From the NCBI GenBank assembly GCA_003214355.1, contig QCLS01000008.1, positions 1 to 51,688 of the forward strand: a stretch of DNA of 51,688 nucleotides. The letters run 5' to 3'. Both the position numbers and the translations under genes were made by a program. Every line of letters starts with the position of its first letter. The stretch's first letter is position 1. This DNA comes from Prochlorococcus sp. AG-418-C09 (GTDB lineage Bacteria; Cyanobacteriota; Cyanobacteriia; PCC-6307; Cyanobiaceae). Positions 1 through 51,688 of the stretch are shown here, one piece after another. Below the pieces are notes generated by a model. That model saw only the letters and a program-made list of their open reading frames with translations. It was not told the origin of the DNA and made no database searches.

Positions 1-1360
1 AAAAGCAGAATCCTCTACTCGTAAAGCAATTGAACTTAATCCTAATTTCGTAAAAGCTCATTTAAATCTTGGTAATATACTAAAAGATCAGGGAAAATTG
101 AAAGAAGCAGAAATCTCATACCGCAAAGCAATTGAACTTAATCCTAATTTCGCAGAAGCTCATTTAAATCTTGGTAATATTTTAAGAAAGCTTACTAAAT
201 TAAAAGAGGCAGAATCTTGTGCTCGCAAAGCAATTGAACTTAATCCTAATTTCGCAGAAGCTCATTTAAATCTTGCTAATGTACTAAAAGATCAGGGAAA
301 ATTTGAGGAAACAGAATTATCACTTCTCAAATCTATTGAATTAAATCCTAATCTTTCTAAAGCATACTTTTCATTATCTACTTTAAAATACTCAAATAAA
401 AAATGGCATAATAAACTCTTCTCTGAAACTATCTTAAAAAATAGTTCACAAACAGATCATATTAATATTTATTTTGCGAGATCGAATATTTTGCATAAAG
501 ATAACAATTTCAAAGAAAGTGCCAATAATCTTCAGAAAGCAAATGAATTAAAATTAACACTTAATCCATCTCAACATGATGAACTTATAGAGAAATCCAA
601 AAATTTACTTATTGCCTCTAAAAAAACTGAAATAAATGACAAAGACAACGAGAAATATCCTCAAAGTATTTTCATTGTTGGGATGCCTAGGAGTGGGTCA
701 ACATTAATTGAGTCAATCCTTTCGATGAATTCCAATGTACAGGATTTAGGAGAAATTAATATTCTTGAAGAATCTTATGAAGAAGAAAAAAGAAATTCAC
801 AATGTTCAACGCTGGCAGAATTATATTGGCAAAAAATAAAAAACAAAAAGCAAGAATGGAAAGCTACCACAAATAAATGGTTATATAATTATCAGTATTC
901 TGGTATCATTGCTAGTCAAATACCTAATGCCAACATTATTCATTCTTTTAGAAATCCTCTAGATAATATTCTTTCAATTTACAGAGCAAATTTTGCAACA
1001 GGAAATAAATTTTCTTCTTCCCTTATTGATTGCTCAAAAGTATATTTGAATCAAGAAAATATAATGAATCAATATAAGAAAGAATTTGGCTCAAGAATTT
1101 ACAACTTAAATTATGATTTATTGGTGACCAATCCCGAAAAAGAAATTAAATCCTTAATTGCATATTTAGGTTGGGCATGGGATGATATTTACCTATCTCC
1201 CCATCTAAATAAACGATCTGTTCAAACTGCAAGTGTAGTACAAGTACGTTCCCCTATTAATTCAAAATCAATTGGGGCGTGGAAAAATTATAAACAATTA
1301 CTTCAACCTGCAATTAATCTCATAACCAAAGAGGAAAAATATCGAAACTTGATCAATTAA
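1..1360 (+). CDS. TPR-sulfotransferase protein, 5' end missing (gene starts before the window)
   Basis: The frame is open from base 2, so the first TTG codon at 98 is not the start and the gene begins outside the window. Near-identical 34-residue TPR units begin at 23, 125, 227 and 329 (spacing exactly 102 bp), each opening with K-(A/S)-I-E-L-N-P-N. After a divergent helical linker, a sulfotransferase domain starts near 665: a PAPS 5'-phosphosulfate loop with core GMPRSGSTL (680-706), a 3'-phosphate-binding stretch containing SFRNPLDN (about 944-967), and a C-terminal block with RSVQTAS and WKNY typical of TPR-sulfotransferases. In this family the enzyme moves sulfate from PAPS to an acceptor; the acceptor here is unknown, with surface sugars or proteins the usual guess. 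Such genes are common in picocyanobacterial genomic islands. The family call is firm; the substrate is not. Confidence 0.85.
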   Translation, partial: KAESSTRKAIELNPNFVKAHLNLGNILKDQGKLKEAEISYRKAIELNPNFAEAHLNLGNILRKLTKLKEAESCARKAIELNPNFAEAHLNLANVLKDQGKFEETELSLLKSIELNPNLSKAYFSLSTLKYSNKKWHNKLFSETILKNSSQTDHINIYFARSNILHKDNNFKESANNLQKANELKLTLNPSQHDELIEKSKNLLIASKKTEINDKDNEKYPQSIFIVGMPRSGSTLIESILSMNSNVQDLGEINILEESYEEEKRNSQCSTLAELYWQKIKNKKQEWKATTNKWLYNYQYSGIIASQIPNANIIHSFRNPLDNILSIYRANFATGNKFSSSLIDCSKVYLNQENIMNQYKKEFGSRIYNLNYDLLVTNPEKEIKSLIAYLGWAWDDIYLSPHLNKRSVQTASVVQVRSPINSKSIGAWKNYKQLLQPAINLITKEEKYRNLIN

Positions 1361-1367
1361 ATAATTA

Positions 1368-1388
1368 AAAAAGCTGAGCTCTTTTAAT
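1368..1388 (+). terminator. Possible weak terminator hairpin
   Basis: Eight bases after the sulfotransferase stop, AAAAG and CTTTT can pair across a 7-nt loop that itself contains short self-complementary GAGCTC. The stem is short and AT-rich and the following T run is interrupted, so this is only a candidate. Confidence 0.25.
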
Positions 1389-1518
1389 CCTTGAGATGTA
1401 TTTTTTAGGAATTCTCATAGCATTTATATCTAAAAGATGCTGAGCCGATGCGCATAGAATGCCAGAATTAGACATGAAACATAGTTTGCAAATAATAACT
1501 AGGTTTCTTGTTTACCCC

Positions 1519-1540
1519 TTACTCCCACTCTATAGTACCG
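1519..1540. repeat. guaA-terminus duplicate, candidate distal att site
   Basis: Twenty of 22 bases match 4415-4436 in the same orientation, including an uninterrupted 12-bp core TTACTCCCACTC. Read on the minus strand it encodes Gly-Thr-Ile-Glu-Trp-Glu-stop, exactly the end of GuaA; both mismatches are synonymous third positions (ACT for ACG, ATA for ATT). Similarity stops at the edges of the match. This is the pattern expected of an att duplicate at a protein-coding target. Confidence 0.65.
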
Positions 1541-1607
1541 AGAAAAAGGGCAGTCATAAACGTAGTGATACCAACATGTTTGAACCCAAAATAACACACA
1601 TTTTCCC

Positions 1608-1629
1608 ACGGGAAACCTACGGGAAACCT
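1608..1629. repeat. Tandem pair of 11-bp repeat ACGGGAAACCT
   Basis: Two perfect head-to-tail copies (1608-1618 and 1619-1629) of the unit found in two further tandem pairs near guaA. The pair lies about 70 bp inside the guaA-like remnant. Direct repeats of about this size near att sites often bind the arm-type domain of tyrosine integrases; iteron or transcription-factor binding is also possible. Confidence 0.7.
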
Positions 1630-1719
1630 CTTTTTAGGCAGGTTGTATTCAACAAAAACTCAAAATTAATTACTCTTGGGATCTCTTATTAGTAATCATG
1701 ATTTAATTTTCTCTTTAAA

Positions 1720-2610
1720 TTAGAAAAAATTTTTGTTTATTTCGCTCATAGAACTTTTATTATTTTCAATTAATTTGTTTAAATAAGAGAACTTTGAATC
1801 TAAATCAATCGCTTGTTGCAGGTGTGAGTTTGCATCATGATATCTTCTAATTATTTCTTTAATATTCTTGCCTTTAGGAGAAGATTTAGCAATACCTTTT
1901 TGTGCAAATGCTTCTGCAGAATCAGGTTTTATTTCAATCAATCTATCAAAATCTTTTATGCCATCTTTAAGATATCCAGATCTATATTTGCAAATTCCTC
2001 TTCTTAAAAGCGCTACTTCAGATTTAGCATTTAATTCTATTACTTTATCAAAATCTTTAATGGCAATTTGATAATTCCAATTTGCGTTTTTCACTGAATC
2101 TGCAGCATCGATTAAATCGTATGATTTACCTAAAGCATACTTAGATGAACCTCGTAAAAAATAGTTTTGGTTGTTTTTTGAATCAAGGAGTATATTTTCG
2201 TTGATATATTTAATAACTCTCTTTATGTGTTCGATTAGTAAATATGCATCTTCTTTTGTTGGATGAAGTTCTATTGCTTTTAGAAAATTTTCAATTGCGT
2301 ATTCAAGTGACCCTTCTAATTTTGGAAATACTAACCAGTTCAGACCACTTGCGATCCAATATGAAATAAAGTCTTCTAACTTTGCTGAATCTTTTCTGGT
2401 TACTTCACTGAAATCTTTTACAGCACCTCTGTAATCACCGATCTCTAATTTACATCTCCCTCTTAATGAAATTGCTTCTGATGATTTGGGATTTAATTCA
2501 GTTGCTTTGTTAAATAAATTTAAAGCATCTTTTTGGTTTTCATAATCAAATAGTAATTTTTTGCCTTCTTTTAAATAATATTCAAAATCTTGATTTTCTA
2601 TATCGCTCAT
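1720..2610 (-). CDS. Tetratricopeptide-repeat protein, function unknown
   Basis: A 296-aa protein if it starts at the ATG at 2610; a GTG three codons upstream (2619) is an alternative. It has no signal peptide or membrane segment. TPR-like helical pairs are visible near residues 26-60 (A-L-N-L-F-N-K-A then L-N-P-K), 100-120 (I-E-N-F-L-K-A-I-E-L), 180-225 (I-A-I-K-D-F-D-K-V-I-E-L and I-K-D-F-D-R-L-I-E-I-K-P) and 260-280. The unit spacing is irregular, unlike the near-perfect repeats of the sulfotransferase at the left edge. TPR proteins act as protein-protein scaffolds; nothing here names the partner. It is the left-most gene of the guaA-side island and is read towards the att-like remnant. 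The gene call is solid, the role unknown. Confidence 0.8.
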   Translation of the reverse strand: MSDIENQDFEYYLKEGKKLLFDYENQKDALNLFNKATELNPKSSEAISLRGRCKLEIGDYRGAVKDFSEVTRKDSAKLEDFISYWIASGLNWLVFPKLEGSLEYAIENFLKAIELHPTKEDAYLLIEHIKRVIKYINENILLDSKNNQNYFLRGSSKYALGKSYDLIDAADSVKNANWNYQIAIKDFDKVIELNAKSEVALLRRGICKYRSGYLKDGIKDFDRLIEIKPDSAEAFAQKGIAKSSPKGKNIKEIIRRYHDANSHLQQAIDLDSKFSYLNKLIENNKSSMSEINKNFF

Positions 2611-2822
2611 TAGAAACACTATAAAGATTTTTTATGAGCATATATCGATATAAAATATTCAGCATTTTTTTAAATTAAATATTAATAAACTAATTTTTAA
2701 TAATCTAAATTTTATTACTCATGACGCTTTATTAAAGTGTTTCAACTAATAATTAACTTTAGAAAACTTAATTTGCATTCTCTTCAAAGTTCGCTTATAT
2801 AAGTTTCCCTAAAAAAATAAGA

Positions 2823-3719
2823 ATGAGTGAAGCAAGCATTAATGATAGAACAAAAGTTATTGGAGATATTTTAAGTACCAAATTTGAAGAAATTAAAAAT
2901 ATCGCTATTGGTAACACTTGTGAAACTGGAATTCCAGTGTCTTTTTATGATTACGATGCAATGACTCAAGGACTGCCCAGAGGGGGTTTAATTGTCCTTG
3001 GTGGAAGACCTGCAATGGGCAAGACATCATTTTCTTTGAATATCGCATTAAATGTTGCTAAGACTCAAAATCTTCCAGTTTGTCTTTTTCATTTAGAAAT
3101 TAGCAAGGAACAAATATCTAATCGACTTTTGTCAATGGAATTAGGAATTGAATCTGGGCGATTAAGAACAGGCAGATTACAACAAGATGAATGGTTTGCA
3201 TTAAATGAAGGAATTAATTCTTTGAGTAAATTACCTTTGCATATAACAGATAAACCAATAAGTTCCATTCAGGAGATGCAAGCAATCTGCCAAAAAATTA
3301 AAGAGGAATCGACAAAAAAAAGTTTGGGACTTGTAATTCTTGATTATGTCCAACTACTCGATTACTTACCCATATCAGATGTATCAAATAGGGAAGAGTA
3401 TTTATTGAAATTAGCAAAGAGTCTTAAAAGGATGGCAGAGGAACTAAATGTTCCTGTTATTGTTATTTCTCAACTTAGTAAGGATGTAGAAAAAAGAAGA
3501 AATAAAAGACCAATGTTAAGTGATATCAGAGACTTTGAACCTCTCGAAGTGTATTCAGATATTATTACCATGATTTATAGAGATGAATATTACAATCCAG
3601 AAACTGAAGATAGAGGAATTGCTGAAATAATCACTTGTAAGCACAAAAATGGTCCTTTAGGCACAGTTAAATTATTATTTGAACCGCAATTTACAAGATA
3701 TAGAAATCTTGCTGCTTAA
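2823..3719 (+). CDS. DnaB-type helicase ATPase domain, stand-alone (no DnaB N-terminal domain)
   Basis: 298 aa, SF4 RecA-like ATPase. Walker A is GRPAMGKTS (residues 61-69, Lys67), the following strand carries the acidic HLEIS, Walker B is LVILDYVQLL, then SQLSK, and the C-terminal KHKNGPLGTVKLLF block is almost as in replicative DnaB. The GIESGRLRTGRL stretch looks like cyanobacterial DnaB, so it probably derives from a dnaB copy. Only about 30 short residues precede the ATPase fold, so the N-terminal primase-interacting and collar domain of a roughly 460-aa DnaB is absent. The usual R-E-S-G-S-I-E-Q-D-A-D segment is replaced by R-D-F-E-P-L-E-V-Y-S-D. The catalytic residues look intact, so ATPase activity is plausible. 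It converges with the 157-aa gene. It may serve replication of the element or be a degenerating paralogue. Confidence 0.85.
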   Translation: MSEASINDRTKVIGDILSTKFEEIKNIAIGNTCETGIPVSFYDYDAMTQGLPRGGLIVLGGRPAMGKTSFSLNIALNVAKTQNLPVCLFHLEISKEQISNRLLSMELGIESGRLRTGRLQQDEWFALNEGINSLSKLPLHITDKPISSIQEMQAICQKIKEESTKKSLGLVILDYVQLLDYLPISDVSNREEYLLKLAKSLKRMAEELNVPVIVISQLSKDVEKRRNKRPMLSDIRDFEPLEVYSDIITMIYRDEYYNPETEDRGIAEIITCKHKNGPLGTVKLLFEPQFTRYRNLAA

Positions 3720-3735
3720 CTAGATTAAATTCTCT

Positions 3736-4209
3736 TTAAATTAATAGTTCTAGCGATCCTTTTTTGAAGTCATCTACTCCAGCAATTAAACAACCTTTGG
3801 TAGTCATTCTTTTTAACATCCAATTTGCTGCTTCTTTATGTAAAAGTGGTTGAGGTTGTTTAGATATTACAGAACAACAGTGCCACGGGGTTTTTTCCCA
3901 AGAATTCACATCATCACACCACTGAATAGCGAAGAGCGAATATACCTCACCATGAGATACAGACCAATCTATTGCTGTAAATTCTGTGAATGATGCAACA
4001 TAAAAATATATTTTTTTTGTAGAGTATTTTTCATAAAAAAAAGTTGCTACTGGAATAGTACCTTCAGGATTAAAACTTTCTAACTCATAACGATCGGTTG
4101 AAACTAATACTTGTCCTCTGGAAGATAACTTACCTTCTTTTAAGCAGGTATAAAAAGCATCAACCTCGCCGTGATCATAATCTTTTATTTGATAAGGTTC
4201 ATTTACCAT
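3736..4209 (-). CDS. Hypothetical protein in the guaA-side island
   Basis: 157 aa, not recognised. It has no signal peptide and no membrane segment. It is rich in aromatic residues (repeated F, Y and W, for example FFYEKYSTKKIYFYV and IDWSVSHGEVYSLFAIQW), with a Cys pair in PWHCCSV and a Cys at KGCLIAG near the end. The predicted pattern of alternating strands followed by a helix suggests a small alpha/beta fold. Its stop faces the helicase stop across 16 bp, and its start lies beside the repeat-rich stretch (4210-4414) next to guaA. Codon use and base composition look like the neighbours. It is probably a real gene, perhaps element cargo; no function can be assigned. Confidence 0.65.
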   Translation of the reverse strand: MVNEPYQIKDYDHGEVDAFYTCLKEGKLSSRGQVLVSTDRYELESFNPEGTIPVATFFYEKYSTKKIYFYVASFTEFTAIDWSVSHGEVYSLFAIQWCDDVNSWEKTPWHCCSVISKQPQPLLHKEAANWMLKRMTTKGCLIAGVDDFKKGSLELLI

Positions 4210-4243
4210 TACTCAAAAAACAACCCTAAAAAGGTGGAGAGTG

Positions 4244-4280
4244 TAGAGAAATTTAAAACTCTACGATTTCTCTATAGAGA
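4244..4280. repeat. Nested inverted repeats upstream of the 157-aa gene
   Basis: A perfect 9-bp inverted repeat (TAGAGAAAT 4244-4252, ATTTCTCTA 4266-4274) overlaps a perfect 12-bp palindrome TCTCTATAGAGA (4269-4280). A further GTAGAG/CTCTAC pair lies inside. It sits between the start of the 157-aa gene and the tandem 11-bp repeats, so an operator, a recombinase site or a small hairpin is possible. Confidence 0.5.
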
Positions 4281-4295
4281 CAGGATTTTCACTCC

Positions 4296-4378
4296 ACGGG
4301 AAACCTACGGGAAACCCCTTTGCTCAAATCCATTGCAAACAGGTTAGGAGATTTCCACGGGAAACCCACGGGAAACCT
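4296..4378. repeat. Two tandem pairs of the 11-bp repeat ACGGGAAACC(T/C)
   Basis: Copies at 4296-4306, 4307-4317, 4357-4367 and 4368-4378. Each pair is head-to-tail, all in the same direction as the pair at 1608-1629. The two pairs start 61 bp apart, about six helical turns, so they could lie on one face of the DNA. The last pair ends 36 bp from the guaA stop. The layout fits arm-type binding sites beside an integration core; this is inference. Confidence 0.65.
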
Positions 4379-4414
4379 ACTTTTTGTTACTATCACTAAG
4401 TTTTAAAAGATTTT

Positions 4415-4436
4415 TTACTCCCACTCAATCGTACCG
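4415..4436. repeat. guaA 3' terminus, candidate att core proximal to guaA
   Basis: The partner of 1519-1540 (20/22 identical, 12 uninterrupted bases). It forms the last seven codons of guaA including the stop. Confidence 0.6.
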
Positions 4437-6001
4437 GGGGGCTTACTTGTAATATCAAAGACAACTCTGTTCACCTGCGATACTTCATTAACTATTCTAT
4501 TAGAAATTTTTTCTAAAATTTCGAAGGGAACTTTAGACCAGTCAGCTGTCATTCCATCTTCACTAGAAACACATCTTATAACAACTGGCCAAGCATAGGT
4601 TCTTTTATCTCCCATAACTCCTACGGTTTTAACCGGAAGTAAAACAGCAAAAGCCTGCCAAATTTCATTGTATAGTCCAGCTTTTGTTATTTCATCTCTA
4701 ACTATCCAATCAGCATTTCTAAGGCAATTCAACTTTTCATCTGAGACTTTACCTAAAATTCTAATCGCTAATCCAGGCCCAGGAAAGGGATGTCTCTTAA
4801 TGATTTCATCTGGCAAACCCAAAGCCTTTCCTAAATTTCTAACCTCATCCTTAAAAAGTTTTCTCAATGGCTCAACTAATTTGAATTGTAAATCTTTAGG
4901 CAAACCTCCAACATTATGATGACTTTTAATCTTTACAGCAATTCTTTCACCTGTTTTAGGATCAATATTAGTTCCTGCACTCTCTATAACATCAGGATAA
5001 AGTGTACCCTGGGCTAAGTAATCAAAAGGTCCTAATCTCTTACTTTCTTCCTCAAAAACTCTAATAAATTCAGCACCGATAATTTTTCTTTTTTGCTCTG
5101 GATCTGTAACGCCACTTAATTTGTTAATAAATCTTTCTCGAGAATTTATATACTCAACCCTAATATGAAATTTTTTATCAAAAAATTTCATAAGAAACTC
5201 AGGCTCTCCTTTTCTCATAAAACCCTGATCTATAAACATACAAGTTAACTGATCTCCAATCGCTTTATGTAATAAAAAAGCCAATGTAGAAGAATCAACT
5301 CCTCCAGAAAGTGCCAAAAGAACTTTCTTTTTCTTAACTTGATTTCTGATTCTTGGAATTGCCTCCTCTAAAAAAGTATCAGTTGTCCAATCAGCTTTAC
5401 ATTGACAAATCTTATAGACAAAATTCTTAATTACAGTCATTCCATATTCAGAGTGAACTACTTCGGGGTGAAATTGTACCCCAAATAATTTATTTGAAAT
5501 GTTAGAGATTACAGCATGCGATGTATTATCAGTATGTGCATTTTTTAAAAAATTGGGTGGTAGCCTTTCTATTGAATCTCCATGACTCATCCACATTATT
5601 GAAAGATCTTTTACTCCTATTAACAAATCATTATTAACATCAATATTAATAGGGGCTCTACCATATTCAGCTTTATTATCCGCTTGCATAACCACTCCAC
5701 CCAATTCTTTGACCATTAGCTGCATTCCATAACATATCCCCAAAACTGGAATCCCCAATTCAAAAATCTTATCATCGGATTTTGGTGCATTCTCTTCATA
5801 AACAGAACTAGGACCTCCACTTAAAATTAACCCCTTAGGGTTTATACTTTTTATTTCTTCGATAGATATCGCGTGACTAACTACCATAGAAAAAACATTG
5901 GTTTCTCTAATACGTCTGGCAATTAATTCAGAATATTGAGAACCAAAATCTAAGATTAGTATGGAAGGGTCTCGTTCTTTTGTTAGTAAGTATTGATTCA
6001 T
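4415..6001 (-). CDS. guaA: GMP synthase (glutamine-hydrolysing)
   Basis: 528 aa, normal length. It makes GMP from XMP, ATP and glutamine in the cytosol. The N-terminal class I glutamine amidotransferase has the nucleophile Cys90 in GICYGMQ and the catalytic His-Pro-Glu in [11 protein letters not shown]. The ATP-pyrophosphatase domain has the PP-loop LSGGVDSS, followed by the C-terminal dimerisation domain ending PPGTIEWE. All key motifs are intact. The final seven codons are the ones duplicated at 1519-1540, so the gene end was probably a recombination target while its coding capacity was preserved. cbiD lies 40 bp upstream on the same strand. The purine genes purL and purF lie far away near dnaN, so guaA is not in a purine operon here. 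Confidence 0.98.
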
Positions 6002-6041
6002 ATATAAAATTTAGCTCAAAGATAGAAAAAAGTATAATTAA

Positions 6042-7166
6042 CTAGGAATCAATAAAAATTTTATCTTTTATCATTGATTTACCGTATTGGCTAACCCATC
6101 TAATTTTTCTTTCCCTATCAAACAATCCAACCCCAACCTCTACTTTATTAGCAGTATATTTTGCAATATACTGAAGTGTTTTCATCTCAATAGTATTTGC
6201 GATTTTTAGCCATAATGAATTGGCTATGCGTGAATCAATAGACTCAACCATTTTGAAAGCATCCTGAATATTATTACAACCAATAATTTTATCTATTATT
6301 TTTGTGGGAATTTTTTCCTTATACGCTAAATAAGTCAGTATTTCCATTCTTCCATCAGCGAGATGGTTATGAGTATGAAAAATACCGCCCGCTAGCTTAA
6401 TCATTTTCCCATGATAACCAAGAATAAAAATTCTTTTTACATTTTTAAAAGCAGCATCAACTAACAATGGTCCAAGCCAATTGCCTACTTTAATAATTGA
6501 TTTTCCCAAGTTATTAGTATTTGCTAAATCAAAGCCATTTTCTCCAATAACAAAAATAATTGTTGTATCTGGATCATCTAGAACTATCCTATCCAACTCT
6601 GCTTTGGCATGATTAATTTGCTCTGGAGATGCACTTAAAAAAGTTTCTGCAGATGTTCCAATAATTGATAAACCATCCACTATTCCAAAAGCTCTATTGC
6701 TTGTTCTCTCAGCTAAAAACTTTCCATTAGGAAAAATTATCTCTAAATTCAATTGGAAATCTTTAGGAATATATTCTTCCAGGTTGTCTTTAAGCAATTG
6801 TTTAGCAAATTCAGATATACAAATCTCTGCAGATTTGGCATAAGTACCAACACCATAACCTGGAATAAGATTTATAAAATTATCTTTTTTTTTATCTTCT
6901 TTATTGGACCTCTGAAAAGAAACTAAGGTCCATATTTCTAAATTACGAGTTATATCTAAATCCAACCCAGAATCTGCAAAAGTTATAGCTAATACCTTTG
7001 ATTTATCACTTAAAAAACCTGCAGAATGAACTTTTAAACTAATAAGTTGTTTTTCATTTGGAATCGACAAAAATTCATAGTTATCAAATGAAAAGCCTTG
7101 TAACTTTTTGACAGCTGATTTTGCAGATGCTGCGACCCACAAAGGTAAAGAAAATCCTTTTTTCAA
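6042..7166 (-). CDS. cbiD: Cobalt-precorrin-5B C1-methyltransferase
   Basis: 374 aa, usual CbiD length. It uses SAM to methylate C1 of cobalt-precorrin-5B in the anaerobic (early cobalt) route to the corrin ring; picocyanobacteria make pseudocobalamin by this route. The sequence shows the N-terminal helix with AASAKSAVKKL, the IPGYGVGTYAK loop, a central VIGENGFDLANTN and the GYHGKMIKLAGGIFHTHNH region characteristic of CbiD. The start is a TTG at 7166; no better start is seen. It lies 40 bp upstream of guaA on the same strand and is divergent (60 bp) from the aminotransferase. No cobalamin riboswitch is recognisable in the short intergenic stretch. Confidence 0.93.
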   Translation of the reverse strand: MKKGFSLPLWVAASAKSAVKKLQGFSFDNYEFLSIPNEKQLISLKVHSAGFLSDKSKVLAITFADSGLDLDITRNLEIWTLVSFQRSNKEDKKKDNFINLIPGYGVGTYAKSAEICISEFAKQLLKDNLEEYIPKDFQLNLEIIFPNGKFLAERTSNRAFGIVDGLSIIGTSAETFLSASPEQINHAKAELDRIVLDDPDTTIIFVIGENGFDLANTNNLGKSIIKVGNWLGPLLVDAAFKNVKRIFILGYHGKMIKLAGGIFHTHNHLADGRMEILTYLAYKEKIPTKIIDKIIGCNNIQDAFKMVESIDSRIANSLWLKIANTIEMKTLQYIAKYTANKVEVGVGLFDRERKIRWVSQYGKSMIKDKIFIDS

Positions 7167-7226
7167 ATTAAGTAATTGAAAAATACGTAATGAGAACTAA
7201 TCTTAGAATGACCTATTTATTAAAAA

Positions 7227-8387
7227 GTGGCCATACAAAAAAAATTATCCCTAATGATTCCAGGTCCAACTCCAGTCCCTGAAAGAGTTTTACAAGCGCT
7301 TGGCAGTCATCCAATAGGACACAGAAGTAAAGATTTTCAAAATATAGTTTCATCAACAAGTGAAAATTTAAAGTGGCTTCATCAAACTCAAAATGATGTC
7401 TTAACAATTACAGGCAGTGGAACAGCCGCAATGGAGGCAGGAATAATTAACACCCTCTCAAAAGGAGATACTGTAATTTGCGGGGAAAATGGAAAATTTG
7501 GAGAAAGATGGGTTAAGGTTGCTAATAGCTTTGGACTCAAAGTAATTACAATTAAAGCAGAATGGGGAAAACCATTAAACCCAAATGATTTTAAAGAAAT
7601 TCTAGAAAAAGATCATAAAAAAGAAATTAAAGCAGTTATTTTAACTCACTCAGAAACATCAACAGGGGTTATTAATGATTTAGAAAAAATAAGCTCTTAT
7701 ATTCAAAATCATAATCATGCTTTATCTATAGTTGATTGCGTAACCAGTATTGGTGCGTGCAATGTAGCAACTGATGATTGGAAACTAGATATTGTCGCTT
7801 CTGGATCTCAAAAAGGATATATGATTCCTCCAGGCTTAAGTTTCGTTTCAGTAAGCGACAAAGCATGGAAAGCTTGTGAAACATCTGACCTACCAAAGTT
7901 TTATTTAGATTTAAAATCTTATAAAAAAAGTCTACTCAGTGATAGTAATCCTTTCACTCCAGCAGTTAATTTATTTTTTGCATTAGATGAAGCCCTAAAG
8001 ATGATGCGCGAGGAGGGCTTACAAAACATCTTTGCAAGACATGAAAGACATAAAAGAGCTATTTCTTATGCAATGCAAGCACTAGACTTAAAGTTATTTG
8101 CTAAAGACAATCACTTAAGCCCTTCAGTAACAGCAATTGAAACAAAAAGTTTTGATGCTGAATTGTTCAGAAAATTAATAAAAGAAAAATATGATATTTT
8201 GCTTGCAGGAGGACAGGATCACTTAAAAGGTAAAATTTTTAGAATTGGCCATTTAGGTTACATAAATGACAAAGATATAATTTCTGTAATTTCTGCAGTT
8301 GGTTTAACATTAATTGAAGAATCTAATTTATCAAATGATTCACTTGGTAAAGCCTTAAAGAAAGCTAAAGCTTGCCTTATGCAATAA
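7227..8387 (+). CDS. Class V PLP-dependent aminotransferase (serine/alanine-glyoxylate type)
   Basis: 386 aa, starting at GTG 7227. The N-terminal MIPGPTPVP is a hallmark of the alanine/serine-glyoxylate aminotransferase group. TGSGTAAMEA binds the PLP phosphate, the Asp of IVDCVTS contacts the pyridine nitrogen, and the Schiff-base lysine is Lys196 in GSQKGYM (codon at 7812). Likely role: transamination of glyoxylate or pyruvate with serine or alanine, as in photorespiratory glyoxylate removal. Cyanobacterial homologues are often mislabelled as the small subunit of soluble hydrogenase. The exact substrate pair cannot be read from the sequence. It is divergent from cbiD and convergent (4-nt gap) with a 65-aa gene. 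Confidence 0.9.
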   Translation: MAIQKKLSLMIPGPTPVPERVLQALGSHPIGHRSKDFQNIVSSTSENLKWLHQTQNDVLTITGSGTAAMEAGIINTLSKGDTVICGENGKFGERWVKVANSFGLKVITIKAEWGKPLNPNDFKEILEKDHKKEIKAVILTHSETSTGVINDLEKISSYIQNHNHALSIVDCVTSIGACNVATDDWKLDIVASGSQKGYMIPPGLSFVSVSDKAWKACETSDLPKFYLDLKSYKKSLLSDSNPFTPAVNLFFALDEALKMMREEGLQNIFARHERHKRAISYAMQALDLKLFAKDNHLSPSVTAIETKSFDAELFRKLIKEKYDILLAGGQDHLKGKIFRIGHLGYINDKDIISVISAVGLTLIEESNLSNDSLGKALKKAKACLMQ

Positions 8388-8391
8388 ATCT

Positions 8392-8589
8392 CTATGTACC
8401 TGGCTCCTCAACATTTCCACCTAGTTCAACTATTTTTTTCTTTAAAATTTCTGATTTTTTTCCATCACCGTTAGTTTGAGCAACTGCTAAAGCAAACTCT
8501 AATTTTTCTAATTGATGGCCACCTTCAATAAAGGAAAACTTTTTCTTAATTTGTTTTTGTGGTGTTTGATAAGAAATTTGTGTCGACAT
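8392..8589 (-). CDS. Small conserved hypothetical protein (65 aa)
   Basis: A soluble, charged protein with no signal or membrane segment. The middle part (HQLEKLEFALAVAQTNGDG) and the following lysine-rich helix (KSEILKKKIVELGG) predict two helices joined by a short turn. The frame starts at an ATG, fills the space after the aminotransferase exactly, and has composition like its neighbours. I believe similar short proteins occur at this place in other Prochlorococcus, but this is from memory. No function is known. Confidence 0.65.
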   Translation of the reverse strand: MSTQISYQTPQKQIKKKFSFIEGGHQLEKLEFALAVAQTNGDGKKSEILKKKIVELGGNVEEPGT

Positions 8590-8796
8590 AGCTAAACCCT
8601 TTTTTAATATTATGCCAACTAAAAGGCCCCTTATGTTGAAAAAATATTCAATATTCTTTGGATTTATATTAAAAAATCCTAAATCTTAATGAAATCTGGT
8701 CATGTAATTTAAAATTTATAAAATATTATTTTTGTCAAACCTCTTATTCGTCAATTTTTTCGAATAATATTATTTAATAATTCATTAGTAATCAAA

Positions 8797-9309
8797 ATGT
8801 CAAATATTAATCTGCTCTATTACTTACTAGCTGGAGGTTTATTAGGCTTAATCACGCTCAAGACTGGTATTCCAGCAGCACCATTAGCAGGAGCCTTGCT
8901 AGGAGCAAGCATCTTAAGTATCAGCGGAAAAGTGGAAGTTGCTAATTGGCCAACAGGAACTAGAACACTTTTAGAAGTTGGCATAGGCACAGTGATTGGG
9001 ACCTCTCTCACAAGAGAATCTTTAAGTGAACTTCAATTATTATGGAAACCTGCCATCTTAATTACATTTACATTAGTCATTACAGGCCTTGCAATAGGAT
9101 TATGGACCAGTCGTCTAATGGGAGTAGATATTATTACTACAATTCTTGGTGCTGCACCAGGAGGTATTAGCGGTATGAGTCTAGTTGGCTCTGAATATGG
9201 GGTAGGCGCTGCAGTTGCTACCTTGCATGCGGTAAGACTCATTACAGTATTGTTGATTCTTCCTTTAGTAGTGAAATCATTAAGTTTAATAGGAATTATT
9301 AAATCTTAA
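8797..9309 (+). CDS. AbrB-family membrane protein, single-domain form
   Basis: 170 aa with about five hydrophobic segments (residues 5-25, 28-45, 85-105, 112-135 and 145-168). The motifs AAPGGISGM and the TG(I/V)PAAPLAGALLGAS opening match the membrane family named AbrB after a Pseudomonas protein (once annotated as ammonia monooxygenase-like). This family usually carries two tandem copies of the domain in about 350 residues; here only one is present. It is not related to the AbrB DNA-binding regulators. It is probably a transporter-like or regulatory inner-membrane protein; the substrate is unknown. The preceding 207 bp are non-coding and hold no obvious structure. Confidence 0.8.
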   Translation: MSNINLLYYLLAGGLLGLITLKTGIPAAPLAGALLGASILSISGKVEVANWPTGTRTLLEVGIGTVIGTSLTRESLSELQLLWKPAILITFTLVITGLAIGLWTSRLMGVDIITTILGAAPGGISGMSLVGSEYGVGAAVATLHAVRLITVLLILPLVVKSLSLIGIIKS

Positions 9310-9367
9310 ACAGCTATAGACATAATTAAAATAAAGGATATTTTTTAAATAAGATAATTTGTGCTTG

Positions 9368-9817
9368 ATGCAGAAACTTAAAGATCTAAAAATAATTTTT
9401 TTATTAATTGGCTTTATAAGTCAAATAAGTTTTTTTACTCCAAAAGTTTTTGCAGGTTCATTTGGTGCAGAAATCTTCTGTGCTATGAGAGAAGGAGGTA
9501 ATGACCATGAAAGCAGTTGGGAAGCAGCCTATAGTTATATCAAAAGACAAAAAGGTGGTATATTCAAAGTTTCCCCGGCACAAGCTGCTGCATTAATCAT
9601 TGAAACGGTCGTTAGAGAAAAAGATAACTTTGGATATTGCATACAATATCTAGATCAATTGTATCCAGACAGGGAACTACAGAGAGAGCTTGAAGAAGAA
9701 GAGGAAAGAAAAATGCAAGAAGAATTAGCCGCAGAGGAAAGAAGAAGAGAAATTGAAGCTTTAATCGAAGAAGACGAGAATCTTTCTGAAGAAGATTTTG
9801 ACAGGTATAGTTATTAA
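9368..9817 (+). CDS. Secreted hypothetical protein with acidic coiled-coil tail
   Basis: 149 aa from the ATG at 9368 (an in-frame TTG at 9359 is less likely). A classic Sec signal peptide covers residues 1-29 and ends VFA, so the product should enter the periplasm or thylakoid lumen. The mature part has two cysteines (AEIFCAMREGG and FGYCIQYL) that could form a disulfide, and then a strongly charged helix of about 45 residues made of E, R and K (ELQRELEEEEER and so on). I do not recognise a characterised family. It is a free-standing gene, 58 bp after the AbrB-like gene on the same strand. Confidence 0.75.
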   Translation: MQKLKDLKIIFLLIGFISQISFFTPKVFAGSFGAEIFCAMREGGNDHESSWEAAYSYIKRQKGGIFKVSPAQAAALIIETVVREKDNFGYCIQYLDQLYPDRELQRELEEEEERKMQEELAAEERRREIEALIEEDENLSEEDFDRYSY

Positions 9818-9945
9818 TACTAACTTCAGTATAATTACATACATTTTTTAACATTTAACTATATAAACATATACTTACTAAATATTATTTATAATATTGA
9901 CTTTTTAAAATTTCGAGTCATTATTTATTTAATTAAATAAACTGA

Positions 9946-10350
9946 ATGCATAGTAATGATGCTATCTTTTTAGAGGATTTATGCCCTAAATTTAGATTCA
10001 GACAGTGGCGAAAATCAATACACAGATTTACAGAAAAACAATGCATATATTGCGGAAAGCCATCCGAATCAATTGATCATGTTCTTCCTCGTAGTAAAGG
10101 GGGATTAAGTACAACTGAAAATTGCGTCCCAGCTTGCTTATGCTGCAATGGAGACAAATCTGATTATGAGGCTTTCTATTGGTATAGAAGGCAAAAATTT
10201 TATGATCCTAGAAGAGCGATGGCCATAAGAGCGTGGCTTGAAGGCGACTTAAGGCTTGCTATTAGACTATTACAATGGGTTCAACCTTCGCATCTCAATA
10301 AGTTAGGAACATCTAATAAAAATAATCAAATCAACCTAGATGCAGCTTAA
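9946..10350 (+). CDS. HNH endonuclease-like protein
   Basis: 134 aa. A complete zinc-bound HNH core is visible: CIYC (33-36), IDHVLPRSKGG (Asp44-His45), N59-C60 and CLCCN (64-68). His45 is the likely general base. Around it lie a basic N-terminal helix and a C-terminal helical tail rich in Arg and Trp (YWYRRQKFYDPRRAMAIRAW). The fold cuts or nicks DNA in homing, restriction and repair enzymes. This short form is common in cyanobacteria without a known role and is not next to an intron, a methylase or phage genes here. Its stop abuts the stop of the convergent 82-aa gene. Confidence 0.88.
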   Translation: MHSNDAIFLEDLCPKFRFRQWRKSIHRFTEKQCIYCGKPSESIDHVLPRSKGGLSTTENCVPACLCCNGDKSDYEAFYWYRRQKFYDPRRAMAIRAWLEGDLRLAIRLLQWVQPSHLNKLGTSNKNNQINLDAA

Positions 10351-10599
10351 CTACCAAATGTTGCATGCTTTTTCAGGATAATGTTTAGTACAAATTTCTG
10401 AATTATTGTGGGGAGTTTCAGGAAATAATAAAAATATTGAGAGAGGTAAAAATGCTAGCAAAAGAAAAAGCTTTGATTTAATTCTCTTTGCAAAGCCAGG
10501 ATTACTAATGAGCAAATCACTATATATATGATCTCTAGAACTTGCTATAGTTAGTTTTGCCTGAGGCCTAATTGAGGTCTTCATCACTAAATAATACAT
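10351..10599 (-). CDS. Small single-pass membrane protein, hypothetical
   Basis: 82 aa from the ATG at 10599; the ATG at 10584 gives 77 aa and is equally likely. A basic N-terminal half (RPQAKLTIASS and FAKRIKSK) is followed by one hydrophobic segment (LFLLLAFLPLSIFLLF). A short tail follows with two cysteines (SEICTKHYPEKAC). The tail is predicted to face the periplasm or lumen by the positive-inside rule. It is not recognised as a named family. The stop abuts the HNH gene stop, and 21 bp separate its start from the divergent epimerase gene. Confidence 0.6.
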   Translation of the reverse strand: MYYLVMKTSIRPQAKLTIASSRDHIYSDLLISNPGFAKRIKSKLFLLLAFLPLSIFLLFPETPHNNSEICTKHYPEKACNIW

Positions 10600-10620
10600 T
10601 TGTACTATTTATAGTCTAGA

Positions 10621-11526
10621 ATGGCAATTTCTGCAAGGTCACTAAACAAAAACTGCAAATTTCTAATATTTGGTGGTGGTTACAGCGGAAAATATTTAGC
10701 AAACGAAATTAGAAAATTAGGATGCATAGCTTTAACAAGCTCAAGATCAAAAGCTAATAATGAAAATTCTTTCTTTTTTGATAGCTTTTCAAATGAGCTT
10801 CCTCAAGAAAATATTTTTTCTGGTACTACTCACATAATAAGTTGCATACCTCCCACTAAAAGAGGCGAAGATCCTGTACTTTCTAGACTCGAAAAGAAGC
10901 TAGAGCAACTCTCATTAGAATGGGTTGGTTATTTATCTACAACAGGAGTATATGGGAATACGGACGGTAATTGGGTATCTGAAAAAGACCCTGTAAAACC
11001 CTTACAAGAGAGAAGCAAAAGACGAAGAATATGTGAACTAAAATGGATTAATGCGAATTTACCTACTCAAATATTTAGGCTGCCTGGCATTTACGGACCA
11101 GGAAGATCAACAATAGAATCAATACTAAAAAAAAATATAAAAGTTATCAATAAGAAAGCTCAAATATTCTCTAGAATACACGTTTCAGATATAGCTAATT
11201 CAATTATTTATTTATTAAATAATAAAAAGAAATTAGATTTTCATCCAATCATAAATATTGCAGATAATTATCCATGTTCTCAAGTGGAAGTCATTAAATA
11301 TAGTTATGAATTACTGAGATTGAAAATGCCACAACCAATAGAATTTAAAGAGGCAGAAAAAATACTATCGCCTATTGCTTTATCTTTTTGGGAGGAAAAT
11401 AGAAAAGTATCAAATAATTTACTTTGTAATAAATTAGGCTATAAACTTTTGCATAAAGACTACAAATCTGGCTTAAAAAGTTGTCTCGAATCAATATCAA
11501 ACCATAACAATGATAATTATGGATAA
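10621..11526 (+). CDS. NAD(P)-dependent epimerase/dehydratase-like protein (extended SDR)
   Basis: 301 aa. A Rossmann fold opens with FGGGYSGKYLANEI (residues 18-31). The SDR middle part has YLSTTGVYGNTDG, where the serine and tyrosine of the usual active site would lie, then RLPGIYGPGRS, typical of nucleotide-sugar epimerases. The classical Y-x-x-x-K is not clear, so catalysis may differ or be lost; YeeZ-like SDRs look similar. The substrate is unknown. The 3' end overlaps the start of pdxA, suggesting translational coupling. Confidence 0.8.
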   Translation: MAISARSLNKNCKFLIFGGGYSGKYLANEIRKLGCIALTSSRSKANNENSFFFDSFSNELPQENIFSGTTHIISCIPPTKRGEDPVLSRLEKKLEQLSLEWVGYLSTTGVYGNTDGNWVSEKDPVKPLQERSKRRRICELKWINANLPTQIFRLPGIYGPGRSTIESILKKNIKVINKKAQIFSRIHVSDIANSIIYLLNNKKKLDFHPIINIADNYPCSQVEVIKYSYELLRLKMPQPIEFKEAEKILSPIALSFWEENRKVSNNLLCNKLGYKLLHKDYKSGLKSCLESISNHNNDNYG

Positions 11527-12529
11527 ATTTCTTAAAGAAAAATTTAATATTGTAATTTCTGTTGGAGACGAGAAAGGAATTGGTCCAGAGGTAATACTGA
11601 AAGCATTAGCTCTAAATGAACTTCATTTAAACAGCAGAATATTAATAGTTGGATCAAAAAAGAATTTAATTTCCGAATATAAATTACTTAAATCACTAGG
11701 AACCAAAAATATTATAAATCCAGAGGAATTAACAATAGAGGATCCTAAAGTTTCAACTTCATTTAAAAACATAGATATGACAAATAGCGGTAATGCAAGT
11801 TTCTATTATCTAAAACATGCGACCGAGATTGTTAAATCATTATCCAACGCAGCTCTTGTGACTGGACCAATATGCAAGAAATCATGGGCCGAATCCGGTC
11901 ATTTTTACTCTGGACAAACTGAATTCCTATCAGAATCATGCAAAGTTAAAAACGTAGGGATGCTTTTTACTGCGAAATCTCCGATAACAGGATGGAGATT
12001 CAACACACTCCTAGCGTCCACTCACATCCCACTTAAAGAAGTACCAAAATGTTTAAACAATGATTTAATAGTTTCAAAATTAGATTTATTCTTAAAGTTT
12101 TTAAAAAAATTTCAACAAAAACCTTTTGTTAAAGTAGCAGGCCTGAATCCCCATGCAGGTGAAGAAGGATTATTAGGTTCAGAAGAAACAGATTGGCTTA
12201 CAGAAACATTAAAAAATTGGGCGGAATTAAATCAAAATGTCAAGTTGGAGGGCCCTATATCGCCAGATAGTTGCTGGATTTCATCAGCTAAAGCCTGGAA
12301 AGAAACAGTCTCTGAGTCCCATGATGGCATTCTTGCAATGTATCATGATCAGGGACTGATCCCAGTAAAGGTAATAGCTTCTAATTATTCAGTAAATACA
12401 ACTATAGGATTGCCCTTTTTAAGAACATCTCCAGATCATGGTACAGGTTTTGATATTGCTGGAAAAGGATTAGCACAGTGCCAAAGTATGATTGAAGCTA
12501 TAAAAACGGCTAAAGAATTAAGTATCTAG
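11510..12529 (+). CDS. pdxA: 4-hydroxythreonine-4-phosphate dehydrogenase
   Basis: 339 aa if the first ATG (11510) is used; the ATG at 11519 (MDKFLKE) shortens the overlap with the upstream gene to 8 bp and is as likely. PdxA oxidises 4-phosphohydroxy-threonine in the DXP-dependent pyridoxal-phosphate pathway. The divalent-metal histidines are present in STHIPLKEV, LNPHAGEEG and MYHDQGLIPVK. The position of the E. coli GHTEF histidine reads GQTEF here, a substitution I believe is common in cyanobacterial PdxA. It ends directly against the accB stop on the other strand, with no spacer. Confidence 0.93.
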   Translation: MIIMDKFLKEKFNIVISVGDEKGIGPEVILKALALNELHLNSRILIVGSKKNLISEYKLLKSLGTKNIINPEELTIEDPKVSTSFKNIDMTNSGNASFYYLKHATEIVKSLSNAALVTGPICKKSWAESGHFYSGQTEFLSESCKVKNVGMLFTAKSPITGWRFNTLLASTHIPLKEVPKCLNNDLIVSKLDLFLKFLKKFQQKPFVKVAGLNPHAGEEGLLGSEETDWLTETLKNWAELNQNVKLEGPISPDSCWISSAKAWKETVSESHDGILAMYHDQGLIPVKVIASNYSVNTTIGLPFLRTSPDHGTGFDIAGKGLAQCQSMIEAIKTAKELSI

Positions 12530-13033
12530 TTATGATTGTTTGACTCTCATGAGCACTTGACCAAATTCGACAGGAGTTCCATTTTCTACAAGTATTTCAA
12601 CTATTTCAGCATTAAATTCCGATTCAATCTCATTCATTAACTTCATAGCCTCAAGTATGCAAATTGTTTGTCCAACTTTTATAGTTGCACCAATTTCGAC
12701 AAAAGGCTCTTCACCGGGGGCTGAGGCCCTGTAAAAAGTTCCAACCATAGGAGAAGTTATTTCAGTAAGATCAGAACGGCCAGGGGGCGGTACAGCTGGT
12801 GCATTAGAGGGGCTTGCTGGTGTTAGAGGTTCTGCCTTTAAAGGTTGACTTAAAATAACAGGATTATCGGAAGTTTTAGTTATCAAAGGTTGATTAGAAG
12901 GATTTGAATCATATATATTTCTCTTGATTTCAAGCTTAAAATCTTCCCCTTCAAGAGAGAATTCTTGAATATCACTTTTAGATATCTTATCTATTAAGCG
13001 ATTGAGTTCATCATGATCTAATTTCATAGCCAT
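12530..13033 (-). CDS. accB: Biotin carboxyl carrier protein of acetyl-CoA carboxylase
   Basis: 167 aa. It carries biotin between the biotin carboxylase and carboxyltransferase parts of ACC in the first committed step of fatty-acid synthesis. The N-terminal helical part is followed by a Pro/Ala-rich flexible linker (about residues 50-90) and the biotinyl domain (90-167) with the biotinylated lysine Lys131 in LEAMKLMNEIE. The start ATG shares a base with the efp stop (TAATG), a sign of coupled translation; the second ATG two codons later is an alternative. The efp-accB pairing is common in bacteria. Confidence 0.97.
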   Translation of the reverse strand: MAMKLDHDELNRLIDKISKSDIQEFSLEGEDFKLEIKRNIYDSNPSNQPLITKTSDNPVILSQPLKAEPLTPASPSNAPAVPPPGRSDLTEITSPMVGTFYRASAPGEEPFVEIGATIKVGQTICILEAMKLMNEIESEFNAEIVEILVENGTPVEFGQVLMRVKQS

Positions 13034-13593
13034 TAGCTTTCCCTTCCTAGGTAACTATCGTTTCGTGTGTCAACTTTAATCATTTCTCCAACAGAAATAA
13101 ACAATGGAACCATAACTTGCGCTCCTGTTTCAAGGATAGCTGGTTTTGTGCCTCCACTGGCAGTATCACCTTTTACTCCAGGATCAGTTTCCCTCACTTC
13201 CAAGGTAACAGAAATAGGCAACTCCACCTCTAACACTTTGCCATTCCAAAAAACAACATTGACTTCCATCCCTTCTTTTAGATACTTAGATTGATTACCT
13301 ATTTGATCAGAAGTGAGTCTTGTTTCTTCAAAACTAGTCATGTTCATAAACACATAATCACCTGACTCCACATATGTATGCTGGAGGTTAGACTTTTCTA
13401 GAACAGCCTGTTGCACTGATTCACCGGCGCGAAAAGTCTTTTCGACTACATTGCCATTTTGAACTGACTTTAATTTTGTTCTAACAAAGGCAGACCCCTT
13501 ACCAGGCTTAACATGTAGAAATTCTACTACACGCCAAACTTGTCCATCTAGTTCGATGGTAGTCCCTGTGCGAAAATCGTTACTGGAAATCAT
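13033..13593 (-). CDS. efp: Translation elongation factor P
   Basis: 186 aa when started at the ATG at 13593 ([10 protein letters not shown]), the family's normal N-terminus and length. The frame stays open to 13665, but those 24 codons do not resemble EF-P and would run into the divergent cyclophilin gene. EF-P relieves ribosome stalling at consecutive prolines. Three beta-barrel domains are present. The tip lysine is Lys32 in KPGKGSAF, equivalent to E. coli Lys34; no EpmA/B or EarP gene is in the window. The gene is coupled to accB through a TAATG overlap. Confidence 0.97.
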
Positions 13594-13627
13594 TCCCGTA
13601 TTCCATACCCAGAGATCATAAACCTGT

Positions 13628-14728
13628 ATGAGCACTATGCAAAAGTTTTTATCAAATCTGAACAAAAATTATTTGTTTGTATTATTTATAATAATTCATG
13701 TTTTTTTAATAAAACCAGTCCAAGTTTATGCTGATTTACCCACAGGCAATGCTGTAAAAGATCCCTATGCAATACTCAGAAACGCCCTTCCAATCAAGCA
13801 AAATGAGATTCAAGAAATTCAACATAAACTTGAAGAAACCAGCGATCTTGTTAGAGGAGGTCGATGGCCAGCTCTATCAAAAACTGTTACAAAATGCAAA
13901 TCTTTAGTAAAAAAATATAAAGGCAACATAATAAACAATTTACCCACTCAAGAGCAAAAAACAGCTGAAGCAATTTTAGTATTAATCAATAACGATTTAG
14001 AATTACTAGAAGATGAGGCAAAAGTTAAAGATAAGAATTCCTTTATTGCGATAAGAAGAACAATATTAAACAATATTGGCAAATTAGAAGAATTATTCTT
14101 ACCCGAAACATTTCCTTATGAAATACCCGAAGAATTTGATAATCTCCCAAGATTATTAGGAAGAGCAACTGTGAAAATCAACACATCAAAAGGGGATATG
14201 ACAGCAATTATTGACGGGTATAACGCCCCTCTAACTGGGGGAGCATTTATAGATTTAGTAAGTAAAAAATTCTACGATAGTTTACCTATCAACCGTGCAG
14301 AAGAATTCTTTGTTCTACAAACTGGAGATCCTGAAGGTGAAGCGATAGGTTATATAGATCCCGCAACAAATCAAGAGAGGCATGTTCCTTTAGAAATTAG
14401 AGTATCTGGTGAAACAGAAACTTTTTATAATCAAACTTTCGAAGAATTGGGATTTTATACTGAAACACCAACATTACCTTTTGCAACTCTAGGCACCCTA
14501 GGTTGGTCGCATTCCAATACAGAAGTTGGCGATGGCTCATCTCAATTTTTCTTTTTCTTGTATGAGGCAGAACTTAACCCAGCTGGCCGAAATCTAATTG
14601 ATGGCAGAAACGCTGCATTTGGCTATGTTGTAAACGGTTTTGAAGTACTTGAAGAACTTACTATGGATGACAAAATTATTTCTATAGATATCATCGAGGG
14701 TCAAGACAATCTAAAAGCCAATGCCTAA
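13628..14728 (+). CDS. Lumenal cyclophilin-type peptidyl-prolyl isomerase, CYP38/TLP40-like
   Basis: 366 aa. Residues 1-35 form a signal peptide ending VYA, so the protein should reach the thylakoid lumen or periplasm. A helical domain follows (about 40-165, [12 protein letters not shown] then charged helices), and then a divergent cyclophilin domain (about 175-360) with [28 protein letters not shown] and SQFFFFL. The helical plus cyclophilin layout and the ALPI motif match plant CYP38/TLP40, which helps assemble photosystem II; PPIase activity in that group is weak or absent. It diverges from efp across 34 bp and overlaps thiL by 8 bp. Confidence 0.88.
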
Positions 14729-15704
14729 AGAAATAATAAAAGATTTAGGCGAGAAAGAATTAATAAGACGACTATCTAGATATATGCCTTGTAATCAAAC
14801 ATCAGATGATTGTGCATTACTAAAAACCAACAGAAAAGACTTACTGATCAATACAGACTTAATGGTTGAAAACACACATTTCAATGATCAGATTCTATCT
14901 CCTAAAGATTTGGGGTGGAAATCAGTTGTAAGCAATGTCTCTGATTTACTCTCAAGTGGATGTGACCAAATTCTCGGCATCAATGTTGGATTAGTGCTAC
15001 CTTCGACTACCGAATGGAAATGGGTCAAAGACGTATATGAAGGTATAAATGAAGCACTATGCGATTATGGCGGGACTATTCTTGGCGGAGATTGCTCTTC
15101 TGGAAAAATAAAAACAATTTGTATTACAGCTTTCGGATCACAAGGCCAATTAAAAATGCGACGATATAGTTGTAAGCCTAATGAGGTATTGCTGACAACT
15201 GGATTGCATGGCCTGAGTAAATTAGGATTTATCTTAAAAAGTCAATCCCTTGAGACAAAAACTTTTTTAAAACAATCACTTAAAAGTGATTCTAAAAAGG
15301 CCTTTTCAAGACCTAGGCCAAATCCCACAATCCTCAACCAAATAATAAAAGCAAAACGAGATTCCATATCCAACAAGATAGGATGCACAGATAGCAGCGA
15401 TGGATTATATCAGGCTATCTCTGATTTGGCTTACTCAAGCGGATGTACGGCAGTCCTAGACTACCTGAAAATACGTAAACATAAATACTGGCCAGTTGGA
15501 GATTTATGGGATAAATATTATTTTTTTGGTGGTGAAGATTATGAATTAATTCTTTCACTGCCTAAAGAATGGGCAAAAGAATTGATGAAAATAGAGCAGT
15601 CTGTATCAGAAATAGGATTCTTTAAGAAAGGAAAAGCTTCAGTTGAACTAATTAATTTTCCGAACGACAATAAATTACCACTTGAAATTTTTTCTCATTT
15701 CTAA
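14721..15704 (+). CDS. thiL: Thiamine-monophosphate kinase
   Basis: 327 aa, normal length. It phosphorylates thiamine monophosphate to the active cofactor thiamine pyrophosphate. Family landmarks are visible: SDDCALL and NTDLMVENTHF near the N-terminus, DLGWKSVVSNVSDLLSSG, the ATP/Mg site GGTILGGDCSSG, TDSSDGLYQAISDLA and the C-terminal FGGEDYELILSLP. The start overlaps the cyclophilin 3' end by 8 bp (translational coupling), and the stop lies 1 bp from the convergent gap2 stop. It is not next to other thiamine genes. Confidence 0.95.
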   Translation: MPKEIIKDLGEKELIRRLSRYMPCNQTSDDCALLKTNRKDLLINTDLMVENTHFNDQILSPKDLGWKSVVSNVSDLLSSGCDQILGINVGLVLPSTTEWKWVKDVYEGINEALCDYGGTILGGDCSSGKIKTICITAFGSQGQLKMRRYSCKPNEVLLTTGLHGLSKLGFILKSQSLETKTFLKQSLKSDSKKAFSRPRPNPTILNQIIKAKRDSISNKIGCTDSSDGLYQAISDLAYSSGCTAVLDYLKIRKHKYWPVGDLWDKYYFFGGEDYELILSLPKEWAKELMKIEQSVSEIGFFKKGKASVELINFPNDNKLPLEIFSHF

Positions 15705-15705
15705 A

Positions 15706-16728
15706 CTATTCCCATTTTTTAGCTACTATTTCAGCTAAGTCAACGACTCTTTGACTGTATCCCCACTCATTGTCATACCATGCAAGAACCTTAACTAAGT
15801 TATCTCCAATACACATAGTCAAATCACTATCAACTATTGAAGACTCATTTGTACCAGCATAGTCACTTGAAACCAGAGGTAAATCACCATATTTGATAAT
15901 TCCCTTCATATTTGATTCAGACGCTTCTTTTAAAGCTTTGTTGACTTCTTCTGCCGTAACTGATTTAGAAGATTCAAAAACAAAGTCAACTGCTGAAACA
16001 TTTGGTGTAGGTACTCTCATTGCAATACCAGTTAATTTACCTTTCATTTCGGGATATACAAGTGCAACTGCCTTTGCAGCTCCTGTTGATGTTGGGACAA
16101 TGTTTGTAGCTGCAGCTCTAGCACGCCTCAAATCTCTATGACTATTATCTAAAATTCTTTGATCTCCAGTGTAACTGTGAATAGTAGTCATTAAGCCTTT
16201 GTTTATACCAAATGTTTGGTCCAACACTTTCACTACTGGAGCTAGGCAGTTAGTTGTACAACTTGCGTTACTTAAAATATCGAAATCTTTGTGATTATAG
16301 GAATCTGCATTAACCCCCACAACATAAGTACCAACACCATCCCCTTTACCAGGAGCAGTGAGAATCACTTTTTTTGCTCCAACATCTAAATGCTTACTGG
16401 CTGCTACATCGGTATTAAAAACCCCAGTTGATTCAATAACTAAATCGACGCCCCATTCTTTCCAAGGGAGGTTTAAGGGATTTCTATCAGAAAAACATTT
16501 TATGGTTTTGTTGTTAATAACAAAAGTGTCATCAGTGTATTGAATATCAACCCCGTCAAGTTGACCTAAAACTGAATCATATTTAAGGAGATGAGCATTT
16601 GTCTTGGGATCTGAAGTAACGTTTATACCAACAACTTCAATATTGGTATATGCGCCTCTACTTAACCAGCAACGCATAAAGTTTCTACCGATTCTGCCGA
16701 ACCCATTAATTGCAACACGCAAAGTCAT
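15706..16728 (-). CDS. gap2: Glyceraldehyde-3-phosphate dehydrogenase, photosynthetic type
   Basis: 340 aa from the ATG at 16728 ([16 protein letters not shown]); the frame runs 19 codons further but that part is not GAPDH-like. Catalytic Cys157 lies in SNASCTTNC, and the Rossmann GFGRIGR covers residues 9-15. After the second strand the sequence is GINVTSD; the residue following Asn36 is Val, where NAD-specific enzymes have the Asp that selects against NADP. This fits Gap2, which uses NADPH in the Calvin cycle. It converges with thiL. A candidate promoter lies upstream. Confidence 0.96.
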
Positions 16729-16764
16729 AACAAAATAATTTACTAATTGATACCTGAACTGCTG

Positions 16765-16793
16765 ATCATACTGAATTTTGTGCAATAACGTAA
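16765..16793 (-). promoter_or_regulatory. Candidate gap2 promoter
   Basis: On the minus strand, TTACGT (16788-16793) and TATGAT (16765-16770) are separated by 17 bp, about 37 bp upstream of the gap2 ATG. The -10 is close to consensus and the -35 is poor, as is usual in Prochlorococcus. Confidence 0.35.
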
Positions 16794-16930
16794 GTTTTAT
16801 TAATTTTTTGAGAAAATAGGTTTTTTATTAATTCAAAACTTTTAAAGTCGATTTTGTTAATAAATAATAGAAAAATTTCTAATGGTGGTTATGTTTAGTC
16901 TGACATATTTATATAATCGAAGCCGCGAAA

Positions 16931-18313
16931 TTGTTGCAAAAAGATCACTATCACTTAATTGGAATAGGTGGAATAGGTATGTCAGCAATTGCTATGGCAT
17001 TACTGAAGAACGGATATTCTGTATCAGGTTCTGATTTAGCAAGCAACAGTTTAATAAAGGACTTAAAAGATCTTGGGGGTTTAATTTTTGTTAACCATGA
17101 AGAAAAAAATATTGACCTAATAAAACAAAAATATATCAAAAAAAATATTATTATTGTAACTAGTTCTGCCATAAAAAAAAGCAATATAGAACTAAGTTAC
17201 TGCCTAAAACAAAATTTAGTAGTAAAACATCGCTCAGAAATATTATCTTTAATAATGAAAGCATATAATTCTATTGCAGTTGCTGGAACTCATGGGAAAA
17301 CAACTACAAGCACATTTTTATCTACATTATTAGATTTATGCACTAAAGATTGCTCTTCAATAATTGGAGGTATTTCGCAACTATATAATTCAAATGCACA
17401 TATTAAAAAAAGTAAATATTTAGTCGCAGAGATAGATGAATCCGACGGAACGACTTCAAATTACAAATCAGAATTATCCATTATTAATAATATTGATTTT
17501 GATCATTGTGATCATTATTCAAATACACAAGAAGTTATTTCCTCCTTTCGAAGTTTTGCAATTAACTCAGAAAAGTTATTAATAAATAATGATTGCCCAA
17601 TTACAAGCTCGAATTTTAAATCTGAATACCAATGGTCTATCAAGACTAAAAAAAACATTGAGTTTGCAATGATTCCTGAACAAATTAGCAAGTCTGAAAC
17701 AGTTGCAAATTATTATGAAAACGGAAAATTTATAGATCAGTTACATATCCCAGTGCCAGGCCTACACAATTTATCTAATGCAACAGCTGCAATATCAGCT
17801 TGCAGAATAAATAATATATCCATCCTCAAAATCAAAGAAAACATAAAATATTTAAAATTACCGAAGAAAAGATTTGAATATCGAGGAGAATTTTTAAAGA
17901 GAACAATAATAGACGACTATGCGCATCATCCCATAGAAATAAAAGCAACAATTGAGCTTGCAAGATTAATAATCAAAGATGAAAAGTCAATTTATCAAAA
18001 AAGACTAGTTGTTATTTTTCAACCACATCGATTTAGCAGGGTGAAACAATTTGCTAATGAATTTGCAAGAGAGTTAGCAAATGCTGATCTAATAATATTA
18101 ACTGACATTTTTAGTGCTGGAGAAAAACAAGTTGATGAAATTAATTCAGAAATAATAGGTGATAAAATTCATAAAATAAATCAGAACATAAAATGTTTGA
18201 AAAATAATTATGAGATCAAAAACCAATTTGAAGAAATAACACAAAGAAATGATCTTATAGTAAATATGGGGGCTGGAGATTGCCACAATTTATGGAGCAT
18301 TTTAAACAATTAA
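16931..18313 (+). CDS. murC: UDP-N-acetylmuramate--L-alanine ligase
   Basis: 460 aa. It adds L-Ala to UDP-MurNAc in cytosolic peptidoglycan precursor synthesis. The N-terminal Rossmann domain has HLIGIGGIGMSAIA (8-21), the ATP loop is GTHGKTTTS (119-127), the central metal and substrate segment is AEIDESDGT, and the C-terminal ligase domain has DDYAHHPIEI and FQPHRFSR. The start is TTG at 16931 (a second TTG follows at 16934); no ATG or GTG precedes it before an in-frame stop at 16901. A TATAAT at 16912-16917 would give a very short leader. It is followed 10 bp later by murB. Confidence 0.96.
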   Translation: MLQKDHYHLIGIGGIGMSAIAMALLKNGYSVSGSDLASNSLIKDLKDLGGLIFVNHEEKNIDLIKQKYIKKNIIIVTSSAIKKSNIELSYCLKQNLVVKHRSEILSLIMKAYNSIAVAGTHGKTTTSTFLSTLLDLCTKDCSSIIGGISQLYNSNAHIKKSKYLVAEIDESDGTTSNYKSELSIINNIDFDHCDHYSNTQEVISSFRSFAINSEKLLINNDCPITSSNFKSEYQWSIKTKKNIEFAMIPEQISKSETVANYYENGKFIDQLHIPVPGLHNLSNATAAISACRINNISILKIKENIKYLKLPKKRFEYRGEFLKRTIIDDYAHHPIEIKATIELARLIIKDEKSIYQKRLVVIFQPHRFSRVKQFANEFARELANADLIILTDIFSAGEKQVDEINSEIIGDKIHKINQNIKCLKNNYEIKNQFEEITQRNDLIVNMGAGDCHNLWSILNN

Positions 18314-18323
18314 ATTCTTAAAT

Positions 18324-19208
18324 ATGGAAGGAATTACTCAAATCAAAAACAAAATATCTCTAATTAATTACACAACAATAAAAGTTGGCGGATGCTCGGA
18401 TTACTTTTCAGAACCCTCTAGTATTGAAGAATTCAGTTATCTAATTAAATGGGCAAACTCTAATAAATTTGAATGTTTAATATTAGGAGCCGGTTCAAAT
18501 ACATTAATCAAAAATATTGATCTAAAAAGACTAACTATATGCACAAGAAGCATGAAAAAAATTCATATTGATGATGAAACAAATATCATATTTGCTCAAT
18601 GCGGAGCTCTTTTACCAAAACTTTCTACATTATTAGCTAAAAACAGTTTCAAAGGAGGCGAATGGGCTATTGGGATTCCTGGGACGATAGGTGGAGCTAT
18701 TTATATGAATGCAGGAGCAGGCAAGTGCTGCATTTCAGATAATTTGATATCTGTAAAAGTAATCGACCCTATGACATTAAGTATTTTTGAACTCCAAAAG
18801 AATGAACTTAAATTTAATTATAGATTTAGCTCGTTTCAAGAAAACAAACTAATAATATTAGAAGCAAAGTTTTACTTTAAACAAAAAGGTTCAAAAGCGG
18901 CAATAATGGATTGCACACAAAATATACTTGCTCAAAGGAAGAGATTGCAACCTTATCATCTTCCAAGCTTTGGCAGCGTCTTCAAGAATCCTGCCAATGC
19001 ATTCGCAGGAAAATTAATTGAAGAAAGCGGTCTAAAAGGTGAATCTATAGGGGGTGCTGAAGTTTCATCAATGCATGCAAATTTTATTGTAAATAAATCC
19101 TCTGCCACATCCCAAGATATTTTTGATCTAATAGTCTTGATTCAAAAAAAAGTGCTACAAAAACATGAGATTTTGCTTCATCCTGAAGTAAGAATGATAG
19201 GTTTTTGA
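18324..19208 (+). CDS. murB: UDP-N-acetylenolpyruvoylglucosamine reductase
   Basis: 294 aa. An FAD enzyme that uses NADPH to make UDP-MurNAc, the substrate of MurC encoded just upstream. The FAD-binding part shows LGAGSNTLIK and IPGTIGGAIYMNAGA. The active-site arginine is in FNYRFSSF, the proton-donor serine in FGSVFKNP and the C-terminal acid in HPEVRMIGF. The compact length fits the short (type II) MurB class. The 10-bp gap and shared strand with murC indicate an operon; ybaB follows after 30 bp. Confidence 0.96.
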   Translation: MEGITQIKNKISLINYTTIKVGGCSDYFSEPSSIEEFSYLIKWANSNKFECLILGAGSNTLIKNIDLKRLTICTRSMKKIHIDDETNIIFAQCGALLPKLSTLLAKNSFKGGEWAIGIPGTIGGAIYMNAGAGKCCISDNLISVKVIDPMTLSIFELQKNELKFNYRFSSFQENKLIILEAKFYFKQKGSKAAIMDCTQNILAQRKRLQPYHLPSFGSVFKNPANAFAGKLIEESGLKGESIGGAEVSSMHANFIVNKSSATSQDIFDLIVLIQKKVLQKHEILLHPEVRMIGF

Positions 19209-19238
19209 CTATCCTTAATTTAATAACAATTTTATAAG

Positions 19239-19589
19239 ATGGCTGCTTTTGGACTTCCAAATTTTGGACAACTAACTGAGGCTTTTAAAAAAGCTAAACA
19301 AATTCAACAAGATGCTCAAAAATTACAAGATGAACTTGAAAAAATGGAAATTGACGGGAAAAGCGAAGATAGTATGATAACTTTTTGGGTCAGTGGAAAT
19401 CAACAGCCCTTAAAAGTAGAAGTAAATGAAGAAATACTGAAATCAGACAAATCAACAATAGAGAAAAATATTCTAGAAGCAATAACAAATGCTCACGAAA
19501 AATCCACAAAAACCATGAAGGAAAGAATGAATGATTTAACAGGTGGCTTAAATTTTAATCTTCCTGGTTTTGAGGAAAATGAGTCTTAG
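19239..19589 (+). CDS. YbaB/EbfC nucleoid-associated protein
   Basis: 116 aa. Small homodimeric DNA-binding protein of the YbaB/EbfC family: an N-terminal helix ([21 protein letters not shown]), a small beta sheet with the conserved V/I-x-V segment ([10 protein letters not shown]) and a C-terminal helix with [13 protein letters not shown]-like charge. The family coats and bends DNA and may affect global expression. It follows murB by 30 bp. Its last 35 bp overlap the antiparallel rsgA gene, so the two 3' ends code on both strands. Confidence 0.93.
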
Positions 19590-20472
19590 ATTTTTCCATT
19601 AACGATTTATAGAATTGATATCTTTCGAAATTTTTATCTAAATTACATCCAGGTTCTGAAATATGAAGACAATCTCTAAACTTACATTTGATATGCATTT
19701 CATTAATTTGATTATAAATTTCAGGAAACAAATTTGGTATTGAACAATAATCAATCTCTACCTCATGCAAGTTAAATCCTGGAGTATCTACAATATAACT
19801 ATTAGGAGATAAGTAAAATAATTCTACATTTCTTGTGGTATTTTTACCCCGCTTTATTTTAGTAGAAACAGAAGCTGTAGTATTATCTAATTCAGGTATT
19901 ATTTGATTCAAAATTGTAGTTTTTCCTACTCCTGACGGACCCATCAAAATTGAACATTTCTTAGATCTAAATTCTTTTACTAATTTATTTAATCCATTAG
20001 ATTCAGAAATATTTAATAAATGAGGATAATAGCCCCATTTTTGAAATTTTTCTAATAAAAAATCTCTATAGTTTTTTGAAATCAAATCGCATTTAGTTAA
20101 TATCAAAGAAACTTTTACCTGCAAATTTTCTGCATTAATTAAAAATTTACTTACCTGAGAAAAATTAATCTGAGGTTCATCAACCGAAAAAGTCACATAA
20201 ATATCAGAAATGTTTGCAACTGAAGGTCTATACAAAAGATTTTTTCTTTTGATCAATTGCTCAATTACACCTAAATTTTTTTCTAAATTAATCTTGGTAA
20301 AAATAACCTGATCGCCTACAAAAATAAAATTATTATTATATTGCACTGCTTTTCTTGACTTGCAAAGAAATCTTTGTTGCTTAAGAACTTTTTTGTTTTC
20401 TACTAAATCAACATAAAAAAATTCATTGAATTTTTTAGTTACTAAACCTAGTTGACTATTGATTGAATTCAT
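19555..20472 (-). CDS. rsgA: Ribosome small-subunit-dependent GTPase A
   Basis: 305 aa. A circularly permuted GTPase that checks late 30S maturation. The motif order is G4 (TKCD, 126-129), G1 (GPSGVGKT, 178-185), then G3 (DTPG, 229-232), the permutation typical of RsgA/YjeQ. An N-terminal OB fold and a C-terminal zinc knuckle (Cys263, Cys268, His270, Cys276) complete it. The start overlaps the TusA-like gene by 17 bp, and the end overlaps ybaB by 35 bp on the other strand. Confidence 0.95.
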
Positions 20473-20695
20473 TTGTAACTAAAATTTTAATGTAAGTTTC
20501 ACTTTTATGAATTATCTGAATTGGATATCCCATTTTTCTTAAACTTTGAGTGACCATAAACTCAGGTTCACCTCTATCAAGTTCTACATAAAGCCTTTCT
20601 CCATTTGATATCTTTTCTAAAGCTAATTTACACTTGACTAAATTTAAAGGGCATGGAACAGATTTTAAATCTAATAGCAGTGGATTATCTCTCAA
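20456..20695 (-). CDS. TusA/SirA-family sulfur-carrier-like protein
   Basis: 79 aa. The single compact domain begins [19 protein letters not shown] with Cys15 in the CPxx motif that carries persulfide sulfur in TusA, and continues with the [15 protein letters not shown] strand and a C-terminal strand. TusA itself passes sulfur to tRNA 2-thiouridine synthesis, but the family also serves molybdenum cofactor and Fe-S work, so the partner is open. It overlaps dnaJ by 4 bp (ATGA) and rsgA by 17 bp, so it is translated within the chaperone cluster. Confidence 0.88.
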
Positions 20696-21816
20696 CTATC
20701 TTTACCAAAAAATTTACTAAATAATCCACTATTAGTATTTGAATTTTGTGAAGAATAATGGGAAGCTAAACCTTCTAATAATTGTCTTTCTTCACTATTA
20801 ACTCTAGTAGGCAATTTAACCTTAACCAATACTTCATGATTACCTCTTGCCACTGGGTTGCCTAATCTTGGAACACCCTTATTTTCGATAGTTAGAGTAG
20901 TGTTTGGTTGTGTCCCACTTGGAATATTAAGATTTTCTTTGCCATCAACAGTTTCTATTTCGATACTATCCCCTAATATCGCCTGCAAATAACTAATCGT
21001 TACTTCAGAAAAAATATTTATACCATCTCTCTTCAATCGAGGGTCATTCTTTACTTTTATGAAAACATAAAGATCACCTGAAGGTCCTCCTTTTAAGCCT
21101 GCATTTCCTTCACCAGAAACTCTTAATTTAGTTCCAGTATCAACTCCAGAAGGGATATTAATTCTTAACTTCTTGCGAACCTGCTTAACTCCATTACCAC
21201 CGCAACTAGAGCAAGGATCTGAGATTATTTGACCTGAGCCATTACAACTTGGACATTCTGCCACTTGAGTAAAATTACCAAAAGGCGTTCTCGTTGCTCT
21301 TCTTACTTGGCCAGAACCTCCACATGTTGGACAAACTTTTGGAGATGTACCGGGTCTAGCACCAGTTCCTCGACAAACATCACAAGTCTCTAGATGAGGG
21401 ATCTTAATTTCTCTTTGTTCTCCAAAAATTGCACTTTTAAAATCAATATTTAAGTCATACCTAAGATCATCTCCTTGCTGAGGCCCTCTCCTTTGAGATC
21501 TTCCTCCTTGAGGGCTTTGACCTCCAAAACCATTAAAGAAAGTCTCAAACAAATCTGCGAAGCCTCCCATATCTCCCATATCTGGCATTCCAGCCGCACC
21601 ACCTAAGCCTGCCTCACCAAATTGATCATATCTTGCTCTTGATTCTGGATCAGCCAATACTTCATAAGCACGCCCAATCTCTTTAAACTTTTCCTCTGCT
21701 CCTGCTTCTTTATTTATATCTGGATGATACTGTCTAGCCAACTTTCTATATGCTCTTTTTAAAGTATCAGAGTCTGCATCTCGTGAAACTCCAAGTATTT
21801 GATAGAAATCAGCCAT
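20692..21816 (-). CDS. dnaJ: Chaperone DnaJ (type I Hsp40)
   Basis: 374 aa, full type I layout: J domain with HPD at residues 31-33, a Gly/Phe-rich linker (about 75-115), a zinc-finger region with four CxxCxGxG-type repeats ([32 protein letters not shown]) and C-terminal substrate-binding barrels ending in a Ser/Asn-rich tail. It delivers unfolded clients to DnaK and stimulates its ATPase. It lies 26 bp downstream of grpE, the matching nucleotide-exchange factor; dnaK is not in the window. Confidence 0.97.
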
Positions 21817-21842
21817 TAGAAGATTTTGTCAAAAAAATAAAC

Positions 21843-22571
21843 CTATTTATCCTCAGATAAATTATTTTCCGAGCTAGGTTCTTCTTCAACTGTATCCATT
21901 TTTGAATCATCTTGCGTTGATTGGTTACCTGGACCCATTGAAACTTTAACTAAAGCATGACGTAAAACCTTGCCATCAAGATGATAACCTCGTTGCAACT
22001 CTTCAGTAATTAGATCTTCCTTGTGTTCCTCACTAGGTTCTCTTAAAACGGCTTCATGTAAATTAGGATCAAACTGTTGACCAACTACTCGCATAGGTGC
22101 AACGCCTTGCTGTTTAAGTACATCAACCAGCTGTTTATACAAACCCTGATAACTTCTATGAAGTGTTTTAGCTTCTTCCGTTTCAGGTTTTAATTGTTGT
22201 CTTGCTCGCTCAAAATTATCAACAATCGGTAATATAGCAGTTAATGATTTGCAAATTAATTGTGTTTTTAAATCATCTTGATCTCTAGATTGTCTTTTTC
22301 TAAAATTATCAAAATCGGCTGCAATTCTTACATACTGACTTTTTAGTGTATCGTGTTCTTTTTCTAATTGCTCTAAACGAGCATCATTATTAGAAATAGT
22401 ATTCTTCAAATCTTCTGAAACATCTTTTTTAAATTGATCGTCTTGAGTATCCTTGTTATTCGCTAATTCTTCCTCTTCATTAGGCGAGATGTCTTCTAAT
22501 TCAGTAATGTTTTCTTCAATAATTTCAGAATTATCATTACTATCAGAATTTTCAGCTTTGATGTCTTCCAT
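21843..22571 (-). CDS. grpE: Nucleotide-exchange factor GrpE
   Basis: 242 aa. An acidic, low-complexity N-terminus (residues 1-50) leads into a long dimerising coiled coil (about 60-110 with [17 protein letters not shown]). The conserved [14 protein letters not shown] follows, and then the beta-rich head with [13 protein letters not shown] and [17 protein letters not shown]. It releases ADP from DnaK. It is the first gene of the grpE-dnaJ-tusA-like-rsgA cluster. A 79-bp gap separates it from msrB upstream. Confidence 0.96.
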
Positions 22572-22650
22572 TATTTTGATAGATCATTGAACTATATTGA
22601 ATGAAATCTGCAAACAATTCAAGTTGCGGAAGCCCGCACCAAATATTTTT

Positions 22651-23148
22651 TTAATTTGCATCAAATGAAAGAGCTAAACCATTATTGCAATATCTTTTCC
22701 CAGTTGGTTGAGGCCCATCGTTAAAAACGTGTCCTTGATGACCATCACATCTCGAGCAATGATATTCAGTTCTTGGAACTATTAATTTAAAATCTATTTT
22801 AGTATCTATAGCTCCGTCAATTGGACGCGAAAAACTTGGCCACCCAGTGCCGCTATCAAACTTCGCATCAGATAAGAATAAAGGCTGGCCACAGCCAGCA
22901 CATTTAAAAACACCTTCTCTTTTTTCATTATTTAAATTACTTGTAAAAGGTCTCTCAGTACCTTCTTCCCTTAGAATATAAAACGCCTCTGGTGAAAGTC
23001 TTTGCCGCCATTCTTCTTTTGATAATGATTTATAATCTATAAAATCATCATTAGATACTGCAAAAACTTTTTGAGGTTTAAACATGACTTTCAAAATAGA
23101 TGCGAAAGGGATTAAAATAAAAAATCTTCTACTTAAAAAACGATTCAT
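22651..23148 (-). CDS. msrB: Peptide-methionine (R)-S-oxide reductase with export signal
   Basis: 165 aa. It repairs methionine-R-sulfoxide in proteins. The catalytic Cys lies in RYCNNGLAL, the structural zinc is held by CAGC and CSRC, and the fold motifs GTGWPSF and HQGHVFNDGP are intact. The N-terminal 30 residues form a signal peptide with twin arginines (SRRFFIL, RR at 7-8) and a VFA-type end, so export to the periplasm or lumen, perhaps by Tat, is likely. It diverges from the Dus gene by 26 bp. Confidence 0.93.
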   Translation of the reverse strand: MNRFLSRRFFILIPFASILKVMFKPQKVFAVSNDDFIDYKSLSKEEWRQRLSPEAFYILREEGTERPFTSNLNNEKREGVFKCAGCGQPLFLSDAKFDSGTGWPSFSRPIDGAIDTKIDFKLIVPRTEYHCSRCDGHQGHVFNDGPQPTGKRYCNNGLALSFDAN

Positions 23149-23174
23149 TGTTAAATAATAGTTAGGTAAATTTA

Positions 23175-24176
23175 ATGTTTAATAATACTAATTCTATAGA
23201 TATTTTTCATAAAATAAGTATTGCCCCGATGATGGACTGTACTGATAAGCACTTCAGAATGCTGATGAGACAAATCAGTTCAGAAGCTCTGTTGTATACA
23301 GAAATGATTGTTGCTCAAAGTTTAGTTTTCTCAAATCAAAAAGCAAAGTTTTTAGACTTTAACGAAGAAGAGCATCCAATTGCCATTCAATTTGGAGGTG
23401 ATGACCCTCAATTATTTAAAGAAGTTGCAAAAATGGCTAAAGACTGGGGTTATGATGAAATCAATTTGAATGTCGGATGTCCAAGTCCACGAGTAAGTGC
23501 TGGTAATTTTGGTGCCTCTCTAATGAATTCACCTTACAAAACAGCAAAATGTATAGAAGCCTTGAAAAATCATAGTAATTTACCAGTTACGGTAAAACAT
23601 AGAATTGGAGTGGATAATAACGATAGTTTTTTTAATCTAAATCAATTTGTAAGAACTCTTGATTTGGCTGGGGCAGATAGATTTACAGTTCACGCAAGAA
23701 AAGCAATTTTAAAAGGGTTAAATCCAAAAGACAACCGAAGCATACCTCCGCTCAGATACGATATTGTAACGCAATTAAAAGAAGTAAATCCTAATTTAAC
23801 AATAGAAATTAATGGGGGTTTTACAAATATCGAGCAATGCACAAATGCTTTGAAAAAATTTGATGGTGTAATGATTGGAAGAAGTGCTTACAAACATCCA
23901 TTAAGGTGGAGTTTAATCGATGAAAAATTCTATGGGAAAGAAAAAAAAATTATAAAAGCATCTAGCATAATTCTAGATTTAATTCCTTATATAGAAAAAC
24001 ATATTGAAAAATATGGTTCCTCTTGGGAGATCTGCAAACATCTGATAAATCTAGTTGAAAGTATTCCAATGGCCAAAAAGTGGCGTAATAAGATTACCTC
24101 AAAATCTATAAAAAAAGAGTTAAAAATTGATGATTTAAGTTGTAGTGCAAAAGAACTAAAAAATCTAGGTTTCTAA
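23175..24176 (+). CDS. dusA: tRNA-dihydrouridine synthase, DusA-type
   Basis: 333 aa. An FMN enzyme that reduces uridine in tRNA D-loops. The TIM barrel opens IAPMMDCTDKHFR; the catalytic cysteine is Cys102 in NVGCPSPRV, and the long VSAGNFGASLM stretch and FTVHARKAILKGLNPK are typical of the DusA group (positions 20 and 20a). The flavin-phosphate site reads INGGFTN and MIGRSAYKHP. It is divergent from msrB and convergent (4 bp) with the RRM gene. Confidence 0.93.
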   Translation: MFNNTNSIDIFHKISIAPMMDCTDKHFRMLMRQISSEALLYTEMIVAQSLVFSNQKAKFLDFNEEEHPIAIQFGGDDPQLFKEVAKMAKDWGYDEINLNVGCPSPRVSAGNFGASLMNSPYKTAKCIEALKNHSNLPVTVKHRIGVDNNDSFFNLNQFVRTLDLAGADRFTVHARKAILKGLNPKDNRSIPPLRYDIVTQLKEVNPNLTIEINGGFTNIEQCTNALKKFDGVMIGRSAYKHPLRWSLIDEKFYGKEKKIIKASSIILDLIPYIEKHIEKYGSSWEICKHLINLVESIPMAKKWRNKITSKSIKKELKIDDLSCSAKELKNLGF

Positions 24177-24180
24177 CATA

Positions 24181-24768
24181 TTACTGAGTATTACCATTTT
24201 CATTTTCTAAATCATTTGTAGTTCCTCTTTTTCGTCTACTACGACCATTTTCAAAATCGTTATCATCTGATGAATTACCATAACTCCTATCTTCCCAGCC
24301 TTTGGCACCAGATGGTTTCGCGTTAGATTCAAAATTTTGATTTCCGCCATAGCCTGAGTTAGAAGAATTTCCCCCATAATTTCCGCCATAACCTGAGTTA
24401 GAAGAATTTCCCCCATAATTTCCGCCATAGCCTGAGTTAGAAGAATTTCCCCCATACTTTCCGCCATAGCCTGAGTTAGAAGAATTTCCTCCATACTTAC
24501 CATCATTATTTCTCCTTGGAGAATTAGTTCTTGGCTCAGCTTTATTAATTCTTAAAGGCCTACCCATCATTTCAGCTCCTTGCAAGCCTTCAATAGCCGA
24601 GGACTCAATAGTCTCGTCTGCCATTTCTACAAAAGCAAACCCTCTTTTTCGACCTGTATCTCTTTCTAGGGGAAGAGAACAATTCAATACCTCACCATAA
24701 GGTACAAAAAGCTGAAGTACATCTTCTCGCTCTGCTCGGAAAGGCAAATTGCCAACAAAAATACTCAC
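24181..24768 (-). CDS. RRM RNA-binding protein with Gly-rich repeat tail
   Basis: 195 aa, starting at GTG 24768. One RNA-recognition motif fills residues 1-80 with RNP2 (IFVGNLPF) and RNP1 (RGFAFVEM). The tail holds four near-perfect 13-residue units of the type YGGNYGGNSSNSG, then a charged C-terminus with RSRRKRG. Cyanobacterial Rbp proteins of this type are cold- and light-responsive and bind mRNA, some targeting thylakoid mRNAs; the specific RNA here is unknown. The repeats are encoded by 39-bp units (24342-24497). Confidence 0.95.
   Translation of the reverse strand: MSIFVGNLPFRAEREDVLQLFVPYGEVLNCSLPLERDTGRKRGFAFVEMADETIESSAIEGLQGAEMMGRPLRINKAEPRTNSPRRNNDGKYGGNSSNSGYGGKYGGNSSNSGYGGNYGGNSSNSGYGGNYGGNSSNSGYGGNQNFESNAKPSGAKGWEDRSYGNSSDDNDFENGRSRRKRGTTNDLENENGNTQ
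24342..24497. repeat. Four tandem 39-bp coding repeats in the RRM gene tail
   Basis: Units start at 24342, 24381, 24420 and 24459 and differ at only a few bases. They encode the 13-residue Gly/Asn/Ser units. The high DNA identity suggests recent slippage or gene-conversion-like homogenisation. Confidence 0.85.
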
Positions 24769-24871
24769 GTTAAACCAAACCTTGAAAAATAGCTAAAAAC
24801 AGAATTAAATCTGATAATTATCAATAATACTACCTTTAATATATAACTTATTTTAAAAAAACGAATGTCTT

Positions 24872-26251
24872 TTAATGGAATAATTCATTCTTCCAATTTT
24901 TTAATTCTTCAGAAACTCTATCAAAACCAGTTCCCCCAAGGCTTTTTCGCGAATCTACCACATTTTTTGGTGAAATCTTTTCAAAAATATCATTTTCAAA
25001 ATCAACATGAAACCCTCTTAATTCATTTAAAGTTAGATCTTTAATTAAACATTGCCTTTCCAGGCAAGTCCTAACTAAATTTCCAACAATTTGATAAGCT
25101 TCCCTGAAAGGGACATTTTTTTCAACTAAATAATCTGCCAAATCTGTTGCATTAGAAAAATCCTCTTCAACTGCATTCATCAAGTTATCTTTATTAAACT
25201 CCAAACCTTCATTAATGAGTATTGTCATTGCACTTAAACAATCTTTAACCGTTTTAACTGTATCGAAAATAGGTTCTTTGTCTTCCTGAAAATCTTTATT
25301 ATAGGCCAAAGGAAGTCCTTTTACTATTGTTAATAATGCGTGCAAGTTGCCATAAACTCTTCCTGTTTTTCCTCGTATTAATTCAGGTACATCTGGGTTC
25401 TTCTTTTGCGGCATTAGGCTACTTCCGGTAGCACATTTATCAGTTAAAGTGGCAAAAGAAAACTCATCTGTGACCCAAAGAATAATTTCTTCAGACAAGC
25501 GACTCAAATGCACCATAATTAAAGAGGAGGCACAAGTAAATTCAATAGCAAAGTCCCTATCACTTACCGCATCAATACTATTCTTATAAATATCTTCGAA
25601 GCCTAACTCATTAGCTGTTAAATATCTGTCGATTTTAATTTTGGTGCCTGCCAATGCAGCGGCTCCCAAAGGAGAAATATTGACTCGCTTTCTTACATCC
25701 ATCAAACGATCTCTATCTCTGCTAAACATTTCTAAGTAAGCCATTATATGGTGAGCTAAGGATAAAGGTTGAGCTCGTTGTAAATGCGTATATCCTGGAA
25801 TTAATGTATATAAATTGCGCTCTGCCTCAAGAAACAAAACCTTTTGAAGGCCTATTGTCAAATGATTAATATTATCGATTTCTTTCCTTAACCAAAGTCT
25901 AATATCCGTTCCGACTTGATCATTTCTACTTCGACCTGTATGCAATTTTTTTCCAACGTCTCCTATTAAGTTAATTAATTTTTCTTCTATAAAATAATGA
26001 ATATCCTCAGCAGGTTGACTAGGATCAAACATATTATTTTCAAAATCCTTTTTTATTTTTTCTAATCCATTAATGATCTTTGTAGCATCATCATTGGTAA
26101 TGACTTTAGTGCTGCAAAGCATTCGAGCATGAGCTATCGAACAATCAATATCTTCTAATATTAATTTTTTATCAAAATTAATAGAGGAGTTAAATCTTTG
26201 TATAAATTGATCTAGGCTTCCTTCAAATCTATTACTCCAAGTTTTTGACAT
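24872..26251 (-). CDS. argH: Argininosuccinate lyase
   Basis: 459 aa, standard length. It splits argininosuccinate into arginine and fumarate, the last step of arginine synthesis. The fumarase/aspartase-superfamily signature with the catalytic serine is in [28 protein letters not shown] and [11 protein letters not shown] are also intact. It starts at an ATG. A 103-bp gap precedes the RRM gene downstream and 57 bp separate it from the phosphatase gene upstream on the same strand. Confidence 0.97.
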
Positions 26252-26308
26252 TTTTTAGACCTCTAATAACCTAAATAAAACATTTTTTTCATGAACTGCC
26301 AAAATCTA

Positions 26309-27655
26309 TTACTTTAATTTAAAAATAACGATAGAAGCATCATCATCAAGTTTCTTGTTAGTTCCCGCAAACTTGTCCAGTATTTTAAAAATACGATCCA
26401 GCATTTCTTTAGCAGTTAGCTCCTTGTTACATAAACTCTCAAAAGATTTTATTAAATTATCTTCACCAAATCTCTCACCAACTGTATTAGTAGTTTCTGT
26501 TATCCCATCGGTGTAGTACAAGATAACATCAGAATTATTTAAGTTAATAGAGCCACATTGATATTCTGCATTTTGTTGTAAACCGATTACAAAACCATCT
26601 GCATCCAACCTTACTACTTTATTTTCAAGACTTTTCCAAAGCAAAGGAGGATTGTGAGCAGCATTTGCATATCTTAATTTTTTTGTTCTTGGATCAAAAT
26701 CAGAATAAAAAAGAGTTATAAAACGATGTGATTGATCTAAATCAGAGATAGCTAATTGATTTAAATCATGTAAAATTCTGTCGGGTGGCAAGCCTGTTAA
26801 AACTTCAGCTCTTAACATTCCTCTTAACATTGTCATCAATAATCCTGCAGGAATTCCTTTACCCATAACATCACCAATAACTAGAGCCCACCTACCTTTT
26901 TGCCTTCTTATTTCCTCTAAATTAGGTTTAATTGACATAAAATCATAATAATCTCCACCTAACTGCAATGCAGGTCTACAATGTGCAGCCAAATCAACTC
27001 CAAAAATCGTTGGACAGAAATCAGGAAGTAGTCTGGACTGAATTTCCGCTCCACTAGAAATTTCTCTATCAACATTTTCATGTTTTTTATTTTTTGCAAT
27101 TAATAAATAGTTTTCTATTCCAACAGATAAAAAGTTGATTAAAAAACTAATATTTCTCTCTTGAGCATACGAGTTATAATTTTTAGATTTATTTTCAAAA
27201 ACATAAAAAAAACCTCTACACTTCCCTCTAGACATGAGTTTATTAGAATTAATCGAATACTGAGGAAATTTTGTTTCTAAAAAATTTTCAATAATATATG
27301 AATCTTTAATTTTAAAATTATTTAAGATTTTAGATTCCTTTAAAAAATTTCTAATTTCACTATTTATTGATATAAATTGTGTTTTTTCAAAACAATATAC
27401 ATTTTCTATCCATATCTTGCCCTTTTCATTTAAAGGCACAACAAGAGAAAATTCTTGATCGATAAGATGTATGGTAACTAACCCAATATATTCTAAAAAC
27501 TTTTTTAAACTTGAAAATAATTTCAAATAATATGCTAATGATGAAGCAATTTCGATAAATTTATCATTATCATATTTAAAAAGAGTATGATTAACCTCCG
27601 AAGCATTACTTGTAAATTGATTTAATTCTAATTTTCTTTTTTTATTAAAAGTCAA
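26309..27655 (-). CDS. SpoIIE/RsbU-type PP2C serine phosphatase with N-terminal sensor-like region
   Basis: 448 aa from a TTG at 27655; an in-frame stop just upstream leaves no better choice. Residues 1-190 look like a GAF-type globular region without a membrane segment. The phosphatase domain (about 200-448) opens EIQSRLLP and has the metal aspartates in LGGDYYDF, IGDVMGKGIPAG and the final DDDASIVIF, so it should be active. Such enzymes dephosphorylate anti-sigma antagonists in partner-switching pathways; no kinase or STAS partner gene is adjacent, so the target is unknown. Confidence 0.88.
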   Translation of the reverse strand: MTFNKKRKLELNQFTSNASEVNHTLFKYDNDKFIEIASSLAYYLKLFSSLKKFLEYIGLVTIHLIDQEFSLVVPLNEKGKIWIENVYCFEKTQFISINSEIRNFLKESKILNNFKIKDSYIIENFLETKFPQYSINSNKLMSRGKCRGFFYVFENKSKNYNSYAQERNISFLINFLSVGIENYLLIAKNKKHENVDREISSGAEIQSRLLPDFCPTIFGVDLAAHCRPALQLGGDYYDFMSIKPNLEEIRRQKGRWALVIGDVMGKGIPAGLLMTMLRGMLRAEVLTGLPPDRILHDLNQLAISDLDQSHRFITLFYSDFDPRTKKLRYANAAHNPPLLWKSLENKVVRLDADGFVIGLQQNAEYQCGSINLNNSDVILYYTDGITETTNTVGERFGEDNLIKSFESLCNKELTAKEMLDRIFKILDKFAGTNKKLDDDASIVIFKLK

Positions 27656-27722
27656 AATAATTTACCAACATAAATAAGTTTTAACACTAAATAAAAAAAA
27701 AATTTAAAAATTAATTAAAATT

Positions 27723-28949
27723 TTATTTATCTGCTAGAAGTGCCTCTATAAATTCATAACTGTTAAAAGGACGGAGATCTCTCATTCCTTCTCCTGCGCC
27801 AATGAATCTTATTGGTAAATTTACTTCTAGTGAAACAGCCAAAGAAACCCCCCCTCTTGAAGTGCCATCAAGTTTAGTGATAATTGCTCCTGTCAAGTCT
27901 GCAGATTTTGAAAATCCTTTTGCTTGGTTTAAACCATTTTGACCCTGACTAGCGTCTAAAACCAATAATGACTCAACATTCGCGTTTGGAACTCTTTTAT
28001 CGATAATTTTTTTAATTTTTGATAATTCCTCCATAAGATTATTCTTGTTCTGAAGCCTACCTGCAGTATCGATTAATAATAATTCGGTATTTCTCTTTAC
28101 AGCAGAATTAATCGAATCAAACACTACTGCAGCAGGATCTGCATTTTTTGATTGATTAGAGATAACATCAACATTACTTCGGGCTCCCCAAACAGTAAGT
28201 TGCTCTACTGCTGCTGCTCTAAAGGTATCAGCTGCTGCAATAAGGGTTTTAAAATTACTCTCAACCGCTAAATGAGCCAATTTACCTAAGGTAGTTGTTT
28301 TGCCAACTCCATTAACCCCTACTATTAACCATATATTCAATTGATTTTTTTTAGGAACTAATAATTGATTGCCTGATTCTAAAATGGGTTTATCTAGTAT
28401 GTTGCGTAATTCTTGCTTTAAAAATCTTATTCCTTCTTCTCCTCCGACAACTTCTTCATTCAGTTTTTTTCTAAGAGAATTAATTACTTTATCTGTTGAA
28501 TCTATACCAGCATCAGCCCTTAGCAACAATGTTTCTAAATCATCTAAAGTTTCAGGCGTTAAAGGATCATCTCCTAATTTATCTAATAGTTCTGTAACAA
28601 ATCCCTTTCTTGTCTCTTCTAACCCTTTTTTTAATCGACTCAACCAATCTATTTCATCAATCGATATTTGATTGGCTTTTTTCCCTTGAGAAGCAAGAAT
28701 CATTGCTGACCAAGTGAATTCCTCATTAAACTCTCCTAGTTGAGCTTGTTCTTCATTTACAAACGTCTTTATTTGCTTCTCCAACTGTTGCTTCTCTAAC
28801 TCTTGCTTCTCCAACTGTTGCTTCTCTAACTCTTGCTTCTCCGACTGTTGCTTCTCTAACTGTTGCTTCTCTAACTGTTGCTTCTCTTTTAACAAAGCAT
28901 AAGCTTGCTTTGCCCAGTCTATCGAGTTTGAAGATTCATTATTTTCCAT
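27723..28949 (-). CDS. ftsY: Signal recognition particle receptor FtsY
   Basis: 408 aa. It docks SRP-ribosome complexes at the membrane. The NG GTPase domain (about 105-408) has G1 GVNGVGKTTTLGK, the insertion-box region AADTFRAAAVEQL, G3 DTAGR, G4 TKLDG and the C-terminal GEGMRDLRPF. The N-terminal A region is a Gln/Glu/Lys helix made of 5-residue units (KQQLE and variants) encoded by a tandem 15-bp repeat. It sits 59 bp downstream of nusB on the same strand. Confidence 0.96.
   Translation of the reverse strand: MENNESSNSIDWAKQAYALLKEKQQLEKQQLEKQQSEKQELEKQQLEKQELEKQQLEKQIKTFVNEEQAQLGEFNEEFTWSAMILASQGKKANQISIDEIDWLSRLKKGLEETRKGFVTELLDKLGDDPLTPETLDDLETLLLRADAGIDSTDKVINSLRKKLNEEVVGGEEGIRFLKQELRNILDKPILESGNQLLVPKKNQLNIWLIVGVNGVGKTTTLGKLAHLAVESNFKTLIAAADTFRAAAVEQLTVWGARSNVDVISNQSKNADPAAVVFDSINSAVKRNTELLLIDTAGRLQNKNNLMEELSKIKKIIDKRVPNANVESLLVLDASQGQNGLNQAKGFSKSADLTGAIITKLDGTSRGGVSLAVSLEVNLPIRFIGAGEGMRDLRPFNSYEFIEALLADK
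28773..28886. repeat. Tandem 15-bp coding repeat in the FtsY A region
   Basis: Seven full 15-bp units plus a 9-bp partial one, each like TTGCTTCTCCAACTG with one or two changes. They encode the 5-residue K-Q-(Q/E)-(L/S)-E helix. Because the unit is in frame, changes in copy number would alter length without a frameshift. Confidence 0.9.
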
Positions 28950-29008
28950 ACAATTTTGTCTTTATAAAATAACTTGCATTATAAAAAAATATAATCCATA
29001 ACTATAAA

Positions 29009-29644
29009 TCATAGCTTTTCTCCTTTTTGCATCCTTCGTAAAACACCATTGATCATTTGCCTACCTTTAGTATCACTATATTTATTGGCTAAATTGACAG
29101 CCTCATTACAAGCCACTGAGACAGGAGTAGATAAATAGTTTATATCCACATATGCCAATCTTAAAATATCCCTATCAACTCTAGGTAATCTCTTAAATCT
29201 CCATCCCTCCATTACCTCATCAATGTTTTTATCAATTTGACCAAAATTATCAAGTACATTTGAGATACGTTTATTTATATCATTTCTTAATTCAATTTGA
29301 TCACTTAAAGCTATCAATTTTGGAAACTCAAGTGTGTCGGACAACCTATTCATAACAATTTCTATTTTTGAAATAGATTTTTGCATATCTTGTCGAACCT
29401 GATCAAAAAAAGATTTATTATAATCACATTCTTCACTGTCTAAAAGATTTTGTGAGGTGATTTCAAGTGTTACCTCACATTCATCTAACTCTTGCCTACA
29501 GTGATTTACCAATAAATCAACGGCGCATTCTAAGAGATTTCCCATTTCAGATTCAATCTTTTTTATTTTAGAAAATTCAGTTTTATCACTAATCAAGCCT
29601 AACGAAATTAGAGATAATTCTCTTGAGAGAGATCTGTTATGCAT
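29009..29644 (-). CDS. nusB: Transcription antitermination factor NusB
   Basis: 211 aa, longer than the roughly 140-aa E. coli protein. The NusB helical fold lies in the C-terminal part, with DEVMEGWRFKRLPRVDRDILRLA and NEAVNLANKYSDTKGRQMINGVL, the strongest family marks. The N-terminal MHNRSLSRELSLISLG is the usual first helix, and the extra length is a charged helical insert between. It binds boxA RNA with S10 in rRNA antitermination. It lies 7 bp after the DUF502 gene and 59 bp before ftsY, all on one strand. Confidence 0.93.
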   Translation of the reverse strand: MHNRSLSRELSLISLGLISDKTEFSKIKKIESEMGNLLECAVDLLVNHCRQELDECEVTLEITSQNLLDSEECDYNKSFFDQVRQDMQKSISKIEIVMNRLSDTLEFPKLIALSDQIELRNDINKRISNVLDNFGQIDKNIDEVMEGWRFKRLPRVDRDILRLAYVDINYLSTPVSVACNEAVNLANKYSDTKGRQMINGVLRRMQKGEKL

Positions 29645-29651
29645 AAATTAT

Positions 29652-30389
29652 TTAATTTGAAGAAGTATTAGAAGCAGCCCTGAACTGTGCAAACAATTTT
29701 GAGAATGTTGGATTAGAAGAACTATTCTTTTCATCAGGGTTAACAATACCAGCAGAAATAATGGTACGAAATGCATCTTCTACAGATATATTAAGATCCT
29801 TAACTGAAGATTCAGGGACTAATGTGTACCATCCCGTTGTTGGATTAGGAGCAGTTGGTATAAAAACACTTAATAAAGTTTGTTCTAGTTCAGGCTGAAG
29901 TGAAGGTCCTACAACACCTGTTACAAAACCTACACTGAACAATCCTTCACGGGGGTATTCAACTAAAACAACCCTTCTAAATCTTTTTGAATTATCCCTT
30001 AAAAAAGTTTCTAATAATTGTTTAAAAGTCTTATAAACTGATCCTGCAACAGGAATTTTTGATAAGGTTCCCTCTCCAAACTCTAATAACCATCTACCTA
30101 CAAAATTTCTAGCCATTAATCCAATCAGAAGAATGGCTAGAAGAGGAACAGTTAAACCAAGTGCGAGATTTATTAAATCTTGCAACAAAGGATTTAAAGT
30201 AATAAATGGATTTAACTGCTTTGGAATCGAAGTAACTAAAGTAAAAACTAATTTACTAACAATAGAAGAGAGCCATATAGTTGTAGCTAGAGGAATAACA
30301 ACCAATAACCCTGCTATGAGATCATTTTTAAGATCTTGTTGGAGCCTAGATGCTAGGTTCGACTCTTGTTTTGGGGTAGATTGAACCAA
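29652..30389 (-). CDS. DUF502 membrane protein
   Basis: 245 aa. Two strong membrane segments (LIAGLLVVIPLATTIWLSSIV near residues 24-45 and LINLALGLTVPLLAILLIGLM near 70-92) are followed by a soluble domain with the DUF502 marks GEGTLSKIPVAGSVYKTFKQ, VEYPREGLFSVGFVTG and FIPTAPNPTTGWY. In plants a DUF502 protein (COV1) is needed for vascular patterning; the bacterial role is not known. It is followed 7 bp later by nusB. A 143-bp gap separates it from the divergent queG. Confidence 0.9.
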   Translation of the reverse strand: MVQSTPKQESNLASRLQQDLKNDLIAGLLVVIPLATTIWLSSIVSKLVFTLVTSIPKQLNPFITLNPLLQDLINLALGLTVPLLAILLIGLMARNFVGRWLLEFGEGTLSKIPVAGSVYKTFKQLLETFLRDNSKRFRRVVLVEYPREGLFSVGFVTGVVGPSLQPELEQTLLSVFIPTAPNPTTGWYTLVPESSVKDLNISVEDAFRTIISAGIVNPDEKNSSSNPTFSKLFAQFRAASNTSSN

Positions 30390-30532
30390 AATAAAAGTTC
30401 TATACTATGATTACTTTACTAATAAATTAACTGTTTTCACTAAATTAATAAAGTATTTAGGTCTAATAATTTGAAAAATTTATTAGTTTAGATAAAAAAA
30501 CATATTAAATTACAAAAATTGCTAATTTTTTC

Positions 30533-31456
30533 ATGGATAAAAAAGATTTAAGTCTTAGGTTGAAAAAGAAAGCGATACAAGAAGGTTTTGCAGTGGTTGG
30601 CATAGCAGCTGTTCCTGGAAATGCAAGAATAAAATTAAGAACTAAAGCCTTAGAAAGATGGTTAGAAAAAAATTATCATAGTGATATGAAATGGATGGAA
30701 TCAGAAAAAAGAAAAGATATAGACTTAATTTTTAATGGGGTGAAGAGTATCATTTCCGTTGGATATAATTATTTAAGTAATGAAAATGAGGAAAAAATTT
30801 TTAAAATTGGTAAATTTGGACAAGGAAAAGATTACCACAAAGTGATAAAGAGTAAACTTTCTATCTTAGGTAATTGGCTTGAAACAAAACTTCCTGATTG
30901 TACTTGGAAAGTATGTGTTGACTCCTCTCCTTTATTAGAAAAAGCTTGGGCTGAAGAATCTGGAATAGGTTGGATTGGAAAAAACAGCAATATCATTAAT
31001 AAAAAACATGGGTCTTGGCTATCGCTAGGATTCATTCTTATCAATAAAGAATTAACTCCTGATAAACCTGCAAAATCACTTTGCGGGAAATGTGAACAAT
31101 GCATTGATAAATGTCCAACAAATGCGATCACTGAACCTTTTGTAATAAACTCGAATCTATGTATTGCTTATCACACTATTGAAAATAGAAATAAAACTAT
31201 CCCATATCACATACAAAAAAACCTTAATGGATGGATAGCAGGTTGTGACATTTGCCAAGATACTTGTCCTTGGAATAATGCAGTACCTATCAATTTTGAT
31301 TCTGACGCACAGCCAAAAGAATGGATTAACAAACTAGATTTCAATGCAATTAATTGGACAGATGAGGAATGGTCTGACAAATTAAAAGGAAGTGCACTAA
31401 AGAGAATCAAACCTTGGATGTGGAGAAGAAATATTCAAGCAGCAATCGAAAGTTAA
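30533..31456 (+). CDS. queG: Epoxyqueuosine reductase
   Basis: 307 aa, near the short end for the family, which often adds a C-terminal HEAT-like domain. It makes queuosine in tRNA from epoxyqueuosine using a cobalamin cofactor and two 4Fe-4S clusters. The ferredoxin-like ligands are CGKCEQCIDKCPTNAI and CDICQDTCPWN. The N-terminal cobalamin-binding part has VDSSPLLEKAWAEESGIGWIGKN. Its cobalamin dependence links it to cbiD in the same window. A TPR gene follows 10 bp later. Confidence 0.94.
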   Translation: MDKKDLSLRLKKKAIQEGFAVVGIAAVPGNARIKLRTKALERWLEKNYHSDMKWMESEKRKDIDLIFNGVKSIISVGYNYLSNENEEKIFKIGKFGQGKDYHKVIKSKLSILGNWLETKLPDCTWKVCVDSSPLLEKAWAEESGIGWIGKNSNIINKKHGSWLSLGFILINKELTPDKPAKSLCGKCEQCIDKCPTNAITEPFVINSNLCIAYHTIENRNKTIPYHIQKNLNGWIAGCDICQDTCPWNNAVPINFDSDAQPKEWINKLDFNAINWTDEEWSDKLKGSALKRIKPWMWRRNIQAAIES

Positions 31457-31466
31457 AATTAAACAA

Positions 31467-32318
31467 ATGAGAATTCTTTTATTAACAATATATTTTCTTT
31501 ATTTGGGAAATAGTCTAATCCCGCCTAGAAAAGCTTTTGGTGTTGTTCCTTTTTATTATTTACCTAGCAATAATAATCTAAAAATTGGGAGCTTAGAAAT
31601 AGCCAAAAGCGCCTACCAGCTTCTTATTTATGGACAAAAAGAAGAAAGTCTGAGGTTAGCCAAATTAGCAATATCACTAAACAATAAAGACGAAAATATA
31701 TGGGCGATTTTAGCTGAAGCACAAATTGCAAACGAGCTTTGGGAGGAAGCTCTTTCATCAATAAAAAATGGAAAAGAAATTAATCCTAAAATGAGTGAAT
31801 TTTATTTCGCAGAAAGCTCAATTTACCTTAACTTAAATAATCTAAAAGAAGCAAAATTAACTTTAATTGAAGGATTAGAATTACAACCTGACAACTATAA
31901 TGGGATTTTTCAATTAGGTAACATTTTTTTAATGGAAGAAAATTATAAGAAGGCATTAATTCAGTTTGAAAGCGCAATTATCTTAAAACCTAAATTTTGG
32001 CAGGCAATTAATAATAGGGGTTTAGTCTTCTTTGAATTAGATAAAAAACTCTTAGCAATTAGCTCTTTTGAGGAAGCAATCTCAATAGAGGAAAATGCAG
32101 AAACAATCCTAGCTCTTGGTGTCTCCCTTAGAACAACTAACAGATCAGAAGCAATTTTATTAGCCAAACAAGCATTAAATCTAAATCCTGAATATGTTTC
32201 ATTCGACTACAGAAAAGAACAATTATGGGGCAAGAAGTTACAAAGTGCGACTGAAGAATTGTTTTTATTTGAAGAATTAAAAGAAGATGTTCTATCTGCA
32301 AAAGAATATTTAAATTAA
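31467..32318 (+). CDS. Exported TPR protein
   Basis: 283 aa. The N-terminal 24 residues (RILLLTIYFLYLGNSLIPPRKAFG) form a signal peptide ending AFG, so the protein is likely lumenal or periplasmic. At least five TPR-like helical pairs follow (for example WAILAEAQIANELWEEALSSI, AESSIYLNLNNLKEAKLTLI, FQLGNIFLMEENYKKALIQF). The gene lies 10 bp after queG and 86 bp before the topoisomerase gene, all on one strand. The TPR scaffold is clear; the partner is not. Confidence 0.88.
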   Translation: MRILLLTIYFLYLGNSLIPPRKAFGVVPFYYLPSNNNLKIGSLEIAKSAYQLLIYGQKEESLRLAKLAISLNNKDENIWAILAEAQIANELWEEALSSIKNGKEINPKMSEFYFAESSIYLNLNNLKEAKLTLIEGLELQPDNYNGIFQLGNIFLMEENYKKALIQFESAIILKPKFWQAINNRGLVFFELDKKLLAISSFEEAISIEENAETILALGVSLRTTNRSEAILLAKQALNLNPEYVSFDYRKEQLWGKKLQSATEELFLFEELKEDVLSAKEYLN

Positions 32319-32404
32319 AAAATTTTTCTTTTACTGGTAAAAAATTTTTTCTCTATTAATCTTAATTTAGTTTTTCTTTGATAATTTCATAATTTTCTAA
32401 CTTA

Positions 32405-34846
32405 ATGACAAAGGAAAGATTTACCCCAATATCTTTGCATCAAGAAATGCAACGTTCATATCTGGAATATGCTATGAGCGTGATAGTTGGGCGTGCTTTG
32501 CCAGATGCGCGAGATGGCTTAAAACCGGTCCAAAGAAGGATTCTATTTGCTATGCATGAGTTAGGTTTAACACCAGATAGACCTTTTAGGAAATGCGCTC
32601 GTGTAGTAGGAGATGTTCTTGGAAAGTACCATCCTCATGGAGATCAGGCAGTATACGATGCTTTAGTAAGGTTAGTACAAAATTTTTCAACAAAATATCC
32701 CGCTCTAGACGGACATGGCAATTTTGGATCAGTAGATGATGATCCGCCTGCTGCAATGAGATATACCGAAACGAGATTATCATCAATTGCTAATGAAACT
32801 TTATTAACTGAAATTGAAGCAGAGACAGTATCATTTTCAGATAATTTTGATAGTTCTCAAAAAGAACCTGACGTATTACCAGCTCAACTACCTTTATTGC
32901 TCTTGAATGGATCATCAGGTATTGCAGTAGGAATGGCTACGAATATTCCACCGCACAACATTGGAGAAGTAATTGATGGATTAATAAAGTTAATTAATAA
33001 TTCTGAAATTACAAATCCTGAATTAAATAAGATAATAATTGGCCCAGATTTTCCAACAGGAGGCGAATTAATATACTCCAACAACATTAATGAAATTTAT
33101 GAAAAGGGGAGAGGATCAATAACAATTAGAGGTGTTATTCACTTAGAGGAAATCAATACGGGTAAAGGTAAGCACAAAAAAAATGCTTTAGTGGTGTCAG
33201 AACTGCCTTATCAAACAAACAAAGCAGGTTGGATTGAGAAAGTAGCTGAACTTGTAAATGATGGAAAAATAATTGGGATTGCTGATATAAGAGATGAAAG
33301 TGATAGAGATGGAATGCGAATTATGATTGAACTAAAAAGAGACTTTAATCACGAAATTGTAATATCAGATTTGTACAAAAAAACAAATCTTCAAACAAAT
33401 TTTGGAGCAATATTTCTTGCACTAGTAAATGGGAAACCTGTTCAATTATCATTAAAAGAGTATTTAAAACATTTTTTAGAATTCAGGAAACAGACAATAA
33501 AACGTAGAACCAATTACTATCTAAAAATTGCCTCTAACAAATTAGAACTTCTAGAAGGCTTTTCATTAGCTATAGAAAACATAAAAAATATTATTCAAAT
33601 TGTTCAGAACTCAGAAAACTCAACAGAAGCAAAATTTACTTTATCTAAAGAAATGAATCTTAATAATAACCAAGCTGATGCTGTATTAAGCATGCCAATT
33701 AAAAAACTCACAAATTTAGAACGCAAACAAATCACTAAAGATATAAAAGAATTAAAGATAAAAAAGAAAAAATTGAGAGAAATACTTGATGACCCAGAAG
33801 TTTTAAAGAGTAATCTAATAAATGAGCTTATAAGACTTAAAGAAAAATATAATATAAAAAGGAAAACTAAAATAGTAAAGAATATCAATATAGATAATGA
33901 AGTCGAAATTCTGAACAAACAGTTAATGGGAGAATGGATAAATAAAAAAACTAAATTATCAATTGATAACAGATTCTACTTAAAAAAAGTGGCGCTTAAT
34001 AATTACAAAAAAATATTAGATAGTGAAAATAAATTAATCAATAAAGGAAATACTTATAAATTCATCTGTGATATTAAAGAAGATCTAAAAATTATCGGAG
34101 TTACTAATTCTGGTAAAGTTATACAAATAGACTGGAAAAAAGGAATAAATGCAGATTGCAAGCTTGATAACAAATTTTTGAATAATATCAATCCAACAGA
34201 TATCTTAAATTTCCATTCTCTTAATAAGAAAGAAAAAAACTATCTATGCATATTAAATAATATTGGACGATTTAAAAAAATTCTTTTTGACGAAGATATG
34301 ATAAAAACAAATAGGATTTACTCAATAATCAAATTAAAAGAAGAAAACAAAATAGTTGATTCATTTATAGCTAATGATTCTGATATCTTAATTATGATAA
34401 CTTCACTGGGAAGACTTTTTAAATTTAATTTATCTGACCAATACATATCTCCTTCAACTAAACAAGCTAAAGGGTCAAATTTAATAAGACTTTTTCCAAA
34501 GGAAACTGTAGTTTCTTGTTGTCGATGCAATAACCAAGATAATATAATTATTAGCTCAAAAAAAGGTAAATTTTATAGGATAAATCAAAAGGAAATATAT
34601 AATTCTTGGAATTCAAAACTTGGATACATAAATGAAAAATTATCAATAAAAAACGATGAATTTTTAAAGATATTTCCTGATAATCAGTATTGTTTCATAG
34701 AAACAAACAAAGACAGATCAGCAAGAGTTAATTTATCTGAAATAAAATTTTTAGAAAAAAAATACGCATATGATACTAAATTCTTAGATATGGAAGAAAA
34801 CGAATTTATTCATACTTTATGGTGTTTTAGTAGATTAAATAACTAA
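32405..34846 (+). CDS. DNA gyrase/topoisomerase IV subunit A-like protein
   Basis: 813 aa. The N-terminal breakage-reunion domain is well conserved: the catalytic tyrosine is Tyr120 in MRYTETRLS, with [11 protein letters not shown] and [12 protein letters not shown]. The Ser position that anchors quinolones in E. coli GyrA (Ser83) is Gln81 here. The C-terminal beta-pinwheel is divergent and I find no GyrA-box (Q-R-R-G-G-K-G type), so it may wrap DNA poorly and act more like ParC. Cyanobacteria often carry two gyrA-like genes; the partner B subunit is not in the window. The stop overlaps the purF stop by 4 bp. Confidence 0.9.
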
Positions 34847-36300
34847 GATTTATATTCTCTTTCTATCCAATTCAAATACTCTGCATTTACAGTTCCAGTG
34901 ACATAAGAACCTGTAAAACAACACATTTCTAAGTCCTTTACTAAAGAATCATCGACTATAGACTTTCTCAAATTATCCACACTTTGATAAACCAGTTGAT
35001 CAATTTCTAACTTATCGGCAATTTGCGAAATAGATCTATTATGAGCAATTAATTCATCTCTATTAGGCATATTTATGCCATATACATGAGGAAATCTAAC
35101 TGGGGGAGCTGCAGAAGTAAAAAAGACTTTATTGGCACCAGCTAATTTTGCCATATTCACAATTTCTTTAGAAGTAGTACCTCTCACAATAGAATCATCG
35201 ACAATTAAAATATTTTTATTTTTAAATTCATCACTCATGGCGTTCAGTTTCTGTCTAACAGATTTTTTTCTTTTTTGCTGACCCGGCATTATAAAAGTTC
35301 TACCAACATATCTATTTTTAAAAAAACCTTCTCTATATTCAATCCCTAATTGTCTTGCTACTTGCATTGCTGCGGGTCTGGAAGAATCAGGAATTGGCAT
35401 AACAACATCTATATCTCCTGTTTTAATTTTTGTTTTTATGGTTTCAGCAAGAAAGTCACCCATCTTAAGACGTGCCTTGTAAACCGAAATGCCATTCATT
35501 ATGGAATCTGGTCTAGCTAAATAAACATACTCAAAGGAACAAGGGAAAAGTTGTGGATTATCAGAACATTGCTTTGAAAAGAATTCTCCATTATCACTTA
35601 TGAAAACGGCTTCACCAGGAGAAACATCTCTTACAATTTCATAATCATTATTTTCTAATACTAATGATTCACTAGCAATCATCCATTCATTTTTTTTGGC
35701 TGAAGAAATTCTTTTCCCTATAACCAATGGGCGAATTCCAAATGGATCTCGGAAAGCAAGCAACCCATGACCTGAAATTAACGCAATTGCAGCATATGAA
35801 CCTTCAATTCTTTTATGTAAGGTTTTAACTGCATCAAATATAAGATTTGGTTCAAGTTCTTGATTATGAATTTTCTCATGCAGTTCAGTAGCTAAGACAT
35901 TTAATAACATTTCAGTATCACTTGAAGAATTAGTATGTCTTTTATCCACATTAAATAATTGTTTTTCTAACGCTCTTGTATTTGTCAAATTTCCATTGTG
36001 TATTAAAACTATTCCATAGGGAGCATTGACATAAAAAGGTTGAGCTTCTTCAAAACTTTCAGCAGAACCTTTTGTGGCATAGCGAACATGCCCAAGGCCT
36101 ATTGTGCCCACAAGATTTCTCATATCTCTAGTTCTATAAGCGCTACTTACTTGACCTTTAGCTTTATGAATATGAAACGTGCTGCCTTCCATGGTAGCTA
36201 TACCTGTAGAGTCTTGTCCTCTATGTTGAAGAAGAAGAAGACTATCATATATTTGTTGATTTACATCTTCTGATGAAAAAATTCCAACTATTCCACACAT
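34843..36300 (-). CDS. purF: Amidophosphoribosyltransferase
   Basis: 485 aa. First committed step of purine synthesis (PRPP plus glutamine to phosphoribosylamine). The protein starts Met-Cys-Gly, so the nucleophile Cys is exposed after Met removal with no propeptide. The PRPP loop is [14 protein letters not shown]. The sequence follows the E. coli type ([10 protein letters not shown], and MCCFTG without the CxxC), so the 4Fe-4S ligands of the B. subtilis type are absent. It lies 47 bp downstream of purL and converges with the topoisomerase gene. Confidence 0.97.
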
Positions 36301-36347
36301 AATTTTTCTTTATAAAAATTTTGTATTAATAAGAATTTTTTTCATAA

Positions 36348-38687
36348 TTAAAAATTACTTATAAAACCATTATTAAATTTATCAGTTAATGTGCTCACTT
36401 TTAAATCACAAAGAATATGATCAAGAACTTTTATACATAAAGACTGATTTGAAACAAATCCTATTTTTTGTATAAAAATACTTTTAGGCAGAATTTTATT
36501 GTATTTATTTAAAAATTCAGTCCATTCACATGATTTGTTTTGATCAATAGAAAATATTATTCTAGAACCTCCCTCTCCAAATAATATTTTATCTTCTCGT
36601 TCATGTTGAGTTAGATCGATACTTGCTCCCATTGAAGAAGAAACGCAACATTCAGCCAAGGCAATAGCTAATCCTCCGTCACTAATATCATGGGAAGACA
36701 GAATAAAATCATTTAGAATTCCATCTCTTAAAATTTTTTGGCATACCTTTTCATCGCCTAGTTCAATTTTTGGTGGTCTTCCTTTGATTATTCCATGAAA
36801 ATATTCCAAATATGAACTAGCATTTATTGTCGTTTCTGAAGAATAGGAACCTATTATCCAGATCTCGTCATTTAAGTTTTTCCATGAAGTATTAACAGCT
36901 TTATTAACGTTTTCTATGACTCCAACCATTCCAATAACAGGTGTTGGTTGAATTGGATTAACTAAGCCGTTATCATCTTTTGATTCATTATATAGAGAAA
37001 CATTTCCACCAGTCACAGGTGTTTCTAAAATATTACAAGCTTTTGAAATTCCATCACAAGATGAAGCTAATTGCCAATATCCTATATCAGTCTCTGGAGA
37101 TGGAAAATTTAAATTATTAGTAATTGCTATTGGTAAAGCACCAACACAACTAACATTTCGTGAGGCTTCAGCCACAGCTGCAATGCTACCCCTATATGGG
37201 TCTAAACTCACCCATCTATTATTACAATCAACAGAAGCTGCAACGCCAGAAAAAATTGAATCTTTTTTATGATTTTGACTTTGCGATCTTAGTCTGATTA
37301 AAGCAGAATCTGCTTCACCAGGTTTAAAAACGGTATTAAGTTGAACTTGATGATCATATTGTTCGTATACCCATTTTTTTGAAGCAATGGAGGGATTAGA
37401 TAAAAGGTTTAGTACAATTTCTGACCAAGAAAATTCTTTATGATATTTCAATGAAAAAATTCCATCTATTTTATTTGGGGGTAATTGACATTCACTCCAC
37501 TTCCAATTTTCTTTAACGTATAGTGGAGGATCATTAATTAATTTACGAACATTAACAGGTGTTTGATCAGACAAAGCAGAGGTTGGAATTTGAGCTACCA
37601 TTTTGTTTTCATGAAAAATCTGTACCTCTTTTTTTTCAATAACCTTACCGATTACAGCTGCATATAAACCCCATTTTTTAAATTCATTTATTAATGAGTC
37701 TACCTTTTCTTCTTTAACTACAAACAACATTCTCTCTTGAGATTCGGATAATAAATAATGATAGGGAGTCATATTTTTTTCTCTAGAAGGTACTAAATCT
37801 AAATTAATTGATACTCCTAATCCTCCATTAGCAGCCATTTCAGCACTACTGCATGTTATTCCCGCAGCTCCCATATCTTGTGCGGCCAAAACATCTCCTG
37901 TTTTAAACGCTGCTAGACAGGCTTCAATTAAACTTTTCTCAAGAAAAGGATCACCAACCTGAACAGCAGGTCTATCGTCCATGGATGAAGAAGTAAGTTC
38001 AGAACTAGCAAAACTAGCTCCTCCTACTCCATCTTTACCAGTTGTATTTCCAACATATAAAACCGGTGACCCAACATTTCTAGCTCCAGAACATACAATT
38101 TCATCAGTCTCTAATAAGCCTAAAGCCATTACATTAACTAAAGGGTTTCCTGTATAACTTTCATCGAATGAAATCTCTCCACCAACAGTTGGAACTCCAA
38201 CACAATTTCCGTAATGGGAAATACCTGATACAACACCTTTCAATAAAGAAACATTAGATTCGTTATCAGTCTTGCCAAATCTCAATGAATTTAAAATAGC
38301 AATAGGTCTTGCACCCATTGTAAAAATATCTCTCAAAATTCCTCCTACTCCAGTAGCAGCTCCTTGAAAAGGCTCAATAGCTGAAGGATGATTATGACTT
38401 TCTATTTTAAAAACTAATCTTTGGTTATTACCAACATCTACTACCCCAGCATTTTCACCTGGGCCGACTAATACGTAATTGCTTTTTGTAGGAAATTTAG
38501 TCAGCAGTGGTTTTGAATTTCGATAACAACAGTGTTCTGACCACATAACTCCAAACATGCCTAATTCTGTCCTATTTGGTTTTCTGTTTAGTCTTTTACA
38601 TATTTCTTCATAGTCGTCTTCTGTTAGATTTTCTACTCTTAAAGATTCTTTAATATCGTAGTAAATTGATTCCGAAAAATTTTCCAT
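36348..38687 (-). CDS. purL: Phosphoribosylformylglycinamidine synthase subunit PurL
   Basis: 779 aa, the small PurL class that works with separate PurS and PurQ, which are not in the window. It makes FGAM in the fourth step of purine synthesis. Marks: GVMWSEHCCYRNSKPLL, FKIESHNHPSAIEPFQGAATGVGGILRDIF, AAQDMGAAGITCSSAEMA and SSHDISDGGLAIALAE. The start is 3 bp after the PRC-barrel-like gene stop, so dnaN, that gene and purL read as one operon with purF following. Confidence 0.97.
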   Translation of the reverse strand: MENFSESIYYDIKESLRVENLTEDDYEEICKRLNRKPNRTELGMFGVMWSEHCCYRNSKPLLTKFPTKSNYVLVGPGENAGVVDVGNNQRLVFKIESHNHPSAIEPFQGAATGVGGILRDIFTMGARPIAILNSLRFGKTDNESNVSLLKGVVSGISHYGNCVGVPTVGGEISFDESYTGNPLVNVMALGLLETDEIVCSGARNVGSPVLYVGNTTGKDGVGGASFASSELTSSSMDDRPAVQVGDPFLEKSLIEACLAAFKTGDVLAAQDMGAAGITCSSAEMAANGGLGVSINLDLVPSREKNMTPYHYLLSESQERMLFVVKEEKVDSLINEFKKWGLYAAVIGKVIEKKEVQIFHENKMVAQIPTSALSDQTPVNVRKLINDPPLYVKENWKWSECQLPPNKIDGIFSLKYHKEFSWSEIVLNLLSNPSIASKKWVYEQYDHQVQLNTVFKPGEADSALIRLRSQSQNHKKDSIFSGVAASVDCNNRWVSLDPYRGSIAAVAEASRNVSCVGALPIAITNNLNFPSPETDIGYWQLASSCDGISKACNILETPVTGGNVSLYNESKDDNGLVNPIQPTPVIGMVGVIENVNKAVNTSWKNLNDEIWIIGSYSSETTINASSYLEYFHGIIKGRPPKIELGDEKVCQKILRDGILNDFILSSHDISDGGLAIALAECCVSSSMGASIDLTQHEREDKILFGEGGSRIIFSIDQNKSCEWTEFLNKYNKILPKSIFIQKIGFVSNQSLCIKVLDHILCDLKVSTLTDKFNNGFISNF

Positions 38688-38690
38688 TAC

Positions 38691-39449
38691 TCAAATCCAA
38701 GGATCATCCTCTCGATTTTTTTTTGAAGATGTTGAATTAATATTATCAGAATTAAAATTTATTTCTTGATTTATTTTATTTTTAAAAATAGGATCTTCTT
38801 CATAGATATTATTAATTTCAGATTCATAGTTTGAATTAATAACATCATCTTCTTCCAGCCAATCTTCAATTCTATTAGAAGCAATATTTTTCATGTCATC
38901 AAATCTATTAAATATTTTTTTACCTTTTTTGAAGAACTCATTTTTAAAACTAGATTTCAAAAGATCTAATTCATCAAGTGATGTTAAAGATGAGAAAACC
39001 AGACCAGGTTGTTGATCTGAAATATTTTCTAAATTCAATTGCCATCTACTAGAACCAGGAATTTTAGGATTAGATCTTGAAATTAAGTAATAGATAATCT
39101 TACCAGTTCTAAAATTAAACAAAAAATCCGCAATAATGCCAATTTTCATTCCATTATTATTAATTAGATTTGCATATAAGAGACTTGGAAATCTATTTAA
39201 TGTAGCCAAATCAGAGATAGCGGGATCTCCTTTTACAAAAATCTCATTATCAACAATTTGTTTAATTTGATTTAATTTCCAAACATTTCTTTTAAGGTTT
39301 AAATTAGAAGGCTTAGTAGACCAACCTAAAATCCTATGAACAGGAGGATGCATCCAAACTGTATCACCATAGCCATAGGTCAAAGACATACTTCCTCGTA
39401 CATTATGACTTAATAATTCACTTAATAAATAATCTTTGGGTAATTTCAA
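38691..39449 (-). CDS. Conserved protein with PRC-barrel-like part
   Basis: 252 aa from a TTG at 39449, the only start possible between the dnaN stop and the conserved region. The first 150 residues show repeated beta-barrel-like strands (NRFPSLLYANLINNNGMKIG, IIADFLFNFRTGKIIYYLI) as in PRC-barrel proteins, which bind RNA, protein or photosynthetic complexes. The C-terminal 100 residues are acidic and Asn-rich, probably disordered. It occurs between dnaN and purL in picocyanobacteria as I recall them. The function is unknown; its operon position argues for a core role. Confidence 0.8.
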   Translation of the reverse strand: MKLPKDYLLSELLSHNVRGSMSLTYGYGDTVWMHPPVHRILGWSTKPSNLNLKRNVWKLNQIKQIVDNEIFVKGDPAISDLATLNRFPSLLYANLINNNGMKIGIIADFLFNFRTGKIIYYLISRSNPKIPGSSRWQLNLENISDQQPGLVFSSLTSLDELDLLKSSFKNEFFKKGKKIFNRFDDMKNIASNRIEDWLEEDDVINSNYESEINNIYEEDPIFKNKINQEINFNSDNINSTSSKKNREDDPWI

Positions 39450-39452
39450 TTT

Positions 39453-40604
39453 TTAAGAACGAACCTGTACAGGCATCACTAAATAAGTAAATGCACTCAA
39501 ATTATCTTCAGGAACAACTATGGCTGGCGTTGTTGGAAGATTACACTTTAATAAAACATATTGAGATGAAATAACTCTAAGACCTTCCAACAAATAACGA
39601 ACATTAAAAGCTATTTCAAAATTATCACCAGAAAATGCAACTGAAAGAGATTCATTAGCGTTGCCAATATCTTGAGCATCTGCACTAATTAAAGCTAATT
39701 GGTCATCACCAACTTTAATTTTTACAACACTACTTTGCTGATCTGCTAAAACAGCTATTCTTTCTAATGAATCAATCAATTGTTTTGTTTCAAACTTTAA
39801 TATTTTAGAAAATGAATCAGGGATTAATTGAGAATAATTTGGATAATTACCCTCTAATGTCCTAGTTGTGATAATTTGACTGGAAGAAATTAAAACTATT
39901 TGACCTTTATCATAAAATAATTTAATTGATTTTTCTGCATTTTTTAAAGTAAGAAGTTTCTCTATCTCTCTAAGTGATCTTGTAGGAATAGTTACGGATA
40001 AACTATCTTCATTAATAACATCTTTAACATCATTTATTTGCTCATTATTTGTTAAAAAAACAGCTAATCTATGTCCATCAGTTGCTGCAGATTCAAGACA
40101 ATTTTTTTTAAATTTAAAATTAACACCAGTTAGCAATTGTTTAGACTCATCATTGCTACTTGAAAAAATAGTTAATTTCAAAGATTTTAATAAAGAAAAT
40201 GGATCTATATCAAGAGAAGTTCCATTTTCAACAAAAGGTAAATTTGGATAATCATCAGAAGGGATACCTTTTAGATTAAAAGAACCCCTTTCACTTTTTA
40301 ATAAAATATTATCTGAAGAATCATCAACACTTATTGTTACAGGAGATTCATTAGGTAATTTATTAACAATTTCTAGTAATAATTTCGATGGAATAGTAAT
40401 TGCCCCACTTTTATTAACTAAAGCATCAAATGAAGTTTGTATTCCAAGATTTAAATCAAATCCAGTCAAACTAATTTTATTTGTTACTTGATCAGCTGTA
40501 AGTAAAATATTGGCCAAAATTGGATGAGTAGGTCTACTTGAAACCGCTTTACTAACTAACTGAATAGCATTATTAAGTTCACTTTGTTTACAAACAATTT
40601 CCAT
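39453..40604 (-). CDS. dnaN: DNA polymerase III beta sliding clamp
   Basis: 383 aa, starting MEIVCKQSEL. Three clamp folds are present: KAVSSRPTHPILANILL in the first, TDGHRLAVF and the IPTRSLREIEKLL stretch in the second, LEGNYPNYSQLIP opening the third, and a C-terminal YLVMPVQVRS. It tethers polymerase III to DNA. It is the first gene beside the likely oriC and begins a tight operon with the PRC-barrel-like gene (3-nt gap). The leader contains a 12-codon mini-ORF that repeats the dnaN start region. Confidence 0.98.
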   Translation of the reverse strand: MEIVCKQSELNNAIQLVSKAVSSRPTHPILANILLTADQVTNKISLTGFDLNLGIQTSFDALVNKSGAITIPSKLLLEIVNKLPNESPVTISVDDSSDNILLKSERGSFNLKGIPSDDYPNLPFVENGTSLDIDPFSLLKSLKLTIFSSSNDESKQLLTGVNFKFKKNCLESAATDGHRLAVFLTNNEQINDVKDVINEDSLSVTIPTRSLREIEKLLTLKNAEKSIKLFYDKGQIVLISSSQIITTRTLEGNYPNYSQLIPDSFSKILKFETKQLIDSLERIAVLADQQSSVVKIKVGDDQLALISADAQDIGNANESLSVAFSGDNFEIAFNVRYLLEGLRVISSQYVLLKCNLPTTPAIVVPEDNLSAFTYLVMPVQVRS

Positions 40605-40621
40605 TGTTTTTTTAATATTTT

Positions 40622-40660
40622 TTATAAATATATACTAATTCTATTTTTGACTATTTCCAT
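40622..40660 (-). CDS. Mini-ORF in the dnaN leader (MEIVKNRISIYL)
   Basis: Twelve codons and a stop, ending 17 nt before the dnaN ATG. Its first four residues, MEIV, equal those of DnaN, and the DNA around its ATG (40653-40674) repeats that around the dnaN start (40597-40616), differing in the length of the upstream A run. It may be a regulatory upstream ORF or a decoy start, or simply an accidental duplication. Too short for coding statistics. Confidence 0.35.
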   Translation of the reverse strand: MEIVKNRISIYL

Positions 40661-40674
40661 TGTTTTTTTTTAAT
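40653..40674. repeat. Direct repeat of the dnaN start region (partner 40597-40616)
   Basis: Both copies read ATTTCCATTGTT followed by a T run and AAT on the plus strand (seven T in one tail, nine in the other). They thus share ribosome-entry surroundings, the ATG and four codons. Confidence 0.7.
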
Positions 40675-40699
40675 GCCCTTTTATTTCTTTAATAATGTA

Positions 40700-40705
40700 A
40701 TTATA
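40700..40705 (-). promoter_or_regulatory. Candidate -10 box for dnaN
   Basis: A TATAAT on the minus strand inside the AT-rich part of oriC; a transcript from it would include the 12-codon mini-ORF in a leader of roughly 90 nt. No convincing -35 is seen 17 bp upstream. Confidence 0.3.
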
Positions 40706-40961
40706 TATATTACTATTTTTTAATTAATTAATTTAGTAGTAGTAGGCTTTGTGGATTCTGTGGAAAAATCAATAAAGACTTCTCTATCATTTACTTTTAT
40801 TGGTAATTTTAATGTGGATAATTTTTTTGTTTTCTGGAAAATATGTTTTTAATTATTAAATTAAAACTTTTAACTAACAATTAGCAGGTTTTTTAAACTT
40901 ATTTTGCACAAAAAAATATAGGTTTTAATTGTTTTCCACAGGTGTTTTTATTTCTTTAATC

Positions 40962-42056
40962 TTAATATCCTAGTTTTTTTGAAATATTTTTTAATGATGG
41001 CTCTATGTTTTGTTGAAACATAGCATCGTTATTTTTAATTGCACAATCCGGATCTTTAAGGCCATTACCTGTAAGAACACAAACAATTGTAGATTCTTTT
41101 TTGATTCTGTTTTTATTTTTTATTAACCCAGCAACTGAAGCTGCGCTTGCAGGTTCGCAAAATATACCTTCTTTCGCAAGCAATTTGTATGATTCAATTA
41201 TTTCTGTATCCGTAACAGATTGGAAATCACCTTTACTTTCTTTTTTAACTACTTTTGCTTTTTCTCTATTAACAGGATTTCCTATTCTGATCGCTGTTGC
41301 AATAGTATCAGGATTTTTAACAATAATGTTATTTACAAGAGGGGCTGAGCCCGAAGCTTGAAAACCCATCATTTTGGGTAATTTTTGATTTTTTTTCGAA
41401 TATTCTTGAAAACCTTTCCAATAAGCAGTGATGTTTCCAGCATTTCCCATAGGTATGCATAACCAATCGGGTGTGCATGATAAGTCATCAACAATTTCAA
41501 ATGCGGCTGTTTTTTGCCCTTCAATTCTATATGGATTAACTGAATTAACTAGTGTTATTGGAAATTTGTTAGATAAATCCTGAACTATTTTTAAAGCATC
41601 ATCAAAGTTACCTTTAATTGATAACACTTCAGCTCCATACATCAATGCTTGTGCAAGTTTTCCTTGAGCTACAAATCCATCCGGAATTAAAACATATGAT
41701 TTAAGGCCACCTCTTGTTGCGTAAGCCGCAGCAGAAGCAGAAGTATTTCCTGTGCTTGCACAAATAACAGCTTCACATCCTTCTTCTTTGGCTTTGCTGA
41801 TAGCCATTGTCATTCCTCTATCTTTAAATGATCCGGTTGGATTTAAGCCATCATATTTTAAGTAGATTTGTGTATCATTCCCAATTATTTTACTTAATTT
41901 CTCACTAAAAATTAATGGTGTATTTCCTTCTTTTAAGGTTATTATTGGTGTTTTTGAGTCAACTGGTAAATGACTTTTATAAGCTTCTATTAATCCAGGC
42001 CAATTATTTTTTTTGAACTTTCTAGAGAATTTGGATTTTATGGTATTTAATATCAT
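40962..42056 (-). CDS. thrC: Threonine synthase
   Basis: 364 aa. It makes threonine from phosphohomoserine with PLP. The Schiff-base lysine is in [12 protein letters not shown]; the phosphate loop is [12 protein letters not shown], and [15 protein letters not shown] and the Ser-rich [12 protein letters not shown] fit the short bacterial form. It ends at the oriC edge and is read towards the origin. It overlaps the DUF1400 gene by 4 bp (ATGA), and the UbiB-like gene lies upstream on the same strand. Confidence 0.95.
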
Positions 42057-42634
42057 AGTTGGTTATTTCCTTCTTTGATTTTATCTAAGGGTGAATCTGT
42101 AAAAAATTCTAATAGCTCTGAAATTGATTCTACTTTATTAATGATTTTACTTAAAGCATTCACATTGAGAATAACTGTTTTAGTCGGATATCCCTCAAAG
42201 AAATTAATTAAATTGATTTTTCCATTTCCTAGTATTATTCCTCCGATTACGCTTGATCTTAGGGCTAAAACACCAGTTTCTTCATCTGTTGCTCTCGGAG
42301 GATGTATTATTTTTGCCAATCTAGTAAGTATTATATTTCCAATTTCGGAATACATTAACTTACTAGCAATTGTAATAGGAATATCAAAATTTTTATTTAA
42401 GATTGATAGTATTTCTTCATCTGTAGAATTTGTTGCGTTTAAAATTCTTCTCAAAGTTTTATTTGGTTCGCCTCCTTCAGAAAACTCCTTTAGCTCTTTG
42501 ATTTCTATAGTTCTTGAGAAAATACTATATACGATTTTTATTTCTTCGGCACTTTTAACTGATTGGTAGTTAAAGATTAATCCATTGAAAACCAGGAAAA
42601 TTAATAAATTTTTAATATTCTGCTTTATTTTCAT
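42053..42634 (-). CDS. DUF1400-type exported protein
   Basis: 193 aa from the ATG at 42634; an upstream GTG or ATG-like start at 42658 would overlap the kinase gene and is less likely. A signal peptide ends near SVKSA. The mature part begins [28 protein letters not shown], the pattern of the DUF1400 domain found in cyanobacteria, often in front of an alpha/beta-hydrolase; no hydrolase part follows here. It sits between the UbiB-like gene and thrC with tight spacing, so it is likely co-transcribed. The role is unknown. Confidence 0.75.
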
Positions 42635-42635
42635 T

Positions 42636-44492
42636 TTAAATAGTTGTTCCTGCAGCAATCTTTACTAATCTAACAACACTTTTTTCAGTAACTTTTTTTG
42701 CTATTTCTATTCCCATCGATTTTGTGTATGGCTCATTTATGAGTCTTGGAATTCTTTTCAGGAAAATATCCATTGAGTATCCAGGAATCTTTTGAATAAT
42801 ATTTAAGAAGTTTTTAATAGGGTCAATAGAAAAAATCAAGCTATTTAGATTATCTGATTTTGGACTTATTTTAACTTTAAATGATTTAGGAAGGTAGTAG
42901 TTAACACTTTTAAAGATTTGCCAGTTAATGTTATCAATTTGATTGGTTAATCCATTAATAATTTCCTCTCTTAAAAAGCCTCCTTTTGGCGAAAATAAAA
43001 GATTAATAACCTCATCAAGTAGATTTTCAAGATCTAGATCTGTTTGTTTTGCTGCGTTAGAAAGTAGGTCTTCTAATCTATCCCACTTAAACTTATTATC
43101 ATCAAAAAGCATTTCTTTTAGACTTTCTCTTAGTTGTGGGTCTGGATCTTCCATTAGTCTCCTAGCAAAGTATGGATAAGCAGCACCAAGAATTTTGAAT
43201 TCAGGATCTACGCTCAAGGCAATGCCTTCTAAAGTTATGAGAGATCGGATGATAAGTGCATAGTATGGAGGAAGTTTAAAAGGAAATTTGTACATTACTC
43301 CTGACATGTCATCAGTAACGCTTTTAAAATCCATTTTTGATACTCCGAGTTCTATAGCATTAACAAAAACATCTTGAAAAGCAGGAACAATAGGTTCAAG
43401 ATCTACTTCTTTTGAGAGAAAACCTAGCTTAACGAAATCATTTGATAATTTATCAAAGTTTTTGTTGACTAAATGCACTACAGCTTGGATAAGACCTGAT
43501 CTGGAATCTCTTGAAACTTCACTCATCATTCCAAAATCTAAATAACACAACCTACCGTCTTTCAAAGCTAGTAAATTTCCTGGATGAGGGTCAGCATGAA
43601 AAAAACCATGTTCTAGTAATTGTTCCAAGCTACATTGAACACCAATTTCAATCATTTCGTCTGGATCTATCCCTATACTTTTTACTTCTTCTAAATTTGT
43701 TAATTTTTTACCTTCTATCCATTCCATTGTCAGAACTCTTCTGGATGTAAATTCTTTATAAATTTTAGGGACCGCTATTTTTTTATTTTTTTCATGCATC
43801 TTTCGAAATTTTTCTGCATTGTTAGCTTCATTAATGTAATCCATTTCTTCAAAAACTCTTTTGCCTAGTTCATCTATCAAGGCAACAAGGTCGCTTCTTA
43901 TTAAGCCAATATTATTTTTAAGCCAGTAAGCTATGTTTCTGACAATGTACAAATCTAAAGTAATTTGTTCTCTTAGTCCTGGGCGTTGAACTTTTACAGC
44001 AACAATATCTCCGTTTTTGAGAACTGCCTTGTGTACTTGTCCTAGAGAAGCTGCAGAAATTGGTTCTGAATCTATTTCTAAAAACATACTTTCAATATTT
44101 GCTTTTAAATCTTTTTCTATTAATTCCATGGCTTTATCTCCATTAAAACCAGGAAGTTGATCTTGAAGTTGGGATAATTCTTCAAGTAAAACAACCGGTA
44201 TAATGTCAGGTCTAGTTGATAATGCTTGTCCAGCTTTAACAAAAGCGGGTCCTAAATCAACCAAAAGATTTGTTAATTCTTTTGCTCTAAATCTTGCTTG
44301 ATTCTTCTTATTTAATCTCCCACTTAATTTGTCCCAACAGACTGAAATTATATAAGCAAAAATCGGTATTAGAGTTTGCCATAGTCTTTTTAAAAGCCTT
44401 TGGGGATTTTTTTTATAAATCATTGCGATTGTATCAGGATCATATTTCATCAATCCTGATGCTTCTATAAAATCTTTAAAATCTTCTTTCAT
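42636..44492 (-). CDS. UbiB/ABC1-family atypical kinase
   Basis: 618 aa. Family marks in order: the KxGQ motif in FVKAGQALSTRPDIIP, the Ala-rich loop ISAASLGQVHKA replacing the usual glycine-rich loop, the lysine in VAVKVQRPG, HADPHPGNLL as catalytic loop and YLDFGMM as metal motif. The C-terminal part holds membrane-associating helices. Cyanobacterial and plastid relatives (ABC1K) act in plastoquinone and prenyl-lipid homeostasis; a direct substrate is not proven. It is divergent from recN by 71 bp and heads the thrC-side operon. Confidence 0.92.
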   Translation of the reverse strand: MKEDFKDFIEASGLMKYDPDTIAMIYKKNPQRLLKRLWQTLIPIFAYIISVCWDKLSGRLNKKNQARFRAKELTNLLVDLGPAFVKAGQALSTRPDIIPVVLLEELSQLQDQLPGFNGDKAMELIEKDLKANIESMFLEIDSEPISAASLGQVHKAVLKNGDIVAVKVQRPGLREQITLDLYIVRNIAYWLKNNIGLIRSDLVALIDELGKRVFEEMDYINEANNAEKFRKMHEKNKKIAVPKIYKEFTSRRVLTMEWIEGKKLTNLEEVKSIGIDPDEMIEIGVQCSLEQLLEHGFFHADPHPGNLLALKDGRLCYLDFGMMSEVSRDSRSGLIQAVVHLVNKNFDKLSNDFVKLGFLSKEVDLEPIVPAFQDVFVNAIELGVSKMDFKSVTDDMSGVMYKFPFKLPPYYALIIRSLITLEGIALSVDPEFKILGAAYPYFARRLMEDPDPQLRESLKEMLFDDNKFKWDRLEDLLSNAAKQTDLDLENLLDEVINLLFSPKGGFLREEIINGLTNQIDNINWQIFKSVNYYLPKSFKVKISPKSDNLNSLIFSIDPIKNFLNIIQKIPGYSMDIFLKRIPRLINEPYTKSMGIEIAKKVTEKSVVRLVKIAAGTTI

Positions 44493-44563
44493 GACTTTAT
44501 TTGTTAAAGACCTTTTATTTCTTCCAAAAAGAAGTTAATTTTTCTTTGTAAATCAAAATCATT

Positions 44564-46243
44564 GTGTTAAAAAAATTAAAATTAAAAAATGTCGCCTTGA
44601 TTGAAATTATAGAAATTAATTTTCAAAAAGGGTTGAATGTTTTTACTGGAGAATCAGGATCAGGCAAATCCTTAATTTTGGATTCTCTGAATTCATTATT
44701 TGGTGGAACTAATATACCTTTAAATCACTTGATTCGTCCAGGAAAAAGTGAATGTTTAATCCAAGCTATTTTTGATATCTCACCAATTACTAGTAAATGG
44801 CTCATAGATAATGGGTATAATTATCAGGATGATCTCAAAATTCATAGGCTGACTTCGAAAAATGGGCAAAAATTTAATACCAAATATTTTATTAACGATC
44901 TACACATCTCAAAAAAGAAAATAATATCATTAGGGTTAATTTTGTTGGATTTTGCTGGGCAATCAGATACTTTCTTATTTAATTCCCAAGATTATATGAA
45001 ATCTATTATCGATGAGCTTGGTTCAGATCAATTAAAATCATTGGCTTTGGTAATAAAAAATAAATCTAAAGTTCTATCGAAATTAAGAAAGGAAATTGAT
45101 TTACAACTAGAAAAAAAACAAAAGCAAGAAGAGAATCTTTTTGCTTCTGCAAAACTTCTTCAAATTCTTGAGGAAGCTAATTTAAACAATAAAAATGAAA
45201 TCAATGAATTAAAGTCTAAACAATTAGTTTTAGCTAATGACTTTGAATTAAATAATTCAATTAATACTGTGCTTGGATATTTAAATAGTAATGAAGACAA
45301 TTATTCTTCAATTAGTTTTTTATTAATCGAATCTATTAAATGTTTGAGTAAAGTTTGTAAATATGATAAAACTTTAGTTGATTTTTCAGATCAATTAGTA
45401 TCAATACAATCACAGGTTGAGAATATTATTTATTCTCTTGTAGAGTATTCCCATAATCTTGAAAGCAATTGTGATGAAACTACTTTAAATTTTCTTCAAG
45501 AAAGATTATTTAAGTTGCAAAATCTGGAAAAAACTTTTTCTTTAAGGTTGCCAGATTTAATTGATAAAAGAGATGAGCTAAGTGAATTATCAAATAGTTC
45601 TATAAGTGAAAGTTACATTAATAAATTGAAAAAGAATTTTGAAGATGAATCTAATTTGTTGAAGAATCTTTATCTAAAGCAATCAGAGATGAGGAAAGAT
45701 ATCTCCTTAAAGCTTCAGACAAGTGTATTAATGTCTCTTCAGAATTTAGGATTGCAAAACGCAATTTTTAAAATAGTTTTTGATAAAAATACAGATTCAA
45801 TCGGTGAAGATAAAATTTATTTTTTATTTTCTGCAAACCCAGACCAGTCACTGTCGCCCATTTCTAAAGTTATTTCTGGCGGAGAAATGTCAAGATTTTT
45901 GTTAGCATTAAAATCATCTATCAGCAATATTCCAAACACATTGTTTTTTGATGAGATAGATAATGGTTTAAGTGGCAAATCATTGCTCGCTATGTTGAAA
46001 CTTGTAAAAAAGCTTTCTTTGAGAAATCAGATTTTATGTATTACTCATCATCCGTTGTTAGCTGCTTCAGCAAATACTCATTTCAAGGTTCAAAAAAAAT
46101 TGACAAATGGTTTGACGTTTACTTCTCTAACCCAATTGTCAACAAAAAAACAAAAGCAAAATGAGCTTGCTGAATTGATAGGTGGTGGTTTTGATGAGGC
46201 AAATGACTATGCATCAACTCTTTTGGATAAAGCAGCCGCTTAA
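44564..46243 (+). CDS. recN: DNA repair protein RecN
   Basis: 559 aa from GTG 44564. SMC-like ATPase for double-strand-break repair. Walker A is GESGSGKSLILDSL at the N-terminus, the middle is a long coiled coil rich in K, E and Q (about 160-390), the ABC signature is ISGGEMSRFLLAL and Walker B is FFDEIDNGLSG near the C-terminus, followed by the histidine switch ITHHPLLAA. All motifs are intact. uvrA follows 55 bp later on the same strand, so a repair unit is likely. Confidence 0.96.
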   Translation: MLKKLKLKNVALIEIIEINFQKGLNVFTGESGSGKSLILDSLNSLFGGTNIPLNHLIRPGKSECLIQAIFDISPITSKWLIDNGYNYQDDLKIHRLTSKNGQKFNTKYFINDLHISKKKIISLGLILLDFAGQSDTFLFNSQDYMKSIIDELGSDQLKSLALVIKNKSKVLSKLRKEIDLQLEKKQKQEENLFASAKLLQILEEANLNNKNEINELKSKQLVLANDFELNNSINTVLGYLNSNEDNYSSISFLLIESIKCLSKVCKYDKTLVDFSDQLVSIQSQVENIIYSLVEYSHNLESNCDETTLNFLQERLFKLQNLEKTFSLRLPDLIDKRDELSELSNSSISESYINKLKKNFEDESNLLKNLYLKQSEMRKDISLKLQTSVLMSLQNLGLQNAIFKIVFDKNTDSIGEDKIYFLFSANPDQSLSPISKVISGGEMSRFLLALKSSISNIPNTLFFDEIDNGLSGKSLLAMLKLVKKLSLRNQILCITHHPLLAASANTHFKVQKKLTNGLTFTSLTQLSTKKQKQNELAELIGGGFDEANDYASTLLDKAAA

Positions 46244-46298
46244 TTTAAAATTATTTACTATAATAATTAATTAATTAAGTTAAGATAAAAAATTACTT

Positions 46299-49199
46299 AT
46301 GTCGAGTCATAGCAATAATATTGAAAACGAAAAATTAATAACTATTAGAGGAGCTCGTCAACACAACCTTAAAAATATTGATCTGGCTTTACCTCGTAAT
46401 AAATTCATAGTTTTTACTGGTGTTAGTGGAAGCGGTAAAAGCTCATTGGCTTTTGATACTATCTTTGCTGAAGGCCAAAGAAGATATGTTGAAAGTCTTT
46501 CTGCTTATGCAAGGCAATTTCTTGGACAAGTTGATAAACCTGATGTTGATAATATTGAGGGATTGTCTCCAGCTATATCTATTGATCAAAAATCTACTAG
46601 TCATAATCCTAGATCAACAGTTGGAACAGTAACTGAAATTCAAGATTATTTAAGATTGCTCTTTGGACGAGCAGGCGAACCTCATTGTCATCATTGTGGT
46701 AAGAAAATTAGTCCTCAAACTATTGATGAAATGGTCGATCAAATATTGTTATTACCAGAAGGGACAAGATATCAAATTCTTTCTCCTGTCGTAAGAGGTA
46801 AGAAAGGCACTCATGCAAAATTGATTAATAGCCTTGCATCTGAAGGTTTTGCTAGAGTTAGAATTAATGGGGAAGTTAGAGAATTAGCTGATAGTATTGA
46901 ATTAGATAAAAATCAAATTCATAATATTGAAGTTGTAGTTGATAGATTAATTGCTAGAGAAGGAATTGAAGAAAGGCTAAATGATTCTTTAAGAACAGCC
47001 CTGAAAAGAGGTGATGGTTTATCAATAATTGAGGTTGTTCCAAAAAAAGGTCAGAAACTACCAGAGGATATTGTAAGAGAAAGATTATATTCTGAAAATT
47101 TTGCTTGTCCTGAACATGGATCAATTATTGAAGAATTATCTCCTCGATTATTTTCTTTTAATAGTCCTTATGGAGCGTGCCCAGATTGCCATGGAATAGG
47201 TTTTCTCAAGAAGTTTACTTTTGAGAGGGTTATTCCAGAACCATCTTTGCCAGTTTATGCTGCAGTAGCTCCGTGGAGCGAAAAAGATAATACATATTAT
47301 TTTTCATTATTATTTTCAGTTGGTCAGGCTTATGGTTTTGAATTAAAAACCCCTTGGAAGGATTTATCTGAATTGCAGCAAAAAGTTTTATTATTTGGAT
47401 CTGACAAACCAATTTTAATTCAAGCAGATAGTAGATTTAATAATTCTTCTGGTTTTGAGAGACCTTTTGAAGGTATTTTAAATATTTTGGAACGTCAATA
47501 CAAAGAAACTAATGGCGAAGCCGTTAAGCAAAAATTAGAAAAGTATCTTGAATTAGTTCCTTGTAAAACTTGTTCTGGTAAAAGATTGCGACCTGAAGCT
47601 TTAGCAGTAAAAGTAGGTCCGTATTCAATAACTGATTTAACCTCTATCAGTGTTTATGAGACTCTTAATCATATTGAGTCGATAATGGGTTTAGATAATA
47701 AATCGAATAATAATATTATTTTATCGGAAAGGCAAAAACAAATTGGAGAATTAGTTTTAAAAGAAATTAGACTTAGATTAAAGTTTCTTCTAGATGTTGG
47801 ATTAGATTATCTTACTCTTGATAGGCCTGCAATGACTTTATCCGGTGGTGAGGCTCAAAGAATTAGGCTTGCTACGCAAATTGGAGCTGGCTTGACAGGA
47901 GTGCTTTATGTTTTAGATGAACCTAGTATCGGTTTGCATCAAAGAGATAATGATAGATTATTAAAAACACTTAAAAAATTAAGAGATTTAGGCAATACAT
48001 TAGTTGTTGTTGAGCATGACGAAGATACTATGAAAGCCGCAGATTATATTGTAGATATTGGACCAGGAGCTGGAGTTTATGGTGGAGAAATTATTGCTAA
48101 AGGTTCTTATGATGATGTTTTAAAAGCAAAAAAATCTTTGACAGGGGCATATTTAAGCGGAAGAAAATCAATCCCCACTCCGAATGAAAGACGGTCAGCA
48201 GTAAAAAAAAGTTTGTTATTGAATAATTGCAGTAAAAATAACCTCAAAAATATTTCTGTAGAGTTTCCTCTTGGAAGATTAGTTGCAGTCACAGGAGTCA
48301 GTGGTAGTGGTAAGAGTACATTGGTCAATGAACTTTTACATCCTGCATTGTCTCACTCATTGGGTTTAAAAGTTCCTTTTCCAAAGGGATTAACCGAACT
48401 TAAAGGGATTAAAGCTATAGATAAAGTAATTGTTATTGATCAGTCTCCAATTGGACGAACACCTAGATCAAATCCTGCTACTTATACAGGTGCTTTTGAT
48501 CCTATAAGACAAGTTTTTGCTTCTACAGTTGAAGCTAAAGCTAGAGGTTATCAGGCTGGTCAATTTAGTTTTAATGTTAAAGGTGGAAGATGCGAGGCTT
48601 GTAGAGGTCAAGGAGTTAATGTAATTGAAATGAATTTCTTACCAGATGTTTATGTTCAATGTGAAGTTTGTAAAGGTGCAAGATTCAATAGAGAAACTCT
48701 TCAAGTCAAATATAAAGGATATACAATTTCTGATGTATTAGAAATGACTGTAGAGCAAGCTGCAGATGTTTTTTCTGCAATTCCTCAAGCGGCAGAGAGA
48801 TTATCAACATTAGTTGATGTTGGATTAGGTTATGTAAAATTAGGCCAGCCAGCTCCAACCTTATCTGGTGGTGAGGCTCAAAGGGTCAAATTGGCGACTG
48901 AGCTTTCAAAACGTGCTACAGGCAAGACTCTTTATCTAATTGATGAACCTACTACTGGATTAAGTTTTTATGATGTTCATAAGTTGATGGATGTTATTCA
49001 AAGGCTTGTTGATAAAGGAAATTCAGTTATTGTTATTGAGCATAATTTAGATGTTATTAGATGCTCTGATTGGATAATTGATTTAGGTCCTGATGGAGGA
49101 GATAAAGGCGGACAAATAATTGTAGAGGGTACTCCAGAGGATGTAGCTAAGCATCCTTCAAGTCATACTGCTAAATATCTCAAGGAGGTCTTATCTTAA
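46299..49199 (+). CDS. uvrA: Excinuclease ABC subunit A
   Basis: 966 aa. The damage-recognition ATPase of nucleotide excision repair. Two ABC halves: the first Walker A is GVSGSGKSSLAFDTI with signature LSGGEAQRIRLATQIG; the second is GVSGSGKSTLVNELL with LSGGEAQRVKLATELS. Zinc sites are CHHCGKK (with the C-x-x-C of the first domain), CPDCHGIG with CKTCSGK, and CEACRGQG with CEVCKGA. A TATAAT at 46259-46264 lies 35 bp upstream of the ATG and may give its own promoter. No clear LexA box was seen. Confidence 0.98.
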   Translation: MSSHSNNIENEKLITIRGARQHNLKNIDLALPRNKFIVFTGVSGSGKSSLAFDTIFAEGQRRYVESLSAYARQFLGQVDKPDVDNIEGLSPAISIDQKSTSHNPRSTVGTVTEIQDYLRLLFGRAGEPHCHHCGKKISPQTIDEMVDQILLLPEGTRYQILSPVVRGKKGTHAKLINSLASEGFARVRINGEVRELADSIELDKNQIHNIEVVVDRLIAREGIEERLNDSLRTALKRGDGLSIIEVVPKKGQKLPEDIVRERLYSENFACPEHGSIIEELSPRLFSFNSPYGACPDCHGIGFLKKFTFERVIPEPSLPVYAAVAPWSEKDNTYYFSLLFSVGQAYGFELKTPWKDLSELQQKVLLFGSDKPILIQADSRFNNSSGFERPFEGILNILERQYKETNGEAVKQKLEKYLELVPCKTCSGKRLRPEALAVKVGPYSITDLTSISVYETLNHIESIMGLDNKSNNNIILSERQKQIGELVLKEIRLRLKFLLDVGLDYLTLDRPAMTLSGGEAQRIRLATQIGAGLTGVLYVLDEPSIGLHQRDNDRLLKTLKKLRDLGNTLVVVEHDEDTMKAADYIVDIGPGAGVYGGEIIAKGSYDDVLKAKKSLTGAYLSGRKSIPTPNERRSAVKKSLLLNNCSKNNLKNISVEFPLGRLVAVTGVSGSGKSTLVNELLHPALSHSLGLKVPFPKGLTELKGIKAIDKVIVIDQSPIGRTPRSNPATYTGAFDPIRQVFASTVEAKARGYQAGQFSFNVKGGRCEACRGQGVNVIEMNFLPDVYVQCEVCKGARFNRETLQVKYKGYTISDVLEMTVEQAADVFSAIPQAAERLSTLVDVGLGYVKLGQPAPTLSGGEAQRVKLATELSKRATGKTLYLIDEPTTGLSFYDVHKLMDVIQRLVDKGNSVIVIEHNLDVIRCSDWIIDLGPDGGDKGGQIIVEGTPEDVAKHPSSHTAKYLKEVLS

Positions 49200-49390
49200 T
49201 ATTGTTGTAATTCTTTGTATATCTTTTTTATTTGAATGTAAAAGATTGATGAATTATTCTCTGAAGCCATTGCTACTACAAGTTATTTCTAATTTTTTTA
49301 CAACGTTTTATATGAAATCATAACGCTTTCTTAATATTTGAACTACTATTAATGCTTTATTAATAATTTTATATCTATGGAATTATGTAA

Positions 49391-50818
49391 ATGGGTTTAA
49401 GAATTTTACATTTACATCTACATGGGCTTATTCGTTCCAATAACCTTGAACTAGGTAGAGATCCTGATACTGGAGGTCAAACTCAGTATGTTTTAGAGTT
49501 AGTTAAAAGTTTGGCAAATACTTCTGAAGTAGAAAGCGTAGATTTGGTTACTAGATTAATTAAAGATAAAAAAGTTAAAAACATTTATTCTGAGCCGGAT
49601 GAATTTATTGAGTTAGGTGCGAGAATTCGTCGATTTCAATTTGGCCCAGAAAAATATTTGAGAAAGGAGTTGTTATGGCCCTATTTAGATCAACTAATTG
49701 AAACATTAACTGACTTTTATGGAAGATCGGAAAACAGGCTTGATTGGATTCATGCTCATTATGCGGATGCTGGCTATGTTGGAGTTCGTTTGAGTAAAAT
49801 TCTTAATGTGCCTCTAGTATTTACTTCTCATTCTTTAGGTAGGGAAAAGAAGAGAAAATTGCTTGAATCAGGATTAAATATTAAGCAAATTGAAAAAACT
49901 TATTTTATCAGTAAAAGAATTCAAGCAGAGGAAGAGGCTTTAGAAGAATCAGCTGTCGTTGTTGCAAGCACTAAGCAAGAAATTGAACATCAATATTCAG
50001 ACTATTATTCCTTTAATTCTTCAAAAGCAACAGTTATTCCTCCTGGGGTAGATCATAAAAAATTTCATCACATACATTCAACTACAGAGACAAGTGATAT
50101 TGATCAATTGGTTCAACCTTTTTTAATTAATAGTTCCAAGCCGCCGTTATTGGCAATTTCTAGAGCTGTAAGAAGAAAAAATATTCCCTCACTTGTTGAA
50201 GCTTACGGCAAATCTGAAAAACTTAAAAAAAGTACCAATTTGATTCTTATTCTTGGATGTCGTGAAAGTTTGAGTAAATTAGATTCTCAGCAAAGAGAGG
50301 TTTTCCAACAGATTTTTGAAATCGTAGATAAATATAATTTGTATGGAAAAGTAGCATATCCTAAGAAACATGAATCGTCGCAAGTGCCTTCAATGTATAG
50401 ATGGGCAGCTAGTAGGGGAGGAGTTTTTGTTAATCCTGCATTAACCGAACCCTTTGGCTTGACATTGTTAGAAGCTGCAGCATGTGGTTTACCAATGGTT
50501 GCTACAGATGATGGAGGACCCAGGGATATAAAAAGTAAATGTGAAAATGGTATTCTGACTGATGTCACTGATTTGAATACTTTAAAAAATAATCTTGAAA
50601 ATGCTTTTTTAAGTAAAAATCAGTGGAAATTATGGAGTAGAAATGGTATTGAAGCGGTTACAAGGCATTTTACTTGGGGAAATCATGTAAGAAGTTATTT
50701 GCTAAATTTATCAAAAAATAATCATCAATTGAGTGATGTTTACTCTTCTGGGATCAAATTTAGTTGTCTAAAAGGTAATTCTTCACTTATAAAGCCCCAT
50801 TCATCAAAAACTTCTTGA
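49391..50818 (+). CDS. sps: Sucrose-phosphate synthase (glucosyltransferase domain only)
   Basis: 475 aa, GT4 family. The N-terminal ELGRDPDTGGQTQYVLELVKSL is the sugar-phosphate-binding signature of SPS; the C-terminal nucleotide-sugar site has EPFGLTLLEAAACGLPMVATDDGGP. It would make sucrose-6-phosphate from UDP-glucose and fructose-6-phosphate, for osmoprotection or carbon storage. No phosphatase (SPP, HAD-type) domain follows and no spp gene is in the window, so the second step must be elsewhere. Its 3' end overlaps the antiparallel 80-aa gene by 79 bp. A 191-bp gap without visible structure precedes it. Confidence 0.9.
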   Translation: MGLRILHLHLHGLIRSNNLELGRDPDTGGQTQYVLELVKSLANTSEVESVDLVTRLIKDKKVKNIYSEPDEFIELGARIRRFQFGPEKYLRKELLWPYLDQLIETLTDFYGRSENRLDWIHAHYADAGYVGVRLSKILNVPLVFTSHSLGREKKRKLLESGLNIKQIEKTYFISKRIQAEEEALEESAVVVASTKQEIEHQYSDYYSFNSSKATVIPPGVDHKKFHHIHSTTETSDIDQLVQPFLINSSKPPLLAISRAVRRKNIPSLVEAYGKSEKLKKSTNLILILGCRESLSKLDSQQREVFQQIFEIVDKYNLYGKVAYPKKHESSQVPSMYRWAASRGGVFVNPALTEPFGLTLLEAAACGLPMVATDDGGPRDIKSKCENGILTDVTDLNTLKNNLENAFLSKNQWKLWSRNGIEAVTRHFTWGNHVRSYLLNLSKNNHQLSDVYSSGIKFSCLKGNSSLIKPHSSKTS

Positions 50819-50982
50819 TCAGAGTGGATGATTAACTGACCGTTTTGCGATTTTTTTAACTGAAATCCTTTTTGGGATAATTTCTTCATTAGCTTGGCGC
50901 TTTCTTCAAACCTAAAAGCCATTGCTTCAAGACTTGCGCAATCACTTGTTAAGCCTTTGTCTTTCCATGTAAAAAAAGCCAT
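50740..50982 (-). CDS. Small conserved hypothetical protein upstream of sps end
   Basis: 80 aa from the ATG at 50982 (MAFFTWKDKGLTSDCASLEAM); the frame is open further up to 51042 but that part overlaps mraY. It starts 3 bp after the mraY stop on the same strand. A helical middle (MAFRFEESAKLMKKLSQKGFQL) is followed by a strand-like QNGQLIIHSD and an acidic tail. It is predicted soluble. I recall it beside mraY in other Prochlorococcus. Its 3' end overlaps sps by 79 bp on the opposite strand. No function is known. Confidence 0.75.
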   Translation of the reverse strand: MAFFTWKDKGLTSDCASLEAMAFRFEESAKLMKKLSQKGFQLKKSQNGQLIIHSDQEVFDEWGFISEELPFRQLNLIPEE

Positions 50983-50984
50983 TT

Positions 50985-51688
50985 TCAAAAACTGATTTCT
51001 AAAACTATAACTAAAAACATAAACATTATGTTTATTTTCCAAAAAGTTTCAACTATTTTTTCTTCTTGGATCCCTTTTAGTTCAAAATGGTGATGTATTG
51101 GTGACATCAGGAATAGTCTTTTTCCTTTTAATAAAAATCTTTTTGTCAATTTAAAGTAGCTAACTTGAAGTATTACTGAAAAGGTTTCTACTATAAATAT
51201 TCCAGATAAAGCTATTGTGGTATAAAAGCTATTACTCAGAACGCAAATAAATCCCAAAATTGCACCAAGGCATAAAGATCCAGTATCACCTAAAAATATT
51301 TGTGCTGGAAATTTATTATATTTTAAAAAACCTAGACATATGCCAGATAAGGAGAAACAGAGAAAACTATATATAATTAAACTTTGATCGTTTCTTAATA
51401 ATATTTCTGTGCCTAATCCACAAAAAGTTATTGCATTGCATCCTACTGCTAACCCATCAAGTCCATCCGTCAAATTTACTGCATTGCTTAATCCTACAAT
51501 AATTAAAAATATTAGCGCAAATACCAGTGTTTCAAACAAAAGAGTATTGCTCTGAATTCCAATATCAAAATTCAAAATCTCACTCTCTTTTGCCATGAAT
51601 ATAAATAATATTGCAATTAATGACTGTAGAGTGAATTTATTTTTTGTATTTAAACCTAGATTCGTTTGGTTTCTGATACTTAACAAGT
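50985..51688 (-). CDS. mraY: Phospho-N-acetylmuramoyl-pentapeptide transferase, 5' part outside window
   Basis: At least 234 codons are visible; MraY is about 350 aa, so roughly a third is missing beyond the right edge and the TTG at 51686 is not a true start. It attaches phospho-MurNAc-pentapeptide to the undecaprenyl carrier (lipid I). Visible family motifs: NAVNLTDGLDGLA, IFLGDTGSLCLGA and RFLLKGKRLFLMSPIHHHFEL, among several membrane segments. It belongs with murB and murC in the same peptidoglycan pathway. The 80-aa gene follows with a 2-bp gap. Confidence 0.95.
   Translation of the reverse strand, partial: LLSIRNQTNLGLNTKNKFTLQSLIAILFIFMAKESEILNFDIGIQSNTLLFETLVFALIFLIIVGLSNAVNLTDGLDGLAVGCNAITFCGLGTEILLRNDQSLIIYSFLCFSLSGICLGFLKYNKFPAQIFLGDTGSLCLGAILGFICVLSNSFYTTIALSGIFIVETFSVILQVSYFKLTKRFLLKGKRLFLMSPIHHHFELKGIQEEKIVETFWKINIMFMFLVIVLEISF

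Follow-up and report, generated by a model that had tools for sequence, protein, structure and literature searches.

What are the three tandem pairs of an 11-bp unit doing around a small block of genes next to guaA in Prochlorococcus? In the window, the whole stretch of 51,688 bases analysed here, ACGGGAAACC occurs in six exact copies that form three 11-bp tandem pairs (starts 1608/1619, 4296/4307 and 4357/4368), the last two pairs lying 61 bp apart from start to start. The number, head-to-tail order and places of the copies are as given in the original prediction. Allowing one mismatch, we find 9 matches to the unit in the window against 0.75 expected, a count reached in 0/100 shuffles; the three inexact matches are single, scattered units. 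The prediction had also confined the unit to the ends of the element. For the pair this holds across the organism's own genome (1.60 Mb, 95% complete), in which matches with up to three mismatches fall at 1608, 4296 and 4357 only and a reversed control gives zero matches; the genome-wide count is of pairs, and the single-unit count covers the window only.

A 2.9-kb cassette lies between two copies of the guaA 3' end, at 1519-1540 and 4415-4436, and has the three pairs at its two ends. These 22-bp element edges are an addition to the earlier description. The copies are identical at 20/22 positions and so have drifted or arose in different events. From the start of the left core to that of the P pair is 89 bp; the starts of the P' pairs precede the right core by 119 and 58 bp. 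The parts are as follows:

98..1360, + strand: TPR/sulfotransferase ORF left of the cassette (PF13469)
1519..1540, + strand: distal att core (duplicated guaA 3' end), left cassette edge; 20/22 match to 4415-4436
1608..1628, + strand: P arm, one tandem pair of putative 11-bp arm-type units; exact repeats, +89 spacing
1720..2619, - strand: cargo ORF, TPR protein, 299 aa (Pfam TPR matches)
2823..3719, + strand: cargo ORF, DnaB C-terminal-domain helicase, 298 aa (PF03796, E=4.5e-80)
3736..4209, - strand: cargo ORF, 157 aa, family unassigned (no Pfam match over cut-off, no PHROGs match)
4243..4264, no strand: small inverted repeat GTAGAG...CTCTAC adjoining the palindrome (direct sequence reading)
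4269..4280, no strand: perfect palindrome TCTCTATAGAGA, at -146 bp relative to the right core; enriched in P' ends
4296..4316, + strand: P' arm, outer tandem pair; exact repeats, 119 bp before the right core
4357..4377, + strand: P' arm, inner tandem pair; exact repeats, 58 bp before the right core
4415..4436, + strand: proximal att core, the guaA 3' end (core comparison)
4415..6001, - strand: guaA, the host gene for GMP synthase, with the integration site at its 3' end (PF00958, PF00117)

None of the three cargo ORFs is an integrase: PF00589 has zero matches on this contig, and no integrase of the clade found at guaA (described below) is present in the cassette or its own genome at E<=1e-5. 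Genes for recombination and transfer are thus absent, with cores and arms present at both ends, as in a cis-mobilizable, integrase-less island. The block beside guaA is a small, probably mobile gene cassette. The ORF at 98-1360, to which relatives have stretches of 71-80% similarity in their guaA-region loci, probably belonged as cargo to an adjacent cassette that the contig end truncates. The cassette was rejected as a tycheposon: its target is guaA, not one of seven tRNA genes, and ARAGORN finds no tRNA in the window.

Next to the outer P' pair, the TCTCTATAGAGA palindrome is found with up to two mismatches in 36/59 P' ends and in 2/59 control stretches. With up to one mismatch it occurs once in the window, as it does in 29/100 shuffles, so that it is not rare by itself; it is possibly a site for a regulator or accessory protein. 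Inverted repeats like GTAGAG...CTCTAC were seen by eye in many related P' ends.

The same architecture recurs at the guaA loci of Prochlorococcus-type genomes. Extra core copies are present in 50/82 loci and delimit 81 core-bounded intervals, often in tandem, and 24/72 loci are empty sites, where 41-112 bp separate guaA from the next gene. Of the 48 non-empty loci, 28 have an outermost core separated from that gene by 32-77 bp, and 14 have their outermost recognised core 417-8900 bp away from it; a second core is not seen in 6. Tandem pairs peak at offsets of +89 or +81 bp from the left core and of -59 and about -120 bp from the right core: on 68 loci, a pair lies at +89 in 19 and at +81 in 16 of the 66 non-guaA cores, and at -59 in 39 and at -120 in 18 of all 132 cores. 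Exact tandem 10-mers with an 11-bp pitch are found at 194/27,300 positions near cores and at 16/1,094,336 elsewhere. The ACGGGAAACC-type pair itself, with at most one mismatch, was found 18 times in 266 genus genomes, always in DNA downstream of guaA (18/18). Cargo differs between elements while the spacing of pair to core stays fixed, and a single ORF of at least 70 aa is present in 34/69 elements longer than 215 bp. In 11/81 core pairs the interval is a solo one of 138-148 bp, and one locus (L047) has a P'-P fusion; both look like products of arm-arm recombination.

The pair sequence varies between cassettes, and the two ends of one cassette mostly agree. In the 35 of 69 elements longer than 215 bp that have both a P and a P' pair, the two are within one mismatch in 28, against a mean of 8.8 and a maximum of 18 in 20,000 permutations, with register shifts allowed alike in observed and permuted pairs; the 7 others differ by 2 mismatches (4) or by more (3). 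A floating-register version, too noisy for use, gave 14/28 within one mismatch (permutation mean 5.9, maximum 13). A recognisable P pair is absent in 27/69 of these elements and a P' pair in 19/69. The L093 arms have GTGACAAACC at both ends, and L047 has a GAGGGAAACC pair on one side and no recognised pair on the other. A complete integrase, at L034:6097-7461, accompanies pairs of ACGGGAAAC(T/G)CACGGGAAACC in the G185 element; the G257 element has the window's code and an integrase remnant, the first 46 or so residues. Pair sequences other than ACGGGAAACC include GTGACAAACC and GGGGTAGTC.

We find full-length integrases of the guaA clade in 5/266 genus genomes, many of them incomplete assemblies, and in 5 of the elements mapped, with genes starting 203-1013 bp from the guaA core. 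This tyrosine recombinase family is found at guaA in other genera as well: 300 family genomes contain 10 clade loci at E<1e-50 (five weaker matches, E 1e-31 to 1e-45, are outside this count), and the guaA 3' end adjoins the integrase gene in 9 of the 10, with a pair at a signature offset in 8 of these 9 and at both offsets in 6. In L154, from another genus, guaA was not found in the stretch examined, and L121 and L146 lack the usual -59 pair. The family matches PF00589, and R276, K313, R384 and Y416 are invariant in 11 sequences; L146, L153 and L154, interrupted by stop codons, were excluded from the alignment and from the covariation analysis. There is no Pfam AB-domain match in the family, and a structure model from the 11 sequences (mean pLDDT 77), which supersedes an earlier one from 5 sequences (mean pLDDT 68), predicts an N-terminal domain of strands followed by a helix, with lambda Int aligning from model residue 14. 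Relatives of the integrase were absent from phage records, and in viral contigs the six matches are distant (23% identity). Seven genus genomes also have eight weak matches (21-24% identity), which belong to another recombinase family and were left out; at the two such loci checked (L061 and L123), the recombinase lies outside the guaA array. A cognate tyrosine recombinase with a predicted arm-binding domain is thus present at the same site in relatives and not in the window.

The N-terminal domain tracks the pair sequence better than the other integrase domains do. Among nine integrases, a small set trimmed after the fact, pair distance correlates with distance in the N-terminal domain (r=0.75, p=0.001; partial r=0.73) and not in the catalytic domain (r=0.18, p=0.21); L121, whose pair lies away from the offset used, was excluded for that reason, and L120 as a distant sequence. 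With all eleven, the core-binding domain (r=0.55, p=0.006) and the catalytic one (r=0.51, p=0.02) correlate as well, though less strongly than the N-terminal domain (r=0.68, p=0.0002). The core-binding domain gives p=0.049 with ten integrases, and removal of one of the two most similar proteins leaves r=0.65 (p=0.011) for the N-terminal domain.

Taken together, these sequence comparisons make it highly probable that the paired 11-mers are arm-type (P/P') binding sites of tyrosine integrases that are specific for guaA and carry an N-terminal arm-binding domain. A core is shared between the element ends and the target, and repeats flank it on both sides at fixed distances. Against this reading stand the lack of a clade integrase in the window's cassette and genome, the two mismatches between its cores, the elements with a missing P or P' pair or with unmatched ends, the non-empty loci with no second core or a remote outermost one, and the small size of the covariation set. 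The original prediction had read the 2+1 arrangement in this way, and that arrangement recurs at fixed spacing across guaA loci. Those of its proposed checks that sequence comparison could address also came out in favour: the pair co-occurs with duplicated cores, all 18 pairs being downstream of guaA, sites of the same kind adjoin one integrase clade, the pair is not scattered over unrelated loci, and no Rfam family matches. In the mechanism we envisage, the 22-bp guaA end would be the core for strand exchange, and one P pair and two P' pairs would hold integrase subunits through their N-terminal domains, the catalytic domains of the held subunits acting on the core; DNA binding and excision are presumed steps. 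Since the window cassette has no integrase, it would need one from elsewhere, and it may be moved by an integrase from a different element whose arm sequence is identical or related, or alongside a neighbour. Strains whose guaA genes diverge share near-identical parts of cassettes, which is consistent with such mobilization in cis or in trans.

Other readings of the repeats fit these data less well. The original prediction also offered iterons for the helicase. As iterons, the pairs would be sites at which the DnaB-like helicase, or a replication protein, binds to start replication; the cassette does encode a helicase, and tandem direct repeats are typical of iterons. This idea, which we judge very improbable, fails because helicases 91-93% identical to that of the window (genes 93.1% identical in L093 and 90.9% in L047) sit beside arms of other sequences; moreover, the helicase is present in only 3/69 elements and absent from 66/69, and the pairs keep fixed distances from the guaA core rather than from any replication gene. 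Equally improbable is that the repeats belong to a cargo promoter, an RNA or a coding repeat unrelated to mobility. Nothing at this locus speaks for it, although in some unrelated contigs the pair looks by eye like part of a longer repeat; spacing is tied to the core while cargo varies, Rfam has zero matches in 1361-4500 at E<=0.1, and guaA and this integrase are both absent from the stretches examined of the six matching contigs from outside the genus. A scattered repeat was rejected after a search for the exact pair in contigs of 84,980 species, which, with records near the window's genome possibly left out, returned 7 stretches: two Prochlorococcus contigs account for 4 of them, and a Bacteroidia MAG and two Bradyrhizobium for the other 3. 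The exact pair is also on 3 viral contigs. Excision factors can bind repeated sites near arms, and the separate conserved palindrome by the outer P' pair hints at further proteins binding to this DNA, but it is improbable that the pairs bind an excisionase or host factor instead of the integrase, given that they lie on both arms at fixed spacings and that their sequence follows the N-terminal domain of the integrase more than the rest of it.

A further rival reading is that the sites once served an integrase, and that the integrase-less cassettes are now immobile relics spread only by homologous recombination at guaA. The scarcity of full-length clade integrases (5/266 genomes, many incompletely assembled) and the resemblance of the solo 138-148 bp intervals and the L047 fusion to arm-arm recombination speak for relics. 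Against them, the L072 and L097 elements are 92.7% identical and their guaA tails 79.7%, window positions 4240-4316 are identical to L035 at 77/77 bases with a guaA tail at 79.6%, and arms agree end to end in 28/35 elements; homologous exchange is still compatible with each of these observations, and we regard the relic account as unlikely but far from negligible.

Building on the arm-site reading, we tentatively propose, at somewhat less than even confidence, that the guaA end may be a docking platform for small, often single-gene cassettes in picocyanobacteria, with the paired 11-mers as an address code read by the N-terminal domain of each integrase lineage. If each lineage reads its own code, a rare integrase-bearing element could move unlinked cassettes of the same code, and arm-arm recombination could trim or re-assort the array. 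This would amount to an integron-like gene-exchange system made from lambda-type parts, with many parallel codes. Picocyanobacteria are streamlined and among the most abundant phototrophs, and how they exchange genes is a long-standing question; the guaA locus would offer a precise and countable mechanism, with empty sites, core copies, coded ends and a matching integrase family. The cassettes also form a natural data set for asking how arm sites are selected by the N-terminal domains of integrases against a constant core.

Likeness to an integron cassette array is limited to the small, often single-gene units. Paired arm-type sites are known from lambda, L5 and Tn916. In Cluster J mycobacteriophages, pairs of direct repeats of about 10 bp flank the core and the N-terminal arm-binding domain is variable, according to the passages on these sites in PMC3706429; there, as in the guaA cassettes, the core lies between repeat pairs on both sides. 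The guaA cassettes differ from these systems in targeting guaA, not a tRNA gene, and in having two pairs in the P' arm. The tycheposons of Prochlorococcus also bear cargo and tyrosine recombinases but, as summarised in PMC10872708, use seven tRNA genes and span 4-200 kb; our cassettes are at guaA, and that of the window has no recombinase. Among the genomic islands and ICEs that other bacteria have at the guaA 3' end, ICERspD18B shares this target and a very similar 20-bp core, and is described in PMC7775301 as a 28.5-kb, conjugative, resistance-bearing element with a P4-type integrase and AlpA, whereas the guaA cassettes are small, cyanobacterial and, as far as that description goes, putatively served by another integrase. 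Similar in layout are the Dehalococcoides ssrA islands, which the relevant sections of PMC3146451 present as tandem, with 20-bp end copies and 15 of them without an integration module, and for which mobilisation of cis-mobilizable islands with neighbours is proposed (PMC3146451). Both systems are tandem at one gene end, bounded by copies of it and partly integrase-less; the guaA cassettes are often small and single-ORF, with the clade integrase in 5 mapped elements and with coded arm pairs. Finally, where the Cluster J authors discuss the matter, they see no obvious systematic site differences matching different N-terminal domains (PMC3706429), whereas in the guaA cassettes the arm sequence differs between neighbouring elements, in step with the N-terminal domain.

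The paired 11-bp units framing the cassette, a 2.9-kb stretch beside guaA bounded by two copies of a core sequence, are read here as arm-type sites of guaA-specific tyrosine integrases, with P arms following the left core and P' arms preceding the right one. A sequence search of the window confirmed the three exact tandem pairs of the original prediction and, with at most one mismatch to ACGGGAAACC, returned nine matches against 0.75 expected, a number reached in 0 of 100 shuffles. The predicted confinement of the pair to the element ends also held, since in the strain's own genome (1.60 Mb; up to three mismatches) it is present only at the window sites. The cassette and its surroundings contain:

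98-1360: TPR/sulfotransferase ORF, left of the outer core copy, where the contig begins
1519-1540 and 4415-4436: 22-bp direct repeat, 20/22 identical, corresponding to the guaA 3' end
1608, 4296 and 4357: exact tandem pairs of ACGGGAAACC
4269-4280: palindrome TCTCTATAGAGA, next to the outer P' pair in a constant position
Minus strand: guaA, the GMP synthase gene, whose 3' end is the core

Between the core copies lie genes for a TPR protein, a DnaB-type helicase, and a protein of unknown family, with no integrase among them; all three PF00589 matches in this genome are on other contigs, no guaA-type integrase was found in it at E<=1e-5, and a tRNA search of the window found none. The palindrome TCTCTATAGAGA recurs near -147 or -156 in 36/59 P' ends versus 2/59 in a control stretch, and a conserved inverted repeat together with it (window 4243-4280) is present in integrase-less cassettes too; palindrome or inverted repeat may be a binding site of a regulator or excision factor.

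The pair co-occurs with the guaA site, as the arm-site proposal had anticipated for att duplications: 8 of 266 genus genomes hold it (at most one mismatch) at 18 sites, all 18 downstream of guaA in the fetched regions. Of the 266 genomes, 261 matched guaA; among the places listed, a number of these matches are weak only (about 1e-6 to 1e-14) and perhaps to another amidotransferase. Regions downstream of guaA were fetched from chosen genomes and make up, with the window, 82 guaA loci (6 further regions lack guaA), a non-random sample biased to longer contigs, pair-bearing loci, and integrase-bearing loci, in which 50/82 have at least one extra core.

Arm position is tightly constrained relative to the core. 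A scan of the first 68 loci, whose sole sequence condition was that tandem units at 11-bp pitch be identical in at least 9/10 positions, gave sharp peaks at offsets of 89 bp (19 cores) and 81 bp (16) on the right-hand side of 66 non-guaA cores and of 59 bp (39) and 120 bp (18) on the left-hand side of 132 cores, near-equal counts at neighbouring offsets being the same repeats in other registers. Across the 82 loci, exact tandem 10-mers occupy 194/27,300 positions near cores versus 16/1,094,336 elsewhere; the latter form seven clusters, three of which (in L047, L069, and L085) resemble further arms by eye. The arm-pair sequence, or code, varies among elements (intervals between adjacent cores), with ACGGGAAACC, ACGTGAAACC, ACGTGTAACC, ACGTAAAACC, ATGTGAAACC, GTGACAAACC, GAGGGAAACC, and GCAACAAACC accompanied by GGTGAGAC-like or TGTGTGATC-like forms. 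Among 81 adjacent core pairs, 69 exceed 215 bp, and these carry a P pair in 42 cases, a P' pair in 50, and both in 35; the two codes agree within one mismatch in 28 of the 35, versus a mean of 8.8 and a maximum of 18 in 20,000 permuted pairings. One locus (L035) holds three successive elements with three codes, each self-consistent.

We identified a 454-residue tyrosine recombinase in the G185 element, starting 210 bp from the guaA core and inside the P' arms. Integrase matches at E<=1e-5 occur in 13 of the 266 genus genomes: five (G185, G177, G113, G147, and G182) have a full-length guaA-type integrase 203-1013 bp from the guaA core, G257 retains only an N-terminal remnant, in an element with the window's code, and seven have only 21-24% matches, from another recombinase family. 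In 300 family genomes (G113 included again), 15 match at E<=1e-30; in ten at E<1e-50, the guaA 3' end lies beside the integrase gene in 9/10 loci. The suggestion that the pairs go with one integrase clade was borne out in 8 of these 9 guaA-linked loci, where a tandem pair (at least 8/10) stands at a signature offset, and in six of them at both. Three genomes (L061 in G010, L123 in G137, and L122 in G009) encode, some 10-15 kb past guaA, a tyrosine recombinase of a different family from the guaA type, to which it is 23% identical (open frames of ~504-518 aa); a second integration hot spot may lie nearby.

R276, K313, R384, and Y416 are kept in eleven integrases. A structure model (mean pLDDT 77, pTM 0.51) forms four strands and a helix at its N-terminus; arm-binding domains are described, in a passage of PMC8138268, as three strands and a helix. 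Lambda Int aligned from model residue 14 (Z 16.1, 316 aligned, rmsd 13.9), and the large rmsd would fit differently placed domains. With all eleven integrases, arm-pair distance correlates with all three domains, most strongly the N-domain (0.68 versus 0.55 for the core-binding and 0.51 for the catalytic domain); L121, with its pair off the used offset, and L120, distant in sequence, were removed after the first covariation test. The N-domain value is 0.71 with ten integrases (core-binding 0.33, p=0.049; catalytic 0.32, p=0.12) and, with nine, r=0.75 (residues 10-90; p=0.001), against r=0.25 (p=0.09) for the core-binding and r=0.18 (p=0.21) for the catalytic domain. The partial correlation for nine is r=0.73 (p=0.0014), and removing one of the two most similar proteins leaves r=0.65 (p=0.011) for eight.

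The gene beyond the array was located in 72/82 loci. Empty sites account for 24 of these, with the next gene 41-112 bp from the guaA core and no extra core. Of the 48 non-empty loci, 28 have their outermost core 32-77 bp from the next gene, the layout that insertion of DNA precisely between copies of the core would give; in 14 the last recognised core is 417-8900 bp away, and in six no second core is recognisable over a long interval. Eleven core pairs among the 81 span just 138-148 bp, a length to be expected had P and P' arms recombined with loss of the cargo; seven of the eleven hold one pair (tandem identity at least 9/10). At L047 (oriented 12420-12541), a P' arm is fused straight onto P-side sequence inside a single tandem pair, the kind of junction that recombination between the arms of two adjacent cassettes would leave.

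At the DNA level, the window's helicase shares 93.1% identity with L093 and 90.9% with L047, compared with 80.2% and 78.3% for the last ~320 bases of guaA; the stretch 4240-4316 of the window, whose end is the outer P' pair, matches L035 at 77/77 bases, with a guaA tail at 79.6%; and the L072 and L097 elements are 92.7% identical with tails at 79.7%. Because cassette parts are more alike than guaA tails, parts move between divergent strains, by a route that, judged from sequence, could be integrase or homologous exchange.

Of the 69 elements longer than 215 bp, 34 have a single ORF of at least 70 aa. TPR proteins make up the biggest cargo cluster (29 ORFs, 22 guaA loci; single linkage, E 1e-5), and their repeats may have pulled in unrelated members; many of the proteins resemble, by eye, the TPR/sulfotransferase ORF. 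Cassettes of L037, L072, and L074 (6.9-7.2 kb, 95.7-98.4% identical) have MurA-like and MreB-like genes by eye, which may duplicate cell-envelope functions. The integrase-bearing elements of L034, L101, L119, and L120 also carry serine recombinases (by Pfam for the first two, by eye for the others), and two integrase-bearing elements hold helicase-like proteins, with a DUF5906 match that passes the cut-off in L101 alone. An H-x-H motif protein, recognised by eye, is common to them (L101:2842-3492, L119:3442-4200, L120:2755-3555, and L034:8957-9640); that of L101 has a weak phage replication initiator match (PF23343, E=3.4e-4, below the cut-off), and rolling-circle replication is possible in these elements. 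Capsid families had no match among 12 proteins scanned from them.

Among the matches listed, we found no description of guaA cassettes of Prochlorococcus or Synechococcus; the original tycheposon paper and Song et al. 2012 lie outside that coverage. The components are individually known, passages already in print describing guaA islands (PMC7775301), integrase-less tandem islands (PMC3146451), and paired arm sites (PMC3706429). What is new, as far as those listings show, is how they are combined, many arm codes sharing a single core.
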